NCBI RefSeq assembly: GCF_944388875.1 | Contig: NZ_CALXKQ010000012.1 | Span: forward strand, 1 to 64,000 | Direction: 5' to 3' | Source of the DNA: an uncultured Brachyspira sp. | GTDB taxonomy: Bacteria; Spirochaetota; Brachyspiria; Brachyspirales; Brachyspiraceae | DNA: 64,000 bases | Shown: positions 1-64,000 of the stretch, piece after piece | How the letters are laid out: each line of letters begins with the position of its first letter | Position numbering within the stretch: the stretch's first letter is position 1 | Notes under the pieces: model-generated | Told to the model about the DNA's origin: nothing | The model's input: only the letters and a program-made list of their open reading frames with translations | The model's database searches: none | Position numbers and translations under genes: made by a program

Positions 1-1522
1 TGATAATAAAGGTGTATCTTTAGTATTAATAAATACATATAAAGGCAACAATACATTTAAGTATTTGAATAATAAACCTAAATACAAAAATATTGAAAAA
101 GTTAAATTTTTTAATGGCGGACTAGGAGGCAATATAGCTATATTTTCTAACAGAAAATATTTTTTTGATAATTTAGATAAAGAACCTTTAGAAGAGTTAT
201 ATAAAAATAGCTGTAACCCAAAATATAATATAGCGATAATTAATATGGGTACATCAAATAATTTTGGTGCTGTTTTAACTTCTTATGCTATATTTTATAT
301 AATAAAACAACTTTATTATAATCCAATACTAATATATGATAATTTGAGGAGTGAAAGTTTATATGATAATACAAAAGGTTGTCAAACATATTTTAAATAT
401 CTAAATGTTGGAAATGAAACATTTTCTAGAAAAGAGCTAGAAAGATATGTAGAGAAATGTAATACTTTTATTGTAGGTTCCGATCAGTTATGGAAATTTA
501 ACACATGGTCTAATTATGCTTTAGATTATTATATGTTACACTTCGTACCAAATAATAAAAAAAAAATATCCTATGCTCCATCATTTGGTATTAGTAAATA
601 TGAAGGTGGTAAATATAATGAACTTATGTGTAAATTTTATTTAAAACAATTTGATCATGTTTCTGTTAGAGAAGATGATGGTGTTAATATTTGTAAATAT
701 TATTTTGACGTTGAAGCAACTCATGTATTAGATCCTGTATTTTTGCTGGAAAAAAAATACTATGACTATTTAATATCTAAAAGCAAATTAAAAATAGATT
801 ATAATTATATAGCTGTATATAATTTAAGATCTGATTTAAATAATATAATTAACATTATATCAGATAAATTAAATTTAAAATGTATAGTAATAAATGATGG
901 GGATCATAATTTTTCTATAGAAGATTGGCTTTATATAATTAAAAATTCAAAATATTTTATAACAGATTCTTTTCATGGTATGTGCTTTTCTATTATTTTT
1001 AAGATTCCTTTTTTAGTTACATTAAATGAGCATGGCGGTATATCAAGAATATTATCAATATCAAAACAATTTAATTTTGAAGATAGGGTTATAAAAGATA
1101 TTAATGAAATAACAGATAATAAAATAAATAATATAATCAATATGGATTTTACAGAAATAAATAATAAACTAAAAACAGAAAAAGAAAAATCTTTAAGTTG
1201 GCTTGTAAATGCTATTGAAACTCCAAAAAAAATTAATAAAGATTCATATAAGGATGATATGATAAATTTGCTTATAGAAAAAAATCAACAGTTAAATAAT
1301 GAAAATAAACAATTAAGCAATAAAATAAATTATTTAGCAAATAATATAAATTGGTTAAAGTTTTTTGGAATATATAATAGCAAGAATTATATTTATATAT
1401 ACTTATTTGGTATTAAAGTCACAATAAAAGCTACTGAGAACAATATTAATATGATAGCTTGGTGGATACCAGTAAAAAAGTGGCGTGAAGCTTTTAGAGA
1501 TAAATTCAGAATATTATATTGA
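1..1522 (+). CDS. FrhB-like / polysaccharide pyruvyl transferase fusion protein (5' end outside window)
   Basis: The reading frame is open from the first base, so the gene starts before the window; the TTG at 65 is not its start. The first residues (GVSLVLINTYKG) look like the C-terminal part of the coenzyme F420 hydrogenase beta-subunit (FrhB) family, which is often fused in front of pyruvyltransferases. From about 230 to 1060 comes a polysaccharide pyruvyl transferase domain, with NMGTSNNFGAV, FIVGSDQLW and ITDSFHGMCFS. Family members add ketal-pyruvate to surface sugars. After it lies an Asn/Gln/Lys-rich helical stretch (about 1260-1350), probably coiled coil, and a short tail ending in WWIPVKKWREAFRDKF, which resembles tails on spirochaete glycan enzymes. 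Its stop is 9 bases from the convergent mnmA stop. Likely role: surface polysaccharide decoration, acting in the cytoplasm. Confidence 0.8.
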   Translation, partial: DNKGVSLVLINTYKGNNTFKYLNNKPKYKNIEKVKFFNGGLGGNIAIFSNRKYFFDNLDKEPLEELYKNSCNPKYNIAIINMGTSNNFGAVLTSYAIFYIIKQLYYNPILIYDNLRSESLYDNTKGCQTYFKYLNVGNETFSRKELERYVEKCNTFIVGSDQLWKFNTWSNYALDYYMLHFVPNNKKKISYAPSFGISKYEGGKYNELMCKFYLKQFDHVSVREDDGVNICKYYFDVEATHVLDPVFLLEKKYYDYLISKSKLKIDYNYIAVYNLRSDLNNIINIISDKLNLKCIVINDGDHNFSIEDWLYIIKNSKYFITDSFHGMCFSIIFKIPFLVTLNEHGGISRILSISKQFNFEDRVIKDINEITDNKINNIINMDFTEINNKLKTEKEKSLSWLVNAIETPKKINKDSYKDDMINLLIEKNQQLNNENKQLSNKINYLANNINWLKFFGIYNSKNYIYIYLFGIKVTIKATENNINMIAWWIPVKKWREAFRDKFRILY

Positions 1523-1531
1523 TAATAATTT

Positions 1532-2590
1532 CTAATAAACAATACCGCCGCATAAAGTTAGTTCTCCGTCATAACATACGCATGACTGTCCTTTAGCTAC
1601 TATTCCTGTAGGTTCAAGAAATTTTATTTTTATAGTATTTTCATCTATGGGAATAACTCTCGCCATAGTACCTTTGTGTACACTTCTTGTTTTTACTAAA
1701 GCTTCAAATTCTTTTTGTATAGGTTCAGCTATCCAATTAACATTGTATATGGTAACTTCATTAACAAAAGTATGATTCTTATTACCAACATAAACAGTAT
1801 TTGTTTTGCTGTCTAATGATATTATAAATAAAGGTTCTTTATAAGCTATACCCAAACCTTTTCTCTGTCCTACAGTATAATGCCATATTCCTTTATGATG
1901 CCCCAATACTTCATTCGTATCTATATTTATTATATCACCTTCCTTATCTCCATCAAATAGTCTGTGATATTCGCCTGCAAAAAAATCCTGACTCTCACTT
2001 TTTTCAGAAACTTCCAAATTATATTCCCTTGCTATTTTCCTAGTATCCTCTTTTGTATTTTCATACATTGGGAATATTATTTTTGATAATTGATATTGAG
2101 TAAGCCTGTATAAAAAATATGACTGATCCTTTATAAGATTTTTTCCTCTTAATAAAATATATCTTTTTGATTTTTCATCATATTTAACACCTGCATAATG
2201 TCCTGTAGCAAATTTATCAAATTCTAACCCATGATTTTCTATAGCCTCAAATAAAGCCATAAACTTAATCTGACTATTGCACATAATACATGGATTAGGA
2301 GTAAGTCCGTTTTTATAAGACTCTGCCACATAATCTATAACTTTTTTTTGAAACATATCGCTTACATCGAATGCATAATAATCTATTCCAATAGCCTTAG
2401 CATATCTTTTACATTCATCTACCATATTTGACTGTGAAGGACTATAACATGAACCGCTTAAAGGGGCTCTTTTATCACCATTCCAAAGAAGCATAGTAAC
2501 ACCAAATACTTCATTTCCTTGTTCTTTTAAAATCTTTGCTGTAGTAGTAGAATCCACTCCTGCACTCATTCCAACCGCTATTTTTAACAT
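1532..2590 (-). CDS. mnmA: MnmA-family tRNA 2-thiouridylase, lacking the usual second catalytic Cys
   Basis: MnmA adenylates U34 of certain tRNAs and replaces its oxygen with sulfur. The PP-loop is at residues 7-14 (GMSAGVDS; the usual form is GMSGGVDS). NPCIMCN (residues 99-105) holds C104 at the position of the family's first catalytic Cys, with C101 making a CxxC. The second active-site loop normally reads SQxICFV, with the persulfide Cys; here it is SQDFFAG (199-205), shortened and without Cys. The C-terminal beta-barrel (HYTVGQRKGLGI onward) is normal and the 352 aa length is typical. It sits 15 bases after batE on the same strand and is probably the last gene of the bat operon. The family is certain; the exact chemistry is open, because MnmA proteins that bind an Fe-S cluster or use other thiols are possible. 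Confidence 0.88.
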   Translation of the reverse strand: MLKIAVGMSAGVDSTTTAKILKEQGNEVFGVTMLLWNGDKRAPLSGSCYSPSQSNMVDECKRYAKAIGIDYYAFDVSDMFQKKVIDYVAESYKNGLTPNPCIMCNSQIKFMALFEAIENHGLEFDKFATGHYAGVKYDEKSKRYILLRGKNLIKDQSYFLYRLTQYQLSKIIFPMYENTKEDTRKIAREYNLEVSEKSESQDFFAGEYHRLFDGDKEGDIINIDTNEVLGHHKGIWHYTVGQRKGLGIAYKEPLFIISLDSKTNTVYVGNKNHTFVNEVTIYNVNWIAEPIQKEFEALVKTRSVHKGTMARVIPIDENTIKIKFLEPTGIVAKGQSCVCYDGELTLCGGIVY

Positions 2591-2605
2591 AAATCCGCTC
2601 CATTA

Positions 2606-3280
2606 TTATATCTTTTCTGCCGAACTCTTATTTATCCAGCCCTTAAAATTTCCTTTTACATAATACCAATTAGTATATTCTTCTAATATTCTCAATTTTT
2701 CACCTTCATGTATTATAGAAACTATATCAGATTTTGTACTGCTTCCATTATAAATATTTGCTTCTTCTACAGTTACAACATAATCATCATTTATTCTGTT
2801 ATTAATTATTATAGTAGGTATCAAAAATACAATAGATAATATTAATAAAAATTTATTAGACTTTCTTAGTTTTATAAGCAGTACAATAAACACTGTAAAA
2901 CTTATCAAAAATAATATTAACAATATATATATAGTTATAATCATTTGTGAATTATAATTATTATTTCCTGTAATAGAGTTTATCATATTTTTTGTTTCTT
3001 TATCAAAAGGAGATATATTAAGAGCCTTTTCATAATAAAGTACAGCATATCCATTGCTTCCAATAGCTGCATAAGAAGAAGCTAAATTATAATACAAATC
3101 TTTTGAAATAATATTAGATGATGCAATATCTTTGTATAAATAATTAGCCTCTAAATATTTGCCTTCATTATAAAGAGTATTGGCATTTTCAAATAAATTA
3201 TTTATTTTATCCAAATCAGCACAGTATAAAAAACATGATTGAAATATCAAAAATATCACTATATATTTTCTTATATTCAT
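2606..3280 (-). CDS. batE: BatE-like TPR and SH3 domain protein
   Basis: The protein starts with a signal-like segment (MNIRKYIVIFLIFQSCFLYC), which may also serve as a lipoprotein or membrane anchor. Two to three TPR units follow at residues about 27-105 (NLASSYAAIGSNGYAVLYYEKAL is the clearest helix pair, written here from positions 3020-3090). Two hydrophobic membrane segments come next (about 113-135 and 142-160). A bacterial SH3-type domain fills 165-222 (NIYNGSSTKSDIVSIIHEGE, then WYYVKGNFKGWI). This order matches BatE of the Bacteroides aerotolerance (Bat) operon, known from Bacteroidetes and spirochaetes. It follows batD by 23 bases. Its role is probably envelope-associated scaffolding with the other Bat proteins; the biochemical function is not established. 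Confidence 0.75.
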   Translation of the reverse strand: MNIRKYIVIFLIFQSCFLYCADLDKINNLFENANTLYNEGKYLEANYLYKDIASSNIISKDLYYNLASSYAAIGSNGYAVLYYEKALNISPFDKETKNMINSITGNNNYNSQMIITIYILLILFLISFTVFIVLLIKLRKSNKFLLILSIVFLIPTIIINNRINDDYVVTVEEANIYNGSSTKSDIVSIIHEGEKLRILEEYTNWYYVKGNFKGWINKSSAEKI

Positions 3281-3303
3281 TTATAAAATTTCCATATTAT
3301 TAA

Positions 3304-5016
3304 TTATTTATTTTTGATTTTTAATTTATCTATATATTTTATTATTTCAATGGCTTTTGTATGATAATCTTCATTGTTATATGATTCTCCAGAATACAAT
3401 TCAAAATTGCATTTATCAATTATATTCTTTATCTCATCAGCCTTTTGAGAACCTATATAATCATTTAACTTTTCATATAAAGTATTATTATCATATATAT
3501 TAAATTTATCTTTTATCTTATTTATTAAAATATTTTCTATAGATTTACAGTACTCTTTTCTATTATTGTCAGCGTAATATTTTTTAATGTTCTCAATACT
3601 AGAATCATTATTTTTATTAGAATTATTAAATAATAATTTTAAATTACTAATCTTTTTAGAATTATATATTATTATAGATACAGCTATTAATATTATAATA
3701 TAAAAATAAATTATATTGATATTGAATACTCTAAACTCTTTATCTTCTTTTATGATTGTATTTTTTATAGGTATAACATTCAGCTCTTCATTATCATTAT
3801 TAACAAAAGAATTAAAATTCTGCTTAATGCCTGATACTGTTAGATTAAAAGCACTAGAATAAATATTAGTATAGCTTTTATCATTAGGCGAAAAATAGCA
3901 AAAACTAATATTTGATATTATAGACTCTCCTTCATCTTTTGCAACTAATACATACTCTTTTATTTTTTTTCCTATTATTCTATTTCCGTCAAACCAATTT
4001 GTTTCATAAGTTTTAGGCTGATATACAGAAAAATAATTAGTTACATCATCATTAATATTAGGCATATTTATTATAGAAGTATTGCCCTCGCCTACAACTT
4101 CCATTGTAATAAGCATCTCTTCTCCTACAGCCACATTAGTTTTATTAACTTTTACATTAAAATTAAAATCGCCAACTGCTCCAGAAAAATTATCAAAACC
4201 AGTTTTATCAGGCAGAGGCAGTACATTTACAGTAAAATCTTCTTCGCCGTATTCGACTCTGTCATAAAACATGCCCTCTTTCTCAAATACAAAAGGCGTA
4301 GTTAATATATCTTTTATTCCAGACTTCATAGGATACAATGCTTCTTTCTTCAATGGTATAACGCTTACCCTTTTACCGTCTATTATTTCCGTAAATGAAT
4401 TGTATTCGGATGAATCAGAATATGAAAGAAAATCAGTTCTAACAGGAATCTTTGAAAATCCAAGCACATTTACAGGTATATGAGAATATGCCTTCTGTTC
4501 TATATATATAGGTTCGTATAAATATACTTCTTTCTTATTAATATTATTATCAACATAAATATCTTCTCCGTAATCCATAAACTCCTCAAATTTATTTCCG
4601 TCAGGAGTACGGTCATCATCTCTGCTTCTTACTGGAGAACTCAAAACCTCTATTTCAACAGGATTTGCAACATAGGTATTATTATTTACTTTTACTCTAA
4701 TATTATCTATTTTATATGTTCCTTCTTTGTTGGCTATATATGTAAAATTGTATGTCTGAATTGATTTGAATGTACCTGAAGAATACATCATATTCCTGCT
4801 TTGAGATGTACCTCTAAGCACAAATCCGTCTATATCAGGCATTATTACTCTTCCTGAACTGTTATTTATAGTTACAGATAGAGTAAATATTTCGCCTACA
4901 CCTATTCTTTTGTCAGAAAACTCAGCTGTTATGCTTGTCTGTGCCGATAATGAATTGTAGGCAATAAATAATACAATCAATATGGAACTTATAAAAATAT
5001 TACCAATCCTTGTCAA
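3304..5016 (-). CDS. batD: BatD-like membrane protein
   Basis: A large periplasmic beta-rich protein with a signal peptide, one transmembrane segment late in the chain (around FNINIIYFYIIILIAVSI, near 3690-3740) and a charged cytoplasmic C-terminus. The conserved BatD start region is present (SITAEFSDKRIGVGE, then FTLSVTINNSSG). I place the start at the TTG at 5016: it has a strong ribosome site (GGAGG, 5 bases upstream) and gives a clean signal peptide, ending NSLSA. An ATG at 5046 in the same frame would add ten charged residues before the signal. From 5016 the gene overlaps the batC stop by 17 bases, which suggests coupled translation. Partner of the vWA Bat protein in the inner membrane; role known only as oxygen or stress tolerance in related operons. 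Confidence 0.8.
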   Translation of the reverse strand: MTRIGNIFISSILIVLFIAYNSLSAQTSITAEFSDKRIGVGEIFTLSVTINNSSGRVIMPDIDGFVLRGTSQSRNMMYSSGTFKSIQTYNFTYIANKEGTYKIDNIRVKVNNNTYVANPVEIEVLSSPVRSRDDDRTPDGNKFEEFMDYGEDIYVDNNINKKEVYLYEPIYIEQKAYSHIPVNVLGFSKIPVRTDFLSYSDSSEYNSFTEIIDGKRVSVIPLKKEALYPMKSGIKDILTTPFVFEKEGMFYDRVEYGEEDFTVNVLPLPDKTGFDNFSGAVGDFNFNVKVNKTNVAVGEEMLITMEVVGEGNTSIINMPNINDDVTNYFSVYQPKTYETNWFDGNRIIGKKIKEYVLVAKDEGESIISNISFCYFSPNDKSYTNIYSSAFNLTVSGIKQNFNSFVNNDNEELNVIPIKNTIIKEDKEFRVFNINIIYFYIIILIAVSIIIYNSKKISNLKLLFNNSNKNNDSSIENIKKYYADNNRKEYCKSIENILINKIKDKFNIYDNNTLYEKLNDYIGSQKADEIKNIIDKCNFELYSGESYNNEDYHTKAIEIIKYIDKLKIKNK

Positions 5017-5830
5017 TTCTTCCTCCGCCGTAATATTGATCTCCATTATCTTTATCTTTTCTAAACTGCCTTAAAGATTCTAATAATCTGTCAATATCTG
5101 ATTTACTGTCTTCGTTGTTATTGCTGTTATTGTTGTTATTATTATTATTTTGATTATTCTGATTATTATCATTATTTTGATTATCCTGATTATTATCATT
5201 ATTTTGATCATTCTGATTATTATTGTTATTTTGATTATCTTGATTCTGATTATTACTGTCATCATTATTCTGATTATTTTCACCAGAGTTTCCGTCATTA
5301 TTATCGCTTTGACCGTCTTGCTCATCTTCACTTTGCTGATTATTAAATCCGCTGTTATTCTGCTGATTCTGTTTTTGATCTTCTAACTTTTTCTGTGCAT
5401 ATTCTAATGCTCTTTTTGCATTCTCATCATCTGGAGTATTAACAAGAGATTCAACTAATTCATCTATGGCACCTTGATAATCCTGACCTTCTATTTTTGT
5501 TATGCCTGAATTATAATGAATAGCACTTCTCATTTTTTTACTTGTATTTTCTGTAACACTTTTCTTTGCCATATCGAATAATTGAACAGCACTTTGAATA
5601 TCTCCAATGGATGACATAGTTGTACCCATGTTATAAAATATTTCTGGAGAATTAGGAACTTTGCTTAAAGCCTTCTCATATAAAGTTACAGCACCTTCAT
5701 AATTTCCTTTTTTCATCAATCTATTAGCCCTGTCCACATCAAGTTTCGCTGTAAGCTCATTGAATGAAAAGGCATATATATTAAAAGACATAATTACAAA
5801 TAAAAATATTAATAAATTGTATTTTTTCAT
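5000..5830 (-). CDS. batC: BatC-like TPR protein with a long Asn/Gln/Asp-rich tract
   Basis: A signal peptide (residues 1-20, MKKYNLLIFLFVIMSFNIYA) is followed by TPR repeats at about 30-150 (NRLMKKGNYEGAVTLYEKAL, then FYNMGTTMSSIGDIQSAVQL). From about residue 155 to 242 the protein is nearly all Asn, Gln, Asp and Ser. The last 30 residues become charged and end in DKDW. The TPR part and its position between the vWA gene and batD match BatC. The Asn-rich tract is encoded by short imperfect repeats and is much longer than in an ordinary TPR protein. It probably works in the periplasm as the scaffold of the Bat complex. The gene lies 14 bases after the vWA gene. Confidence 0.78.
   Translation of the reverse strand: MKKYNLLIFLFVIMSFNIYAFSFNELTAKLDVDRANRLMKKGNYEGAVTLYEKALSKVPNSPEIFYNMGTTMSSIGDIQSAVQLFDMAKKSVTENTSKKMRSAIHYNSGITKIEGQDYQGAIDELVESLVNTPDDENAKRALEYAQKKLEDQKQNQQNNSGFNNQQSEDEQDGQSDNNDGNSGENNQNNDDSNNQNQDNQNNNNNQNDQNNDNNQDNQNNDNNQNNQNNNNNNNNSNNNEDSKSDIDRLLESLRQFRKDKDNGDQYYGGGRIDKDW
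5108..5365 (-). repeat. Imperfect short tandem repeat coding the Asn/Gln/Asp tract of BatC
   Basis: On the plus strand the DNA is a chain of units such as attattctgattattatc and attattttgattatc. Units are 9, 15 or 18 bases, all multiples of three, so slippage would lengthen or shorten the protein tract without breaking the frame. The opposite strand is open over this stretch only because the repeat has few stop codons. Confidence 0.8.
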
Positions 5831-5844
5831 TTTTAAATTCCTGC

Positions 5845-6864
5845 TTAATAAGATTTAGCTTTTTTATTAACAATTTTTTCTTTGGGAGTATTTACTCTTA
5901 TTTGAGTTAATATATTAAACATACTGGCAATTATTATAAGAATAACTGAAGCTGCTAAAAATATTTGGAATCTTTCTTTATAGCTTCTATTATTTCTTAT
6001 AGAAGATACGCTATCCATATTTTTTTTCATATCATCAAATATTCTTTCCAAAGAAACATTCTCAGCAATATAGCTTTTTCCATGCGTAGAATCGGCTATC
6101 ATTTTCAATGTATTATCATCCCTTTTTGAAATTATAGTTTTTTCTCTAACTCCTAAATCCGTACTTATGCTTGCACCTTCTAATGTACCAACTCCTATTG
6201 TATATACGCTTACATTCATGTCATTTAATTCTTTTAAAACTTCATCAAAATAACCGCCATGATCCTCTCCGTCAGTTATAAGTACTATTGATTTTTTACT
6301 TACGGCATTAACATTAAATGTATTTTTAGCTGTAACTAAAGCATCTGCTATTCTAGTTCCCTGCAATGTAACAGATTTTGTATTTAAATTATTTAATATA
6401 TAAGTAAAAGTGTCCATATCCTGTGTAAAAGGACTTGCTATAAAACTAGTTCCTGCAAATCCTACTAATGCCACGGATAAATTATCAGTGTTTTCAACAA
6501 ACTTTTTTATTTCTAACTTAGCTCTTTCCAATCTTGAAGGCCATACATCATCCGCATCCATAGACCTAGATAAATCCAATGCTATTGTTATCATATAATT
6601 ATCTGTTTTTATTTTTTGCTCTATTATCCCCCATTTAGGCTGCATGAGTGCAAATATTAAACATGCAGCTGCAAGAATCATAAATATAATAGAAAATACT
6701 CTTAAATTTGATATTCTTTTATAATTTTTATCACTTTGAAAATTGGAATTCTTTGTAAATATAGAAAGTATCTTATGCACTTTTTTCCTTGACATAATAA
6801 ACAATGCTATAAGTACAGGAATTAATATATATAAAATTACAAATTTAAAGTCGCCAAAAAACAT
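5845..6864 (-). CDS. batB: BatA/BatB-type von Willebrand factor A membrane protein
   Basis: Membrane segments lie at about residues 5-23 and 55-75, and again near the C-terminus (QIFLAASVILIIIASMFNIL, about 299-318), framing a vWA domain at about 88-280. The metal-ion site (MIDAS) is intact: DLSRSMDADD, the Thr in GFAGTSFIASP, and the Asp in LITDGEDHGG. This is the first gene of a bat operon continuing to batC, batD and batE. The moxR and DUF58 genes that usually precede bat genes are not here; a promoter lies directly upstream. BatA and BatB are paralogues and I cannot separate them on sequence alone, so the symbol is tentative. Likely role: metal-dependent protein contacts at the inner membrane. 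Confidence 0.78.
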   Translation of the reverse strand: MFFGDFKFVILYILIPVLIALFIMSRKKVHKILSIFTKNSNFQSDKNYKRISNLRVFSIIFMILAAACLIFALMQPKWGIIEQKIKTDNYMITIALDLSRSMDADDVWPSRLERAKLEIKKFVENTDNLSVALVGFAGTSFIASPFTQDMDTFTYILNNLNTKSVTLQGTRIADALVTAKNTFNVNAVSKKSIVLITDGEDHGGYFDEVLKELNDMNVSVYTIGVGTLEGASISTDLGVREKTIISKRDDNTLKMIADSTHGKSYIAENVSLERIFDDMKKNMDSVSSIRNNRSYKERFQIFLAASVILIIIASMFNILTQIRVNTPKEKIVNKKAKSY

Positions 6865-6898
6865 TATATCTAATCACTTTTTATAAATATATTTATTT

Positions 6899-6927
6899 AT
6901 TATACTAATATTTAGTATTTTAATCAA
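6899..6927 (-). promoter_or_regulatory. Predicted sigma-70 promoter of the bat operon
   Basis: On the minus strand TTGATT (6927-6922) is followed after 17 bases by TATAAT (6904-6899), about 35 bases before the vWA start codon. One mismatch to the -35 consensus and a perfect -10. Confidence 0.6.
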
Positions 6928-7191
6928 TATGTATAAATAACCATTGTTATTTGATAATGTAAACATCTAAAAATTTATTATACTTGTTTTAAAACTAAAT
7001 TTCTTAATACTGACAATTTTTTATTTAATATTTTTTAATTATAGTTTGGGCACACAGCCGTGAAAGACCGCATATTTACACACTAAAATAATCATTTATA
7101 CAACATATAAAAACATTATTTTTGCATTGGTAAATTATAAAAATTTTATATATAATCTTGTCAAGTACTTTTGAAACAAATCTATTAATTT
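6928..7191. other. AT-rich intergenic stretch between oppA stop and bat promoter
   Basis: No gene is seen. The only unusual piece is a short higher-GC segment at about 7047-7078 (gggcacacagccgtgaaag and neighbours) inside otherwise AT-rich DNA. It forms no clear hairpin and matches no RNA family I recognise. It may belong to the repeated intergenic sequences of this genome. Confidence 0.4.
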
Positions 7192-8796
7192 CTATTCAAT
7201 ATATGCATTCCTAAAATCATACACAGAAAAAATATCGTATTTTACACCATGAAGTTTTTTACTCTGCATAACTGTAGCCTTATCATAATATATAGGTATA
7301 ATAGCCATATCTTCTTTTATGAGTATGCGTTCTGCATCATAGGCTGCTTTTATTCTTATATCTTCATTAGCATTTGTCATAGCAATATCAACTAAATAAT
7401 CATAAACTGCATTAGTATATCCGCCGTCATTGCCAAGTCCGTCAAGCTGAAAAAGTCTTAAATAACCAGCCGCCTGATTATAAGCTACACTAGTACCTGC
7501 CTTAATCATTTGAAAACTTCCGTCTTTTATTGACTGCAAATATGATGTAGGCTCTTCATATCTAAGTTTCAAATCAATGCCTAAATTATTTTTATACATA
7601 TTCTGAATGGCTTCTGCTACAAAAAGCGATGAAGGATTAGTAGTTGTTATTAATTCTATAATAGGGAATTTTTTTATATCGCTGTATCCTGCATCTGAAA
7701 GAAGTTTTTTAGCCTCTTCAATATTTTTCTGATAATCGCCTTCTTTTAAAGAAATATATTCTGGTGCATTCTCTCTAAAATCATTAGTACCTATTTTTAC
7801 ATTTATAGGAACAAATCCGTCAGCAGCTACCCTTCCTCCACCTAAAACATTATTTACTATATAATTTCTGTCTATACCTAAAGCTAATGCCTTTCTCACT
7901 AAAGGATCTGTAAAAGGTTTTCTTTTTAAGTTTACCATATAGTAGGCAATAGATGTTATATCTGCTTCTCTTCCTATACCCTGCTCTATTAAAGAAGCTC
8001 TTTCATTTTCTGGAGTCTCTGGATAAAATAATATACTATCTGCATAAATAGCCGCAACTGCAGTATTAACATCTTCCAAAAACTCGAAAGTTATTTTTTC
8101 AGCCTTTACATTATCTTTATCCCAATAATAAGGGTTTTTCTCCATCACTATTTTTACAGCCTCATCATATTCTGTTATTATATAAGGTCCGTTTCCAATA
8201 TAATGATCTTTACTCAAAGCCCAATCCTCTCCGTAAGTTTCTATAATATCACTTCTTATAGGTGAGGCAATATCGCTTGCCATAGCCTCTTCAAAATACG
8301 GAAGCGGTACATCAAGTTCTATTTTCAAAGTATAATCATCTAATGCATATACTCCAAGTTCTTCTAAAGACTTTTCCCCTTTCATTATACTTTGAGCATT
8401 CTTTATTATATCAAACCCTAAAGAAAATGGAGAAGCAACTTTCGGGTCTATTAATCTTCTTAATGTATATACAAAATCATTTGCAGTAACCGTTTTTCCG
8501 TCAGACCATTTGGCATTATTTCTCAAATAAAATATATAAACAGTATTATTACTCATAGCCTCCCAGCTTTCAGCAAGTGCAGGAATTATAGTACCGTCTT
8601 CATCTCTTTGAGTTAATGTTTCAAAAGTATGTGTTATGTAAACTGCTGTATTTATGCCTTTAGCAAATGCTGGGTCTAAGCTGCTTGGCATTCCTCCTAC
8701 TGATACAACTATACCGCTATTATTATGTTTACTATTAGAACATGATAATAAAAATATACCTGCAATAAAAATTATTATAAAAATATTCTTCTTCAT
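7192..8796 (-). CDS. oppA: Oligopeptide ABC transporter substrate-binding lipoprotein (OppA family)
   Basis: 534 aa, the usual length for family 5 extracellular solute-binding proteins. The N-terminus is a lipoprotein signal with lipobox (LLSC, acylated Cys at about residue 19). Family signatures are present: SLDPAFAKGINTA near the mature start, AESWE, YIFYLRNNAKWSDGKTVTA, and YYMVNLKRKPFTDP in the central domain. It should sit on the outside of the inner membrane, or in the periplasm, and deliver peptides to an Opp permease. The permease and ATPase genes are not in the window, so it is an orphan binding protein here. The exact peptide or signal it binds cannot be told from sequence. Confidence 0.88.
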   Translation of the reverse strand: MKKNIFIIIFIAGIFLLSCSNSKHNNSGIVVSVGGMPSSLDPAFAKGINTAVYITHTFETLTQRDEDGTIIPALAESWEAMSNNTVYIFYLRNNAKWSDGKTVTANDFVYTLRRLIDPKVASPFSLGFDIIKNAQSIMKGEKSLEELGVYALDDYTLKIELDVPLPYFEEAMASDIASPIRSDIIETYGEDWALSKDHYIGNGPYIITEYDEAVKIVMEKNPYYWDKDNVKAEKITFEFLEDVNTAVAAIYADSILFYPETPENERASLIEQGIGREADITSIAYYMVNLKRKPFTDPLVRKALALGIDRNYIVNNVLGGGRVAADGFVPINVKIGTNDFRENAPEYISLKEGDYQKNIEEAKKLLSDAGYSDIKKFPIIELITTTNPSSLFVAEAIQNMYKNNLGIDLKLRYEEPTSYLQSIKDGSFQMIKAGTSVAYNQAAGYLRLFQLDGLGNDGGYTNAVYDYLVDIAMTNANEDIRIKAAYDAERILIKEDMAIIPIYYDKATVMQSKKLHGVKYDIFSVYDFRNAYIE

Positions 8797-8847
8797 AAAT
8801 ATTTATTCCATTATTTTTTTAACATATTTAATGATAAATCAATATAT

Positions 8848-8866
8848 AATTATGTCAACTATATTA
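8848..8866. repeat. 19-base direct repeat, copy 1 (upstream of oppA)
   Basis: aattatgtcaactatatta occurs here and again at 9892-9910. In both places it lies upstream of a minus-strand gene (oppA, kptA), and on the minus strand it contains TTGACA, so it may be a shared -35 region. The two copies also bracket the repeat-rich segment and the kptA pseudogene. Confidence 0.6.
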
Positions 8867-8904
8867 TGTTAATAAATGAAAATGCAGTAAAAATTATCAA
8901 TTTA

Positions 8905-9275
8905 AAATAAGCTGGGGCGGGGAATTAGAATAAATTAAAAATTTTATTTACACACCCCACCCTATATACTTTATAGATTTATTTTTTAACTCTAACTTAT
9001 TTACTTTTTGATATCAATTTAGCAACAGCACGCCCTCCCAAGTTTTATTAAAAAATATGAACCCAATTAACGCACGGTTAACAGCACTAAGTTTTTAACA
9101 AAATCATATCGCATAATACGTATATATTTTTTATTTTATTAAGCGTGCGTTGAATAAGTCTTGAAAATAAATAAAGTTAGGGCGGGAGTTTTATATTTAT
9201 AATTAATCAACAAAAAAGTAAAGATGTAAATTTTCAATATAATCAAAAAATTTAATGGGCGGGGAATATATTTAA
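8905..9275. repeat. Gene-free stretch with five G-rich motifs and an inverted repeat
   Basis: No gene is seen between the oppA start and the kptA remnant. Five variants of GGGcGGG stand out against the AT background: plus strand near 8913 (ctggggcggggaatta), 9184 (agggcgggagttt) and 9256 (tgggcggggaatat), and minus strand near 8950 (agggtggggtgtg) and 9035 (ttgggagggcgtg). Between two of them an inverted repeat of 13 bases with one mismatch pairs 9069-9081 (aacgcacggttaa) with 9139-9151 (ttaagcgtgcgtt). The layout suggests a degraded palindromic or transposon-derived repeat. Confidence 0.5.
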
Positions 9276-9280
9276 AACTA

Positions 9281-9846
9281 TTATGCGATAATACCTAAAA
9301 TATATTTTGAATCTACATAATCACAAAGCCAAACTTTATTTTCTGATAAATTGAAGCTGATACCATCTTCATGCATCTGTTTAGCATTAATCTTTATTAT
9401 GGTAGGATTTCCATGACGTTCCCCAACTTTTTTGGCAATGTCTTCTGTTAATGATCAATGTACATGAAGCCTTTTCATTTTTTAATACCTTATTTTTTAT
9501 GCTATCTATATTATTGGTAGAAGTGCCATGAAATAAAATATCAGGGGTTCTTTTTCTTCAAAATCCAAATCTACATCTATACTATGCCCATGATTGGTAC
9601 TTATTAAAGTATGATTTTTATTAAAACTAAATCTCTTCTTATCATTTCATTATATAATACAACTCTCTCAAGTATATCTTTATCAATATTTTTTCCTTTT
9701 GATTTTATTTTTTCTATTAGTTCATGAACATTAGCCCATACGTCTTTTGATAATTTAATACCTATATACTCTGGCTTATGCCTTAATACCATACTTACAA
9801 ACTTACTAATTTTCACTTCTTCTTTATTTAATTTATTATCTGACAT
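9281..9846 (-). pseudogene. kptA: Broken RNA 2'-phosphotransferase (KptA/Tpt1 family)
   Basis: KptA transfers a 2'-phosphate from RNA to NAD. The first 240 bases of the gene encode a normal start (SKFVSMVLRHKPEYIGIKL). The match then continues downstream in other frames: DKKRFSFN and NHGHSIDVDLDF after a first frameshift near 9650; DILFHGT after a second near 9545; then KRLHVH, an in-frame TGA at 9455-9457, and EDIAKKVGERHGNP through NLSENKVWLCDYV to a stop at 9281. At least two single-base shifts and one nonsense codon therefore separate parts that together cover the whole family. The intact upstream fragment (9604-9846, 80 aa) lacks the NAD-binding part. Either a recent pseudogene or, less likely, sequencing error; three lesions make error improbable. 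Confidence 0.85.
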
Positions 9847-9891
9847 TTTTACTTTCCAACATTTAGTAAATAAAAAATAATATCATTTAAA

Positions 9892-9910
9892 AATTATGTC
9901 AACTATATTA
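9892..9910. repeat. 19-base direct repeat, copy 2 (upstream of kptA remnant)
   Basis: Identical to 8848-8866. On the minus strand it contains TTGACA about 50 bases before the kptA start codon, so it is a plausible promoter element. Confidence 0.6.
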
Positions 9911-9976
9911 ATTATGCCTTGTAAAAAAATAATTTTGCTTTAATATATATGTCAAATATTTTTAAGGAAAATCATT

Positions 9977-10696
9977 ATGGCTGTTATAGGTTTATCTGGA
10001 AATCTTTTATATGAAAATAGTTCTATACCAAAAGAATTTGTTAATCGCTCTTATGTTGATTCTATTATAAGGTCAAAAGGAGTACCTTTTATAATGCCTA
10101 TTACAGAAGACGAAGAAATAATAAAAAAAATGGCTGAAAATGTTGATGGCATTATTATGACTGAAGGTGTTGATGTTCACCCTTTTAGATTTAATGAAGA
10201 GCCTATAGAAAAAATCGGTACTATATCTGCCGAAAGAGATGATTTTGATTTTAAATTAATGAAATATGCTGTTGAAATGAATAAACCAATATTTGGAATA
10301 TGCAGAGGAATACAGGTTATAAATGTATACTTCGGAGGCACTTTAATACAGGATATACCTACTCAAAGAAATACAAATATACTTCACAGCCAAACTGCTG
10401 AATATCATACAGCCACGCATAAAATACAAATAGTAAAAGACAGTATTATATACGATATGCTTGGAGAAAGTTCTGAAGTTAATAGTTTTCATCATCAGGC
10501 TATAGATAAATTAGCTAAAGACTTTAAAGTTACAGCTGCAGCAAAGGATGGTATAGTGGAAGCTATAGAATACAAGAAAAAAGATTCTTTTATTTTAGGC
10601 GTACAATGGCATCCTGAATTAATGAGTGCTAAAAGTGTAAAAATGCAGAATATTTTTGATATGTTTTTAGAAGTATGCAGGTCAAGAAAGGAGTAA
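9977..10696 (+). CDS. Class I glutamine amidotransferase-like gamma-glutamyl hydrolase (peptidase C26, PuuD-like)
   Basis: 239 aa with the complete catalytic triad of the family: Cys109 in the nucleophile elbow FGICRGIQV, and His212 and Glu214 in GVQWHPE. The HHQAIDKL motif near residue 172 and the GGTLIQDIP element after the Cys are typical of gamma-glutamyl-gamma-aminobutyrate hydrolase relatives. These enzymes cut gamma-glutamyl bonds in the cytoplasm, for example in putrescine breakdown. No putrescine pathway gene is nearby, so the substrate is uncertain; peptide or folate gamma-glutamyl compounds are alternatives. The ribosome site (aaggaaa) lies about 9 bases before the ATG. The gene is monocistronic, divergent from the kptA remnant. 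Confidence 0.85.
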   Translation: MAVIGLSGNLLYENSSIPKEFVNRSYVDSIIRSKGVPFIMPITEDEEIIKKMAENVDGIIMTEGVDVHPFRFNEEPIEKIGTISAERDDFDFKLMKYAVEMNKPIFGICRGIQVINVYFGGTLIQDIPTQRNTNILHSQTAEYHTATHKIQIVKDSIIYDMLGESSEVNSFHHQAIDKLAKDFKVTAAAKDGIVEAIEYKKKDSFILGVQWHPELMSAKSVKMQNIFDMFLEVCRSRKE

Positions 10697-10778
10697 CAAA
10701 TATTTTTTATTAATATTAATAATTTGATATTAATGCATATAAAACTTTTTCATAGCATATATAAACAATTATATTAAA

Positions 10779-11429
10779 TTATTTATTTCCTCTAAGTTTA
10801 TTTATAGTATCTTTTTTATTATCGCTGTCAATTATAGCACTTCCAGCAACAAGGAAATTAGCACCTGCCTCAATTACCTTATCACAAGTATTAAAATTAA
10901 CTCCGCCGTCAACAGCAAGAATTATATTTCTATTATCTATTAATTTTCTAATTTCTTTTATTTTTTGTATTGAAGATTCTATAAACTTCTGTCCGCCAAA
11001 TCCAGGATTAACACTCATAACAAGAACATAATCAATATCATCAATAATAGGTTCTATTACATCAGCCCTTGTATGAGGATTAAGTACAATACCTGCTTTT
11101 ATATTATGGGATTTTATTTGATGAAGAATCCTATGAATATGAATATTACCCTCAAAATGAACGCTTATTATATCGCATCCAGCCTTTGCAAAATCATCAA
11201 TATGCTTTTCTGGATTTACTATCATAAGATGAGCATCAAGCGGTATTTTACTAATTTTTTTTATATCAGAAACTATTTTTGCACCAAAAGTAATTTGAGG
11301 CACGAATACTCCGTCCATTATATCCAAATGAAGATAATCGCTTCCTGCTTCTTCAAGCTCCTTTATAGTATTTTCCAAATTAGAAAATGGTGCTGTTAAT
11401 ATTGATGGTGCTATTAATATTTTACTCAT
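10779..11429 (-). CDS. rpe: Ribulose-phosphate 3-epimerase
   Basis: A 216 aa TIM-barrel protein with the family signatures HLDIMDGVFVPQITFG (metal ligands and catalytic Asp), DAHLMI, VNPGFGGQKF (phosphate loop) and LAVDGGVN (second catalytic Asp). It interconverts ribulose 5-phosphate and xylulose 5-phosphate in the pentose phosphate pathway, in the cytoplasm. It lies 13 bases after rnc on the same strand, so the two are probably co-transcribed. Length and motifs are ordinary. Confidence 0.96.
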   Translation of the reverse strand: MSKILIAPSILTAPFSNLENTIKELEEAGSDYLHLDIMDGVFVPQITFGAKIVSDIKKISKIPLDAHLMIVNPEKHIDDFAKAGCDIISVHFEGNIHIHRILHQIKSHNIKAGIVLNPHTRADVIEPIIDDIDYVLVMSVNPGFGGQKFIESSIQKIKEIRKLIDNRNIILAVDGGVNFNTCDKVIEAGANFLVAGSAIIDSDNKKDTINKLRGNK

Positions 11430-11442
11430 AATATTCCTTTTA

Positions 11443-12183
11443 TTAATTTTTATTTTGCCTGTTTCTTTTTATAGTGCTGCTTACTATCTCTATTTTATTT
11501 AATGCACTTTTAGCCGCTTCAGTTTCAGCTTCTTTTTTACTCCTTCCAAAACCCACTGCAAAAATATTATCATTTACATGAACTTCTGCTTTAAACATTT
11601 CATCATGATTTTCATTACTGCATGTATATTCAAAAGATTTATACACAGGACTTGTTTTATGCTTTTTCTGTATTAGTTCCTGAAATATAGTTTTATAATC
11701 TTTATCAAAATTTTCTATATCCAAATTTTTAAGTCTATTTTGATAAGCCATCATAACAAATTTAGAAGCATTACCTATACCAGAATCCAAATATATAGCT
11801 CCAACAACAGCCTCAAATAAATCCTCAAGCATATTAGACCTATAACGTCCTCCAGAAGCCTCTTCTCCATGACCAAGAAGCAAAAAATCCCCCAGCTTAA
11901 GCTCCTTTGAAAGCTCAGATAATGATTTCTGAGATACCAATGATGATTTCACTTTTGAAAGAAGTCCCTCTTTACTTGTATTATATTTTTTAAATAAATA
12001 ATCGGATATAATAAGAGAAAGAACAGAGTCCCCCAAAAACTCAAGTCTTTGATTATATTTCATCTTTTTTTTGGATTCATTTGCATAAGTTCTATGAGTT
12101 ATAGCTTCCAAAAGATAAGCTCTATTCTTAAACTCATATTTTATAGCTTTCTGACAATTATCTAATACTTCATCTAAATTCAT
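11443..12183 (-). CDS. rnc: Ribonuclease III
   Basis: The nuclease domain (residues about 5-150) carries the signature RLEFLGDSVLSLI, with the catalytic Glu and Asp, and the second acidic site EDLFEAVVGAIYLD. A double-stranded RNA binding domain follows (about 158-228, ending GFGRSKKEAETEAAKSAL). It cuts double-stranded RNA, including rRNA precursors. I prefer the ATG at 12183; a GTG nine bases upstream (12192) is in frame and would add only three residues, and neither has a strong ribosome site. Upstream of rpe. Confidence 0.95.
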   Translation of the reverse strand: MNLDEVLDNCQKAIKYEFKNRAYLLEAITHRTYANESKKKMKYNQRLEFLGDSVLSLIISDYLFKKYNTSKEGLLSKVKSSLVSQKSLSELSKELKLGDFLLLGHGEEASGGRYRSNMLEDLFEAVVGAIYLDSGIGNASKFVMMAYQNRLKNLDIENFDKDYKTIFQELIQKKHKTSPVYKSFEYTCSNENHDEMFKAEVHVNDNIFAVGFGRSKKEAETEAAKSALNKIEIVSSTIKRNRQNKN

Positions 12184-12261
12184 ACCGCACACTGCCTAGT
12201 AATGATAGCATTATCATACAATGAAAAAAATAACAGTCAAGAATTTTTTTATATAATTTTG

Positions 12262-13746
12262 TTAATTACCAAATATATTTGAATACATATTTCCAGTAAT
12301 TTCCTTAACGGAAGCATTTGAAGAATCATAGCACCAATTATAATCAAATATGCTGTTTTTCACATTGAACATAGGGCTGCTGCCTATTATAAGAGAGAAA
12401 AACCTATTTTCATTTTTCTTTTGGGCTTCAGACAATTTATAATCTTCTTCTGTAAATTCATTAAATACAAAATCAGAAACAAAAAGTAAATCAGATTTTT
12501 TATAATTCTCAGTATTCATAGTTTTTACGGCATGCCTCAATGCAGGTACAGCATCAGTTCCTCCGTTAAAACTTAATCTCAAAAACTCAATCAAATTATC
12601 CATAGTATTAGGGTATGTTAAATCCATAGTTTCTATTTGCGTACTGAAATTTATAAGGTAACAATTTCTTTTCTGTTTCATTGCACGAGTAGCCAGATAT
12701 AATGTAACAGCCTTTGCAACAGTTTCAGGAACTCCGCTCATAGAACCGCTTGTATCAACGCATATTATAATAGGACCTTTTTTATCCTCCTCCGCAACCT
12801 GCATTTCATCTTCAACCATTTCATCATAAGAATAATCAGTATAACCCTCTTTTTTGAAAGTCAAAAGCCTATTTTCAAAATACTTTACTCCGAATAAAGT
12901 TTCAAGTACGCCTTCAGCTAAAAGCAGCTTCTCCTGAGGAAGTATATTATGTATATCCCTAGAATAAGTTATTCCGACAATCTCTTCCTGAGAGTTAGTA
13001 TCTATTTTTTTAGTTTTGAAAGTTTCTTTTCTTAGAACTTTTTCTATTTTTATGCTTTCCTCTGCTTTCATAAATCTTCCTAGCATATCGCAAAGTTCTT
13101 TTATACTTTTATGATTTTTTAGAAAGTTTGCTAGTTTTTTTATATAATTTATATCTCTTTTTGCAATTTTTCCAAGACTCAAATCAAAAAGCTCGCCTGT
13201 TTCATCGCCTAATGATTCTTTAATCTCTTTTATATCTTTTAAATATTCAAGCAGATTTTTAGTATCTTTAAAAAACTCTTTTCTCCTTTCATCTATTTTA
13301 TCCAAGGCCCATTTAGTATATTCTCTATCTAAAGAATTTTTCCAATCATTTAAAACCACTTTTTCTAAAGCATTATAATCGTTATTGATATTGCTGTATT
13401 CTTCTTTATGTTTATTTTTTATATCATTTAATTTTTTATTATAAAAATTATCATCAGCATCTTTATCAAAATTTTTATAATTATTTATATCATTTAAAAT
13501 ACGGTTTTCATCAGCACCATTATTTTTAAAAGAAGAATATGCATTATTATATTTATCATATTCATTTTTTAAAGGATTATTAGATGAAAGTTCTTTATTC
13601 AAATTTTCATTATAATCATTTATTTTTTTATCAAGTTCTTTAGCAAAATCTTCATCTTCAAGTAATTCACCGTACTGAGAGAATTCAGTGTATAATTGAT
13701 TTTTAATATCATCTTTTTTAAATAAAAAACTTAATATATCCAACAT
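12262..13746 (-). CDS. viaA: ViaA-like von Willebrand factor A protein
   Basis: The first 270 residues are highly charged and helical, probably coiled coil. The C-terminal vWA domain (about 300-490) has an intact MIDAS: CVDTSGSMSG, the Thr in FNGGTDAVPA, and the Asp in LLFVSDF. Segments such as NCYLINFSTQIE and FNGGTDAVPAL match ViaA of Enterobacteria closely. ViaA works with the AAA+ ATPase RavA, and the pair has been linked to Fe-S enzyme and respiratory complex maturation and to aminoglycoside sensitivity. The start codon lies 1 base after the ravA stop, so the genes form one operon. No signal peptide; cytoplasmic or membrane-associated. 494 aa, similar to known ViaA. Confidence 0.88.
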   Translation of the reverse strand: MLDILSFLFKKDDIKNQLYTEFSQYGELLEDEDFAKELDKKINDYNENLNKELSSNNPLKNEYDKYNNAYSSFKNNGADENRILNDINNYKNFDKDADDNFYNKKLNDIKNKHKEEYSNINNDYNALEKVVLNDWKNSLDREYTKWALDKIDERRKEFFKDTKNLLEYLKDIKEIKESLGDETGELFDLSLGKIAKRDINYIKKLANFLKNHKSIKELCDMLGRFMKAEESIKIEKVLRKETFKTKKIDTNSQEEIVGITYSRDIHNILPQEKLLLAEGVLETLFGVKYFENRLLTFKKEGYTDYSYDEMVEDEMQVAEEDKKGPIIICVDTSGSMSGVPETVAKAVTLYLATRAMKQKRNCYLINFSTQIETMDLTYPNTMDNLIEFLRLSFNGGTDAVPALRHAVKTMNTENYKKSDLLFVSDFVFNEFTEEDYKLSEAQKKNENRFFSLIIGSSPMFNVKNSIFDYNWCYDSSNASVKEITGNMYSNIFGN

Positions 13747-13747
13747 A

Positions 13748-15442
13748 TTATTTCAAAGACTCTCTAATCTTTTCAAGCTCTATAATCTTAGACTTTAATT
13801 CAGATATATTTTCATTGTATATTTTATACATTAAGAGATTGTTTTCATCGCTTAAAAATACAGAATATATATTATTAATATTATTTTTTAAATAATTTTC
13901 ATATCCATTAACAAAGTCATTAATATTCTCTATTAACTCGTTACATTCTCTTTTTAAGTCTGAATTATTTACTGATACAGTATTATTAGCTGTATTATTG
14001 ACACTATTTTTAACAGGCAGACTGCATGTAGTTTCATCTGCTTCATTTCCATTTTCATCTATTAAAGTAATAGGATTATATATATTATTATTAAGTGCAG
14101 CACTTATTGATGATATCCCAGAACTAATGTTACTAACTTTTAGATTCTTTGTTATTTTTAATTTGCCATTACCTAAATGTATACATTCAAAATCTTCGCA
14201 TTGACTGCCGTATTCATCATATGGATTGAAATATGAATCAGTATTTAATTGATATGATGTAGCGTATAAATTGTTAAGTCTAAGCCTAGTAATCACAAAT
14301 GATGAGCTAGATCTAAATTTTACAGGCAGTTTTACAAATTTTTTTCCTTTTATTGATACTGTTTCAAATTCTAAATCGTCATTATTAGTTGAACTAGTGC
14401 TGCTGCTATTTGAAGAAGTTTTAGAACTATTTTTTATGTACTCAATTTTTTCATCAAATCTGTTAATATCTAAAGTCGAAAAAATTTTTATGGCTTCTAA
14501 CACGATTTTTTTTACTTCTTCAATATTTTCTTCAAGCGTCCATATACAATGAGTTATTAAAAAACAATCTACAGGCATAACAGTATTTCTATCAGAGAAA
14601 AATGCAGCTGCTTTCAGTATATAAACAATATTCTTCCATCTTCTGTCTGAAATATATATAGCTTCATTATTGCCTTTGTTGTATTCATCTATCTCATTTT
14701 TAATATAACATATTATATTAATAGCTTCGTCGGATACTGATATATTATCTATCTCTTTATGAAATTTTAACCAATCTTCAGTAGATATTTTTTCATCTTC
14801 TTTTAATTCAGCATCGAAAGAAACATCTTTATCAGATATTAACTTTACAAAATTATCAACATCTTTAGCAGTATCAACAAATAAACGCATTATGAATCTG
14901 TCATACATTGCCTCAAGTCCCTGCCCCTTAGGAGGAGTTTCATTACTCGCAGAAACTAATGCCTTTAATGGTACTTTCTCTTCCTGACTGCCGTTTCTGT
15001 ATACTTTTTCATTTATTATAGTTAATAATGTATTTAATATTGCAGGGCTGCTTTTCCAAATTTCATCTAAAAATACAAAATCGGCTTTAGGAAGATATCC
15101 TTCAGTCTGTCTTTCAAATTTATCTTCTTTTAATTTTGATAAGCTCACAGGACCGAATACATCTTCAGGAGTTGTAAACCTATTCATAAGCTGACCGAAA
15201 TATTTAGAGTCTTTAAAAACTGATGCTATTCTTCTTACTATCAAACTTTTAGCAGTTCCTGGAGGACCGTATAAAAATACTGATTTTCCAGCCAAAGCAC
15301 ATAAAAGAGTTAAGCTGATAACTTCTTCTTTTTCGTACAAACCTTCTGAAATTTTTTTTATAAGCGTCAAAATATCAATACTGCTGTTTTTATTTTCCTG
15401 ACTTTTAATATTAGTATTTTTATTATGATTTTTTTTAGACAT
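13748..15442 (-). CDS. ravA: RavA-like MoxR-family AAA+ ATPase
   Basis: The AAA+ module (residues about 25-300) has Walker A YGPPGTAKS, Walker B FVFLDEIWK, the sensor LVSASNE, and an Arg in MYDRFIMRL; the sequence MNRFTTPEDVFGP is typical of RavA. The rest (about 310-564) matches the place of the triple-helix and LARA regions of RavA but is rich in Ser and Asn and poorly conserved; a Ser-rich linker lies near residues 343-353. It should form a hexamer that acts with ViaA, whose gene follows directly. A good promoter precedes it. Confidence 0.88.
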   Translation of the reverse strand: MSKKNHNKNTNIKSQENKNSSIDILTLIKKISEGLYEKEEVISLTLLCALAGKSVFLYGPPGTAKSLIVRRIASVFKDSKYFGQLMNRFTTPEDVFGPVSLSKLKEDKFERQTEGYLPKADFVFLDEIWKSSPAILNTLLTIINEKVYRNGSQEEKVPLKALVSASNETPPKGQGLEAMYDRFIMRLFVDTAKDVDNFVKLISDKDVSFDAELKEDEKISTEDWLKFHKEIDNISVSDEAINIICYIKNEIDEYNKGNNEAIYISDRRWKNIVYILKAAAFFSDRNTVMPVDCFLITHCIWTLEENIEEVKKIVLEAIKIFSTLDINRFDEKIEYIKNSSKTSSNSSSTSSTNNDDLEFETVSIKGKKFVKLPVKFRSSSSFVITRLRLNNLYATSYQLNTDSYFNPYDEYGSQCEDFECIHLGNGKLKITKNLKVSNISSGISSISAALNNNIYNPITLIDENGNEADETTCSLPVKNSVNNTANNTVSVNNSDLKRECNELIENINDFVNGYENYLKNNINNIYSVFLSDENNLLMYKIYNENISELKSKIIELEKIRESLK

Positions 15443-15473
15443 TTTATATATCCATATAAAGTTTGATAATTAC

Positions 15474-15502
15474 AATATAATAAATTTTATTCTATTTGTC
15501 AA
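15474..15502 (-). promoter_or_regulatory. Predicted sigma-70 promoter of ravA-viaA
   Basis: On the minus strand TTGACA (15502-15497), a 17-base spacer and TATATT (15479-15474), about 30 bases before the ravA ATG. Perfect -35 and one mismatch in the -10. Confidence 0.65.
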
Positions 15503-15692
15503 TAAAAACTGTTATTATATAAAAATATTTATTAAAAAAACAATAAAATAACATATGTATTTAATTATATAAATTATAATTGTTTTTTTACTTTATATAT
15601 ATTATAATGTTTTTCTACTTATATATTTTTTAGATTTTAATTTTTAAATAATGATTTAATTTTAGCAATATATAAAATAAAAAAGGAACAAA

Positions 15693-16643
15693 ATGATATC
15701 AGTAGAAAATTTAAACAAATACTATGGTGATTTTCATGCTTTAAAAGGCGTAAGTTTTGAAATAAATGCAGGCGAAATAGTAGGGATACTAGGGCCAAAC
15801 GGAGCAGGAAAATCTACTACTTTAAGAATATTAACTTGCTACCTCTCTCCTACTAGCGGAAATGCTATTATTGACGGAAAAAGCATATTAAATAATGAAA
15901 GAGAAGTTAAAAAAGTTATAGGATATTTGCCTGAATCAGCACCTCTTTATGATGATATGTGCGTATTTGATTATCTTGTTTATATGGCAGAGATTCAGGA
16001 GCTTGAAAGAAGCCGATTAAATGAGAGGCTTAAATACGTTGTAGAAGCATGCAGTTTGAAAGATGTTATATCAAAATCAATAGGAGAGCTTTCAAAAGGT
16101 TATAAACAGCGTGTAGGTATTGCTGGTGCTATTATACATGATCCTAAAATACTTATATTAGATGAGCCTACAAACGGACTTGACCCAAATCAAATAGTAG
16201 AAATCAGAGAACTTATAAAAGAATTAGGAAAAGAAAAAACCGTTCTCATATCAACTCATATATTAAGCGAAGTTGAAGCTACTTGCTCTAGGGCTATTAT
16301 TATTAATCAGGGAAATGTTATTGCTGATGCTGATCCTAAACATTTAAGTTTGAATGATGCAGGAAAAGAAAATAAAGTATCTGTAAGAATAAAATTATCT
16401 ATAAAAACAAAGGATGATAATAATAAAATAATAGAAAAGTTAAAAAAAATAGAAAATGTTTATGATGTAAAAATAGAAAATAATGATGAGTTAAAAGATA
16501 TTACGGTATATTCTAATGATGAAGAGCCTAGAGAAAAAATTTACTCATTTATAAAAAGCACAGATTGGATAATATATGAAATGGCAAAAGAAAGAGAAAA
16601 TTTAGAAGAAGTGTTCCATACACTTACAAAAGGAGATAAATAA
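15693..16643 (+). CDS. ABC transporter ATP-binding protein, GldA-like
   Basis: The nucleotide-binding domain (residues 1-220) carries Walker A GPNGAGKST, the signature LSKGYKQRVG, Walker B ILILDEPTNGLDP and the switch His in STHILSE. The C-terminal 90 residues form an extension common in this subfamily (GldA / DrrA-like exporters). A clear ribosome site (aaaggaac) precedes the ATG. The next two genes encode the permease and a DUF4340 protein, the set found around GldA/GldF systems. It probably powers export, or acts on the envelope, at the inner membrane. The substrate is unknown. Confidence 0.9.
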   Translation: MISVENLNKYYGDFHALKGVSFEINAGEIVGILGPNGAGKSTTLRILTCYLSPTSGNAIIDGKSILNNEREVKKVIGYLPESAPLYDDMCVFDYLVYMAEIQELERSRLNERLKYVVEACSLKDVISKSIGELSKGYKQRVGIAGAIIHDPKILILDEPTNGLDPNQIVEIRELIKELGKEKTVLISTHILSEVEATCSRAIIINQGNVIADADPKHLSLNDAGKENKVSVRIKLSIKTKDDNNKIIEKLKKIENVYDVKIENNDELKDITVYSNDEEPREKIYSFIKSTDWIIYEMAKERENLEEVFHTLTKGDK

Positions 16644-17387
16644 GTGGAGAATGTTTTTTCATTAAATAAGATTAATCAGACTATAAATAAATCAAATATT
16701 ATATTAAAAAAAGAATTAAGACATATATTCTTTTCTCCTATAGCATATATATTTTCAGCAATATTTCTGATAGTAAGCGGAGTATATTTTTTCTCAAGAT
16801 TTTTTATACTTCAGCAAAATGATATGCAGGATTTTTTTAATATTTTGCCTCTTATACTTTCACTAATAATACCGCCTATAACAATGGGATTATTATCCAG
16901 CGAGTTTTCAAGCGGTTCTTATGAGCTTATAAGCACTCAGTCTGTTTCATCTTTAGAAATTATATTAGGCAAATTCTGTTCAGCTGTAATATTTATGCTT
17001 TTTGCATTAATTCCTACCATACTCTACCCTATCACATTGATATTTTTAGGAAGATTGGATTTAGGACCTGTAATTGCAGGATATATCGGAAGCGTATTTC
17101 TTATTATGGCATTATGTGCTATAGGCATATTCGCATCATCAACAACTAAAAATCAGATAGTTGCTTTAATAGTTGGACTTGCCATTATGATATCATTAAA
17201 TATGTTCCTAAGATATTTAACTTTGCTCTTCCCAGCATTAGTTAATATTATAGAGGTTATAAGCGGTGATTATCATTTTGCTAATATTGCAAGAGGAGTA
17301 TTAGATTTAAGAGATATTGTTTATTTCTTATCTGTTGCTATAATATTTTTATACTTGGCTAATATTATGCTTGAAAATAGAAAATAA
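16644..17387 (+). CDS. ABC-2 type permease, GldF-like
   Basis: 247 aa with six hydrophobic segments and the ABC-2 pattern. FFSPIAYIFSAIF opens the first segment, and the region from GLLSSEFSSGSYELI to VSSLEIILGKF is the conserved cytoplasmic coupling loop of this permease family. The GTG start directly follows the ATPase stop; the ribosome site AGGAG is 9 bases upstream, inside the ATPase gene. It forms the membrane channel with the preceding ATPase. Systems of this kind often have a separate GldG-like gene before the DUF4340 gene; none is present here. Confidence 0.88.
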   Translation: MENVFSLNKINQTINKSNIILKKELRHIFFSPIAYIFSAIFLIVSGVYFFSRFFILQQNDMQDFFNILPLILSLIIPPITMGLLSSEFSSGSYELISTQSVSSLEIILGKFCSAVIFMLFALIPTILYPITLIFLGRLDLGPVIAGYIGSVFLIMALCAIGIFASSTTKNQIVALIVGLAIMISLNMFLRYLTLLFPALVNIIEVISGDYHFANIARGVLDLRDIVYFLSVAIIFLYLANIMLENRK

Positions 17388-17421
17388 TTTACAATATAAA
17401 TAAAAAAATAGGATAAAAAAT

Positions 17422-18450
17422 ATGAATAAGAACGTTACAAAAATTATAATTTTACTTGTAGTATTGGCTGTAATAGGTGTTGCTGCATTCTTTACTACAA
17501 AACAAAAACGCATAGAAATTGAAGCAAATAAACCAAGAACTCAGCTTTTTGAACTCAATGAAACTAATGTAACAAAATATGAATTGAGATATTCAAATGA
17601 ACCTATAATAGTAGAAAAGATAGGTGAAACTTGGAAAGTAACATCTCCTTCTAATAATTACAAAATAGATCAGTTAGAGGCTTTTGCAAATGTTAAAAAC
17701 TTTAATACTTTGAATATTGATATGACTATAACTAATCTTGCTGAACTTGAATCATTCGGACTTGAAAATCCAAGCAATGAATTTATAGTTTGGGAGGGAG
17801 ATAAAGAGTATCAGGTATTTGTAGGAAATAAAACTCCTGATGAAGAAAGATACTATGTTAAATATAATGATGAATATTTTAGTGTTGAACTTGTATATAT
17901 AGAAGCACTTAAAAAAACTATTGATATGCTAAGAGATAAGCAAATATTTGACAGACCTATATATATAGATTCAGTTATAAGAACAGAAAGCAATATTAGA
18001 GATTATACAAATACTATAAGAAAAGAAAATAGAACTAATTGGGTAGTTGATGGAATTGAGGAAGAAATTAATTTAGATAAAGCATACAGAGATTTTGAGG
18101 CATTATCTTTAGTTAAAGCAACTGGATTTGTTAATAATGATAATATGAAAAAATATTTAGAAAGATTATTCAGAATCCCAGATGCTAAAATCACAATATT
18201 TATGGAAGATAATACTAAAAAAGAATATAGTTTAGTTTATGATACTAATGAAGGCAAAGTATATGTTAAGCCAGAAAGCGGTATAATATATGAAGTTGAT
18301 TATTCAATATACAATGCTGCTATGAGAGGAAAAGAATACTATATAAAAACTGAAGAGGATGAAAAAGAGGCAGAAAATATGGATGATCCTTATATGGATA
18401 TGGCAGAAGATAATAATATGAGATTGGATGATAATATACAGCAGCAATAA
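17422..18450 (+). CDS. DUF4340 domain membrane-anchored protein
   Basis: One N-terminal transmembrane segment (IIILLVVLAVIGVAAFF, residues about 8-24) anchors a large extracytoplasmic part. Segments such as VEKIGETWKVTSP, then LESFGLENPSNEF, follow the DUF4340 pattern, in which short repeats compare a value and a protein state; the biochemical role is unknown. The C-terminus is acidic and rich in Asp, Glu and Met. It follows the ABC permease by 34 bases and precedes the CDP-alcohol transferase gene, so it is probably the accessory subunit of the exporter. Confidence 0.8.
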   Translation: MNKNVTKIIILLVVLAVIGVAAFFTTKQKRIEIEANKPRTQLFELNETNVTKYELRYSNEPIIVEKIGETWKVTSPSNNYKIDQLEAFANVKNFNTLNIDMTITNLAELESFGLENPSNEFIVWEGDKEYQVFVGNKTPDEERYYVKYNDEYFSVELVYIEALKKTIDMLRDKQIFDRPIYIDSVIRTESNIRDYTNTIRKENRTNWVVDGIEEEINLDKAYRDFEALSLVKATGFVNNDNMKKYLERLFRIPDAKITIFMEDNTKKEYSLVYDTNEGKVYVKPESGIIYEVDYSIYNAAMRGKEYYIKTEEDEKEAENMDDPYMDMAEDNNMRLDDNIQQQ

Positions 18451-18476
18451 TTATATAAATAAAAGGAAGTTATATT

Positions 18477-19034
18477 ATGAAAAAGCAAATACCTAATTTA
18501 CTAAGTATTAGCAGAATAGTTTTATCTCCGCTTGTTATATTTTTATATTTTTATAATTCTATGATAAGTGCAGTTTTGGCATTAATATTTCTAATAATAC
18601 TGGAAATAACTGATGCTTTAGATGGAGCTATGGCTAGAAAATTAAATTTAGTAAGCGATTTAGGTAAAGTTTTGGATCCTTTTGCTGATACTGTATTTCA
18701 TATAACTATGTTTACAATATTTTTATATGAAGGCTCTATGCCTATATGGATGTATATAATTTCACTTTATAGAGATATGTTTTCAATGTTTATAAGAATA
18801 TTAGGCGGTCTTAGAGGATTTGCTGTTGCTGCTAAATTCAGCGGCAAATTAAAAACCGCCTCAAGAGCTGCAGCTGTAATTATAATATTTCTTATAAAAA
18901 TATTAAAACACACAGACATAGTTCTTCCTTATAATCAAATAATATACTATAGTTTATTAGTAGTTACAATAATAACTATATACTCATTCTTTGATTATAT
19001 GCCTTTGATAACAGGAAAAGCAAATAAAAAATAA
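18477..19034 (+). CDS. pgsA: CDP-alcohol phosphatidyltransferase, PgsA-like
   Basis: The family motif DG(x2)AR(x8)G(x3)D(x3)D is complete in DALDGAMARKLN through GKVLDPFAD (residues about 43-68). Several hydrophobic helices follow, as expected for an inner-membrane enzyme. The best match is CDP-diacylglycerol-glycerol-3-phosphate 3-phosphatidyltransferase, the committed step to phosphatidylglycerol; other CDP-alcohol substrates cannot be excluded. 185 aa is a typical length. The ribosome site aaaggaag sits 8 bases before the ATG. It is the last gene of the ABC/DUF4340 run and is followed by a terminator. Confidence 0.88.
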   Translation: MKKQIPNLLSISRIVLSPLVIFLYFYNSMISAVLALIFLIILEITDALDGAMARKLNLVSDLGKVLDPFADTVFHITMFTIFLYEGSMPIWMYIISLYRDMFSMFIRILGGLRGFAVAAKFSGKLKTASRAAAVIIIFLIKILKHTDIVLPYNQIIYYSLLVVTIITIYSFFDYMPLITGKANKK

Positions 19035-19062
19035 TTTATAACAAAAAATAAATAAATATAAA

Positions 19063-19096
19063 GGGTTATTCTTATATCTAGAATAATCCTTTTTTA
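19063..19096 (+). terminator. Intrinsic terminator after pgsA
   Basis: Stem gggttattct / agaataatcc (19063-19072 with 19080-19089; one G-T pair), loop of 7, then seven T on the plus strand. It may also serve the convergent gene ending at 19103. Confidence 0.85.
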
Positions 19097-19102
19097 TTTT
19101 TA

Positions 19103-19666
19103 TCAAAACCAATATCTAAATCCAAAATCTCCGTAGAATCTAAAAAATTTAGAGAAAGACCATCCGCTGCTTCTTGGATACCATCCGAAAGTTCTAAATC
19201 CGTCATTTCCTACAGCTATAACGCTTAAACCTGGAGCCGCTTGCAAAAATATTTCCCAATCTCTATCAACTATAAATGAAAATCCTACAGGAAGTCTAAA
19301 ATTCGCCTCTATATTCCAATACTTATTGCCAAACTCCATTACTCCCTCCGCACCAGGTCCGAAATAAATCCAAACATGTGAATCTCCTAACATCCCTAAT
19401 CTATGCTTTAATCCCCACCAATCAGCACTGACGCTAACTCCAAAAAATGCAAATCCAGTTGATGATATACCAATATTTAGAATTCCTCCAAACATAAAAG
19501 GAACAACATCAAATTTTCCAGTAATTCCTAAAGAAACCTGAGTGGGAAAACCAGCCCTAATGAAAAATCCAGCACTATCTCCATGAGGATAAAAAGAATA
19601 TAATCTATTAAAAGCAGATGAAAAAGAAATTATAATAAAACTGTAAATGATTATCTTCTTATACAT
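19103..19666 (-). CDS. Small outer-membrane beta-barrel-like protein (paralogue of the next gene)
   Basis: 187 aa with a signal peptide (first 23 or so residues) and alternating aromatic/polar strands ending in GFRYWF, a terminal aromatic such as outer-membrane barrels use for assembly. It shares the order of segments with the gene at 19768-20349: FIRAGFPTQ, then ADWWGLKHRLG, FGPGAEGVMEFG, LPVGFSF and WEIFLQAAP. Segment order recalls the spirochaete DUF3996 / BAPKO_0422 barrel family, but I cannot confirm that by eye. No partner genes beyond the paralogue suggest a function. Confidence 0.65.
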   Translation of the reverse strand: MYKKIIIYSFIIISFSSAFNRLYSFYPHGDSAGFFIRAGFPTQVSLGITGKFDVVPFMFGGILNIGISSTGFAFFGVSVSADWWGLKHRLGMLGDSHVWIYFGPGAEGVMEFGNKYWNIEANFRLPVGFSFIVDRDWEIFLQAAPGLSVIAVGNDGFRTFGWYPRSSGWSFSKFFRFYGDFGFRYWF

Positions 19667-19704
19667 AACAATTATAAATCCAAAATATTTTATTAAAAAA
19701 TATA

Positions 19705-19747
19705 AAAAAGTAAAGTAAAATAAAAGCCCCGTCTATTAAACGAGGCT
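19705..19747 (-). terminator. Intrinsic terminator between the two barrel genes
   Basis: On the minus strand, the stem agcctcgt / acggggct (with one U-G pair; positions 19747-19740 and 19732-19725) is followed by a T-rich tail. It lies about 20 bases after the stop of the gene at 19768. Confidence 0.75.
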
Positions 19748-19767
19748 GTGATTTTCTTAAATAAAAT

Positions 19768-20349
19768 TTAGAACCAATATCTAAATCCAACTTGGAATGC
19801 TATATGCAAGAAATGACCTAAATACCATCTATTTCTGCGTCCGTCCTTATCACCCATATATATACCTAATATAGATACCCCATCTCCATCGGCATGAATA
19901 ACATTTATAGTAGGAGCAGGTTCTAAGAATATTTCCCATTTTTGTTTAATTAAAAAAGAAAAACCTATAGGCATTCTCAAACCAGCATTAACTGACCATA
20001 CACCATAAGAGCCAAAAGCAGCATCAGCAGCAAGTCCTGGTCCTAAATAAAAATGAACATCAGACTCTCCTGCCTGACCCAAAGGTATTTTTAATCCCCA
20101 CCAGTCCATAGTTAATCCAATACCGAAATATTGATACCTTGGAGTTAATACACCTGCTACAGCCTGAACTCCAAACATTAAAGGCACGCCTTTGAATTGT
20201 CCTACTAATGCTAAACCTTGATTAGGATATCCAAAGAATAATGAAGCTCCTATTGCAGCACCATCTGAATAAGCAGCATGTGCTTTATTAGGTACGCATA
20301 CAGCCAATGCAAATACCAAAACAGATGTTAACATAATCTTTTTTAACAT
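19768..20349 (-). CDS. Small outer-membrane beta-barrel-like protein
   Basis: 193 aa from the ATG at 20349, chosen because a ribosome site (GGAG) lies 6 bases upstream and the product begins directly with a clean signal peptide (MLKKIMLTSVLVFALA, cut after AHA). An in-frame ATG at 20409 would only add a non-hydrophobic leader. The mature protein is rich in Gly and aromatics in alternating strands: GYPNQGLALVG, MDWWGLKIPLG, YLGPGLAADAAFG, MPIGFSFLIKQKWEIFLEPAP and a final FRYWF. These match the neighbouring gene at 19103. Predicted small outer-membrane barrel, possibly of the DUF3996 kind; function unknown. Confidence 0.7.
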   Translation of the reverse strand: MLKKIMLTSVLVFALAVCVPNKAHAAYSDGAAIGASLFFGYPNQGLALVGQFKGVPLMFGVQAVAGVLTPRYQYFGIGLTMDWWGLKIPLGQAGESDVHFYLGPGLAADAAFGSYGVWSVNAGLRMPIGFSFLIKQKWEIFLEPAPTINVIHADGDGVSILGIYMGDKDGRRNRWYLGHFLHIAFQVGFRYWF

Positions 20350-20477
20350 AATATTCTCCGTTTTTTTATTTATATACACTATACTATTTATGTCTAAAAA
20401 TGTCAACAAGTAACATAATTAATTAAACATAATAATATTTATGTTCAGAATAAATAAAAAACAAAAAATAAATAAAA

Positions 20478-21582
20478 TCACTTTTTTATCTGCTGTTTGA
20501 GATATGCAGATATGAACTCATCTATATTTCCGTCCATAACAGAGTTCATATTACTGCTTTCATGCCCTGTTCTCAAATCTTTTACCATCTGATAAGGCTG
20601 AAATACATAACTTCTAATTTGGTTTCCCCAAGCTATATCCGTTTTCTCTCCTGCTATTTTCTGCTTTTCTTTATCAAGTTTTTCCTTTTCAAGCTGATAA
20701 AGTTTAGCCTTAAGCATCTTCATAGCCATATCTTTATTATTATGCTGGCTTCTCTCTGCCTGACACTGCACAACAATATTAGTAGGAATATGTGTTATTC
20801 TTATAGCAGATGATGTTTTATTAACATGCTGTCCGCCTGCCCCAGAAGCTCTGTATGTATCTATTCTTAAATCTGCAGGATTAATTTCAATTTCAATATC
20901 CTCATCTATATCTGGCATAACACTTACAGCCACAAATGAAGTATGCCTCTTAGCATTAGCGTCAAAAGGAGATATTCTAACCAATCTATGAACCCCTATT
21001 TCTGAACGCAAATAACCATAAGCATAAAGACCTTGTATATAAAAACTTATCTGCTTTATTCCAGCTTCATCCCCTGGAAGTTCATCTGTAGTTTCAACTG
21101 TAAAACCATGCCTCTCACAAAAACGTACATACATTCTTGAAAGCATAGAAGCCCAATCGCAGCTTTCTGTTCCTCCTGCTCCTGCATTCAAAGTTAAATA
21201 TGCATTCTTACTGTCAAATTCTCCAGAAAATAAGTTTTTAGTTTCAAGTTCATCAAAAACTTTTTGAAGTTCAGTATACTCCCCTTCAAGCTCCTTTTCC
21301 ATTTCCGTATCGCCTGATTCTATTGCCATTTCAACAAGCTCATATATATTATTGGAATTCTTTATTAGATTTTCAACAGGCTCTATCTTATCAAGAAGAA
21401 GCATTCTTTCTTTCATTAACTTTTGGGCAGCTATATTATCATTCCAAAAATCATCTTTTGCCGATACTTCATCGATCTCTTTTATTCTTTTATAAATAGA
21501 ATCAGGGTCAAAGATACCCCCTTAATACTTCCGATTGTTCCTTAATATTTGCCACTGCATTTTTAATCTCAGATAATGTCAT
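20478..21582 (-). CDS. prfB: Peptide chain release factor 2 (programmed +1 frameshift)
   Basis: RF2 ends translation at UGA and UAA. The gene starts at the ATG at 21582 (ribosome site AGGA just upstream), runs 24 codons to the TGA at 21508-21510, and continues in the +1 frame to 20478. The shift site is the classic one: AGGGGG (21522-21517), TAT, CTT, TGA, C. The internal Shine-Dalgarno is three bases before the slippery CTT codon. After the shift, translation reads DPDSIYKRIKEID and joins the main frame. The main part has the tripeptide SPF (ISPFDANAKRHTSF) and the catalytic GGQ (SGAGGQHVNKTSS). RF2 levels are thus controlled by competition between termination and frameshifting. Confidence 0.97.
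21508..21522 (-). promoter_or_regulatory. prfB programmed frameshift site
   Basis: Minus-strand AGGGGGTATCTTTGA. Internal ribosome site, slippery CTT and in-frame TGA; identical to the well-known Escherichia coli site. Confidence 0.97.
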
Positions 21583-21630
21583 AAATTTTCCTAATTTATT
21601 ATTAACAATTAATTTTGTTCAAATTAAAAA

Positions 21631-22812
21631 TTACTCTTCTGTAGGCAATACTCTAGTGCCGTTAGATGATTTTAATATATAAACATCAGCATCTCTTCTA
21701 GTTCTTTCTTTATAATGGGCATATAAATTTTCTATAACATTTTCAACTTCTGTTTTTTTAAGGAATATTAAAACTCCTCCTCCAAAACCTGTACCTATCA
21801 TTCTAGCACCTAATACTCCATCCATATTAATAGATTCTTCAACTAGTATATCCAATTCTGCAGTAGAAACTTCGTATAATTTACTTAATCCGTCATGAGT
21901 TTTTGATATTAAATTTGCTAAATCCTTAATAGAACCTTTTTTAATAGCTTTTACAGCTTGATTAACTCTGTCCTGCTCAGAAGAAACATATAAAGCACGT
22001 CTTTGTTCTTTATTTTGCAAAGTTTCTTTAATAAAATCAGCATCTTTAGGCTTCAAATCGCATAAAGATTTTAAATTAGTTTTTTTTTCTTTTAATTTTT
22101 TTAAAGCATTCTCACATTCTCTTCTTCTGGCATTATATTCACTGTCGCTGGATGTTCTTTTTTTATTACTGTTTACTACAGCCATACAGTATTCGCCCAT
22201 ATTAAAATCAAAATATTCATACTTAAGAGAATTCATATTAAAGAAAAATAATGTATTGTCCTTACCCATAAAAATTGTAGCATGATCGCTTAAGGATGTT
22301 CTATGAGAAGCATATTTTCTTTCACCTTCATACGAAAGTTTGGCCATATCTAGAGGCTCAATATCCTTTATATTATTTATATCCAAAGCAGCATAAGTCA
22401 AACAAGCACATAATGAACTTGAAGAAGCAAGAGATGTATTAAAAGGCAAATCAGTATATACAAATAAATCCATGCCATGAAGTTTATATCCATTTTCTAA
22501 TAATACAGAATAAACACCCTTAAAATAAACAGCCCATTCATCATCTTTATTTTTTTCTAATTCATCTAAAGTAAATGATTTTTTAGCTTTGAAAGAATGA
22601 GCATATATATTAATTTTATTATCAGGTCTTTTTCTAGCTACTATATAAGTACCCCTATCTACAGCAGCTGTTATAGTATCGCCTCCTGAATAATCTATAA
22701 GCTCACCTATAATAGTTACTCTTCCAGGTGAAAAATATAATTTTGTATCGCCTTTATGTCCGAAAACTTCTCTAAATCTTGCTACTATTTTTAAATGTAA
22801 TCTAGGTATCAT
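21631..22812 (-). CDS. galK: GHMP-family sugar kinase, divergent galactokinase
   Basis: 393 aa, galactokinase length. Family motifs are recognisable but altered. The first motif, normally GRVNLIGEHTDYNGG, reads GRVTIIGELIDYSGG (30-44), losing His and Thr that help bind the sugar. The ATP loop, normally PxGxGLSSSA, reads PFNTSLASSSS. The segment that normally carries the catalytic Asp (CGxMDQ) reads TSLSDHATIF and keeps an Asp. The C-terminal GTGFGGG is intact. It could be a galactokinase in a diverged lineage or a kinase for another sugar. No other galactose gene is near. Cytoplasmic. Confidence 0.75.
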   Translation of the reverse strand: MIPRLHLKIVARFREVFGHKGDTKLYFSPGRVTIIGELIDYSGGDTITAAVDRGTYIVARKRPDNKINIYAHSFKAKKSFTLDELEKNKDDEWAVYFKGVYSVLLENGYKLHGMDLFVYTDLPFNTSLASSSSLCACLTYAALDINNIKDIEPLDMAKLSYEGERKYASHRTSLSDHATIFMGKDNTLFFFNMNSLKYEYFDFNMGEYCMAVVNSNKKRTSSDSEYNARRRECENALKKLKEKKTNLKSLCDLKPKDADFIKETLQNKEQRRALYVSSEQDRVNQAVKAIKKGSIKDLANLISKTHDGLSKLYEVSTAELDILVEESINMDGVLGARMIGTGFGGGVLIFLKKTEVENVIENLYAHYKERTRRDADVYILKSSNGTRVLPTEE

Positions 22813-23007
22813 AACTTAACTTCTCTCAAAATTTATCTGTTATAAATATCATAAAATAAAAAAAAATCAATAGTATAAATAAAATATTACTGTTAAATAT
22901 TAATAAATCGTAATTTTTTTTTAAATTAGATTATAAAATATTGATTTTGATAATAAAGAATAATATAATATTAAAACTGCGAAATTTTAGGGAATATAAA
23001 TAATATT

Positions 23008-24276
23008 ATGAACAACAAATTATACAGAAACTATATAGATATATTAAAAGAAGAGCTAATACCAGCACTTGGATGTACAGAACCAATAGCAATAGCTTAT
23101 GCGGGAGCAAAAATAAGAGATGTTGTAGGAGAAATACCAGATTCAATAACTGTAAAATGCAGCGGAAATATTATAAAAAATGTAAAAGGAGTAACTGTTC
23201 CTAATTCAGGAGGATTAAAAGGAATTGACATTGCTGCTGTTTTAGGATTGATAGGAGGCGATTCTAATAAAAATCTTGAAGTATTATCTACAGTAAAAGA
23301 AGAAGATATTGATAAAACTAAAGAACTTGTAAAAAACGGTTTTTGCAATTGTGATTTAATAGAAGGTTCTGAAAATCTTCATATCATAATAGAAGCTAAG
23401 TATAAAAATACATATTCCAGTATTGAAATAAAAAATGCTCATACAAATATCACTAAAATAATTAAAGACGGAAAAGAAATATTTACATCTGATAACTCAA
23501 ACAGTGATAAGGAATTAGCAGACAGAGAATCATTAAAGATAAAAGAAATTTTAAATTTTGCAAATGAGGTTAATATAGAAGATATTAGAGAAATTATATC
23601 AAGACAAATAGATATGAATACAGCCATATCCAAAGAAGGAATAAAAAATGAATACGGTTCATGTATAGGAAGAACACTCCTTAAATATTATGGAGATGAT
23701 ATTAGAAACAAAGCAAAAGCTTATGCTTCTGCAGGTTCTGATGCCAGAATGGGAGGATGCCCTATGCCTGTAGTAACTAATTCAGGAAGCGGCAATCAAG
23801 GAATAACAGTATCTGTACCTGTAATACAATATGCCGAATACATGAAAGTATCAGAAGAAAAATTATACAGAGCATTGGTGCTTTCAAATTTAATAGCTAT
23901 ACTTCAGAAGAAACATATAGGAAAGTTATCAGCATTCTGCGGGGTTGTATGTGCTGCTACTGGGGCAGCTTCAGGTATTGCATATTTGCATGATGCTGAC
24001 TATAAGATAATTTCAGATACTATAACAAATGCATTATGTACAATAGGAGGAATGGTTTGCGATGGGGCTAAGGCTTCATGTGCATCAAAAATTTCTGAAG
24101 CTGTAGACTGCGGAATATTGGCTTTTAATCTAGCAAGAGATGGTAAAGTTTTCAAGTCGGGGGACGGTCTTGTGAAAGATGATATAGAAGCTACAATTGA
24201 CAGTATAGGAAGAATGGCTAAAGAAGGCATGAAAGGTACTGATATAGAAATACTTAATATAATGATAGATAAATAA
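23008..24276 (+). CDS. cyuA: L-cysteine desulfidase / serine dehydratase alpha-like protein (CyuA, UPF0597)
   Basis: 422 aa. The start, ALGCTEPIAIAYAGAKIRD, is the hallmark of the CyuA/YhaM family. Other Cys-containing blocks fit an Fe-S cluster: GSCIGRTLL, GGCPMPVVTNSGSGNQG, and CGVVCAATGAASG. Members break L-cysteine to pyruvate, ammonia and hydrogen sulfide with a [4Fe-4S] cluster; related proteins act on serine. The family is certain, the substrate less so. The gene stands alone, divergent from the galactokinase, and ends 3 bases from a convergent stop. Sulfide from it might join the sulfite-reduction pathway encoded further right. Confidence 0.85.
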   Translation: MNNKLYRNYIDILKEELIPALGCTEPIAIAYAGAKIRDVVGEIPDSITVKCSGNIIKNVKGVTVPNSGGLKGIDIAAVLGLIGGDSNKNLEVLSTVKEEDIDKTKELVKNGFCNCDLIEGSENLHIIIEAKYKNTYSSIEIKNAHTNITKIIKDGKEIFTSDNSNSDKELADRESLKIKEILNFANEVNIEDIREIISRQIDMNTAISKEGIKNEYGSCIGRTLLKYYGDDIRNKAKAYASAGSDARMGGCPMPVVTNSGSGNQGITVSVPVIQYAEYMKVSEEKLYRALVLSNLIAILQKKHIGKLSAFCGVVCAATGAASGIAYLHDADYKIISDTITNALCTIGGMVCDGAKASCASKISEAVDCGILAFNLARDGKVFKSGDGLVKDDIEATIDSIGRMAKEGMKGTDIEILNIMIDK

Positions 24277-24279
24277 TTT

Positions 24280-24672
24280 CTATAATACTGATAAAAATTC
24301 TTTCCTTATAATATTTTTATGTCCTCTAAAAAATAATATTTTAAAATATACATCAATATCTAATATGCATGAAAATCCTTTTTTTAGAAAAACAGGTATT
24401 GCATTAATTATAATTCCCAAATAGTATATTTTAACATCTAATTTGATAGTACGGCTTTGATTAGAATGCAGAGTATAACACTCCTTTAAATTAGCCTCAC
24501 CTACTTTATTGCCTGAACCCAATTTATCTTTAAATAAAGATATATAAATATTATTCAGCTCTACATCTATAAAAAAATTATTTTTTATATTTAAATCTAT
24601 TTCTAAATTAACTCCTTTAAAATCCGCATTTTTAAAATTAACTTTATTAACAGAAATATCTGGTTCAAACAT
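24280..24672 (-). CDS. LEA14-like (late embryogenesis abundant type 2) small protein
   Basis: 130 aa, apparently one beta-sandwich domain with the type-2 LEA pattern: FEPDISVNKVNF, ADFKGVNLEIDLNIKNNF, and a following YISLFKDKLGSG. There is no signal peptide or lipobox, although bacterial relatives are often lipoproteins. A stop codon in frame just upstream excludes a longer product. Such proteins are tied to desiccation and salt stress in other organisms; the role in an anaerobe is unknown. The gene converges with cyuA, stops 3 bases apart. Confidence 0.55.
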   Translation of the reverse strand: MFEPDISVNKVNFKNADFKGVNLEIDLNIKNNFFIDVELNNIYISLFKDKLGSGNKVGEANLKECYTLHSNQSRTIKLDVKIYYLGIIINAIPVFLKKGFSCILDIDVYFKILFFRGHKNIIRKEFLSVL

Positions 24673-24914
24673 AACAATACCTATAAATATTTATTTAATA
24701 ATAAAATAACATATATTATTTTAATTATCAATATGTAAATATGTAAAAAAGTATATAAATTATAAACTATAAAAACTGCAATACACTAATAAAACTATAA
24801 GATTGTATACTAGATTTATTTTAAAAAAATTGTATAATTAATTAATGAAAGTTCTCGATATATTGTAATGATATTTTACATAAGATTAGAAATATTTTTC
24901 AAAAGGAGTCTTCA

Positions 24915-25757
24915 ATGGCTGGTTTAAGCGATAAAGAAATTAATGCAACTTTAGCTAGAATAAGAAGCGATTATGAAAAAGGTGCTGAGAAATACGGCAG
25001 TAAGATATATAATGTTAATAGTTTCAATGATAGATACAGAGAGGCATTGCAAAATAGACAGGATATATCAAATTTCTTAATCGTTGAAATAAAAATACTT
25101 GAAGATATAAAAACAACGCTCAGAGACAGAGAATTAGAACGCCAAAGAAAAAAAGCTGAAGAAGAAAAAGCTAAAGAAAATTCTTTTATGAATAAAGTAG
25201 ACAATATGATAGAAAAGTTTAAGAGTGCTGTTGAAAAATATCCTTTAGAAGAAATGCATCCTAAGGCAGATCAGGAAATAGAACATTTATATGGTGCTTT
25301 TAAAGAATTATATAACTGTTTTTCTGTTATAAGATTCTTTTTATGCGGACCTGCAAGCGATTATGTGGTGGAAACTGCTATAAAAGACTATGACAATCAA
25401 TTTCAAAAATTTATAATACCAGTAGGCGAAACTAAAGTACCGCAAATATTTGCTGATTATATATTTGCATTAAACAACGGAGAAAATTCAAGCAGAGCAG
25501 AACAATTCATACTTAAAGAATCAGGCTTCTTCCTGCATGCCTTTATAGAAAAAATGACTAATATAAAATCCATAGCATTAAAAGTAGCTAATGACGGAGA
25601 AATTGTACTTCCTGATTATTTAAATGTTCAATCTCCTAGAGTTTACAAATTTTTTAAAGGCAAGAAAAAAGAAGAAATGTATGATGCAACTATAGCTTAT
25701 GCCAATGCTATGATAAATGACTTTAGGCTGCAAAGTTTCAAAAAAGATGCTAATTAA
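24915..25757 (+). CDS. Conserved helical protein of unknown function
   Basis: I do not recognise this 280 aa protein. It is mostly helical and charged. Residues about 70-100 (RDRELERQRKKAEEEKAKE) suggest a coiled coil. No signal peptide and no membrane segment, so it should be cytoplasmic. A strong ribosome site (AGGAG, 8 bases before ATG) is present. It is the first gene of a closely packed plus-strand run that includes TPR, DciA-like, sigma-like and Tag genes, and its end overlaps the next gene by 11 bases. It might be co-expressed with cell-envelope or replication functions, but I draw no specific function. Confidence 0.7.
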   Translation: MAGLSDKEINATLARIRSDYEKGAEKYGSKIYNVNSFNDRYREALQNRQDISNFLIVEIKILEDIKTTLRDRELERQRKKAEEEKAKENSFMNKVDNMIEKFKSAVEKYPLEEMHPKADQEIEHLYGAFKELYNCFSVIRFFLCGPASDYVVETAIKDYDNQFQKFIIPVGETKVPQIFADYIFALNNGENSSRAEQFILKESGFFLHAFIEKMTNIKSIALKVANDGEIVLPDYLNVQSPRVYKFFKGKKKEEMYDATIAYANAMINDFRLQSFKKDAN

Positions 25758-26625
25758 AAATATATTAATTTTAATTTTTTCTGCTTTTTTAACAAATATA
25801 TCATTATATTCTCAAACTAATGATAATTTTGTGTACAATAAAAATAATTTAGCTAATGCATATAGATATTACAGAGCAAAAAATTATTTAAAAGCAGCCG
25901 AACTTTTTGAATATGAAATAGCCAATTCCCCTATTCTAAAAATAGAATATTTCGAAAACTTAGCTAATGCATATATGAATCTAAAAGATTATACAAATAT
26001 GCTTAGAGTTTCAAGAAATGGAATTATAGTAAATAGATTCTCATCTAAATTATATTTTCAAAAAGGATATGCATTATACAAATTAGGAAACACAAATCAG
26101 GCAATAGATTCTATAAGGCATTCTATAAGTTTAAAACCAAATGATGCATATATGAATAATTATCTAGGACTTTTATATTTATACATTGAAGATTATAAAC
26201 AGGCAGAATCATCATTTTTAAAAGCTACTGTTTATAGTCCCAATAATATAGTATATATGGTAAATTTGGCTGCAACTTATGAAAGAGATAAAAATTACAG
26301 TTCAGCACTTGAAGTATACGAGTCAGCATTCAAACTAGATCCAAAATACAAAGGTCTTCAGGACTCTATAACTAGAACAAGAACAATCCTTGGAATAAAT
26401 ACTAATTCTGCACAGCAAATAACTAATCAAAATAATATTATGGATTATAATGAAGATATAGAAGCAAAACCTATAGAATTAGAAAATTATGAAAACAGTA
26501 TTATTACAAACAGCACTATAACAAATACATTCAATACAAATAATGATATGGATAATACAGCACATACAAATATAATTCAGGAAAACAGTACAAATATGCA
26601 AAAAAATAATTCAACCAATAATTAA
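25747..26625 (+). CDS. Secreted TPR repeat protein
   Basis: From the ATG at 25747 the product begins with a signal peptide (MLIKNILILIFSAFLTNIS, cut near YSQ). A start at 25717 would put ten unrelated residues before it. Five or so TPR units follow (LANAYRYYRAKNYLKAAELF, YMNNYLGLLYLYIEDYKQAE, NLAATYERDKNYSSALEVYE). The last 80 residues are rich in Asn and Thr and look disordered. Probably periplasmic, mediating protein contacts. It overlaps the preceding gene by 11 bases. Confidence 0.8.
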   Translation: MLIKNILILIFSAFLTNISLYSQTNDNFVYNKNNLANAYRYYRAKNYLKAAELFEYEIANSPILKIEYFENLANAYMNLKDYTNMLRVSRNGIIVNRFSSKLYFQKGYALYKLGNTNQAIDSIRHSISLKPNDAYMNNYLGLLYLYIEDYKQAESSFLKATVYSPNNIVYMVNLAATYERDKNYSSALEVYESAFKLDPKYKGLQDSITRTRTILGINTNSAQQITNQNNIMDYNEDIEAKPIELENYENSIITNSTITNTFNTNNDMDNTAHTNIIQENSTNMQKNNSTNN

Positions 26626-26674
26626 TATTGATAATATAAAAATTTATTATATGATATATATTAGGAATTATTAT

Positions 26675-27133
26675 ATGCATACAATAAAAAATACTTTAGA
26701 AGAATATTCAAATATAAAATCATATCAGAATATAAATCTTTCAAGTTATATTAAAATATCACAAAAGTGGAATGATATTATAGGAGAAGTTCTGTCAAAA
26801 ATATGCTATCCTTCATTTTTTAGAAATGGAATACTTACAGTGATTGTTAAAGACAATGTATGGGCCAATGAAATATTTATGAACAGAACTAACATATTTA
26901 AAAACATAAAAAAAGAAACAAATATAGAAGTAGTAGAATTAAAAACTAGAATAGGAGAAATTAGTAATATAGATAATAATAAACCTAAAGAAGATGTAGA
27001 AAAAAATAATAATAATTTGACTAAAGAACATAAAGAATGGATGGAAAATGTTATAAAAGAATCAAATATAAAAGATGAAAGAATGAAAGAGATGTTCTTT
27101 AATATACTAAAATATGAGGATAATGATGATTGA
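26675..27133 (+). CDS. DUF721 / DciA-like protein
   Basis: 153 aa from the ATG at 26675, preferred because AGGA lies 8 bases upstream; the in-frame ATG at 26651 has no ribosome site. The central part has the DUF721 pattern: SSYIKISQKWNDIIGEVLS, then SFFRNGILTVIVKDNVWANEI. DciA-type members help load the replicative helicase DnaB in bacteria without DnaC. The C-terminal tail is Asn/Lys-rich. The gene lies in the plus-strand run, upstream of a sigma-like gene. Confidence 0.75.
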   Translation: MHTIKNTLEEYSNIKSYQNINLSSYIKISQKWNDIIGEVLSKICYPSFFRNGILTVIVKDNVWANEIFMNRTNIFKNIKKETNIEVVELKTRIGEISNIDNNKPKEDVEKNNNNLTKEHKEWMENVIKESNIKDERMKEMFFNILKYEDNDD

Positions 27134-28007
27134 TGATGAGTTTATAAAAAAAGCTGTAAATGAATATAAAATTGCTAGAAGCATTGAATCTTTAAAAAAA
27201 ATTAATAATCATTTATCTAATTATATATATAATTATCCTAGAAAAGTTTTTGGTGCTTATCATAATGATGCTTTAGAGTTTTATTCATATTATATAGAAA
27301 GAATAGAAAATATAATATTAAAATACAATGAAACAGAAGCTAAATTTATAACATGGTTTACATACACATTAAGAAGCCATTATTTAAATTTTATAGATTA
27401 TAAAAAGAGAAAAAATAAATATAATAAAAAAGAAATATCCATAGATGCCCCATTATGCAATAGAGATTCTTTAACATTGCATGATGTGCTTTATGATACT
27501 AAATCATATTCAATAAATGAGTATACAGAAAATTATGATGAAGAAACAAATATAGAAAATATAGCTTTAAATATGTTCAACTATATAGAAAAAGAATTTA
27601 ATGACAGGGATTCTTTGGCATTCTTTATACATAATTTAGAATTATTTATTAATCTTATAGCATCGCCTTTAATGAAATATTTTAATATTAGTTATGAAGA
27701 AGCATACTCTATAATAGAAAAAGCAAGAGCAACATATATAAATAAATATAATGAAATAATAAAACAGCAGGACAAAATAGCTAAAGTAAATGCTCAAATA
27801 TCAGAAAACAATAGAAAAGGAATTTTCACAGTACATTTGGCTAGTAAAAAACAAAATTACATAAAAAAACTTCATTCTATAAAATTAAATGTTCCTTATG
27901 ATTTTATAGCTAAAGTTCTCAATATAACATCTAATGCGGTTTCTAAAATTATAAATAAAATAAAAAATAAATTAAAAGAAAATTTTGGATTGATATATGA
28001 TAGATAA
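27126..28007 (+). CDS. Divergent sigma-70-like factor
   Basis: Start chosen at the ATG at 27126 because GAGGA is five bases before it; other ATGs lie 3 and 12 bases upstream. A region-2-like segment (ITWFTYTLRSHYLNFIDYKKRK, residues about 75-97, split here by function) resembles the promoter-melting helix of sigma factors. The C-terminal helix-turn-helix (PYDFIAKVLNITSNAVSKI, about 258-276) resembles region 4.2. The 110 residues between them are long for an ECF sigma. It overlaps the DciA-like gene by 8 bases and the next gene by 11, so it is translated in the same unit. It could be an alternative sigma factor or another DNA-binding regulator. Confidence 0.6.
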   Translation: MIDDEFIKKAVNEYKIARSIESLKKINNHLSNYIYNYPRKVFGAYHNDALEFYSYYIERIENIILKYNETEAKFITWFTYTLRSHYLNFIDYKKRKNKYNKKEISIDAPLCNRDSLTLHDVLYDTKSYSINEYTENYDEETNIENIALNMFNYIEKEFNDRDSLAFFIHNLELFINLIASPLMKYFNISYEEAYSIIEKARATYINKYNEIIKQQDKIAKVNAQISENNRKGIFTVHLASKKQNYIKKLHSIKLNVPYDFIAKVLNITSNAVSKIINKIKNKLKENFGLIYDR

Positions 28008-28497
28008 AAACTATAATTATACGGAAGAAGAAATTATTAATTATGTTAATGGGATTAAAGTTTCTGATGAGTTTATTAACGAGCTTGAAATAAATACAGA
28101 TTTACAAAGAGAAGTAAGCAGTTTAAGAAATGATATATTCATAATGGAAAACGTTAAAGACTCAGAAATGTTTAATGAAGAAAAAAAGAAATCAGTCATT
28201 AATATAAAAAATAATGAAGTTGATTATATGCTTTATTTCAGCAGAGTAACGCCTTTGCTTTCTAGGGGAAGCAATGAAAATGAAAAATACATATACAATA
28301 ATATAGAAATAAGTAAAAATGGAAATGAATATCATATTAATATAAAAGATATAAAGAACTGGTGCATTATAGATTATAACGGAGAGAAAATAGTAAATAT
28401 AATCGAACAAAAGGATAATTATTCCATGTTTTTAAAAAAAGGAAAATATAATATAAAAGTAGATGATTATGAATCTAGTATAACGGTGGATGAATAA
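27997..28497 (+). CDS. Unknown protein next to the sigma-like gene, possible anti-sigma factor
   Basis: 166 aa, not recognised by family. The N-terminus (YTEEEIINYVNGIKVSDEFI) is shaped like the opening helix of anti-sigma domains, which often begin with a short negatively charged helix and a Gly turn. It has none of the zinc-binding His/Cys residues of the zf-HC2 class and no membrane segment. The C-terminal half is beta-rich. It overlaps the sigma-like gene by 11 bases and shares TAATG with tag. The sigma-partner idea rests on position and shape only. Confidence 0.5.
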   Translation: MIDKNYNYTEEEIINYVNGIKVSDEFINELEINTDLQREVSSLRNDIFIMENVKDSEMFNEEKKKSVINIKNNEVDYMLYFSRVTPLLSRGSNENEKYIYNNIEISKNGNEYHINIKDIKNWCIIDYNGEKIVNIIEQKDNYSMFLKKGKYNIKVDDYESSITVDE

Positions 28498-29069
28498 TGA
28501 GCGATAGTATATGCAAATGGGCTAAAAGTGAAATAGAAATAAAATATCATAATGAGGAGTGGTGCAGAATATGCCATGATGAGAGGAAATTGTTTGAAAT
28601 GCTTATACTAGAAGGCATGCAGGCAGGACTCAGTTGGAAATGCATACTAGATAAACGTGAAAATATGAGAGATGCATTCGATAATTTTGATTATAAAAAG
28701 ATAGCTAAATATGATAATAAAAAAATAGAAGAGCTGCTTAATAACAAGGGAATTATCAGAAATAAAAGAAAAATTAATGCTTTAATATTAAATGCACAAA
28801 AATTTATTGAAGTTCAAAAAGAATTTGGAAGTTTCGACAAATATATATGGGCTTTTACCGATAATAAGCAAATAGATAATAAACTAAACGATGATTCCCA
28901 AATACCAGCAAAAAATGAATTATCTGATACTATCAGTAAAGATTTAATAAAAAGAGGATTTAAATTTGTAGGAAGTGTTATCGTTTACAGTTATATGCAG
29001 GGTATAGGAATTGTAAATGATCATTCTATAAACTGTAAATTTCATAATATATCAATTAATGGAAATTAA
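28497..29069 (+). CDS. tag: DNA-3-methyladenine glycosylase I
   Basis: 190 aa with the Tag family pattern: CKWAKSE at the start, YHNEEWCRICHDERKLFEMLILEG, MQAGLSWKCIL, GIIRNKRKINA, and a C-terminal NDHSINCKFH. Zinc ligands match: Cys6, a His in YHNEEW, and the His and Cys in DHSINC. It removes 3-methyladenine from alkylated DNA. The gene shares one base with the preceding stop (TAATG), typical of coupled translation. Confidence 0.93.
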   Translation: MSDSICKWAKSEIEIKYHNEEWCRICHDERKLFEMLILEGMQAGLSWKCILDKRENMRDAFDNFDYKKIAKYDNKKIEELLNNKGIIRNKRKINALILNAQKFIEVQKEFGSFDKYIWAFTDNKQIDNKLNDDSQIPAKNELSDTISKDLIKRGFKFVGSVIVYSYMQGIGIVNDHSINCKFHNISINGN

Positions 29070-29071
29070 AT

Positions 29072-30250
29072 ATGAGCTACAATACTTTATCATTTCAAAA
29101 ATCAGCTATTATATACATAAAGAATCAATATCCTAAAGATTCTTTTTATGTAGTTACAAAGGAAAAAGCTATATCTTACGGTACTTTAGATTACAATATA
29201 GAATTTAATAAAGGAAATATATTAGGATTAGTAAATGCTGTATTAAATGAACCATATTTCTATAATGTAAAAGCTATAGAAGATACAGAAGTAATGGAAG
29301 TAAAAATAGATGATATAGTTAATATAGAAAGCAAAGACTTAATGATAAAAATAGATAGATATTTGGATACATCATTAGAAATGTGGCTGAGCAAATATTA
29401 TATGTTATTATCAAGTCATCATAAAAATAAAAATATATCTTATCAGTTCAGACAAACTAAAGAAGAAATATTAAAGATGGCTGATATATACAAACATAAC
29501 GGCTTCAATGATGCTTCGTATAAATTATGCAAAAAATGTATAGAGCTATTTCCTGAAAGTGAAAATGAAATAAAAAATGCATTATCAATTTTAACTCCTG
29601 TAGAAGAAACTGCTAAATCTGAAGACAATACATACAGTTATAAAAAAGGATACTGCATATACACAGAACTTGAATCAAACGAACATTTATACATTATAAA
29701 ATCAGGAAGAATTGGAGTATATAATATATTAAATTCTAATCTAATCACCAGAGCAATTTATTCTGAAGGAAGTATTATTGACGGATACAAACCTGTTGGA
29801 AAATATCAGGCATTATCCACAAGCGTTGTAGTATTAGAAGATTCTTTAATAAAAGTATTGAAAAGAGAAGAATTAATAGAAGCTATGGAGCATGAAAATT
29901 CTTTAAAACTTTATTATATAAAAATGGCAAGCATGAAAATTAGAAATGCTGTATTAAAAATAATAGTGCTTCATACAGAAGATATAATATCTAAGCTAAT
30001 AATAACATTATACTATATGCTTAGAACTGAAACACTTCCTAAAGACAGCAATTCTGTAGATTTATTGTATACTATAAATGATATAAAAACTATAATTGAT
30101 GTTGAAGATGCCTCTATTGTAGAAAAAGAATTAAATAAAATAAGATCTGTAAAAATATCTGAAGATAATAATATCAATATATCAGATATAAAAAACTTCG
30201 TATTAGAATATAAAAACTGCATGAATAGAATAACAAGTCATCATAAATAA
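29072..30250 (+). CDS. Protein with two cyclic-nucleotide-binding-like domains
   Basis: 392 aa. The first cNMP-binding fold (about residues 1-100) is degenerate; the second (about 185-295) is clearer, with GYCIYTELESNEHLYIIKSG and GSIIDG. A TPR-like or helical linker (KLCKKCIELFPES) lies between. The C-terminal region is long and helical and lacks a clear helix-turn-helix, so it may be a signal integrator rather than a classic Crp regulator. It ends the plus-strand run; a terminator follows. Confidence 0.7.
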   Translation: MSYNTLSFQKSAIIYIKNQYPKDSFYVVTKEKAISYGTLDYNIEFNKGNILGLVNAVLNEPYFYNVKAIEDTEVMEVKIDDIVNIESKDLMIKIDRYLDTSLEMWLSKYYMLLSSHHKNKNISYQFRQTKEEILKMADIYKHNGFNDASYKLCKKCIELFPESENEIKNALSILTPVEETAKSEDNTYSYKKGYCIYTELESNEHLYIIKSGRIGVYNILNSNLITRAIYSEGSIIDGYKPVGKYQALSTSVVVLEDSLIKVLKREELIEAMEHENSLKLYYIKMASMKIRNAVLKIIVLHTEDIISKLIITLYYMLRTETLPKDSNSVDLLYTINDIKTIIDVEDASIVEKELNKIRSVKISEDNNINISDIKNFVLEYKNCMNRITSHHK

Positions 30251-30287
30251 TAAAGCATCATATTAGTTATAATGCTTTATTATTTTT
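30250..30287 (+). terminator. Bidirectional terminator after the cNMP-binding gene
   Basis: Stem ataaagcat / atgctttat with a loop of about 13, followed by a T-rich stretch (tattatttttt). It lies between two convergent genes and may serve both. Confidence 0.75.
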
Positions 30288-30293
30288 TACATA

Positions 30294-31634
30294 TTAATAT
30301 TTATTAGGCGGGTTATATACATCTTTACCATCTGTAAGCCATGCAAGATTAAATCTTCTAAATACAATATCATAATGTTCTTTATTTGGATTTGTACCAT
30401 TGCCCTCTTCACTAAGAACAACTATAGTACCGTCTTTAAGTCTTGCAAGAGAAGTATAGCCTGCCTTTGAAGAATTAAGAACCCTCCCTACTTCCCAGCT
30501 TTTACCCTCATCATAACTGATAAATGCCGTAAGATTTTTCCTTCCATTATCAGAGTTTAAAGCAACATGTATAAGTCTGTTTTTTTCATAACCATATTTT
30601 GTAGATGAATACATTATACCTTCAGCATTGCATGCCGCATCATTAAAATTTCCTTTTACAGAAGCTGTTATTTCATCCCAATTACTTCCAATACCAGACT
30701 GAGAACGAAACCATATTCTTTTTTTACTACTAGCATTCCAAGGACCCGAACGTACAGACATTAATATTCTTCCATCATTTAATTGTGCCACAACCTTAGG
30801 TTCATCTTGTGTGCCTGATTTTCTTTTAGCAATACTTCTTACATGCCAAGTATATCCATTATCCATAGAAACAATAACAGCAGCAGCAGCTTTAGTAGCA
30901 TCCGTTCCGCTATTTACTAACATAGCCCCCATCAATGTACCATCTTCAAGCCTTACTCCTGTACCAGAAGCAGCAAATCCTCTTTTATATGGCTGAAGCA
31001 AACCGCTTCCAAAATTATTTACATCACCATCAGCATCTTTCCACTCACTCCAAGTAACACCATCATCTGTACTTCTAGAAATCATTACCTTTGAATATTT
31101 TTTAGTTTGCTGTGCATAACCGCCGCCTGCAGAACATAAAACTACTAAATCTCCATTTTTGCATGAAAAAAATAATGAATCCCCATGAGCATCATCTTTA
31201 CTTATTGATTTAGGGGGTATTATTATCTCGCCTCCAAATGTATGCCCGCCATCTGTGCTTCTTCTTACAACTATATCAATATCTTTAGAATTATTGAATC
31301 CTACATCTTCATAACTGCCCTTTCTGCTGTCAGCAACTGCTATAATAGTATTTTTTTCTGAAACGGTTATAGCTGGTATTCTGTATATACTTGTAGGATT
31401 ACCGCTTTTATCAACAGAACTATGAAAAAGTACTTGGGAGTCTAAAAGTTTAGGTCTTTGCTGTTCTTCATCTTCCAAAAACCAATTAGGAACTTCCTCT
31501 TCAAATTCATTATTACCAGAAGAAGAATTAATACTTGAATTATTTTTAGAAATAGGATATGTCGGCATAAGTTTCTTCATGCATGAAGAAAGCAATATAA
31601 ACATAGAAAAAAATAATATAGATTTTTTTAACAT
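30294..31634 (-). CDS. nanH: Lipoprotein sialidase
   Basis: 446 aa. The N-terminus is a lipoprotein signal with lipobox LSSC (acylated Cys at about 18). The six-bladed sialidase pattern is present: YRIPAI (the FRIP-type Arg that binds the sugar), the catalytic Asp region ADSRKGSYED, and four Asp-box motifs (RSTDGGHTF, RSTDDGVTW, VSMDNGYTW, ISYDEGKSW). The enzyme cleaves sialic acid from mucins or glycans. It would sit on the cell surface, consistent with a gut mucus habitat. It is monocistronic. No sialic-acid uptake or breakdown genes lie next to it, so released sugar may be used through genes elsewhere. Confidence 0.92.
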   Translation of the reverse strand: MLKKSILFFSMFILLSSCMKKLMPTYPISKNNSSINSSSGNNEFEEEVPNWFLEDEEQQRPKLLDSQVLFHSSVDKSGNPTSIYRIPAITVSEKNTIIAVADSRKGSYEDVGFNNSKDIDIVVRRSTDGGHTFGGEIIIPPKSISKDDAHGDSLFFSCKNGDLVVLCSAGGGYAQQTKKYSKVMISRSTDDGVTWSEWKDADGDVNNFGSGLLQPYKRGFAASGTGVRLEDGTLMGAMLVNSGTDATKAAAAVIVSMDNGYTWHVRSIAKRKSGTQDEPKVVAQLNDGRILMSVRSGPWNASSKKRIWFRSQSGIGSNWDEITASVKGNFNDAACNAEGIMYSSTKYGYEKNRLIHVALNSDNGRKNLTAFISYDEGKSWEVGRVLNSSKAGYTSLARLKDGTIVVLSEEGNGTNPNKEHYDIVFRRFNLAWLTDGKDVYNPPNKY

Positions 31635-31790
31635 AGATTGTCCTTATTTAATCATCATAACATATTTTATAAATATACGAATTAAAATATATTAGTCAAA
31701 TTAACAAACATAATCTAATAAATTTGACTAATAAAATTATTATATTATATTTTGATAAAAGCATATATTAATTATACTGAAGGAAAATCA

Positions 31791-32471
31791 ATGTTGTACA
31801 TCAAAAGAAATCTGCTTTGCATATTATATTTATCTGCATTCTTATCAATATCTAAAATATCATTTGCCGCCTCAGAAGGAGGTTTTGAAGCTATAGTAAA
31901 TATTCCATTAGGAACTGCTGTAACAGTAGTGCATAAAAATGTCCCTGTAGAAGGAAATCCAAAAGGTCATGCAAACTTTCAATGCGGAATAGAAACAGAC
32001 ATTGGATATATGTTTCAATTAAAAGAAAATATGGGAATTAGTTTATTAGGAGTTTTCGGATACAATTATACTTCAGCATCATATTCCAAATATAATGGAA
32101 ATATAAAATACAAATTTATTGAAAATGACATTTATATAGGGATATTACCAAAATTTAATATAGATTCTTTTTCTATAGGTATAAATTTTGGATTCAGATT
32201 TACATTATCGCCTAATATTCTTTTTTATAATTCAAAAGATACTGTAGAAATAAAGCAGGATATATATCCTAGAATGTATATAAGAGGCACTTTTGATTAT
32301 TCTATTTTTTTTAGAGAGGATATGGCAATTAATGTAGGCATATATATCGGTTATGATTTCGGTGATTATTGGGACGGAACATCAAAAGAATTGTATGTTG
32401 TAAAAAATGAGTCTTTTGGAAATGTTGAAGTTGGGGCACAATTCGGATTTAGATTCGGACCTAAATTTTAA
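31791..32471 (+). CDS. Predicted outer-membrane beta-barrel protein
   Basis: Start at the ATG at 31791, with AGGA six bases upstream; from there a signal peptide follows (MLYIKRNLLCILYLSAFLS, cut near SFAA). The mature part has alternating hydrophobic strands with many Gly and aromatics and ends in FGFRFGPKF. No specific family recognised. Probable outer-membrane pore or surface protein. It stands between the sialidase and the phosphohexomutase. Confidence 0.65.
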   Translation: MLYIKRNLLCILYLSAFLSISKISFAASEGGFEAIVNIPLGTAVTVVHKNVPVEGNPKGHANFQCGIETDIGYMFQLKENMGISLLGVFGYNYTSASYSKYNGNIKYKFIENDIYIGILPKFNIDSFSIGINFGFRFTLSPNILFYNSKDTVEIKQDIYPRMYIRGTFDYSIFFREDMAINVGIYIGYDFGDYWDGTSKELYVVKNESFGNVEVGAQFGFRFGPKF

Positions 32472-32580
32472 TAAAAAAATATATAAATAATTGAAAATTA
32501 TTATACTATTGTTAAAATAGTAAAATATATTTATTAAAAAATAATAAACATATAATATTTATGATAATTAGGAGTATTAA

Positions 32581-33981
32581 ATGCCTACATTAAAAACCAG
32601 TATATCAGGTATAAGAGGAATAATAGGTGACGGTTTAGATATAAGAACCATTGTAGATTACACATCAGCGTTTGCATGTCTTTTTCCAAAGAAAGCCAAA
32701 ATCTTGGTGGCAAGAGATACAAGAATAACAGGAGAATCCATATTAAATGCAGTAGTTTCAACATTAATGGCATCTGGAATAAATGTAATAGATATAGGAA
32801 TAACCCCTACCCCAACAGCATTATATATGGTTGAAAAACTTAAAATACATGGCGGTATTATGATATCTGCAAGTCATAACCCTATAGAATGGAATGCCTT
32901 AAAACTCATAGGAAAGGAAGGAAGATTCTTAGATGAAAAAGCTGTTAATGAACTTATGAAGCTTTATGATAAAAAATCATCAAGATTTGTAAAAGCATTA
33001 GAAACAGGAACATATCAAAAAATAGATAATGCTATAGAAGAACATATAAAAAGAATTATTAGATTTATAGATGTAGACAAAATAAAAAAGTCTAATTTTA
33101 GAGTGGCATGCGACTATGTTAATGGAACAGGTTTATTTGCTACGCCGCCATTATTAAAGGCTTTGGGAGTAAAAGAAGTTTCTATTAATAAAGAGCATAC
33201 TGGTAAATTTGCTCATGTTGCCGAGCCTTCTGCTGCAAGCATGAAAAGTTTGTCTGATTTAGTTAAAAAAAATAAAGTTAATATAGGTTTTACTCAAGAC
33301 CCTGATGCAGACAGACTTGCTATAGTTCTTAATGACGGTACTATCATAAGTGAAGAGTATACTTTGGCTTTATGTGCTAAATATTTATGGCTTGTAGGAA
33401 AGGGAAATGCTGCTGTTAACCTATCTACATCCAGAATGATAGATGATTTAGCAAAAGAAAAAGGATATTCTGTTGATAGAACAAAAATAGGTGAAATAAA
33501 TGTTTCTTCTCATGTTGTAAAAAATAAATTGTATTTCGGAGGAGAAGGCAATGGAGGAATAATAGTTCCTTCAGTAACACCTGGAAGAGATTCTCTTTTG
33601 GGTATAGCTTTGATATTGGAATTAATGGCAAAAACTGGAAAAACTATAACAGAGCTTGTTAATGAAATACCAAAATATGAAATAGTTAAAGAAAAATTAG
33701 AAGTTGCAAAAATCGATGAGGATAATTTCTTAAAACAGATAAAAACTGAATACCCTAAAGCTAAAATAACAGCTATTGATGGCATAAAAATAGATTTAGA
33801 AAATGGATGGCTTCATGTACGCTCATCTAATACAGAACCTATTGTACGTATAATAGCAGAGGCTAAAAGTAAAAAAGAAGCTAAAGAATTAATTGAAGCT
33901 GCTATGAAAATGATAAAGGGAGAAAATATATCAAAAAAATCATCTCCTAAAAAAGAAACAAAGAAAAAAACTAATAAATAA
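32581..33981 (+). CDS. glmM: Phosphoglucosamine / phosphomannose mutase family protein
   Basis: 466 aa with the alpha-D-phosphohexomutase signatures: SGIRGIIGDG near the start, the phosphoserine loop ISASHNPIEWNALKL, the metal loop DPDADRLAIV, and the sugar loop GGEGNGGII. The C-terminal phosphate-binding motif is RSSNTEPIVRI. A Lys-rich tail (KKSSPKKETKKKT) follows and is unusual. It converts between sugar 6- and 1-phosphates for wall or envelope sugar building. Which sugar (glucosamine, mannose, glucose) I cannot say. The ribosome site TAGGAG is 5 bases before the ATG. Symbol tentative. Confidence 0.85.
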   Translation: MPTLKTSISGIRGIIGDGLDIRTIVDYTSAFACLFPKKAKILVARDTRITGESILNAVVSTLMASGINVIDIGITPTPTALYMVEKLKIHGGIMISASHNPIEWNALKLIGKEGRFLDEKAVNELMKLYDKKSSRFVKALETGTYQKIDNAIEEHIKRIIRFIDVDKIKKSNFRVACDYVNGTGLFATPPLLKALGVKEVSINKEHTGKFAHVAEPSAASMKSLSDLVKKNKVNIGFTQDPDADRLAIVLNDGTIISEEYTLALCAKYLWLVGKGNAAVNLSTSRMIDDLAKEKGYSVDRTKIGEINVSSHVVKNKLYFGGEGNGGIIVPSVTPGRDSLLGIALILELMAKTGKTITELVNEIPKYEIVKEKLEVAKIDEDNFLKQIKTEYPKAKITAIDGIKIDLENGWLHVRSSNTEPIVRIIAEAKSKKEAKELIEAAMKMIKGENISKKSSPKKETKKKTNK

Positions 33982-33997
33982 TAATTTATTGGTTATG

Positions 33998-34067
33998 TTA
34001 GTGATAAAGTTGCTTAAAAATAGCTGATAACTTTCTTGTCAGTTATTAACTGCAAGTTTATCACTTC
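33998..34067. other. Nested stem-loop in the intergenic stretch before cobA-hemD
   Basis: Between the mutase and cobA-hemD (348 bases, no gene) an outer stem of nine bases, agtgataaa (34000-34008) with tttatcact (34057-34065), encloses a smaller hairpin (ataact at about 34026 with agttat at 34041). No T-run follows, so it is a weak terminator at best. It may be an attenuator or a structured leader; the predicted cobA promoter lies 200 bases downstream of it. Confidence 0.45.
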
Positions 34068-34269
34068 AAATATAATATTTCATTTATTATAATAATAAAA
34101 CATCATAAAATAATATACTACAAATATTTATTAATTTGTTTTTAAAAACTGATATAAAATATTTTATCAACTTTTTGTAACTTCTTAAAAATACTTGTTT
34201 TTTATATATTTTTATTATAAGAATTTTAATATGAATTAAAAGTTATTAAATAAGTCTAATACTTGTAAT

Positions 34270-34298
34270 TTGACAAAATATTTTTTTTGTTATAGTAT
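34270..34298 (+). promoter_or_regulatory. Predicted promoter of the siroheme gene run
   Basis: TTGACA (34270-34275) with TAGTAT (34293-34298, spacer 17) or TATAGT (34291-34296, spacer 15) ahead of the ATG at 34330. Confidence 0.5.
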
Positions 34299-34329
34299 TT
34301 TTTTATTAATTGAATAGAAGGGATAAAAC

Positions 34330-35790
34330 ATGTCTGGAAAAGTTTATATTGTAGGAGGAGGATGCGGATCCTATGAACTTTTAACACTTAAAGCTAAAGA
34401 AGTTTTAAGTATATGCGACTGTGTAATATATGATAGGCTTGTAGACAACAGCATACTTCAATTTTGTAATGAAAATGCAGAACTTGTTTATTTAGGAAAA
34501 GAACATGGAAATCATACTCTTCAGGATACAATACATAAAACTATTTTAAAATACGCGTTAGAAGATAAAACTGTTGTAAGATTAAAAGGAGGAGATCCTT
34601 TAGTATTTGGAAGAGGCGGAGAAGAATTAGATTTTTTATATGATAATAATATAAAATTTGAAATAGTACCAGGAATAAGCTCATCAATAGCTTCGTGCGA
34701 ATATGCAGGCATTCCTCTTACTTATAGAAATATATCAAGAAGTTTCCATGTATTTACCGCACATGCTATGGGCGAATATAATCATTTGGACTTTCCAATA
34801 ATATCAAAATTGGAAGGAACATTAATATTTTTAATGGGTATAGCTAATCTTGAAAAAATAGTTAATGGACTTTTAGAAAATGGAAAATCAAAATCTTCTA
34901 AAACTTCAATAGTAGAGAATGCATGCCGTCCTAATCAAAGAGTAATAACAGGAACTTTAGAAAATATTGTGAGTTTATCAAAAGGAAATAAAATTAAATC
35001 CCCTGCCGCAATCATTGTAGGAGATGTTGTTCAATTTCAGAATAAATTTTCTTGGTATGATAAAATGCCTTTAAGCGGAAAATCCATTTTAATAACAAGA
35101 GATAAAAAAAGAGCAAATATATTATATAATAGATTAATAAGTTTAGGAGCAGAATGCTACTCTCTTCCTATGATAGACATAGAATATAATAATAAAGAGC
35201 TTGCTGATTTAAATAAATATAAAGCTGTATTATTATGCTCATCAAATGGGGCTAATGCTTTTATTAGCAAAATAGATGATTTAAGAATTTTAAATAATAT
35301 AAAAATAGGCGTTGTAGGAAAGGCTACTTTGCAGACATTAGAAAAATATAAAATAAAACCTGATTTTTATCCTAATAAATTTTTGGTAAATGAATTAATA
35401 AAAGAGTCTGTAAACCATACAAATGAAGATGATAATATATTAATAATTACATCAAACATATCTCCTGTGGATGAAGATGATATTAGCAAAAAATATAAAA
35501 GAAACTTCACAAAATTAGAATTGTACAACACAAAAAAAATCAAATATGAAGAGAAAGTAATGATTGAAAATATTAATATGACGGATTATATAACATTTTT
35601 CAGTCCGTCTACTGTTGAATCCTTTTTAGAATCTATCAACTATAATACTTCTTTGATTGAAAGTAAAAAAATAGTATCTATAGGACCTGTAACAAGTAAA
35701 AAATTAAAGGATAATAATTTAAATGTACATTTAGAAGCTGATGAGTTTTATGCTGAGGGAGTTATAAAATCATTATTAGAAGATAAATAA
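34330..35790 (+). CDS. cobA-hemD: Uroporphyrinogen-III C-methyltransferase / uroporphyrinogen-III synthase fusion
   Basis: The first 240 residues form the methyltransferase: VYIVGGGCGSYELLTLKA (SAM loop, normally GAGPGDPELLT), VIYDRLVD, VRLKGGDPLVFGRGGEE, FEIVPGISS. The second part (about 250-486) is the HemD synthase (SILITRDKKRANILYNRL, then FFSPSTVESF). Together they close the uroporphyrinogen III ring and methylate it to precorrin-2. First gene of the siroheme run; hemB follows 18 bases later. Fusions of this kind are known in other anaerobes. Confidence 0.94.
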   Translation: MSGKVYIVGGGCGSYELLTLKAKEVLSICDCVIYDRLVDNSILQFCNENAELVYLGKEHGNHTLQDTIHKTILKYALEDKTVVRLKGGDPLVFGRGGEELDFLYDNNIKFEIVPGISSSIASCEYAGIPLTYRNISRSFHVFTAHAMGEYNHLDFPIISKLEGTLIFLMGIANLEKIVNGLLENGKSKSSKTSIVENACRPNQRVITGTLENIVSLSKGNKIKSPAAIIVGDVVQFQNKFSWYDKMPLSGKSILITRDKKRANILYNRLISLGAECYSLPMIDIEYNNKELADLNKYKAVLLCSSNGANAFISKIDDLRILNNIKIGVVGKATLQTLEKYKIKPDFYPNKFLVNELIKESVNHTNEDDNILIITSNISPVDEDDISKKYKRNFTKLELYNTKKIKYEEKVMIENINMTDYITFFSPSTVESFLESINYNTSLIESKKIVSIGPVTSKKLKDNNLNVHLEADEFYAEGVIKSLLEDK

Positions 35791-35808
35791 TATTAAGGGA
35801 TAAAAAAT

Positions 35809-36777
35809 ATGTTTAGAAGAACCAGAAGAACAAGGAATAATGCTGTTATAAGAGATTTAATATCAAATGTTAATTTAAGTATGAATGACTTTTTATACCC
35901 TATATTTATAGAGGAAGGAAGCAATATTAAAACAGAAATAGAAGCTATGCCTAATCAATTCAGATTTTCTATAGACAAATTAAAAGAAGAGCTTGAAGAA
36001 ATAGTAAGTTTGGGTATAAAAGGAATATTATTATTTGGAATACCAAAAGATAAGGATGAAACTGCAAGCGAAGCATATAATGAAAATGGTATTATACAAA
36101 AAGCGGTAAGATACATAAAATCAAATTTTCCTGAACTTTTAATTGTAACAGATGTATGTATGTGCGAATACACTTCGCATGGACATTGCGGTATATTATG
36201 CGATACCAATGTTGATAATGATTCTACGCTTGAATATATAGCAAAAATAGCATTATCTCATGTTGAAGCGGGAAGTGATATGGTAGCTCCTTCAGACTGC
36301 ATGGACGGACATGTTTATGCTATTAGAAATATTTTAGATAAAAATGGTTATTATAATACTCCTATAATGTCATATAGTGTAAAATATGCATCTTGTTATT
36401 ATTCACCTTTTAGAATAGCTGCCGATTCAGCACCTAGTTTCGGAGATAGAAAAAGTTATCAAATGGATTATAGAAACAGCAAAGAATATATAACAAAAAT
36501 AGAAAATGATATAAAAGAAAATGCAGATATATTTATTATAAAGCCCGCACTATCCTATTTGGACATTATAAAAGATGTAAGCAGTAAATTCAATATTCCA
36601 ATAGCAGCATATAATGTAAGCGGAGAATACTCTATGATTAAGGCTGCATCAAAACTTGGATTTATAGATGAAAAAAAAGCCGTTTTAGAAAATATGCATG
36701 CTTTAAAAAGAGCTGGTGCTGATATAATAATCACATATCATGCAAAAGATTTAAGCAGATACTTAAAAGAGATTTAA
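35809..36777 (+). CDS. hemB: Delta-aminolevulinic acid dehydratase (porphobilinogen synthase)
   Basis: 322 aa. The zinc-type Cys set is present in DVCMCEYTSHGHCGI (three Cys). The two active-site lysines are in YSVKYASCYYSPF and the IIKPALSYL-to-SGEYSMIKAA stretch. It joins two 5-aminolevulinate molecules to porphobilinogen, the first step of tetrapyrrole assembly that is encoded here. The steps making 5-aminolevulinate (hemA, hemL) are not in the window. It follows cobA-hemD and is followed 2 bases later by the precorrin-2 dehydrogenase. Confidence 0.96.
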   Translation: MFRRTRRTRNNAVIRDLISNVNLSMNDFLYPIFIEEGSNIKTEIEAMPNQFRFSIDKLKEELEEIVSLGIKGILLFGIPKDKDETASEAYNENGIIQKAVRYIKSNFPELLIVTDVCMCEYTSHGHCGILCDTNVDNDSTLEYIAKIALSHVEAGSDMVAPSDCMDGHVYAIRNILDKNGYYNTPIMSYSVKYASCYYSPFRIAADSAPSFGDRKSYQMDYRNSKEYITKIENDIKENADIFIIKPALSYLDIIKDVSSKFNIPIAAYNVSGEYSMIKAASKLGFIDEKKAVLENMHALKRAGADIIITYHAKDLSRYLKEI

Positions 36778-36779
36778 TA

Positions 36780-37232
36780 ATGTTTTTTCCAGTATTTATA
36801 AATATAAAGAATAAGGAATGTTTAATCATAGGAGGAGGAAAAGTTGCATTAAGAAAGATCAATAAACTTTTAGAATACGAATGCAATAATATTACCGTTA
36901 TTTCTGATAAAGCATTAAAAGATATAATTGAATTAAATAAATCAAATAAGATAACCTTAATTGAAAGTAAATTCGAATTAAATGAAAAACTATTAGAAAA
37001 ATATTTTTTAGTAGTAGCAGCTACCAATGATGAAAAAATCAATAATGAAATATCTAATTTATGCATTGCAAAAAATATATTAATTAATAATGCATCATCA
37101 AAAGATAATATGAATATACGTTTTTGCACCAATATAGAAAATGAAGAGTATTCTATAGGCATATCTGCAAATGGGAACCCTAAAAAAGCATTAGAAATAA
37201 AAGAAAAAATTAAAACTTATTTAAATATATAA
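36780..37232 (+). CDS. Precorrin-2 dehydrogenase (SirC/Met8-type, no chelatase domain)
   Basis: 150 aa with the Rossmann NAD loop IIGGGKVALRKINKLLE (residues about 14-30) and the family block VVAATNDEKINNEIS. It oxidises precorrin-2 to sirohydrochlorin. At 150 residues it holds the NAD-binding part but only a shortened remainder, without the full domain that inserts iron in CysG or Met8. This fits the presence of a separate CbiK-type chelatase at 43728. ATG 2 bases after hemB. It converges with hemC (8 bases apart). Confidence 0.88.
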   Translation: MFFPVFINIKNKECLIIGGGKVALRKINKLLEYECNNITVISDKALKDIIELNKSNKITLIESKFELNEKLLEKYFLVVAATNDEKINNEISNLCIAKNILINNASSKDNMNIRFCTNIENEEYSIGISANGNPKKALEIKEKIKTYLNI

Positions 37233-37239
37233 ATATTTA

Positions 37240-38154
37240 TTAATTATCAGACTGCATTTTTAATTTTATTTTTTTATAAAGTTCATTAGCTAAATCATTT
37301 TTATTATTTACTTCATTTAGACAAATCTTATCCCTATAATTTTTATCATTATAAAAGAAGTTTCCATGAAGTACTATATTATTATCAGTAACTTCAGTAT
37401 AGCATCCCACAGGAGAATTGCATCCGCTGTCAAAAAGGCATGCAAACTCTCTTTCTATATCAACTAATTCTCTTATTTTTTTATCTTCTATAAGTTTCAA
37501 TATATCTATTATTTCATAATCATTCTCTCGGCATTGAACACATAATGCTCCCTGACCTGGGGCAGGCAGTATATCATCTATAGAAAAATATTCTGTTATA
37601 ATATATTCTAAATGAAGCCTATGCATAGCAGCAGAAGCTAGTATTAAAGCATCATAATCTTCTGCTTCCATCTTTTTTAATCTAGTATGAATATTTCCTC
37701 TTATTGGTTTTACAATTAAATCATTTCTAAGCTGCATAACGGAACTTGAACGCCTTAAAGATGTAGTTCCTATTATAGAACCTTTTCTTAAATCTTTGAA
37801 TTTTATATTATTTTTTGAAATTAAAACATCTCTGGCATCATCCCGCTCAGGTACAGAAGCATATATAAGTCCTTTAGTACTAATAGTAGGCATATCCTTC
37901 ATTGAATGAACAGCAAAATCTATTCTTTTATCCAATAACGCCTCTTCTATTTCTTTTGTGAAAGCACCTTTTAATGATTTTTCCTTACTATTTGGATTTT
38001 CTATTAAATGCTTATCTCCGCTTGTTGTTATTTCTTTTATTTCTATATCTGTTTCATTTAATGCATCAATACTTTTTAATTTATCTATAACTATATTAGT
38101 CTGTGCCAATGCCAATTTACTGGCTCTGCTTCCAACTGTCAATTTCTTTCTCAT
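37240..38154 (-). CDS. hemC: Hydroxymethylbilane synthase (porphobilinogen deaminase)
   Basis: 304 aa. Motifs: GSRASKLALAQTN at the start, AVHSMKDMPT, GTTSLRRSSSVMQLR, RGNIHTRLKKME, and the Cys that carries the dipyrromethane cofactor in DSGCNSPVG. It links four porphobilinogens into hydroxymethylbilane for HemD. It is the only siroheme gene in this cluster read leftwards with the reductase regulator divergent from it (121 bases between the two starts). So the intergenic region at 38155-38274 probably controls both. Confidence 0.96.
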   Translation of the reverse strand: MRKKLTVGSRASKLALAQTNIVIDKLKSIDALNETDIEIKEITTSGDKHLIENPNSKEKSLKGAFTKEIEEALLDKRIDFAVHSMKDMPTISTKGLIYASVPERDDARDVLISKNNIKFKDLRKGSIIGTTSLRRSSSVMQLRNDLIVKPIRGNIHTRLKKMEAEDYDALILASAAMHRLHLEYIITEYFSIDDILPAPGQGALCVQCRENDYEIIDILKLIEDKKIRELVDIEREFACLFDSGCNSPVGCYTEVTDNNIVLHGNFFYNDKNYRDKICLNEVNNKNDLANELYKKIKLKMQSDN

Positions 38155-38274
38155 AAGTACATTTCCAATTCCAAAATTCTATAAAAATAATAAGTCTAAT
38201 TTTAGCAAGTTATCTTTTTTTTATCAATAGTTATTGACTTTTTTTAATATAATTATATTGTTTAATGAACAGTT

Positions 38275-38964
38275 ATGATTACATTAGATGAAGCCTTTAA
38301 CCAAATAAAAATATTTGAAAATATTAGTTCCCAAACTATAGAATACATAAAACAATTCTCAAGCCTAAAAATATATAAAGAAAAAGAACATATATTCATG
38401 GATAAGGATAAAATAAATAATATTTACATAATAGTTTCAGGTAAGGCAGCTTTATATAAATTAAATAATTTTGGGGACAAGAAAATAATTTTCATATTTG
38501 ATGAAGGAAAGCTATTAAATGAACATAGTCTTCAGGGTATAAAAGTATCTATAAACTGCGAGGTTTTGGAAGATTCTATTGTAATGTTCATACCATCAGA
38601 TATTTTCATAAAGGCTATGGAAAAAGACTTTATATTATCTAAAACTATATTGGACTTAATGTCTTTGAATATAAGAAGACTTTACAGACAATTACAAAAT
38701 ACAACGAATAATTTAGAATGCGAAAAAAAATTGGCTTCAAAACTATTAAAATTGGCAAAAGACAATGGCATATCATGTGAAAATATAGTAAAAATAAATG
38801 TACCATTAACTGTAACATACATATCGGAAATGATAGGTTCAAGAAGAGAAACCGTTTCAAGACAAATAAAAAAGCTATCAAAATTAGGATTCATAGAATT
38901 TAAAGATAATTTTATTTTCATAAAAGATATTGATAAATTAAGAAATTATTTCTACGATATATAA
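38275..38964 (+). CDS. Crp/Fnr-family transcription regulator, likely activator of asrABC
   Basis: 229 aa. A cNMP-binding-like domain (residues about 10-125; IYIIVSGKAALYKLNNFGDKK) leads into a dimer helix and a winged helix-turn-helix (YISEMIGSRRETVSRQIKKL, about 182-201). The recognition helix RRETVSR matches Crp-type proteins that read TGTGA half-sites. There is no N-terminal Cys cluster like that of Fnr, so an Fe-S oxygen sensor is unlikely; the ligand is unknown (possibly a nucleotide, sulfite or siroheme). It lies 97 bases before asrA, with a TGTGA-N6-TCACA palindrome in between. Confidence 0.88.
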   Translation: MITLDEAFNQIKIFENISSQTIEYIKQFSSLKIYKEKEHIFMDKDKINNIYIIVSGKAALYKLNNFGDKKIIFIFDEGKLLNEHSLQGIKVSINCEVLEDSIVMFIPSDIFIKAMEKDFILSKTILDLMSLNIRRLYRQLQNTTNNLECEKKLASKLLKLAKDNGISCENIVKINVPLTVTYISEMIGSRRETVSRQIKKLSKLGFIEFKDNFIFIKDIDKLRNYFYDI

Positions 38965-38992
38965 ACATAAAAAATAGAATTTTATATAACAG

Positions 38993-39034
38993 TGTGATAT
39001 ATATCACATACTTATTCTTATTAATTGGTATAAT
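38993..39034 (+). promoter_or_regulatory. asr operon promoter with perfect Crp-type palindrome
   Basis: TGTGATATATATCACA (38993-39008) is a perfect 16-base palindrome fitting TGTGA-N6-TCACA. An extended -10 (TGGTATAAT, with TATAAT at 39029-39034) follows. With a start near 39041 the palindrome is centred at about -41, the position of a class II activator site, replacing the -35. AsrA's GGAGG is at 39051-39055. Confidence 0.82.
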
Positions 39035-39061
39035 AATATCATAATTAAATGGAGGTATAGT

Positions 39062-40078
39062 ATGGGATATAAGCTGGATAAGTCAGATTTTCAAAACCTT
39101 ATCGACAATCTCAAGAAAGACTATTATCTGTATGCCCCTAAAATGTTCAAGGGTACTGGTACATTTTCTGATACAGATATAGTTAGGTATGCTTCTATAT
39201 CAAATATTGATGATATAGAGTTTCATAAAAAATCGAATTATTCTTTTAAGGAATCTATTTTGCCTATAACTCAGACATTATTTTACTTTACTGAAGATGA
39301 AGTAAAAGAGGCAAATATTGAAAGAGATAAAGGAGCTTTAATATTTTTAAGAAGCTGCGATTTGCATGCTGTAAAGAGATTAGATCAAATTTATCTAAAA
39401 AACGGATATGAAGATTATTATTATAAGCGTCTTAGGGATAAAGTTAAATTTGTACTTATAGGATGTTCAGAGTCATTTGATAATTGTTTTTGTGTAAGTA
39501 TGAACAGCAACAAATGTGATGAATATGATTTGGCTGTAAATGCCAGAGATAATCATTTTGAAATAGACTGTAAAAATTCAGATTTTAAGGCTTTATTAAG
39601 TTCATATCAGGAATTAGATGTTAAGGCAGACTATGTTAAAGAGAATGATATAAAGGTAAAAGTTCCTGATAATTTAAGTTTGGATATTTACAAATCTAAA
39701 ATGTGGGATGAATATGACACAAGATGTATAAACTGCGGACGATGTAATTTTGTATGTCCTACATGCACATGCTTTACTATGCAGGATATATTCTATACTG
39801 ATAATGGAAAAGTAGGAGAAAGGAGAAGAGTTCATGCATCTTGTATGGTAGATGAATATACAGATGTTGCTGGAGGCGGTGCTTATAGAAAGAAAAATGG
39901 AGAGCGTATGCGTTTTAAGGTTATGCATAAAGTTTTTGATTATAAAAAGAGAAATGGATATACTATGTGCGTAGGCTGCGGAAGATGCGATGATGCTTGT
40001 CCTGAATATATATCCTATTCTAATTGTATTAATAAATTGGAAGCTGGAATGAAGGAGGTAATGAGTAATGAGCAATAA
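39062..40078 (+). CDS. asrA: Anaerobic sulfite reductase subunit A
   Basis: 338 aa. The first 220 residues match the AsrA / hydrogenase-beta type (GALIFLRSCDLHAVKRLDQI; FVLIGCSESFDNCF). Near the C-terminus are two ferredoxin-type [4Fe-4S] motifs (CINCGRCNFVCPTC and CVGCGRCDDACPEY). It passes electrons to AsrC. Strong ribosome site GGAGG six bases before the ATG. The end overlaps asrB by 11 bases. First gene of asrABC-fnt, under the Crp-type promoter. Confidence 0.95.
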   Translation: MGYKLDKSDFQNLIDNLKKDYYLYAPKMFKGTGTFSDTDIVRYASISNIDDIEFHKKSNYSFKESILPITQTLFYFTEDEVKEANIERDKGALIFLRSCDLHAVKRLDQIYLKNGYEDYYYKRLRDKVKFVLIGCSESFDNCFCVSMNSNKCDEYDLAVNARDNHFEIDCKNSDFKALLSSYQELDVKADYVKENDIKVKVPDNLSLDIYKSKMWDEYDTRCINCGRCNFVCPTCTCFTMQDIFYTDNGKVGERRRVHASCMVDEYTDVAGGGAYRKKNGERMRFKVMHKVFDYKKRNGYTMCVGCGRCDDACPEYISYSNCINKLEAGMKEVMSNEQ

Positions 40079-40862
40079 TGAATATGTGCCTTTTTTATCA
40101 GAAATATTGGATATAAAAAAACATACAGAAATAGAGTACACTTTCAAAATGGCATTTAACGGAGAATCAAAACCAGGACAATTTTTTGAAGTATCGATTC
40201 CTAAATTTGGAGAAGCTCCAATATCTATAAGCGGAATAGAAAAGGGAAGCGTAGATTTAACTATAAGAAAAGTAGGAAGAGTTACAAATGAAATATTTGA
40301 AAAGTATGTAGGAAATAAACTCTTTATGAGAGGACCTTACGGCAATGGATTTGATGTTAATTTATATAAGGATAAAGATATTATAATCATTGCTGGAGGT
40401 ACTGGAGTTTCTCCTGTAAGGGGAGTCATAGACTATTTCAGCAATAATAAAAATGACAGAAAAGAAATGTCTGCCATTATAGGTTTTAAAAGCCCAAATG
40501 ATATTTTATTTAAAGAAGATATAGAAAGATGGGAAAAAAATATGAATCTCATACTAACTGTTGATGCTGCTCCTGAAGGATACGATAAAAATATAGGGCT
40601 TGTAACTAAATATATACCTCAATTAAAAATAAATGATATGAATAATACGGCTGCTATAGTAGTGGGACCGCCTGCAATGATGAAATTTTCTATAATGGAA
40701 TTAGAAAAACTCGGATTCAAAGAAGAAAATATATGGGTATCTTATGAAAGAAAAATGTGCTGCGGTATAGGAAAATGCGGACATTGTAAAATAGATGATG
40801 TTTATATTTGCTTGGACGGACCAGTATTTAATTATGTTAAAGGTAAAACTTTATTTGATTAA
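40068..40862 (+). CDS. asrB: Anaerobic sulfite reductase subunit B
   Basis: 264 aa, ferredoxin-NADP reductase fold. The FAD domain spans residues about 10-100, the NAD(P) domain has IIIAGGTGVSPVRG, and the C-terminal [2Fe-2S] Cys cluster is CCGIGKCGHCKI with a further Cys in YICLDGP. It takes electrons from NAD(P)H for the complex. It overlaps asrA by 11 bases and lies 11 bases before asrC. Confidence 0.95.
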   Translation: MSNNEYVPFLSEILDIKKHTEIEYTFKMAFNGESKPGQFFEVSIPKFGEAPISISGIEKGSVDLTIRKVGRVTNEIFEKYVGNKLFMRGPYGNGFDVNLYKDKDIIIIAGGTGVSPVRGVIDYFSNNKNDRKEMSAIIGFKSPNDILFKEDIERWEKNMNLILTVDAAPEGYDKNIGLVTKYIPQLKINDMNNTAAIVVGPPAMMKFSIMELEKLGFKEENIWVSYERKMCCGIGKCGHCKIDDVYICLDGPVFNYVKGKTLFD

Positions 40863-40873
40863 GGAGTTATTAT

Positions 40874-41842
40874 ATGTTGGATATAAATGTTAAAAAACTT
40901 AAAAAGAATGCATTTCGTATTACAAAGAAAAGAGGTTTAACAGCTTCAAGAATAAGGGTTCCTGGTGGGCATTTAAATGTAAAATATTTGGATATCATTA
41001 AAAATATAGCTGATAATTACGGAAACGGAACCATTCACATGACTGTGCGTCAGGGTTTTGAAATTCCTGATATAAAAATGGAAGATATGCCTAAAGTTAA
41101 TGAACTTATACAGCCTATAATTGAAGGACTTGGAATAAATCAGGATGAAGCAGGAAAAGGCTACACTTCTTCAGGAACTAGAAATATATCAGCATGCATA
41201 GGAAACAGAGTTTGTCCATTCGCATGCTATGATACAACAGCTTTTGCAAAGAGAATAGAAAAAGCAATATTCCCTAATGACCTTCATTTTAAAGTTGCTT
41301 TAACTGGATGCCCTAATGATTGTGCTAAAGTAAGAATGCATGACTTTGGTATTATAGGAATGACTCATCCTCAATATGAAAAGGACAGATGCATAAGCTG
41401 TAAGGCATGCATAAAATCCTGCAAAAGAAAATCTGCTGATGTACTTAGCATGGTTAATTACAAAATAGAAAGAAATCATAAAGGCTGTATAGGATGCGGG
41501 GAATGTGTTTTACAATGCCCTATGAGAGCTTGGACTAGGAGCGAAAAAAGATATTACAGACTTACAATAATGGGACGTACTGGTAAAAAGAATCCTAGAC
41601 TTGGAGAAGATTTCATAAAGTGGGCTGATGAAGACAGTATAGTAAAGATAATACTAAATACTTATGAATATGTTAAAAAATATATAGATTTCTCAGCACC
41701 TGGAGGAAAGGAGCATGTGGGATATATAGTTGATAGAACAGGTTTTGAAGAGTTCAAGAAATGGGCTTTAAAAGATGTTCAATTACCTGAAATAGCAGAA
41801 GTTTATACACCAGTTTATTGGAAAGGAGTACATTATGTTTAA
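40874..41842 (+). CDS. asrC: Anaerobic sulfite reductase subunit C (siroheme catalytic subunit)
   Basis: 322 aa. The siroheme-[4Fe-4S] site has its four Cys as C-x5-C (CIGNRVCPF) and C-x3-C (GCPNDCAKV). Two ferredoxin motifs follow (CISCKACIKSCKR and CIGCGECVLQCP). It reduces sulfite to sulfide with six electrons. Siroheme would come from the genes on the left. The last 8 bases overlap the channel gene. Ribosome site AAGGAG before the ATG. Confidence 0.95.
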   Translation: MLDINVKKLKKNAFRITKKRGLTASRIRVPGGHLNVKYLDIIKNIADNYGNGTIHMTVRQGFEIPDIKMEDMPKVNELIQPIIEGLGINQDEAGKGYTSSGTRNISACIGNRVCPFACYDTTAFAKRIEKAIFPNDLHFKVALTGCPNDCAKVRMHDFGIIGMTHPQYEKDRCISCKACIKSCKRKSADVLSMVNYKIERNHKGCIGCGECVLQCPMRAWTRSEKRYYRLTIMGRTGKKNPRLGEDFIKWADEDSIVKIILNTYEYVKKYIDFSAPGGKEHVGYIVDRTGFEEFKKWALKDVQLPEIAEVYTPVYWKGVHYV

Positions 41843-42599
41843 AGAAGAATTAAATGCTGTATGCAATGGATCATTAGCTAAATCAAATTTATTAAAAAAC
41901 AATATTTTCGGATATTTCGTATCATCAATGCTTGCAGGAATGTATGTAGGACTTGGTATACTATTAATATTTTCTATAGGCGGTTTGCTTGGAGATTTTA
42001 CTGGAACTAAAATAATAATGGGAGTATCTTTCGGTATAGCTTTAAGTTTAGTTGTAATTGCGGGTGCAGAATTATTTACAGGAAATAATTTAGTTATGAC
42101 TGTAGGAATGTTAAACAAAAAAGTTACATTTGCTGATACAATTAAAGTTTGGGTTGTAAGCTATATAGGAAATTTATTAGGTTCAATTATAGTAGCTTTA
42201 TTATTTTATTTAGCTGGTCTTTCAACTGGAGCTATTGGAGATTTTATAGTAAAAACAACATTAACTAAAATGACTTTAAGTCCTCAGGCATTATTATTCA
42301 GAGGTATATTATGCAATACATTAGTATGTCTTGCTGTATGGTGCAGTTTCAGATGTAAATCAGACAGCGGTAAATTAATAATGATATTTTGGTGCTTATT
42401 TGCTTTCATAACAAGCAGCTATGAACATAGTATAGCAAATATGACTTTAATGACTGTAGGCTTACTAACTCCTTCAGAACTTAATGTAACAGTTGGAGGA
42501 TATGCTTATAACTTATTATTTGTTACTCTAGGAAACATGATAGGCGGTATATGTTTTGTAGCTGTGCCTTATCATTTAATAGCGAGAGATAAAAATTAA
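41835..42599 (+). CDS. Formate/nitrite transporter family channel, probably for sulfite or sulfide
   Basis: 254 aa with six predicted membrane helices, and family marks in SSMLAGMYVGLGILLIF, GAELFTGNN and YEHSIANM. Members of this family next to asrABC (for example in Clostridium difficile) act as hydrosulfide channels. Here it overlaps asrC by 8 bases, so it is co-translated with the reductase; sulfide export or sulfite import is the best guess. Formate or nitrite is the alternative. Followed by a terminator. Confidence 0.85.
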   Translation: MFKEELNAVCNGSLAKSNLLKNNIFGYFVSSMLAGMYVGLGILLIFSIGGLLGDFTGTKIIMGVSFGIALSLVVIAGAELFTGNNLVMTVGMLNKKVTFADTIKVWVVSYIGNLLGSIIVALLFYLAGLSTGAIGDFIVKTTLTKMTLSPQALLFRGILCNTLVCLAVWCSFRCKSDSGKLIMIFWCLFAFITSSYEHSIANMTLMTVGLLTPSELNVTVGGYAYNLLFVTLGNMIGGICFVAVPYHLIARDKN

Positions 42600-42611
42600 T
42601 ATTATATTTTT

Positions 42612-42650
42612 AGTGCAGGGAATATACAAATTCTCTGCACTTTTTATTTT
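42612..42650 (+). terminator. Intrinsic terminator of the asr operon
   Basis: Stem agtgcagggaat / attctctgcact (one G-U pair), loop of 6, then ttttt. It lies about 12 bases after the channel stop. Confidence 0.88.
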
Positions 42651-42654
42651 AAAT

Positions 42655-43626
42655 TCAATATTTCACAACACTTACTTCCAAACCAACATGCAATGCATTT
42701 CTCCAATCATTATCAGAAGCGGTGCTGCTTTTTGGTACATATATTGTCTTTAAAGGACAGCCCGAAAAAACACTATTTCCTACTGTTATTTTATTAGGAT
42801 CATCTATTACAAATTTGATGCTTTCAAATTTTATGCAGTAGTAAAAAGCAGAATTATTTATCCTTGTTACAGAAGCTGGTATAGTAATAGTAGTTAAGCT
42901 TCCTGAACTTTCAATTATGCTTTCTGGTATTTCTTTTAATCCGCTAGGCAATTTTATATAAGTTAAACTCTCACAATCTCCAAAAGCAGCTTTGCCTATA
43001 TAAGTTACAGAATCAGGAATCTCTATGCTTGAAAATCCGCATCCTTTGATAGCGTTTTGACCTATTGACTTTAATGAATTTGGAAGTTTTAAATTCTTTA
43101 GATTTGCACATCCTATCAATCCTCTATTTCCAATAGTTACTAAACTGCTAGGAAGCTGTATATCCCTTAAAGCAGGACAGTAAATAGCATATTCACCTAT
43201 ATCCGTTATAGTATCAGGAAGTGTTACTTTTACTACTGTTTTATTTATTGCATTGGCTACTAATATATAATCTGGAATTTTATTATTAGGAAAATTAACA
43301 TATTTAAATGATATTTCCATTTCTATATCTTTTAATGAAGTATTTTCAAGCATCTGTGTTATAGAAGTCCAAATAGTATATTCTTTAGTAGAAGTACCAG
43401 TGAATATTAATTTGTATTTACCATTATGATTGTCAGCGTATCTTCTTAATGCCTCTTCCATATTTTGAGCATTAGCCTTATCTATTTCTAAAGCATATTT
43501 GATATCATCTTTATATAAATTATCATCTGCTGCTGTATCAATATCTTCTGCAAAAGTTATCTTATTTCTGCATGATAATAAAGCAGCTGATAAAATAACC
43601 ATTAATAAAATTGTTATTTTTTTCAT
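42655..43626 (-). CDS. BspA-like leucine-rich repeat lipoprotein
   Basis: A lipoprotein signal (LLSC, Cys at 19) followed by LRR_5-type repeats typical of Treponema and Bacteroides surface proteins: ITDIGEYAIYCPALRDIQLPSS, then VTIGNRGLIGCANLKNLKLPNS, then SIGQNAIKGCGFSSIEIPDS (each a repeat of about 23 residues; the shown parts are shorter stretches of them). Six to seven repeats span residues about 130-305. BspA relatives bind host proteins such as fibronectin. The N-terminal 100 residues are not repeats. It sits inside the sulfite/siroheme region but reads the other way and seems unrelated. Confidence 0.82.
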   Translation of the reverse strand: MKKITILLMVILSAALLSCRNKITFAEDIDTAADDNLYKDDIKYALEIDKANAQNMEEALRRYADNHNGKYKLIFTGTSTKEYTIWTSITQMLENTSLKDIEMEISFKYVNFPNNKIPDYILVANAINKTVVKVTLPDTITDIGEYAIYCPALRDIQLPSSLVTIGNRGLIGCANLKNLKLPNSLKSIGQNAIKGCGFSSIEIPDSVTYIGKAAFGDCESLTYIKLPSGLKEIPESIIESSGSLTTITIPASVTRINNSAFYYCIKFESIKFVIDDPNKITVGNSVFSGCPLKTIYVPKSSTASDNDWRNALHVGLEVSVVKY

Positions 43627-43727
43627 TATGTTCCTTAAGTAAAATATTCTTTGTATTCAAAAATTATTAGAATAATTGTTTTATATAATATAACAATTAA
43701 AATGAAATTTTATTAAAAAAATCAGAA

Positions 43728-44486
43728 TTAATTTTCATTTATTAGTTTTTTTGTTTTATTTATGCATAGATTTATAAAGGAGTCCCACTCTCCCAAAGTT
43801 TTATCTATAACTTCTGCCTCAAGACCTAATTCTTTTATTGCATTAAATATTCTCTCTGATATATCTTTCTTATAATGAAAAGATTTTGATATTAATATTG
43901 GTATTATTAATACTTTTTTATTTAACTTTAATAATTTATCTTTTATTTCATCTAAACTAACACCTTCTGAAAAAGTCATTGATAAATAAGATTCATTTTG
44001 AAGGCTTAATTTATATGCAAGCATTCCATAAGCAGAATTAGAATGATGCTTTCCTCCATGACCTATAAAAAGATAAGTATAATTATCATAATCATTAAAT
44101 TTATCTTTTATTATAGATACCATATTATCATAATCGCTTGGAATTGATAATAATGATTCTCCATATTTCAATACAGAATAATCATTTTTAAAAGGAACTG
44201 CCGTATGAAATATTCTCATATAATCTTTATTTTGAAGAAGCACTATAGGAGCTATATAAACTTCTCTTATATTCTTATCTTTTAATTCATTTAATCTGTC
44301 TTTAACAGCAGGAAAATCAGAACTTTCTTTCATCATTTTTCTTATAGCACTTGAACTATAGGCATCTGTTATATAAAAATCTTTAAATTCATTTTCAAAT
44401 CTTTTCATTATATCAGCATACATTTTATTTGTTTCTTCATAATTATTTGCTCCATGAAATAATAAGATTATGCTTTTATCTGACAT
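43728..44486 (-). CDS. CbiK-type sirohydrochlorin chelatase
   Basis: 252 aa, the length of class II chelatase CbiK. Metal-binding His are seen in FIGHGGKHHSNSAYGM (residues about 139-154) and in ISKSFHYKKD (about 200). Such proteins insert cobalt (for B12) or iron (for siroheme) into sirohydrochlorin. Because siroheme synthesis and sulfite reductase genes surround it and no B12 genes do, iron insertion is the better reading. It lies about 1.1 kb from the reductase operon. Confidence 0.85.
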   Translation of the reverse strand: MSDKSIILLFHGANNYEETNKMYADIMKRFENEFKDFYITDAYSSSAIRKMMKESSDFPAVKDRLNELKDKNIREVYIAPIVLLQNKDYMRIFHTAVPFKNDYSVLKYGESLLSIPSDYDNMVSIIKDKFNDYDNYTYLFIGHGGKHHSNSAYGMLAYKLSLQNESYLSMTFSEGVSLDEIKDKLLKLNKKVLIIPILISKSFHYKKDISERIFNAIKELGLEAEVIDKTLGEWDSFINLCINKTKKLINEN

Positions 44487-44562
44487 ATATACTAACTCTC
44501 CGTAAAGTTTTTATTAATTATTAATATTATAATACATAATTAATAAATTTGAACTTAAAAAA

Positions 44563-44920
44563 TTAATTTTTAATTGTAGTATATCCAGTTTCTTCAACTA
44601 AATACTGACCTTGTTCTGAAAGCATAAAATCTATTAATTTCTGCACATTAGGATTTTCTTCTAAATCTCTTTTAGTTGCTGCAGCATAAAATGTAGTTGA
44701 CAGAGTGTAAGTACCATTTTGTATATTTTCCTTGCTTGGTTTTATATTATCTATAGAAAGAGTTTTTATTTCATTATTGTTTATCATTTCATGAACATTA
44801 AATAAAAATGAATATCCTATAGCATTTTTTCTATTGCGGTATTCTTTTACGTTTTCTGTAAATCCAGAATTCAAATCAAATCCTATTTTTGTATCGGGCT
44901 TAATTATATTATTGTATTGT
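44563..44920 (-). pseudogene. pstS: 3' fragment of a phosphate-binding protein gene (pstS)
   Basis: The C-terminal third of a PstS-type phosphate-binding protein is readable: KIGFDLNSGFTENVKEYR, then NAIGYSFLF, TFYAAAT and NVQKLIDFMLSEQGQ. The frame stays open upstream of the ATG at 44874 for some 30 codons (KPDTKIGFDLN), but there is no start and no N-terminal domain; a stop blocks it by about 44975. Without the first domain it cannot bind phosphate as usual. A decayed gene or the far end of a deletion. Confidence 0.75.
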
Positions 44921-45085
44921 ATTTTAATATATTTTTTAAAGTAATTTTTAACTATATTAAAAAAATAAATATATTATATTTTAGGATACAATAATTTTTT
45001 ATTAAATTTATCTATTGCATATTAAACTATACAAATCTATTAACTTTTTTAACTATTGACTTGAAAAAGATAAGTCTAAAATAAA

Positions 45086-46213
45086 TTATTCCTCACCTAT
45101 ACTCATAGGCATAATAATATAATAATAATCCTCTCTTTCTATTTCTTTAACCATAGTAGGACTAGAATCTTTATTAACCATAAAAGTAACTATCTCAGAA
45201 TCAATCTGCTTAATAACATCCTGAATATAAGTGTAGTTATAAGCTATAGAATGTTCCTCTCCAGAATATTTTATATCAATTTCTTCCAAAGACTCACCCA
45301 TTTCCTGATTTATACCCTTAACTTTTAAAGACTCCTCAGAAACAGTTAATATCATCCTTTTTGAACGTACATCATTAATCATAGGAACTACACGTCTTAT
45401 AGCATCGAGCAAATCATTTTTATTAACTCTAAAACTATAAGCAAACTCTTTAGGTATAACTTGTCTGAAATTAGGATATTTTCCTTCTATAAGGCTTGAA
45501 ACGAAATCATATTTACCAACTTGGAAATAAACCTGCTGACCATCAACTCCCATTTTTACCTGCTCAACCTCATCATAATTTGCAGTAACAAGTATTTCAT
45601 TTAATACTTTAGGCTCTATTATTATAGAAAAAGAACCATTTTCTACTCCTTCAAATTCTCTTTCTATAACAGCCATTCTTCTTCCGTCAGTAGCAACAGC
45701 TAAAAATTTAGAATCAGTTTTTTCAAAGCATATACCTCTTAAAGCAGGCTTGAATGGTTCTTTAGCTATAGATGATATAGTCTTATTAATCATTGTAACT
45801 AATTCTTTTGTAGGAAGCATTATATAATTGATATCGCCGCTGCTCTCAGGATAAGCAGGAAAATCATCCGTTTTCATTCCTATAATTAAATGCTTAGTTT
45901 TTCCATTTTCAGATTCTATATTAATTTTTTCATTTTCTTCAACATTTATAGTTATAAGTCCGTCAGGCATCTCTTTTAATATTGAGCTTATTTTTTTAGC
46001 ATAAACAGCAACAGAACCTTCTCCCTCACAGTCATCTAATATTATTCTGCTTCTAGCCCAAACAGAGCCGTCAGTAGCTGTTAATGTAAGCATATTGCCT
46101 GAAAGATGAAAAAGTACATTGCTTTCTATATTATAAATTACTTTACCTTCAACAACATTTTCTGTTACGCCTATAGATTTTACTATATCCTTTTTTAAAC
46201 ATCTAAATCTCAT
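45086..46213 (-). CDS. dnaN: DNA polymerase III beta subunit (sliding clamp)
   Basis: 375 aa, three clamp domains. Recognised by the segments VSSLIEGKYPNFRQVIP (domain 2), FLAVATDGRRMAVIE, and a terminal YYIIMPMSI (the usual PMR end is PMS). It rings DNA and holds the polymerase. dnaA is not next to it, which differs from many bacteria. A good ribosome site (AGAGGAAG) precedes the ATG. Gene alone on its strand here. Confidence 0.96.
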   Translation of the reverse strand: MRFRCLKKDIVKSIGVTENVVEGKVIYNIESNVLFHLSGNMLTLTATDGSVWARSRIILDDCEGEGSVAVYAKKISSILKEMPDGLITINVEENEKINIESENGKTKHLIIGMKTDDFPAYPESSGDINYIMLPTKELVTMINKTISSIAKEPFKPALRGICFEKTDSKFLAVATDGRRMAVIEREFEGVENGSFSIIIEPKVLNEILVTANYDEVEQVKMGVDGQQVYFQVGKYDFVSSLIEGKYPNFRQVIPKEFAYSFRVNKNDLLDAIRRVVPMINDVRSKRMILTVSEESLKVKGINQEMGESLEEIDIKYSGEEHSIAYNYTYIQDVIKQIDSEIVTFMVNKDSSPTMVKEIEREDYYYIIMPMSIGEE

Positions 46214-46341
46214 CGCTTCCTCTTTATTTTATATGTATTTTTTATATTAATTTTCAATAATTGCAATATTCAGACTTTAATTTTAACATTAAAAATCATT
46301 TTTTACAATATTTTTTCTATAAAATACTGCTGTTCAAAATA

Positions 46342-46905
46342 TTACCGTTTGGATAAATACTCATATATATCTTCATATCCCTCATACTGTGCTATATCTA
46401 TAGGAGTAAGTGAGTAATTATCTTTAATATTAGTTTTTGCTCCAAGCTCTATGAGTGCAACAACAGAATCATATTTATTATAATAAACAGCCCAATGTAA
46501 TGCCGTTCTTCCATTATTATCTATATCATCTATATTATCAGTATGGCTTGCTATCTCATTTATTATTTCCCTATCTCCATTAAATACTGCATACATCAAA
46601 AGTGTCTTGCTTTCACTATCTCTTATCTTATAGTCTATATTCTTTCTATTATCTCTTATAAGCCTTTTTATATCATTAAGGCTCAATTTTTTATCCTCAT
46701 TCAAAAGAGATTTCATTATTACTGTAAGCCCAGCATTATCAACCTTATTTATATCATTAACAGAAACATCATAATTTTTATCATATATAATATGCAATAC
46801 AGCTGCAAATAATATAAATATTATAAACATAAAAATGAATATATTATTCTTATTTTTTTCTTTTGTAGATATCTTCTTTATGGAATTGGATTTCTTTTTT
46901 TTCAT
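46342..46905 (-). CDS. Membrane-anchored ankyrin-repeat protein
   Basis: 187 aa. A short Lys-rich N-terminus (KKKKSNSIKK) precedes one membrane segment (FIFMFIIFILFAAVLHIIY, residues 23-41). At the C-terminus are two clear ankyrin repeats (DNNGRTALHWAVYYNKYD and DNYSLTPIDIAQYEGYED), with a weaker one before (RDSESKTLLMYAVFNGDREI). Inside-out orientation unclear, but the Lys-rich start suggests the repeats face the periplasm. Role unknown. Brachyspira-type genomes often carry many ankyrin proteins. Confidence 0.75.
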   Translation of the reverse strand: MKKKKSNSIKKISTKEKNKNNIFIFMFIIFILFAAVLHIIYDKNYDVSVNDINKVDNAGLTVIMKSLLNEDKKLSLNDIKRLIRDNRKNIDYKIRDSESKTLLMYAVFNGDREIINEIASHTDNIDDIDNNGRTALHWAVYYNKYDSVVALIELGAKTNIKDNYSLTPIDIAQYEGYEDIYEYLSKR

Positions 46906-46974
46906 ACATCTATACTCAGATAAAAATATAAAGCATATTATAACTTTTATGCAATTAAAAACAATAAAATATAC

Positions 46975-47002
46975 TTGAAAAAATTATTTTTTATCCTATA
47001 CT
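46975..47002 (+). promoter_or_regulatory. Predicted promoter of the TrpR-like gene
   Basis: TTGAAA (46975-46980), a 16-base spacer and TATACT (46997-47002), with AAAGGAG before the ATG at 47055. Confidence 0.5.
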
Positions 47003-47054
47003 TAATATAGTAGTATTCTAAATAGTAATATACATAGTTAAAGGAGATATAAAA

Positions 47055-47354
47055 ATGGAATTATTGGCTCATATTTTAGCAGCAGAAACTGATGAAGAAT
47101 TCATAAAAAAGCTATTAAGCGAACTTTTTACTAAGGATGAGCAGGATATGATACAGCAAAGATTGAGGATAGTTACATTGCTCAGGAGGAAAATGCCTCA
47201 ATATGAAATTGCAAAACATCTTAATGCCAGCTTATGTTCTATAACAAGAGGAGCCAAAGAATTAAAGAAAGAAGACAGTGCTTTAGCAGTAATTGTAGAT
47301 AAATATCTAATACATGATAAAAACTTTCAAGAATCGCTACTAAAATCACAATAA
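47055..47354 (+). CDS. TrpR-like (YerC/YecD type) regulator
   Basis: 99 aa, all helical. LFTKDEQDMIQQRLRIVTLL followed by QYEIAKHLNASLCSITRG is the Trp-repressor-like fold, and SLCSITRGAKELK is the recognition helix (compare ATITRGSN in TrpR). The YerC branch of this family is common in Firmicutes and other bacteria and need not sense tryptophan. No tryptophan genes are near. Its last 9 bases overlap the convergent hemW stop. Confidence 0.8.
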   Translation: MELLAHILAAETDEEFIKKLLSELFTKDEQDMIQQRLRIVTLLRRKMPQYEIAKHLNASLCSITRGAKELKKEDSALAVIVDKYLIHDKNFQESLLKSQ

Positions 47355-48473
47355 TAATAAACTAATCTCATCAACATAATTAAAATAACATTTTTTTATA
47401 GATAAATAATCATCTGAAACTATAAAATACTCTATATTTTTATTTATGATGCCGCTATATTTTTTATAAAAGTTCTCATTAAATATATAATGATAAGCAT
47501 TTATGTCTATCCCCTTTACCGTTCTAAGCGAAAGAAATATAAATTCTTTTTTTCTTGTATCTTCATCTAAAAATTCTTCATCCTTTGCAGGAAGTTTATT
47601 ATTATACAAAGCATTAAAATAATCCCTAATCATCTTTACATTTTCATATCTTATATTATTAAAACATCCTACAGCAGATACTCCTAAACCCAAATAATCC
47701 TTTAAAAGCCAATAATTGCTATTATGAATAGATTGAAAATTTGACAATGAAAAATTTGACACCTCATATCTTATCAATCCCAAACTTTCCAATGTATCAG
47801 ATGCTTTTTTATAAAATAATACTGATTCTTCATCATTAGGAAGCATATCTTTCCATTTATTTTTCAAAGATTCCGTAAGCTCTAAATAATAAAGAGATGC
47901 ATGCTTTATTTTGGGAATCAAATCATACGAAAACAATATATCATCTCTAATTTGATTTTCAGTATTTAAAGGAAGCCCGCATATAAAATCAAGAGAAATA
48001 TTTTCTAAAGATGATTTATTTATCAATTTAAGAGTATTAATAATATCATTTTTACATGTATGCCTATTTATTACAGATAAAGATTTCTCATTAAATGTTT
48101 GAATACCAAGCGAAAGCCTTATATTTTCTATTGATTCTAAAAAACTGATATATTCTATGTTAATATCATTAATATTAGATTCTATAGTTATTTCTTTAAT
48201 AATATCATTTCCATTATAGTTATTTATAATGCTCAATATATTCTTTAATAAATATTTAAGAAACTCTTTATTCAATACAGAAGGAGTACCTCCGCCTAAA
48301 TATATAGTTTCTATTTTTTGATTATAATATCTTATTCTTAATTTAAGCTCTTTAATCAATGCTTCAATATATTTTTTATATATATCCTCACTGTTCATAT
48401 TAACAATAGAATAAAAATTGCAGTAGCTGCATTTATATTTACAAAATGGAATATGTATATAAAGTCCAGACAT
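47346..48473 (-). CDS. hemW: HemW-like radical SAM protein
   Basis: 375 aa. The N-terminus has the radical-SAM Cys triad CKYKCSYC in the context YIHIPFCKYKCSYCNFYS. GGGTPSVL, LGIQTF and LSLDFICGLP follow, as in HemW. The extra Cys found in true HemN (CxxxCxxCxC) is replaced by Asn (CNF), as in HemW. HemW carries heme to target proteins in some bacteria. The window has no steps beyond uroporphyrinogen toward heme, so heme would have to come from outside the cell. Confidence 0.88.
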   Translation of the reverse strand: MSGLYIHIPFCKYKCSYCNFYSIVNMNSEDIYKKYIEALIKELKLRIRYYNQKIETIYLGGGTPSVLNKEFLKYLLKNILSIINNYNGNDIIKEITIESNINDINIEYISFLESIENIRLSLGIQTFNEKSLSVINRHTCKNDIINTLKLINKSSLENISLDFICGLPLNTENQIRDDILFSYDLIPKIKHASLYYLELTESLKNKWKDMLPNDEESVLFYKKASDTLESLGLIRYEVSNFSLSNFQSIHNSNYWLLKDYLGLGVSAVGCFNNIRYENVKMIRDYFNALYNNKLPAKDEEFLDEDTRKKEFIFLSLRTVKGIDINAYHYIFNENFYKKYSGIINKNIEYFIVSDDYLSIKKCYFNYVDEISLLLL

Positions 48474-48791
48474 ATTATTTTAGTTATAAGTATTAATTAT
48501 TATCATATATTAAAAAATTTATTCTAAGTATTTCAGCTAATAATATAGTATTATAAATTTATTTGTATTTGCTTAAACAAGTTTCAATAATATTAATTTT
48601 TTCTTTATTTTTTAATACAATCAATAATATTATTTTTTCCTTTACAAAATTTAGTATCTTTCAAAATAACATCATATATAAAAAATACATAGATAAATTT
48701 TCGGCATAATATATTTATTGTAAAATAACTCAGGCAATTCTAATTAAGTAAATTTTTAATATACAAAAATTATGATAATGAAATATAAAAA
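48474..48791. other. Intergenic stretch between sigma-factor gene stop and hemW start
   Basis: 318 bases, AT-rich, with no gene, hairpin or repeat that I can support. It must hold the hemW promoter on the minus strand. Confidence 0.5.
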
Positions 48792-49646
48792 TTATTTTAA
48801 GAAATCTTTTAATGAATTAAATTTCTGAGAATGCATTTTTCTTAATGCTTTTTTTTCTATTTGTCTGATTCTCTCTTTCGTAAATGAAAACATTTCTCCA
48901 ACTTCTTTTAATGTTTTTCTCTCTTGATCTATACCATATCTAGCATTTATTATCTGCTTTTCTATATCTGAAAGATTTTCAATAGCAACTTTTAATTCTT
49001 CCATAAGTTCTTTATTTGTAATGGTATCCTCTACCGTTTTTGCTGTTTTATCTTCTATTGTATCTATAAGCCTGTCTTTCATACCTTCATAATTATATTC
49101 TCCTTCAAGAGAAATATGTTCTGTACTCATAGACATAATATGAAGTATATCATTAGGGTCTTTTTTTAAAATAGCGGCAAGCTCATTTACATCAGGAGTA
49201 TATCCGCTTTTATAATAGTATTGATGCACAGCACGTTCTAAATCAACTAAATCCATAGCCTTATTTAATGGAAGTCTTATTAATCTTGATTTTTCATTGA
49301 TAGCTCTTAATATGCTCTGTCTAATCCAATAAACAGCATAAGAAATGAAATGGTATCCTTTATCAGGGTCAAATCTGTCTGCAGCTATAATAAGCCCCAA
49401 ATTACCCTCACTAATTAAATCCTCTAATAAAAGCCCGCTGTTTTTATATTGCTTAGCTATAGTTATAACAAACCGCAAATTACTTCTAATAAGTTTTGAA
49501 CGGGCTTCAGCATCTCCTTCTTTAAGCCTTTTTGTTAACTCTATTTCCTCTTCACGTGTTAAAAGTTTTTCCTTTTTTGCATCAGAAAAATATAAGGATA
49601 TATTATTTTGTTCTTCTGTATTCGATTTCAATCTGCTATCAGCCAT
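48792..49646 (-). CDS. Short sigma-70 factor (group 2-like)
   Basis: 284 aa from the ATG at 49646; a TTG at 49667 is possible but has no ribosome site. Region 1.2 (ISLYFSDAKKEKLLTREEE), region 2 (NLRFVITIAKQYKNSGL, then DLISEGNLGLIIAADRFDP and FISYAVYWIRQSI), region 3 and region 4 (LSDIEKQIINARYG, FTKERIRQIEKKAL) are intact. It lacks the N-terminal region 1.1 and the long non-conserved region of a primary RpoD, so it is closer to RpoS-like secondary factors. It could also be the main sigma of a reduced type. Regulon unknown. Confidence 0.85.
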   Translation of the reverse strand: MADSRLKSNTEEQNNISLYFSDAKKEKLLTREEEIELTKRLKEGDAEARSKLIRSNLRFVITIAKQYKNSGLLLEDLISEGNLGLIIAADRFDPDKGYHFISYAVYWIRQSILRAINEKSRLIRLPLNKAMDLVDLERAVHQYYYKSGYTPDVNELAAILKKDPNDILHIMSMSTEHISLEGEYNYEGMKDRLIDTIEDKTAKTVEDTITNKELMEELKVAIENLSDIEKQIINARYGIDQERKTLKEVGEMFSFTKERIRQIEKKALRKMHSQKFNSLKDFLK

Positions 49647-49724
49647 AATATCATAACTCTTAAACAAAATTTATGGTGTATTATTTTACCATTTTTATAT
49701 ATAAAATCAATATAATCTAATTTT

Positions 49725-51017
49725 TCATAAATACCTATTAGCAAGATCATGAACGACAGAGTGATTAAATGAATGAGATGATTTATTGGCTATTATTTTA
49801 GCTTTTATAGGTCTGGATAAAATATATAAATCTCCTATTATATCTAGAATTTTATGCCTTACAAATTCATCCTCAAAATGTAATTTAGTATTTATCACTT
49901 TTCCGTCACATAGTAATATATGGCTGCCTATCATACCGCTTCCTGCCATCCCCATTTTTTGGGCATAGTCTATATTATCTATAGTATTAAATGATCTAGC
50001 TCTTCCTATTTCATTAGTAAATTGATCAAAATTTTCAAATTTATATGTATATTCCTGCACACCTATAGTACCAGCAAAATCTATACGCAAACTAACCTCA
50101 AGACCGTCATAAGGAGATAATATAATATAAGTTTCATTATCATTAACGTTTCCGTAAGTTAAAGTCTGATCTATAACTATAGGTTCAACATAATCATCCT
50201 GTTCAACATAACCAGCATCTTTTAAAGCCTCGCAGAATACTAAAGCAGAACCATCAACATTTGGTACTTCTCCGTCGCATTTAACTATCAAATTAGTTAT
50301 ACCCATCATGTGAAGTGCTGCTAAAAAATGTTCTGTAGTTTTTATATATCTGCTGCCTGATACCAAAGCAGTAGAATTAACAGCTCCTGATTTGTCTTTT
50401 GATAAAATATTGTCATGTGAAAGTTTTATATGAGTATTAGTATTAATATCAACAAATACTATGCCAGTATTTACTTCAGCAGGAACTAAAGTTAATGCGG
50501 TTTTTCTTCCTTCCATAAGGGCAAAACCGCTTACAACTACACTTTTAGCTATTGTTCTCTGAGCTACTTTATATTTACATTGATGTTTTTTATTAAAACT
50601 CATATTATCACAGCATTCTTTAGAAACATCTCTATCCTCATGTTCTTTAAATACTTCATCGCAGCTTGATAATAATTTTGAAATACTTATAGGCTTTTCT
50701 AAAAAATCATAAGCCCCTATCTTTGTAGCCCTTACAGCTGTTTCTACTCCAGCATGTCCACTCATCATAATAACTGTTATAGAAGGAAATTTATCTTTTA
50801 TATTAGTTAAAATATCAAGTCCATCAATATCAGGAAGCCATACATCTAAAAATACCAAATTTATACTATTATCTTCTAAAATCTTTAAAGCTTCATTATA
50901 GTTTTTTGCTATATATACATCATATCCCTCATCTTCTAAAATGCTTTGACAAGTTGTGAGTATATCTTCTTCATCATCTATAATTAATATATTCTGTTTA
51001 ATTTTTACATTCTGCAT
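49725..51017 (-). CDS. lpxC: Response-regulator receiver fused to LpxC deacetylase
   Basis: 430 aa. Residues 1-125 are a receiver domain with all key residues: Asp14 and Asp15 (acid pocket), Asp58 (phosphorylation, in LVFLDVW), Ser86 (MSGHAG) and Lys108 (LEKPIS). A Cys-rich linker follows (126-150). Residues 152-430 are LpxC: the catalytic Glu229 and zinc His230 in TTEHFLAAL, zinc His387 and Asp391 in DEFVRHKILD, and His414 in KSSHSFN. LpxC makes the first committed step of lipid A. The fusion suggests that phosphorylation, by a kinase not seen here, could tune lipid A synthesis. The domain pair occurs in one uninterrupted frame, so it is not an assembly error. Confidence 0.93.
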   Translation of the reverse strand: MQNVKIKQNILIIDDEEDILTTCQSILEDEGYDVYIAKNYNEALKILEDNSINLVFLDVWLPDIDGLDILTNIKDKFPSITVIMMSGHAGVETAVRATKIGAYDFLEKPISISKLLSSCDEVFKEHEDRDVSKECCDNMSFNKKHQCKYKVAQRTIAKSVVVSGFALMEGRKTALTLVPAEVNTGIVFVDINTNTHIKLSHDNILSKDKSGAVNSTALVSGSRYIKTTEHFLAALHMMGITNLIVKCDGEVPNVDGSALVFCEALKDAGYVEQDDYVEPIVIDQTLTYGNVNDNETYIILSPYDGLEVSLRIDFAGTIGVQEYTYKFENFDQFTNEIGRARSFNTIDNIDYAQKMGMAGSGMIGSHILLCDGKVINTKLHFEDEFVRHKILDIIGDLYILSRPIKAKIIANKSSHSFNHSVVHDLANRYL

Positions 51018-51262
51018 ATCAATAATTCTTCCATTTTTTAAATATATTATATTAACAATATAAAATCAATACCAAAATTATTTATTATCGGTAAATATAT
51101 ACAATTTTCCTAAAAATATTATTCTAGCATATATATATAACCTATCAAATAGACAAATAGTTAATAAAATTATAAATTAATATATAAAAAACATTGTATT
51201 TTTTATACTATAAATGTACAATATAATACATCAGTATATAATTAATTTTTAAGGATATAAAA

Positions 51263-53356
51263 GTGAAAGATTTACTTATAGAAATATTGGTTGAAGAGAT
51301 ACCTGCAGATTTTGCCTTACCTGCAAGTATGAGTTTTAAGAAGATTATGGAAAATACATTAAAAAATAACGGTGTAAATTTCAAATCTATAGTATCATAC
51401 ACAACTCCAAGAAGATTATCAATTCTTGTTGAAGATGTAGAAGAAAAATCAAAAGATGAAATTATAGAGTTTAGAGGTCCTCTATTTGAAAGTGCTGTAA
51501 AAGACGGTATTCCTACAAAAGCGGGTGAAGGATTCTTAAAATCACATAATATTGATGCCAATCTAGTAAAAAGTATAGATGAAAAAGAATCTTTTGATAA
51601 ACCATATATAAAAGATGTAAGCGGAAAAAAATATATATTCGTAAAAAAAGAAAAAAAAGGCATAGAAACAAAAAAATTATTTGAAGAGAATCTGGAAAAT
51701 ATAGTTGCCAATATAGATTTTAAAAAGAAAATGAGATGGGCTGATAAAGATTTCGCATTTGTACGTCCTATTAGAAATGTATTAGCATTATTTGGAAATG
51801 AAATTATAAAAACTACTGTTGCTGGAATAGATACTAATAATAAAATAACAGGACATAGATTATTATCTCCTGAATTTGCTGAAATAAATAATCCAAAAGA
51901 CTATGAGAAAATTTTAATTGAAAAACATGTTATAGTATCAAGAGAGAAAAGATTAGAAAATATAATTAGTCAATTAGAAAATATTGAAAAAGAAAATGGA
52001 TATGAAGCTGTTTCAAAGAAAAAAGTGTCTGAAATAGTTGTGGATTTAGTAGAAGAACCTTATTTACTCACTGCTGAATTCGATTCTAAATTCTTAGAAG
52101 TTCCTAAAGAAGTATTAACAAGCGAAATGATAGAGCATCAAAAATACTTTCCTCTATGCAAAAAGGATGGAACTCTCACTAACCTATTTGTAATAACAGC
52201 TAATCAGCCTAAAACTCCTCAAATAATAGCAGGAAATATAAGAGTATTAACAGCAAGACTCTCTGACGGAAGATTCTTGTATCAGGAAGATATAAGAAAA
52301 GGTATGGATGAGATGAATGAAAGACTTAAAATGCTTATGTTCAGAAAAGAACTTGGAAGCGTTGCTGATAAAGTAAAAAGACTTGAGAAAAACTCTGATC
52401 TTTTAATAAAACTTTTAGGTTATGAAAAAGATAAAGATAATATAATTAAAGCTATTAAATATATGAAATCTGATTTAGTTAGCAATATGGTTTACAACTT
52501 CCCAGAACTTCAGGGTATTATGGGCGGATATTTTGCAAAGAATATGGGATTAAATGATGATATAGCATTGGCTATTAATGAACAGTACAGACCTTTATTT
52601 GCTTCTGATGATATACCTTCTAATGATACTGGTAAAGCTATAGCAATACTCGATAAAATGGATAATATTGCCGCTGGTTTCTATGTTGGAGATATACCTA
52701 CAGGTTCTCAAGACCCTAATGCTTTAAGAAGACAGGCACTTGGTATTATAAATATACTTACAAAATCAAAAAAACATGTTAATCTTAAAAAACTAATAGA
52801 AGATTCTATTAATTCAATGCCTAAAGATGCAAGAAATAATAAAAGTGCTGATTTAGTTAATGATATATTTGAGTTCTTTAAATCACGTTTTGAAAATGAT
52901 ATTGATTTTTCTAAAGATTCTATAGCAGGTGTTTTATCTACAGGTATAGATGATATCTATGATGCCTACTTAAAAATAGAAGCTGTTGATGAGTTTAGAA
53001 AGAAAAATGAGGATTTATTCTCAAATCTTTTAGCAGTATTTAAAAGAATAAAAAATATGATTAAGTCATCTAAGGATGTTAATTTGGATGAATCTTTACT
53101 AAAAGAAGAAGCAGAAAAATCTCTATACAATATTTATAAAGAAAAATTAAATGAAGTTAATAAACTTATGGAAAATAGAGAATATGAAAAAACATTTGCT
53201 TTATTAGCTAGTCTTTATGAACCATTAGACAAATTCTTCAAAGATATTATGGTAAATGTAGATGATGAGAAAATAAAAAATAACCGTATAGCTTTGCTTT
53301 CTTCAGTTGATAAAATTTTCAAGAATATGCTTGATTTCTCTAGTTTGGTAAAATAA
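51263..53356 (+). CDS. glyS: Glycyl-tRNA synthetase beta subunit
   Basis: 697 aa. The N-terminus LLIEILVEEIPADFALPA is the hallmark of the beta subunit; blocks such as SEMIEHQKYFPL, TARLSDGRFLYQED and GGYFAKNMGL follow. A GTG start at 51263 has AAGGA upstream. The alpha subunit (glyQ) is not in the window, though the two are often adjacent. Its terminator lies right after the stop. Confidence 0.96.
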   Translation: MKDLLIEILVEEIPADFALPASMSFKKIMENTLKNNGVNFKSIVSYTTPRRLSILVEDVEEKSKDEIIEFRGPLFESAVKDGIPTKAGEGFLKSHNIDANLVKSIDEKESFDKPYIKDVSGKKYIFVKKEKKGIETKKLFEENLENIVANIDFKKKMRWADKDFAFVRPIRNVLALFGNEIIKTTVAGIDTNNKITGHRLLSPEFAEINNPKDYEKILIEKHVIVSREKRLENIISQLENIEKENGYEAVSKKKVSEIVVDLVEEPYLLTAEFDSKFLEVPKEVLTSEMIEHQKYFPLCKKDGTLTNLFVITANQPKTPQIIAGNIRVLTARLSDGRFLYQEDIRKGMDEMNERLKMLMFRKELGSVADKVKRLEKNSDLLIKLLGYEKDKDNIIKAIKYMKSDLVSNMVYNFPELQGIMGGYFAKNMGLNDDIALAINEQYRPLFASDDIPSNDTGKAIAILDKMDNIAAGFYVGDIPTGSQDPNALRRQALGIINILTKSKKHVNLKKLIEDSINSMPKDARNNKSADLVNDIFEFFKSRFENDIDFSKDSIAGVLSTGIDDIYDAYLKIEAVDEFRKKNEDLFSNLLAVFKRIKNMIKSSKDVNLDESLLKEEAEKSLYNIYKEKLNEVNKLMENREYEKTFALLASLYEPLDKFFKDIMVNVDDEKIKNNRIALLSSVDKIFKNMLDFSSLVK

Positions 53357-53376
53357 TAAAAATAATTACTATAAAT

Positions 53377-53411
53377 AAAGGGGGTTCATTGATAAAAAAA
53401 TCCCTTTTTTA
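53377..53411 (+). terminator. Intrinsic terminator after glyS
   Basis: Stem aaaggg / cccttt with a long A-rich loop and a following T-run (cccttttttata). It ends just before the IS element. Confidence 0.75.
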
Positions 53412-53449
53412 TATATAAAATGTCTGTTTCCATTAATCTTGTCATGGAG

Positions 53450-54364
53450 CTATAGATATTGTGCTTTCCTTGCTGTAATATTTTCTATTCTTTCAGCAAT
53501 TGTAATATATCCTAGAGAGGAAATCAATCTCTGATGATTATAAAAATGCGTATATTCATTTAATTTTTGTTTTAAGACTTCTACAGTTATTTTTTTATTC
53601 AATCTTGAATAAAATTCTTTTTCATCTATTCCATGTACTCTTTCTACTACGCCGTTATATCTAGGTACTGCCACGGGAATATACTTTCGTTCCAATTTAT
53701 TTTTCAAACAATATTCATCAAAAATATTTATTTTAGAAGTATTAAGACAGCGGTATGTATATTCTGTACCATTATCTGTCTGTATTGATTGTATATTAAA
53801 AGGGGAAGTTGTTAAAACATATTTCAAGAATGATAAAGCACTGGATGGTGTTTTATCGTCCCAAGTATAACGTGTGGCTAAATCTACAGCAGTGAACTGA
53901 TAAACAGTTTTTCTGCCAAGTTTAATATATTTTGTATCTATTTGAACTATTTTACCCTCTTTTTGTATTTTAGAAACAAATTTACGTTTATCATAGCGTT
54001 TCTTTTTCCTTTTGACTTTATATCTCCAAATATTATTTCTCTTTAATACATTTTCAATAGCAGTAATCCCTATCTTAATTCCTTCACGATTCAAATATGC
54101 TTTAATATAATGTTTTCCTCTATATTCTTTAGTATAGAGCTTAATAATTAAATCAATGACTTCTTGATTATTAAAAATATGCGGAAAAGTTTTCGGTCTA
54201 GTAGTTAAATTAAAAATAGTTCCCGTAGTTTTATATTTGTTATACCAATGATAAAAAGTAGATCTAGCAATAGAATATTTTTTTAAAAATATTTTAATAT
54301 TTTTAGTTTTTAAAGCTTCCTGAACTATAAATAATTTAAATTCTGTAGTATACTCTTTGCTCAT
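53450..54364 (-). CDS. IS481-like DDE transposase
   Basis: 304 aa. N-terminal helix-turn-helix (YTTEFKLFIVQEALKTK, STFYHWYNKYKTTG) and an integrase core with DDE residues: Asp in QIDTKYI, Asp in QTDNGTEY and Glu in GVVERVHG. Single, full-length, intact frame, so the IS may still be active. Closest to the IS481 / IS3-like group by organisation (one ORF, rve domain). Confidence 0.9.
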   Translation of the reverse strand: MSKEYTTEFKLFIVQEALKTKNIKIFLKKYSIARSTFYHWYNKYKTTGTIFNLTTRPKTFPHIFNNQEVIDLIIKLYTKEYRGKHYIKAYLNREGIKIGITAIENVLKRNNIWRYKVKRKKKRYDKRKFVSKIQKEGKIVQIDTKYIKLGRKTVYQFTAVDLATRYTWDDKTPSSALSFLKYVLTTSPFNIQSIQTDNGTEYTYRCLNTSKINIFDEYCLKNKLERKYIPVAVPRYNGVVERVHGIDEKEFYSRLNKKITVEVLKQKLNEYTHFYNHQRLISSLGYITIAERIENITARKAQYL

Positions 54365-54418
54365 AGTAGTATCCTTTTATTTGTTTTGTCTGTGAAAATA
54401 TTATAACAAGGGTACTGC
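53461..54418. mobile_element. Insertion sequence with imperfect inverted ends
   Basis: An 18-base inverted repeat with two mismatches frames the transposase: ccttgctgtaatattttc at 53468-53485 (inside its last codons) and gaaaatattataacaagg at 54394-54411. Exact ends are uncertain; similarity fades just outside. No target duplication could be identified. It lies between glyS and the repeat island. Confidence 0.7.
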
Positions 54419-54481
54419 TTTTTTTATACTAAAAAATGTACAAAAACTCACACTCCTAAACATAAAAAAAATGTTTTTTTG

Positions 54482-54770
54482 TTGACTTTAAAATATTTTT
54501 GTGTATATTAGTTAATGCTAAGTAAAATTAAAAAATGCTGTCAAAAAAAGGCGTGAGAAACCTTTTAAGCATTGAAGAAGGTTAAAAAAATGTGTAATAT
54601 AGTTGTATTATGCTCTGGTATATTGTATACTTTGAGCAAGTTTAGTAATAGTTCTTTTAATTTAATAGTTAGAAATGCAGTACAAGTAATGATTATATTA
54701 TACTCTCAATTTTATAATCCTTCTTGTATTTTACTTAGCAATAAAAACAAATACTTGTACTGCTTTTTTA
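54482..54770 (+). ncRNA. Candidate small RNA gene with promoter and terminator
   Basis: TTGACT (54482-54487), a 16-base spacer and TATATT (54504-54509) form a promoter. A perfect 12-base stem, gcagtacaagta (54677-54688) with tacttgtactgc (54752-54763), is followed by six T and looks like a terminator, though its loop of 63 bases is long. The expected transcript is about 250 bases. A short open frame inside (54590 ATG) gives an unconvincing protein. I recognise no RNA family. Confidence 0.45.
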
Positions 54771-54817
54771 TAGATTTTAAAAAATTCGTTAAACTTTTAA
54801 GTTTGTCATTTTTTTAG

Positions 54818-55135
54818 TCAACTTTTTCCCGCCGCATACGCTCTGCGGACTTCGTCAAAGTTGCAAAAAGTGCAAGATATAAAATTAGTACTAAATCATA
54901 CTAAAATTGTTTTTGTATGTAAGATAGATTATTAATTTAAGCTAAAATATAGCCTTTCGAGAAGCGTATCCGAGCCTGTCGAGGATATAGCTTCTTCATG
55001 GCAACACCGAGTAGGTGCCTTACCTACGGCACGCAGAGCGTCGGCAAAAGAAGTGGGGTGCGGGTCAAAGCCCTGCAAATATTTAAAATTTAAAAAAATT
55101 ATTTTTGACAAAATATATTTGTTTTGGTATATACT
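54818..55135 (+). repeat. Structured repeat, copy A
   Basis: Starts tcaactttttcccgccgca and ends in ttgaca-N17-tatatact. Shares with copy B the blocks tcaactttttxccgcxgca-like start, aaagttgcaaaaa, atatagcct, ggggt...ggg.caaagccc, and the closing promoter-like sequence. Hairpins: ccgca / tgcgg near 54834 and gaagc-tatcc / ggata-gcttc near 54961-54993. The part from about 54959 to 55075 is GC-rich compared with the rest of the window. Confidence 0.7.
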
Positions 55136-55180
55136 GAAATGATTTCATTTTGCCGACCACTGCACATTATATAATTATTA

Positions 55181-55406
55181 TCAACTTTTTTGCCGCACAA
55201 AAAAGTTGCAAAAAACGCAATTGCTAGAACTTTATATTAAAAACATGCCTATTAAATATAGGATATAGCCTAAATTTATACTAAAAATGCAGTTCTTTTG
55301 GTTCTTTTATACCAATAAAAGAACTGGGGTATGGGGCAAAGCCCCAGATATAAAAACAAAAATAAATTTATATTTTTGACAAACTGTATTTGTTTAGGTA
55401 TATACT
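55181..55406 (+). repeat. Structured repeat, copy B
   Basis: Shorter and lower in GC than copy A, with the same block order. Begins with a perfect 11-base hairpin (caacttttttg / caaaaaagttg, 55182-55208), then a second hairpin built on agttcttttggt / accaataaaagaact (near 55294-55325), then ctggggtatggggcaaag, which forms ggggc-aaa-gcccc. Ends with TTGACA (55376-55381), 17 bases and TATATACT (55399-55406), a strong promoter-like end pointing right. Confidence 0.7.
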
Positions 55407-55727
55407 AATTTCTAATACAGAAATCTAGCTGCCTATAATAATATTATTCATCAATATCTGTTAATAAAAAATAACTAGCTCGTTTCAAAGTATATAGAAT
55501 AGTATCATTACAATATATTGTAGAATAATATCATCAATACAAAATTACAATAGTATATTTTTCTTACATATAAAACAACATAATTCGTATTAATAGTATT
55601 ATAATAGCCTTTTTTATATACATATCATGGGTAAATATATAAAAAAAATTTACATTTTAGTATATGTATAATATTGTAATATTCAGTATATATTTTATTA
55701 TATGATTAACACAAAAAAGGAGATAAA
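55407..55727. other. AT-rich leader before the lipoprotein gene
   Basis: About 320 bases without a gene. It follows the promoter-like end of repeat B and holds an AAAAGGAG ribosome site directly before the ATG at 55728. Nothing else stands out. Confidence 0.5.
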
Positions 55728-56468
55728 ATGAAAAAAATTATACCTATAGTATTATTTATATCTGTTTTAATATTTTCATGTTCTAAAACAGATACAACAT
55801 CAAATCAAAACGGAACAGCTGAAGCAGGAACTATGGATATAGACTTTCAGGCTGTATTCGGTGAAAAAGCTAATGATGACAATAATTTAATGCAAAACTC
55901 ATATTTAAAAGTTTCAGGAACTTACGGCAATATTGATGCTAAAGTAGATGCTGCTACAGGAGCTTCAACACCTGCAGGAGCAACTAAATCTTGGGACTCA
56001 TACAGATATAAAAACGGACAATTTGCTGACAACAAAATGGAACGTGGTTTCGGATTCTTTGTATTATATGGAGTATCTCCTTCAAAAACTTATAACTTTG
56101 ACGGTATGGTTACAGGAACATCCCAAAAAACTTTGGACGGAACTAATGGACCTTCTGTTATAGGAACAGGTGTTACTAAAGATGAAACTGGAGTTATTAC
56201 TATAAGATATGCCCATGCAGGAGGACCTACAGTTTATCCTTGGGTTTATGAATTAAAATCTGATACTAACGGAATATTCAAAATAGGATATGGTTTAGAT
56301 AATAATAAAATGAGTACTTCTCAAATTTCTAATGATACTGATTTTACTAATATACAAATGGTTACTGATAAAGCTAAAGACGGGCTTCCTTATTGGCAGG
56401 GAGATTTACAGGGTACTTTTGAAAATGATACTTTGACAATAAAAGGTACTTTGAAAGAAGTTCAATAA
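55728..56468 (+). CDS. Lipoprotein of unknown function
   Basis: 246 aa. A lipoprotein signal with lipobox FSCS (Cys at 18). The mature part starts with a Thr/Asn-rich linker (about 20-35), then a beta-rich domain with many Gly, Asn and Asp, including MERGFGFFVLYGVSP and GTFENDTLTIKGTL. Not recognised as a known family. Probably anchored to a membrane on the outer side. A terminator follows directly. Confidence 0.7.
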   Translation: MKKIIPIVLFISVLIFSCSKTDTTSNQNGTAEAGTMDIDFQAVFGEKANDDNNLMQNSYLKVSGTYGNIDAKVDAATGASTPAGATKSWDSYRYKNGQFADNKMERGFGFFVLYGVSPSKTYNFDGMVTGTSQKTLDGTNGPSVIGTGVTKDETGVITIRYAHAGGPTVYPWVYELKSDTNGIFKIGYGLDNNKMSTSQISNDTDFTNIQMVTDKAKDGLPYWQGDLQGTFENDTLTIKGTLKEVQ

Positions 56469-56486
56469 TGCACAATTAATAAATTT

Positions 56487-56520
56487 AAGGGACTTTATTT
56501 TATATAAAGCCCCTTATTTT
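56487..56520 (+). terminator. Terminator after the lipoprotein gene
   Basis: Stem aagggactttat / ataaagcccctt (one mismatch), then a T-rich tail. Confidence 0.75.
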
Positions 56521-56542
56521 ATATATTTAATAAAATAAATTA

Positions 56543-57022
56543 CTACAATTGCTTTGTAAACATTATTCCATCGCAATATGTGCCGTCTTTTAATCTGTAT
56601 CCATTCTTTATAATACCAGCCTCTGTAATTCCTAAAGAACGATATAATTTTAAAGCTGCTTCATTTAAAGAAACTACTCCGTTATATTGAAGCACTTTAA
56701 ATCCAAGATCTTTGCATCTTTTAAAAGAATCCAGTACAAGCTCTCTTCCTATACCTTTTCCTCTCATATCAGCTCTCACATCATAAGTAGTATTGCATAT
56801 ATGAGAACGTCTGCCGTATCCATTCGGATGTATTAAATAATAACCTAAAACTGTATCATTATCTACAGCACATATAACATCTATCTCCTTTTTAAAAAAG
56901 GAGTATGCTTCATCCAGCTTTATCGGATATTCATCAGGATAAGCAAGTGCCGATTCTACTATTTCATTCCAAATTTTAAGAATTTGCTCAACATCTTTAT
57001 CTTCATAAGAACGTATAATCAT
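56543..57022 (-). CDS. GNAT-family N-acetyltransferase
   Basis: 160 aa from the ATG at 57022; a longer frame to 57061 would overlap thiD without a ribosome site. The acetyl-CoA loop is RADMRGKGIGRELV (residues about 83-96; motif Q/RxxGxG/A), with ALKLYRSLGI at the end. Substrate unknown; related to phosphinothricin-type acetyltransferases. It lies 17 bases after thiD and is probably co-transcribed with it. Confidence 0.85.
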   Translation of the reverse strand: MIIRSYEDKDVEQILKIWNEIVESALAYPDEYPIKLDEAYSFFKKEIDVICAVDNDTVLGYYLIHPNGYGRRSHICNTTYDVRADMRGKGIGRELVLDSFKRCKDLGFKVLQYNGVVSLNEAALKLYRSLGITEAGIIKNGYRLKDGTYCDGIMFTKQL

Positions 57023-57039
57023 TATAGAACCCCAAAATA

Positions 57040-57849
57040 TTAAATATTTAAATATTTCCATGCCTCATAAAAATGATGAACAGGACCATGTCCCTTACCT
57101 ACACTATCTATTTTTGCCGCCTGTAATGCATTAAATAAATATTCTTTTCCTAATTTTGAAGCCTCAAGAGGCGTTTTTCCATGTGCCATATAACTGCAAA
57201 TAGCAGCCGAAAGAGTACATCCAGTTCCATGAGTATTTTTTGTATCTATTCTCATAGCATCTAAAAATTCTTTATGATCCTTACTCATAAATAAATCCCT
57301 TGAAAGCTCTCCTTCTAAATGTCCGCCCTTAAGCATAACATTTTTAGCTCCCATATTGAGTATATCATCAGCAGCCTTTATCATATCATCATCTGTTTTT
57401 ATATTTTTTAATGTTAAATCTTCTGCCTCAGGTATATTAGGAGTTATAATAGTAGATATTGGAACTATATATTTTTTTAAACTATCAACAGCCTCCTCTA
57501 AAAGCAGCCTGTCCCCGCTTTTTGCTACCATTACAGGATCAACTATTATAGGTATATTCTTTGCATTTTCATTTAAAAATTTTGCAACTAACTTTATTAT
57601 ATTGCTATTAAAAAGCATACCTATCTTTACAGCATCAGGCACAATATCATCAAATATGCAGTACAGTTGTTCTTCTATTGCTTTTATCTCTATTTCATAA
57701 CAGCTTCTAACCCCTTGAGTATTTTGCACAGGCAATGCAGTTAATACACTCATACCATAACATCCTAAAGCTGAAAATGTTTTTAAATCAGCCTGTATTC
57801 CAGCACCTCCAGAACCATCAAACCCTGCAATAGTCAAAGCCTTTATCAT
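57040..57849 (-). CDS. thiD: Hydroxymethylpyrimidine / phosphomethylpyrimidine kinase
   Basis: 269 aa. Motifs of ThiD: AGFDGSGGAGIQADLKTFSA near the start, VDPVMVAKSG and a C-terminal THGTGCTLSAAICSY. It phosphorylates the pyrimidine part of thiamine (twice) in the cytoplasm. No thiamine genes or TPP riboswitch are next to it (only 19 bases separate it from the receiver gene), so it may act in salvage. Confidence 0.94.
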   Translation of the reverse strand: MIKALTIAGFDGSGGAGIQADLKTFSALGCYGMSVLTALPVQNTQGVRSCYEIEIKAIEEQLYCIFDDIVPDAVKIGMLFNSNIIKLVAKFLNENAKNIPIIVDPVMVAKSGDRLLLEEAVDSLKKYIVPISTIITPNIPEAEDLTLKNIKTDDDMIKAADDILNMGAKNVMLKGGHLEGELSRDLFMSKDHKEFLDAMRIDTKNTHGTGCTLSAAICSYMAHGKTPLEASKLGKEYLFNALQAAKIDSVGKGHGPVHHFYEAWKYLNI

Positions 57850-57868
57850 AATATTATCCCTTTATTAA

Positions 57869-58576
57869 TTATTTAAGTTTTTCTATATATTTTTCATATA
57901 TAAATTTGCATACTAATCTTGAATTAAATGCTGATAAATCTCCAAATTCACCCACATATTCATTGCCTATTTTTTCAAGTACATTAATAGAAAAATTAAT
58001 TTTATAAGAGCCTATAGACATAGAAGCATTTTTTATAACATGTCCCACTTCTAAATTTGCCTCTTCAGAAGGCATAATAAATTTTAAACCAATAGGGGAC
58101 ATTTCTATTATCATACCATGAAGTATTTGTCTTACCCCATCATGTCTAAACACAAGTTTAAAATTATCTAAATCATTTATAACTATATGCTTTAATTTCT
58201 TAGGTGTTATATGAGCCTTTTCCAAAAGCATACAAAATCTGCTTAGAAAATCTTTTTCATTAAAAGGCTTAAGTAAAAATCCTGAAACACCTATACGCAT
58301 CATATTGGATATAAACTCTTTTGTTGGTTCTAAAACATGCACTATTACATGCACCCCTTTATATCTATCATCCATATAAATTTTTTCAAGTATCTCAGTC
58401 ATTTCAGTATCCCCTTCATTAGCTTCTATGATAGCTGCTGGGAATGGTCTTTTTCCAAACATTGTAAGAATGTTTTTTTTATCTTTTACTTCTACTACCT
58501 CATAGCCCGCCGTTATTAAAATACTTATAAGACTATCTCTTATTTGCGAAGATGAATCATAAACTAATACTCTCAT
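57869..58576 (-). CDS. Atypical receiver-PilZ protein
   Basis: 235 aa. Residues 1-120 fold like a response-regulator receiver (VLVYDSSSQIRDSLISIL, GVSGFLLKPF with Lys103), but the phosphorylation Asp is replaced by Glu51 (AAIIEAN), the acid pocket keeps only Asp7, and the Ser/Thr after strand 4 is absent. So it may be permanently switched on or act as an output scaffold. The C-terminal half is PilZ-like (RHDGVRQILHG, EMSPIGLKF), a fold that binds cyclic di-GMP. It lies upstream of thiD by 19 bases. Confidence 0.75.
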   Translation of the reverse strand: MRVLVYDSSSQIRDSLISILITAGYEVVEVKDKKNILTMFGKRPFPAAIIEANEGDTEMTEILEKIYMDDRYKGVHVIVHVLEPTKEFISNMMRIGVSGFLLKPFNEKDFLSRFCMLLEKAHITPKKLKHIVINDLDNFKLVFRHDGVRQILHGMIIEMSPIGLKFIMPSEEANLEVGHVIKNASMSIGSYKINFSINVLEKIGNEYVGEFGDLSAFNSRLVCKFIYEKYIEKLK

Positions 58577-58778
58577 AAAATTATACCTAGAATTAATTAT
58601 AATGTTTTATACTATTATAATATAGAAACAATTAAAATCAATAATATATAAATACTTAAAAAAAATTTTTGATGTTATTTACATATTTTGAATTAAATAA
58701 TAAAAAATATTAGCCATAATTAAATTAAAATAATATCAAAAAAGTTGTTTTTTTTATTTAATTATATATAATTATGGA

Positions 58779-60221
58779 ATGAAGATTTCAGGATATAATT
58801 TATTTCCGCCATTATTGGGACATATAAAAAATTGGTACAGCCATATTGACAGAATAAAAGATATGGGCTTTGAATGGGTGTACATAAATCCCATTACATA
58901 TACAGGATTCAGCGGAAGTTTATATGCTACAAAATATTATTATCAATATAATCCCGCATTTTTTACAAGTTCAAATCAAATTGAAGCAGAAAAAGAATTA
59001 AAAGAATTTCTCAAATACTGCAATGATAATAATATAAAAATAATGGTTGATCTTGTTATAAATCATTCATCCAAAGACTGCAATCTTGTAGAAGAACATT
59101 TTGAATGGTATAAAACAAAAGACGGAGTACTGCAGTCGCCTGGGGCTTGGGATAATGGAAAATGGATTGAATGGGGAGATTTAGCAAGTTTTAATAATAA
59201 AATAGATCCTAATCAAAAAGATGAAGAAGAAAATAAAGATAATATTAATAACAATGAAAATAAAAATGATGATGAAATTATCAATATAGGAGAAATACTT
59301 AATCCTATATGGTATTATTGGAATGATCTTGTAAAACATAATTTAGAATTAGGATTCAGCGGATTCAGATGCGATGCTGCCTACAAAGTTCCTAAAGAAT
59401 TATGGAAATATCTTATAGATAATGCTAAAAAAATAAATAGTGAAGTTATATTCTTTGCTGAAAGTTTAGGATGTTCTATGGATGATACCAAAAACCTTAT
59501 AAATGCAGGATTTGATTATGTAGCAAGCAGCGCCAAATGGTGGGATTATGAGGGCGAATGGTTTATAGAACAGTATGATTTAGCTAGAAAGAAAACTAAA
59601 CAAATAGCATTTCCAAGCAATCATGATACAAGAAGGCTTATAGAAGAATATAACGGCAATATATGGAGATTAAAACAAACTTTTTTATTTACAGCTATAG
59701 TATGCGATATGTGGATGATAACTACAGGGGATGAATATGGATTTATAAATAGATGCAATGTTGTAGGCGGAAGTGAAAAAGATTATGAAAATATAAATTA
59801 TGATCTTACACAATACATAAGAAATATGACGGAATACGTGAAAAAAAATAATATACTGGCAGACTGCGGAAAAATAGTATCTTTGGACATAGAAGAAAAG
59901 AAAAAAATAGAAAAATTAAAAAAAGAATGTGAAAATAATCAATCTCAGGAATGCCGTAATTTTAATGAAAATAATGAAAAAGAAAACGATAATAAAAAAG
60001 ATCCATTCAGAAAATTTTATAAATATAGCTTGGACGGAAATGATAAACTTTTAATTATAGTGAATATAACTGATAAAAAAGAAAAATTAGATACTTCAAA
60101 ATATGATATCAGAAGCGATATATCTTTAGATAATAGAATAGAAAATCTAACAGGAACTATTGATATGCTTCCGTATCAATTAAAAATATTTACAACTAGA
60201 GAAAAAGCATATTGGGCATAG
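58779..60221 (+). CDS. GH13 alpha-amylase family protein
   Basis: 480 aa with the four GH13 regions in order: DLVINHSS; GFSGFRCDAAYKVP (nucleophile Asp at about 198); FFAESLG (acid Glu at about 227); and FPSNHDTRRL (Asp at about 282). A low-complexity loop rich in Asn, Asp and Glu (about residues 146-168) and another acidic one (about 375-406) interrupt the fold. There is no signal peptide, so the substrate is internal (glycogen or maltose type). Which GH13 subfamily is unclear. Confidence 0.82.
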   Translation: MKISGYNLFPPLLGHIKNWYSHIDRIKDMGFEWVYINPITYTGFSGSLYATKYYYQYNPAFFTSSNQIEAEKELKEFLKYCNDNNIKIMVDLVINHSSKDCNLVEEHFEWYKTKDGVLQSPGAWDNGKWIEWGDLASFNNKIDPNQKDEEENKDNINNNENKNDDEIINIGEILNPIWYYWNDLVKHNLELGFSGFRCDAAYKVPKELWKYLIDNAKKINSEVIFFAESLGCSMDDTKNLINAGFDYVASSAKWWDYEGEWFIEQYDLARKKTKQIAFPSNHDTRRLIEEYNGNIWRLKQTFLFTAIVCDMWMITTGDEYGFINRCNVVGGSEKDYENINYDLTQYIRNMTEYVKKNNILADCGKIVSLDIEEKKKIEKLKKECENNQSQECRNFNENNEKENDNKKDPFRKFYKYSLDGNDKLLIIVNITDKKEKLDTSKYDIRSDISLDNRIENLTGTIDMLPYQLKIFTTREKAYWA

Positions 60222-60241
60222 ATTTTAAAGGTGTTTTAGTT

Positions 60242-62641
60242 ATGGAAGAGAGAAAATCTATAGACAGTTTTTTTTCAGATCTATCTATGGGTCTGCTTTG
60301 GGCTGAAAATACAAATGAAATAGACAGAGTTGTTGATTTATTTTTAGAAAAAACATGTCAATACTATGGTTTTGACTGCGGAGAAGTATATTTTCCTAAA
60401 GGGGATTATCTAATACTAAGAGGCGTATATGGAATAGATAGATACTATGTATGTAAGGTGGATTTTCCAATAGAGGCTACTCATTGTAAAGATATACTAT
60501 ATGAACAAAAAATATATATAGGAGAAAATATTAATCATACAAATATAGAAGTATTTTCAGAGTATTCTTCAATATTTGTACTGCCTATATTCTTTTATAC
60601 CCACCCTATAGGTGTTGTAGTTTTTAGAAATAAAGAAAGCAGGATAGATTTATATTACAGTATTGTAGATGAAATAAAAAATGTTATAGGACATTTTGCG
60701 GTATATGCTAATAATGTTCTTCAGAATGTAACTTATAAAGAAAGGGATAAACAATTAAAACTGCTTAGAGAATTGTATTTAAAATTAAGCGATGTAGATG
60801 ATTTTGAAAACAATTTGAATAATTTAGCATCTGATATAGCAAGCATATTTACAGCAAGCAGGGCTTTCATAAGACTTAGAGATGATAAAAATAATTTATA
60901 TACTAGATCAAGTTATGGTTTTCCTGATAATTTTGATTATTCTATTTTTGATGATTTAAAATATCTGTCAAAATTTTTAGAAAATAATATTTATTATATA
61001 AATAATGCTTCAAAACATGAAGATTATAATAATTTCTCAGGTATAATAAATAGATCGGTATTATTTAATACTATACCTGTAAAAAAAGGATGCATAGGCT
61101 ATATAGTTGTAATAGATAAAATACCTGATGCTGTTAATCCTTTAGGGGATTTTGACAATGAAGATTTGAATCTGTTTAATCCTTTGCTTGCCAATATATC
61201 CAGCAGAATGTCTGAACATTACAACCTTATAGAATTAAGCAAAGCAAATCAAAAAAATACTAAACACATGTCGCGTTTAAATACATTATATGATATAAGC
61301 AATATTTTGTTAGAGCGTTCCAAAACTGAAGATATATTGTTTTTGCTTCTTACTATAGCTACTATAGGTGATGTATTTGCATTTAATAGGGCATTTGCTT
61401 TTCTTTATGACAAAGAATTTAATGTATTTAGGGGGCGTATGTGTGTTGCACCAAAAAGTGCTGACGATGCTGGTATGATATGGAGCAATATGCAGAACAT
61501 GGATAAATATGCTCTTAGAGAAAAATTAATGCTTTCTTTTGATAAGAGAAGTTTAGAAGATTCATGGGATTTAAATCAAAAGTTTTTAAATACAGTAATA
61601 CCTAATAATAAAAACTGTAAATTATTTTTTGATGTATTTAATAATAAAAAAAGTATAAATATAACTGATATAAAAAATAATGAGGAAGTTAATCAAATAA
61701 AAAAATATACTGATATATTTGGTGATTACCCTTTTGCTATAATACCTATAATGAATTCTATAAATTGTATAGGAATGGTTGTGGTTGATAATCCTTATAA
61801 TGGCAAGTCTATACCTGATGATGACTTAGATTACTTAAAAATGTTCGGAAGACAGGCTGCTGTAGCTTTAGAATATTCTTCTCTTTACAATGAAATAGAA
61901 AAAAATAATAATGCTCTTAAAGCTGCTGAGAAAAGTTTATTGGATTTAAAAAGTTTGGCTATAATTGGGGAAATGAGTTCTTCTATGACGCATAATTTAA
62001 GAAATTTTATAGTACCTATAGCTGGATTTGCTAATAGGCTGGTAAAAATAAGTAAAGATGAAACCATTAAAAATTATGCACAAATAATTGCAAATGAGGT
62101 TGAAAATTTAGAAAATTATTTAAGAAGAAATTTATCATTTGCCAAAAGCATTAATTTAGAAATAGATAATATTAATATAGATGATATGATAAAATATTTA
62201 ACTATTCTCTCAAAAGAATATATAAAAAAAAGCGGCAAAAATATTAAATTTTATGCAGTTAAAATTACAAAAGAAAATACTGTAAGATGGGATTATGACA
62301 GAATGAATGACGTTATATCCAATTTAATAATAAATGCTATAGATGCTATAAATGGTAATGAAAAAGATTCTTTTATAAGCGTTATATTTAATGATAATGC
62401 CTATAAAGAATCTATGATAGATATAATAGTTGAAAACACAAATTCATATATAGAACCTGAATTAGCGGAAAAAATATTTACTCCGTTTTTTACAACCAAG
62501 AGTCATGGAGTTGGTATAGGTTTAGCAATATCCAAAAGAATAGTGGAAGCACATGGCGGAAGCATGATGCTTAAAAGCGTAAACGGTAGTTTTAAAGTAA
62601 CAACATTTTTTGTTTCTATACCAGTTAGTTTAAACAATTAG
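60242..62641 (+). CDS. Multi-GAF sensor histidine kinase
   Basis: 799 aa from the ATG at 60242; a frame open to 60212 overlaps the amylase gene and has no ribosome site, while AAAGGTG precedes 60242. Three GAF-like parts (about 20-150, 170-330, 345-550) are followed by a dimer helix with His in MTHNLRN (about 583) and an ATPase domain: N box MNDVISNLIINAIDAI, G box GVGIGLAISKRIVEAHGG. No membrane segment: a cytoplasmic sensor. The receiver proteins encoded nearby are possible but untested partners. Follows the amylase gene by 20 bases. Confidence 0.88.
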   Translation: MEERKSIDSFFSDLSMGLLWAENTNEIDRVVDLFLEKTCQYYGFDCGEVYFPKGDYLILRGVYGIDRYYVCKVDFPIEATHCKDILYEQKIYIGENINHTNIEVFSEYSSIFVLPIFFYTHPIGVVVFRNKESRIDLYYSIVDEIKNVIGHFAVYANNVLQNVTYKERDKQLKLLRELYLKLSDVDDFENNLNNLASDIASIFTASRAFIRLRDDKNNLYTRSSYGFPDNFDYSIFDDLKYLSKFLENNIYYINNASKHEDYNNFSGIINRSVLFNTIPVKKGCIGYIVVIDKIPDAVNPLGDFDNEDLNLFNPLLANISSRMSEHYNLIELSKANQKNTKHMSRLNTLYDISNILLERSKTEDILFLLLTIATIGDVFAFNRAFAFLYDKEFNVFRGRMCVAPKSADDAGMIWSNMQNMDKYALREKLMLSFDKRSLEDSWDLNQKFLNTVIPNNKNCKLFFDVFNNKKSINITDIKNNEEVNQIKKYTDIFGDYPFAIIPIMNSINCIGMVVVDNPYNGKSIPDDDLDYLKMFGRQAAVALEYSSLYNEIEKNNNALKAAEKSLLDLKSLAIIGEMSSSMTHNLRNFIVPIAGFANRLVKISKDETIKNYAQIIANEVENLENYLRRNLSFAKSINLEIDNINIDDMIKYLTILSKEYIKKSGKNIKFYAVKITKENTVRWDYDRMNDVISNLIINAIDAINGNEKDSFISVIFNDNAYKESMIDIIVENTNSYIEPELAEKIFTPFFTTKSHGVGIGLAISKRIVEAHGGSMMLKSVNGSFKVTTFFVSIPVSLNN

Positions 62642-62663
62642 TGATTATTTTCCGATAATCACT
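62640..62663 (+). other. Hairpin between histidine kinase and next gene
   Basis: A perfect nine-base stem, agtgattat / ataatcact, with a six-base loop. No T-run directly behind, so probably an RNA stability or processing element rather than a terminator. Confidence 0.6.
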
Positions 62664-62679
62664 TTGGAGAGTTTTTATT

Positions 62680-63483
62680 ATGGCAAAGATAAGTGAAGCT
62701 GCTAAAGCAGAATGTACTAGGATGCAAAATAAATATAAGGATTTGCTTTCGGGTACTGAAGAGCTTTTAGCAAAAGTAGAAAAAGATTTATTAACTATAG
62801 AAGACCCATTAGAAGCGTCAAAGAAAAAAATAGATGCTGCAGTATTATATATTAAGGCATCTTCTTTTATTGCAACAATATGCTATATAGCTATAGAATA
62901 TATAGAGGTTCGTTCTGATAATCAATTAAATGACGGAAGAAGATATATTAATAAAGCTATTATGCTTTTAGAAGAGGTATTTGGAAATCATACTGATGAC
63001 TCTCTATCTTTAAATGAGGAAATACATGAATATTTAAAAGATAAATTAACTGATGAATGGAAATATAAATTTATTTGCTCATTTGGGTATGTTATAGATT
63101 ATTTTAAGTACTGCTACGGAGAAAACTCTAAATGGCTTCAGAATTTCATTGAAATAGAAGGAAGATTCGCAGTTCTAGCAAAAAATATGATAGATTTTAA
63201 AAATTACATAAAAGAACTAAGTCCTGAATTGGAAGGCTATAGATTTAGAGTAAAAATGATGGAATTAGTAAAAAGTCTTTTATCTGCTGCTGCTGAACAA
63301 TACAGAACTAAATATGAACTGCAGGATAAAAGATTAGATGATATGAAAATGGCTCTGAATATAATTGCTTCTCTTAGAAGAATACATGTTTATCTAAATG
63401 AAGTAGAAGAATCCGAAGAGAAAAAGAAAATGTATGATCTTTGGAAGAAAAAAATGGATGCCGATATCAAAAAGATGAAATAA
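62680..63483 (+). CDS. Helical protein of unknown function
   Basis: 267 aa, nearly all helix, with many charged residues and no Pro- or Gly-rich parts. No signal peptide or membrane segment. I do not recognise the family; it is similar in style, though not clearly in sequence, to the protein at 24915. The hairpin and a GGAG site lie before its ATG. It follows the kinase by 38 bases and may share its transcript. Confidence 0.65.
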   Translation: MAKISEAAKAECTRMQNKYKDLLSGTEELLAKVEKDLLTIEDPLEASKKKIDAAVLYIKASSFIATICYIAIEYIEVRSDNQLNDGRRYINKAIMLLEEVFGNHTDDSLSLNEEIHEYLKDKLTDEWKYKFICSFGYVIDYFKYCYGENSKWLQNFIEIEGRFAVLAKNMIDFKNYIKELSPELEGYRFRVKMMELVKSLLSAAAEQYRTKYELQDKRLDDMKMALNIIASLRRIHVYLNEVEESEEKKKMYDLWKKKMDADIKKMK

Positions 63484-63490
63484 TTTATAA

Positions 63491-64000
63491 TCAGTCCATT
63501 TCTACTCTGTCAATTATACTTCTAGCTAAAGACCTTGAATCAGCATTTTCTATATCGCTTGCTAAAGAAATACCATAAGTAATACGTGTAATTTTTCCTT
63601 TAAAATTATTATCTTTTAATACTTTATGTATATATGATGCTGTAGTATCGGCTTCTAATGATGCACTAAATGCTATCATTATCTCATCAATACTATTATT
63701 TTTAATTCTATCTATAAGTTCTCTTATTCTTATATCGCTTATGCCTATACCTTTTAAAGGTGCTATAAGTCCGCCTAATATATGATAAACCCCATTATAT
63801 TCTTCTGTTTTTTCTATAGCCAGCATATCTGGATAATTTTCAACTATGCATATTTTTTTATGATCTCTATTTTCATTGGCACAAATAAAGCATATATCAT
63901 TTTCACTCAAACTATAACATTGAGAGCATAATTTTATATTACTATGTAATGTCAACAATGTATCGGCAAACTCTTTTAAATATTCTTCGTCGCTGTCAAA
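63491..64000 (-). CDS. recR: Recombination protein RecR (5' end outside window)
   Basis: The frame stays open to the last base (FDSDEEYLKEFADTLLTLH at the upstream end), so the start lies beyond the window. A zinc-finger region (CSQCYSLSENDICFIC, positions 63875-63925) and a Toprim domain (ICIVENYPDMLAIE, YHILGGLIAPLKGIG) are visible. RecR works with RecO/RecF in recombination repair. Its stop is 8 bases from the convergent stop at 63483. Confidence 0.95.
   Translation of the reverse strand, partial: FDSDEEYLKEFADTLLTLHSNIKLCSQCYSLSENDICFICANENRDHKKICIVENYPDMLAIEKTEEYNGVYHILGGLIAPLKGIGISDIRIRELIDRIKNNSIDEIMIAFSASLEADTTASYIHKVLKDNNFKGKITRITYGISLASDIENADSRSLARSIIDRVEMD

Follow-up and report, generated by a model that had tools for sequence, protein, structure and literature searches.

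The receiver-LpxC locus

The window analyzed here is a stretch of 64,000 nucleotides from an uncultured Brachyspira sp. (contig NZ_CALXKQ010000012.1, assembly GCF_944388875.1). On its reverse strand, at 49725..51017, it carries a single open reading frame of 430 aa that joins an NtrX-like receiver domain to LpxC, whose reaction is essential and commits the cell to lipid A synthesis. The receiver (residues 8-122; 50652..50996, reverse strand) is supported by Pfam, response-regulator models, a receiver tree and the alignment of fusions; the Pfam Response_reg model matches residues 10-117 of the 430-aa protein with an E value of 1.1e-29, far over its curated cut-off. The acid pocket (D14 and D15), the phospho-accepting aspartate D58 (codon 50844-50846), the Ser/Thr position (S86), the aromatic switch (F105), the lysine (K108) and P109 are all present, as is typical of response regulators. 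A linker (residues 123-149; 50571..50651, reverse strand) holding three non-conserved cysteines leads to the deacetylase domain (residues 150-428; 49734..50570, reverse strand), which Pfam matches over residues 153-426 (E 2.9e-69; 234 bits against a cut-off of 27) and which passes the TIGR00325 LpxC model with a score of 195.2 against a cut-off of 187.25. Its zinc ligands (H230, H388 and D392) and catalytic residues (E229, K389, D396 and H415) form the full His, His, Asp and Glu, Lys, Asp, His sets of LpxC. The claim of the initial annotation that both domains are intact in one reading frame is therefore borne out by the Pfam domains and by every key residue.

The genome (3.1 Mb, 99.99% complete) contains exactly one LpxC match, which is the fusion; a second, stand-alone lpxC that might carry out lipid A synthesis in its place, an outcome the initial annotation had allowed for, was not found there. 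LpxB is also encoded. As the sole LpxC of an LpxB-encoding genome, the fused domain is predicted to deacetylate UDP-3-O-acyl-GlcNAc. An AlphaFold2 model of the fusion (mean pLDDT 91.1, pTM 0.79) has a receiver helix, residues 112-138, that extends into the linker, followed by a flexible stretch at 139-145 and then the LpxC fold. The best solved-structure matches of this model are LpxC structures, and no solved chain among the sequence-matched structures covers both the receiver and LpxC. Near the LpxC active site, the LpxCs of Brachyspirales have two unusual residues, possibly relevant to LpxC inhibitors: Met at position 168, where the LHSG loop normally has His (His19-like), and Ser at position 342, where ARTFGF normally has Thr (Thr191-like).

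The next gene downstream of the fusion, also on the reverse strand, encodes a sigma-70 family factor of the RpoS/RpoD-like kind (48792..49667), and a sigma factor adjoining the fusion is conserved in Brachyspiraceae (also seen at loci L037 and L040). A different, RpoH-type sigma factor gene occurs near the fusion in the deltaproteobacterial locus L052. Elsewhere in the window are a protein of 235 aa whose receiver is degenerate and has no acid pocket (MRVLVYDSSS; 57869-58576, reverse strand) and, just past glyS, an intact transposase-like ORF of the IS481/IS3 type (53450-54364, reverse strand). A search of the genome for LapB gave one Zn-ribbon match of 494 aa, which is probably RadA, and the model used also matches Gram-positives.

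Distribution and selection in spirochaetes

LpxC was present in 110 of the 296 Spirochaetota genomes searched. Every Brachyspirales genome (n=31, with one contig fragment among them) has an LpxC frame large enough for a fusion, and so do members of two other Spirochaetota families (G011 in one, G024 and G035 in the other), while the LpxC frames of other spirochaetes are nearly all about 275-350 aa, with a few longer. Twenty large spirochaete frames were read beyond the window and each encodes a full-length receiver-LpxC in one frame, which argues that the fusion is not an artefact of assembly or frameshift; every Brachyspirales locus inspected has the full-length fusion. Within the genus, dN/dS is about 0.05-0.22 for the receiver and 0.04-0.07 for LpxC, indicating purifying selection on both domains, and roughly 0.5-2 for the short linker, which evolves almost neutrally. 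The Cys-rich linker described in the initial annotation is real in the window species, which has three cysteines. This feature does not extend even to the genus, as congeners have zero to two and most of the distant fusions none. The redox control proposed on the strength of these cysteines finds no support, since they are not conserved across the fusions and lie in a nearly neutral segment, and we have set it aside.

The fusion in other phyla

The initial annotation had proposed looking for the fusion in spirochaetes and further phyla, and this search showed it to be widespread. The cross-phylum scan covered 84,980 species genomes and the spread it found is a lower bound; counts made by reading-frame length alone are indicative. 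Full fusions were found in at least two MAGs of the scan, one assigned to "Deltaproteobacteria" (L052) and one to Thermoanaerobaculales (L053), and longer fusions were among the scan matches listed for Nitrospinota (L054 and L055). Each of these four genomes has one LpxC, the fused one. By frame length, 63 of the 65 Nitrospinota genomes with LpxC (of 77 in total) have it in frames of at least 460 aa, and receiver and LpxC lie in one frame in 28 of 30 Nitrospinota loci inspected. Of 58 genomes with a divergent LpxC that were searched again in the "Deltaproteobacteria" phylum to which L052 belongs, 42 have it in frames of 418 aa or more. All large-frame loci fetched from this phylum are fusions, except that of G483 (L174), whose reading frame is broken. 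In Acidobacteriota, six fusions were confirmed. The receiver-LpxC fusion thus spans at least four bacterial phyla, Spirochaetota among them. None was found among viral contigs, which also gave no sign of a viral origin, and plasmid records contained only separate LpxC or receivers.

Conservation across these proteins is strict at the functional positions. The phospho-Asp, the second acid-pocket Asp, the Lys and the Pro of the receiver are invariant in 82 of 82 fusions, as are the LpxC residues corresponding to E229, H230, H388, K389, D392, D396 and H415; at the first acid-pocket position, 78 have Asp and four have Glu. Two apparent giant fusions, L172 (1354 aa) and L173 (934 aa), proved to have N-termini that are out-of-frame readings over the upstream kinase gene. 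Five large Acidobacteriota LpxC frames (L175, L182, L205, L210 and L211) had no detected receiver and were excluded from the fusion count. Two of these (L175, 4946-6745, and L182, 4987-6375, both reverse strand) have N-terminal extensions of about 160-300 aa, and that of L175 matched no Pfam family.

The fused LpxC is a separate subfamily

Maximum-likelihood analysis of 74 LpxC domains placed a branch with 100/100 support between the 41 fused and the 33 stand-alone sequences. This split is present in all bootstrap trees, and an earlier LpxC tree of 100 rows agrees. A constrained tree placing the fused and the ordinary spirochaete LpxCs in one clade was rejected (AU p 0.0005). Together these results indicate that Brachyspirales did not add a receiver to the LpxC they had inherited. 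They hold a different LpxC, which would most simply have come by horizontal transfer, and this may explain why B. hyodysenteriae was misplaced in an earlier phylogeny of lipid A genes (PMC3087551).

Probable origin from an NtrX-like regulator

The longer fusions point to the source of the receiver. Those of Nitrospinota and some Deltaproteobacteria have the order receiver-AAA+-LpxC, with sigma-54-type AAA+ and lid domains over their Pfam cut-offs. In the Nitrospinota protein L195, positions 3-451 of the 452 of the NtrX model match residues 5-446 (E 8e-109), and LpxC begins at 466. NtrX is also the best response-regulator model for the window receiver (1e-32, under the full-length cut-off). The NtrX equivalog cut-off (NF051870, 600 bits) is not reached, with 113.7 for the window protein and 364.5 for the best fusion tested, and so "NtrX-like" is the safe term. 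By Pfam the window protein is a receiver-LpxC without AAA+ or HTH, and it does not have the receiver-AAA+-HTH layout of NtrX. One Nitrospinota fusion (L196, 734-2260, forward strand) has, between its two domains, just the remnant of a Fis-type HTH and is an apparent intermediate in the loss of AAA+.

Stand-alone genes in the order lpxC-ntrY-ntrX were found at five loci (L081, L086, L091, L107 and L121), and NtrX gave the best score for each of three regulators scanned from such loci. In the receiver tree, the fused receivers group with these NtrX receivers (support 92, from a short alignment of few columns), and other regulators, including the NtrC-like one of Brachyspira itself, fall outside the group. 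Given these neighbors, fusion of adjacent genes is the simplest origin: an lpxC beside ntrY-ntrX would have become the last part of an NtrX-like gene, and the AAA+ part would subsequently have been dropped in several lines, Brachyspirales among them. The AAA+ forms are nested among short forms in the LpxC tree, which makes several losses likely, the Brachyspirales line included, but not proven.

This ancestry bears on the idea that the fusion works in transcriptional regulation and carries LpxC incidentally, a form of moonlighting. The long relatives do keep an NtrX-like AAA+, and some a Fis-type HTH remnant, but both are missing from the Brachyspira form. The GAFTGA motif was found in the AAA+ of none of 39 three-domain fusions, a weak point against the idea in that the same pattern also missed three ordinary NtrX/NtrC-like controls. 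We regard moonlighting of this kind as very improbable.

Candidate kinase partners

In 14 fusion loci a histidine kinase gene lies directly upstream on the same strand, and in several of these it overlaps the start of the fusion by a few bases; those at L172 and L173 were recognized after correction of an over-long ORF. All ten upstream kinases scanned have an NtrY_N domain over cut-off together with HAMP, PAS, HisKA and HATPase_c. The two-component control suggested by the initial annotation is thus the natural reading of the fusion, because its relatives lie directly behind an NtrY-type kinase gene.

No kinase gene adjoins the window fusion or any spirochaete fusion examined, and a census of the window's genome found few kinases besides chemotaxis-like ones. 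Two of these are paired with regulators (contigs C3 and C10), and a membrane kinase on contig C40 (locus L224, 5868-7649) has no functional regulator beside it. This C40 kinase is the best NtrY match of the genome (34% over the kinase core) and forms a clade with equivalents across Brachyspirales, a clade that the kinase tree does not place inside NtrY. HisKA, HATPase and a HAMP domain just over cut-off were detected in it, and NtrY_N and PAS were not, so that it is a candidate partner and not a proven one, albeit the most likely in this genome. A precedent for kinase and fusion being unlinked is found in the Nitrospinota genome G298, where the NtrY gene (E 4e-116) is on a different contig from the fusion. 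The window itself encodes an 809-aa GAF-type histidine kinase with no adjoining regulator (60212-62641, forward strand), which is a rival, second possible partner. A 121-aa receiver-like protein that has seemingly lost its phospho-Asp (FNPN; L224, 5501-5866, forward strand) adjoins the orphan NtrY-like kinase in opposite orientation, and similar small proteins accompany this kinase in L229 and probably in L226.

One alternative is that the receiver acts independently, as a phosphate sink or a scaffold, and has no control over LpxC, the fusion being kept as harmless. The nearly neutral linker would fit this, as would the candidate status of the kinase partner in Brachyspirales. Against it, the same join serves as the sole LpxC across four phyla with all phospho-residues invariant, and relatives have kept kinase genes adjoining the fusion; we judge a mere sink or scaffold to be improbable.

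Proposed mechanism of LpxC control

From its sequence, we think it probable that the fusion is an NtrX-like response regulator with LpxC as its output, phosphorylated by an NtrY-like kinase and with the receiver altering LpxC activity. An NtrY-like membrane kinase, here most likely the C40 orphan, would phosphorylate D58, and the changed surface of the phosphorylated receiver would alter the attached LpxC by docking, dimerization or release. Signals from the envelope could thereby set the flux into lipid A without new transcription. By analogy with other enzyme-output response regulators, one may guess that phosphorylation lifts an inhibition of LpxC by the receiver. To the full account, in which a route from an NtrY-type kinase to an NtrX-like receiver-LpxC had a single origin next to an lpxC-ntrY-ntrX cluster, moved from phylum to phylum and took the place of the ordinary LpxC in Brachyspirales, we would give roughly even chances.

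The known controls of LpxC work through the lpxC gene, the quantity of enzyme or its partners. The statement of the initial annotation that LpxC is elsewhere controlled by proteolysis is incomplete: further kinds of regulation are described, among them the transcriptional action of NtrYX and ChvGI on lpxC in alphaproteobacteria (PMC12444477). It is established that control in E. coli falls on the amount of LpxC and not on its activity (PMC12444477), and the receiver might likewise govern the location or stability of LpxC rather than catalysis, through recruitment to the membrane or a partner or through exposure to a protease in an RssB-like logic. The fused LpxC part lacks a C-terminal degradation tail of the E. 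coli kind, so that the receiver could stand in for a degron, and the linker is flexible in the model. However, the chain has no evident protease adaptor or membrane anchor, and its receiver was probably inherited, together with LpxC, from an NtrX-like regulator and not from an RssB-like adaptor. We consider control of location or stability unlikely, and control of activity by the phosphorylated receiver more probable.

Relation to known systems

The fused LpxC has the full domain, fold and active site of the family (PF03331, TIGR00325), and differs from it in the N-terminal receiver and in forming a separate subfamily in the tree. Compared with NtrYX, it shares the NtrX-like receiver, and its relatives lie behind an NtrY kinase and have an NtrX-like middle part, but its output is an enzyme and not DNA binding, and the Brachyspira form lacks both the AAA+ and a kinase gene next to it. 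Enzyme-output response regulators are already known in the CheB, PleD and RpfG types, which likewise combine a receiver and a catalytic domain in one chain. Their outputs are signaling enzymes, whereas that of the fusion is an essential, committed biosynthetic step present in a sole copy. LpxC is also part of a fusion protein in the LpxC-FabZ of Bacteroidetes, Chlorobi and Verrucomicrobia (PMC3087551), but there FabZ is a C-terminal metabolic neighbor and, unlike in receiver-LpxC, no signaling domain is involved.

Links between regulators of this kind and lpxC have been reported at the level of transcription. A 2025 review lists lpxC transcription as controlled by NtrYX and ChvGI in alphaproteobacteria, and ties NtrYX to lpxC in Caulobacter as well (PMC12444477). 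NtrYX is reported as a repressor of lpxC transcription in Rhodobacter, where R. sphaeroides without NtrYX had lpxC mRNA up 8.8-fold and LPS about 2-fold, an effect judged to be indirect in that 2020 study (PMC7240162). In Desulfovibrio vulgaris, the response regulator DVU2934 has lpxC as its only mapped target, and in S. fumaroxidans lpxC is directly upstream of an operon with the orthologous regulator (PMC3333781); unlike the window protein, DVU2934 acts on the lpxC gene and is not fused to the enzyme. By analogy, the Rhodobacter and Desulfovibrio data may be taken as independent signs of a regulator-LpxC link that is made physical in the fusion. We found no description of a receiver-LpxC protein among 5.39 million open-access papers, and such a protein is also absent from the 2025 review of how lipid A is regulated (PMC12444477). 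The architecture is presumably listed in domain databases.

In conclusion, a receiver on LpxC would give a sensor kinase a direct, fast and reversible handle on the enzyme, and if this is true, an outside signal could set outer-membrane synthesis directly and not through gene expression. The recurrent association of NtrYX with lpxC is suggested to reflect neighboring genes that have merged into one protein in several phyla. The fusion offers a testable system for the long-standing question of which signals set the amount of outer membrane.
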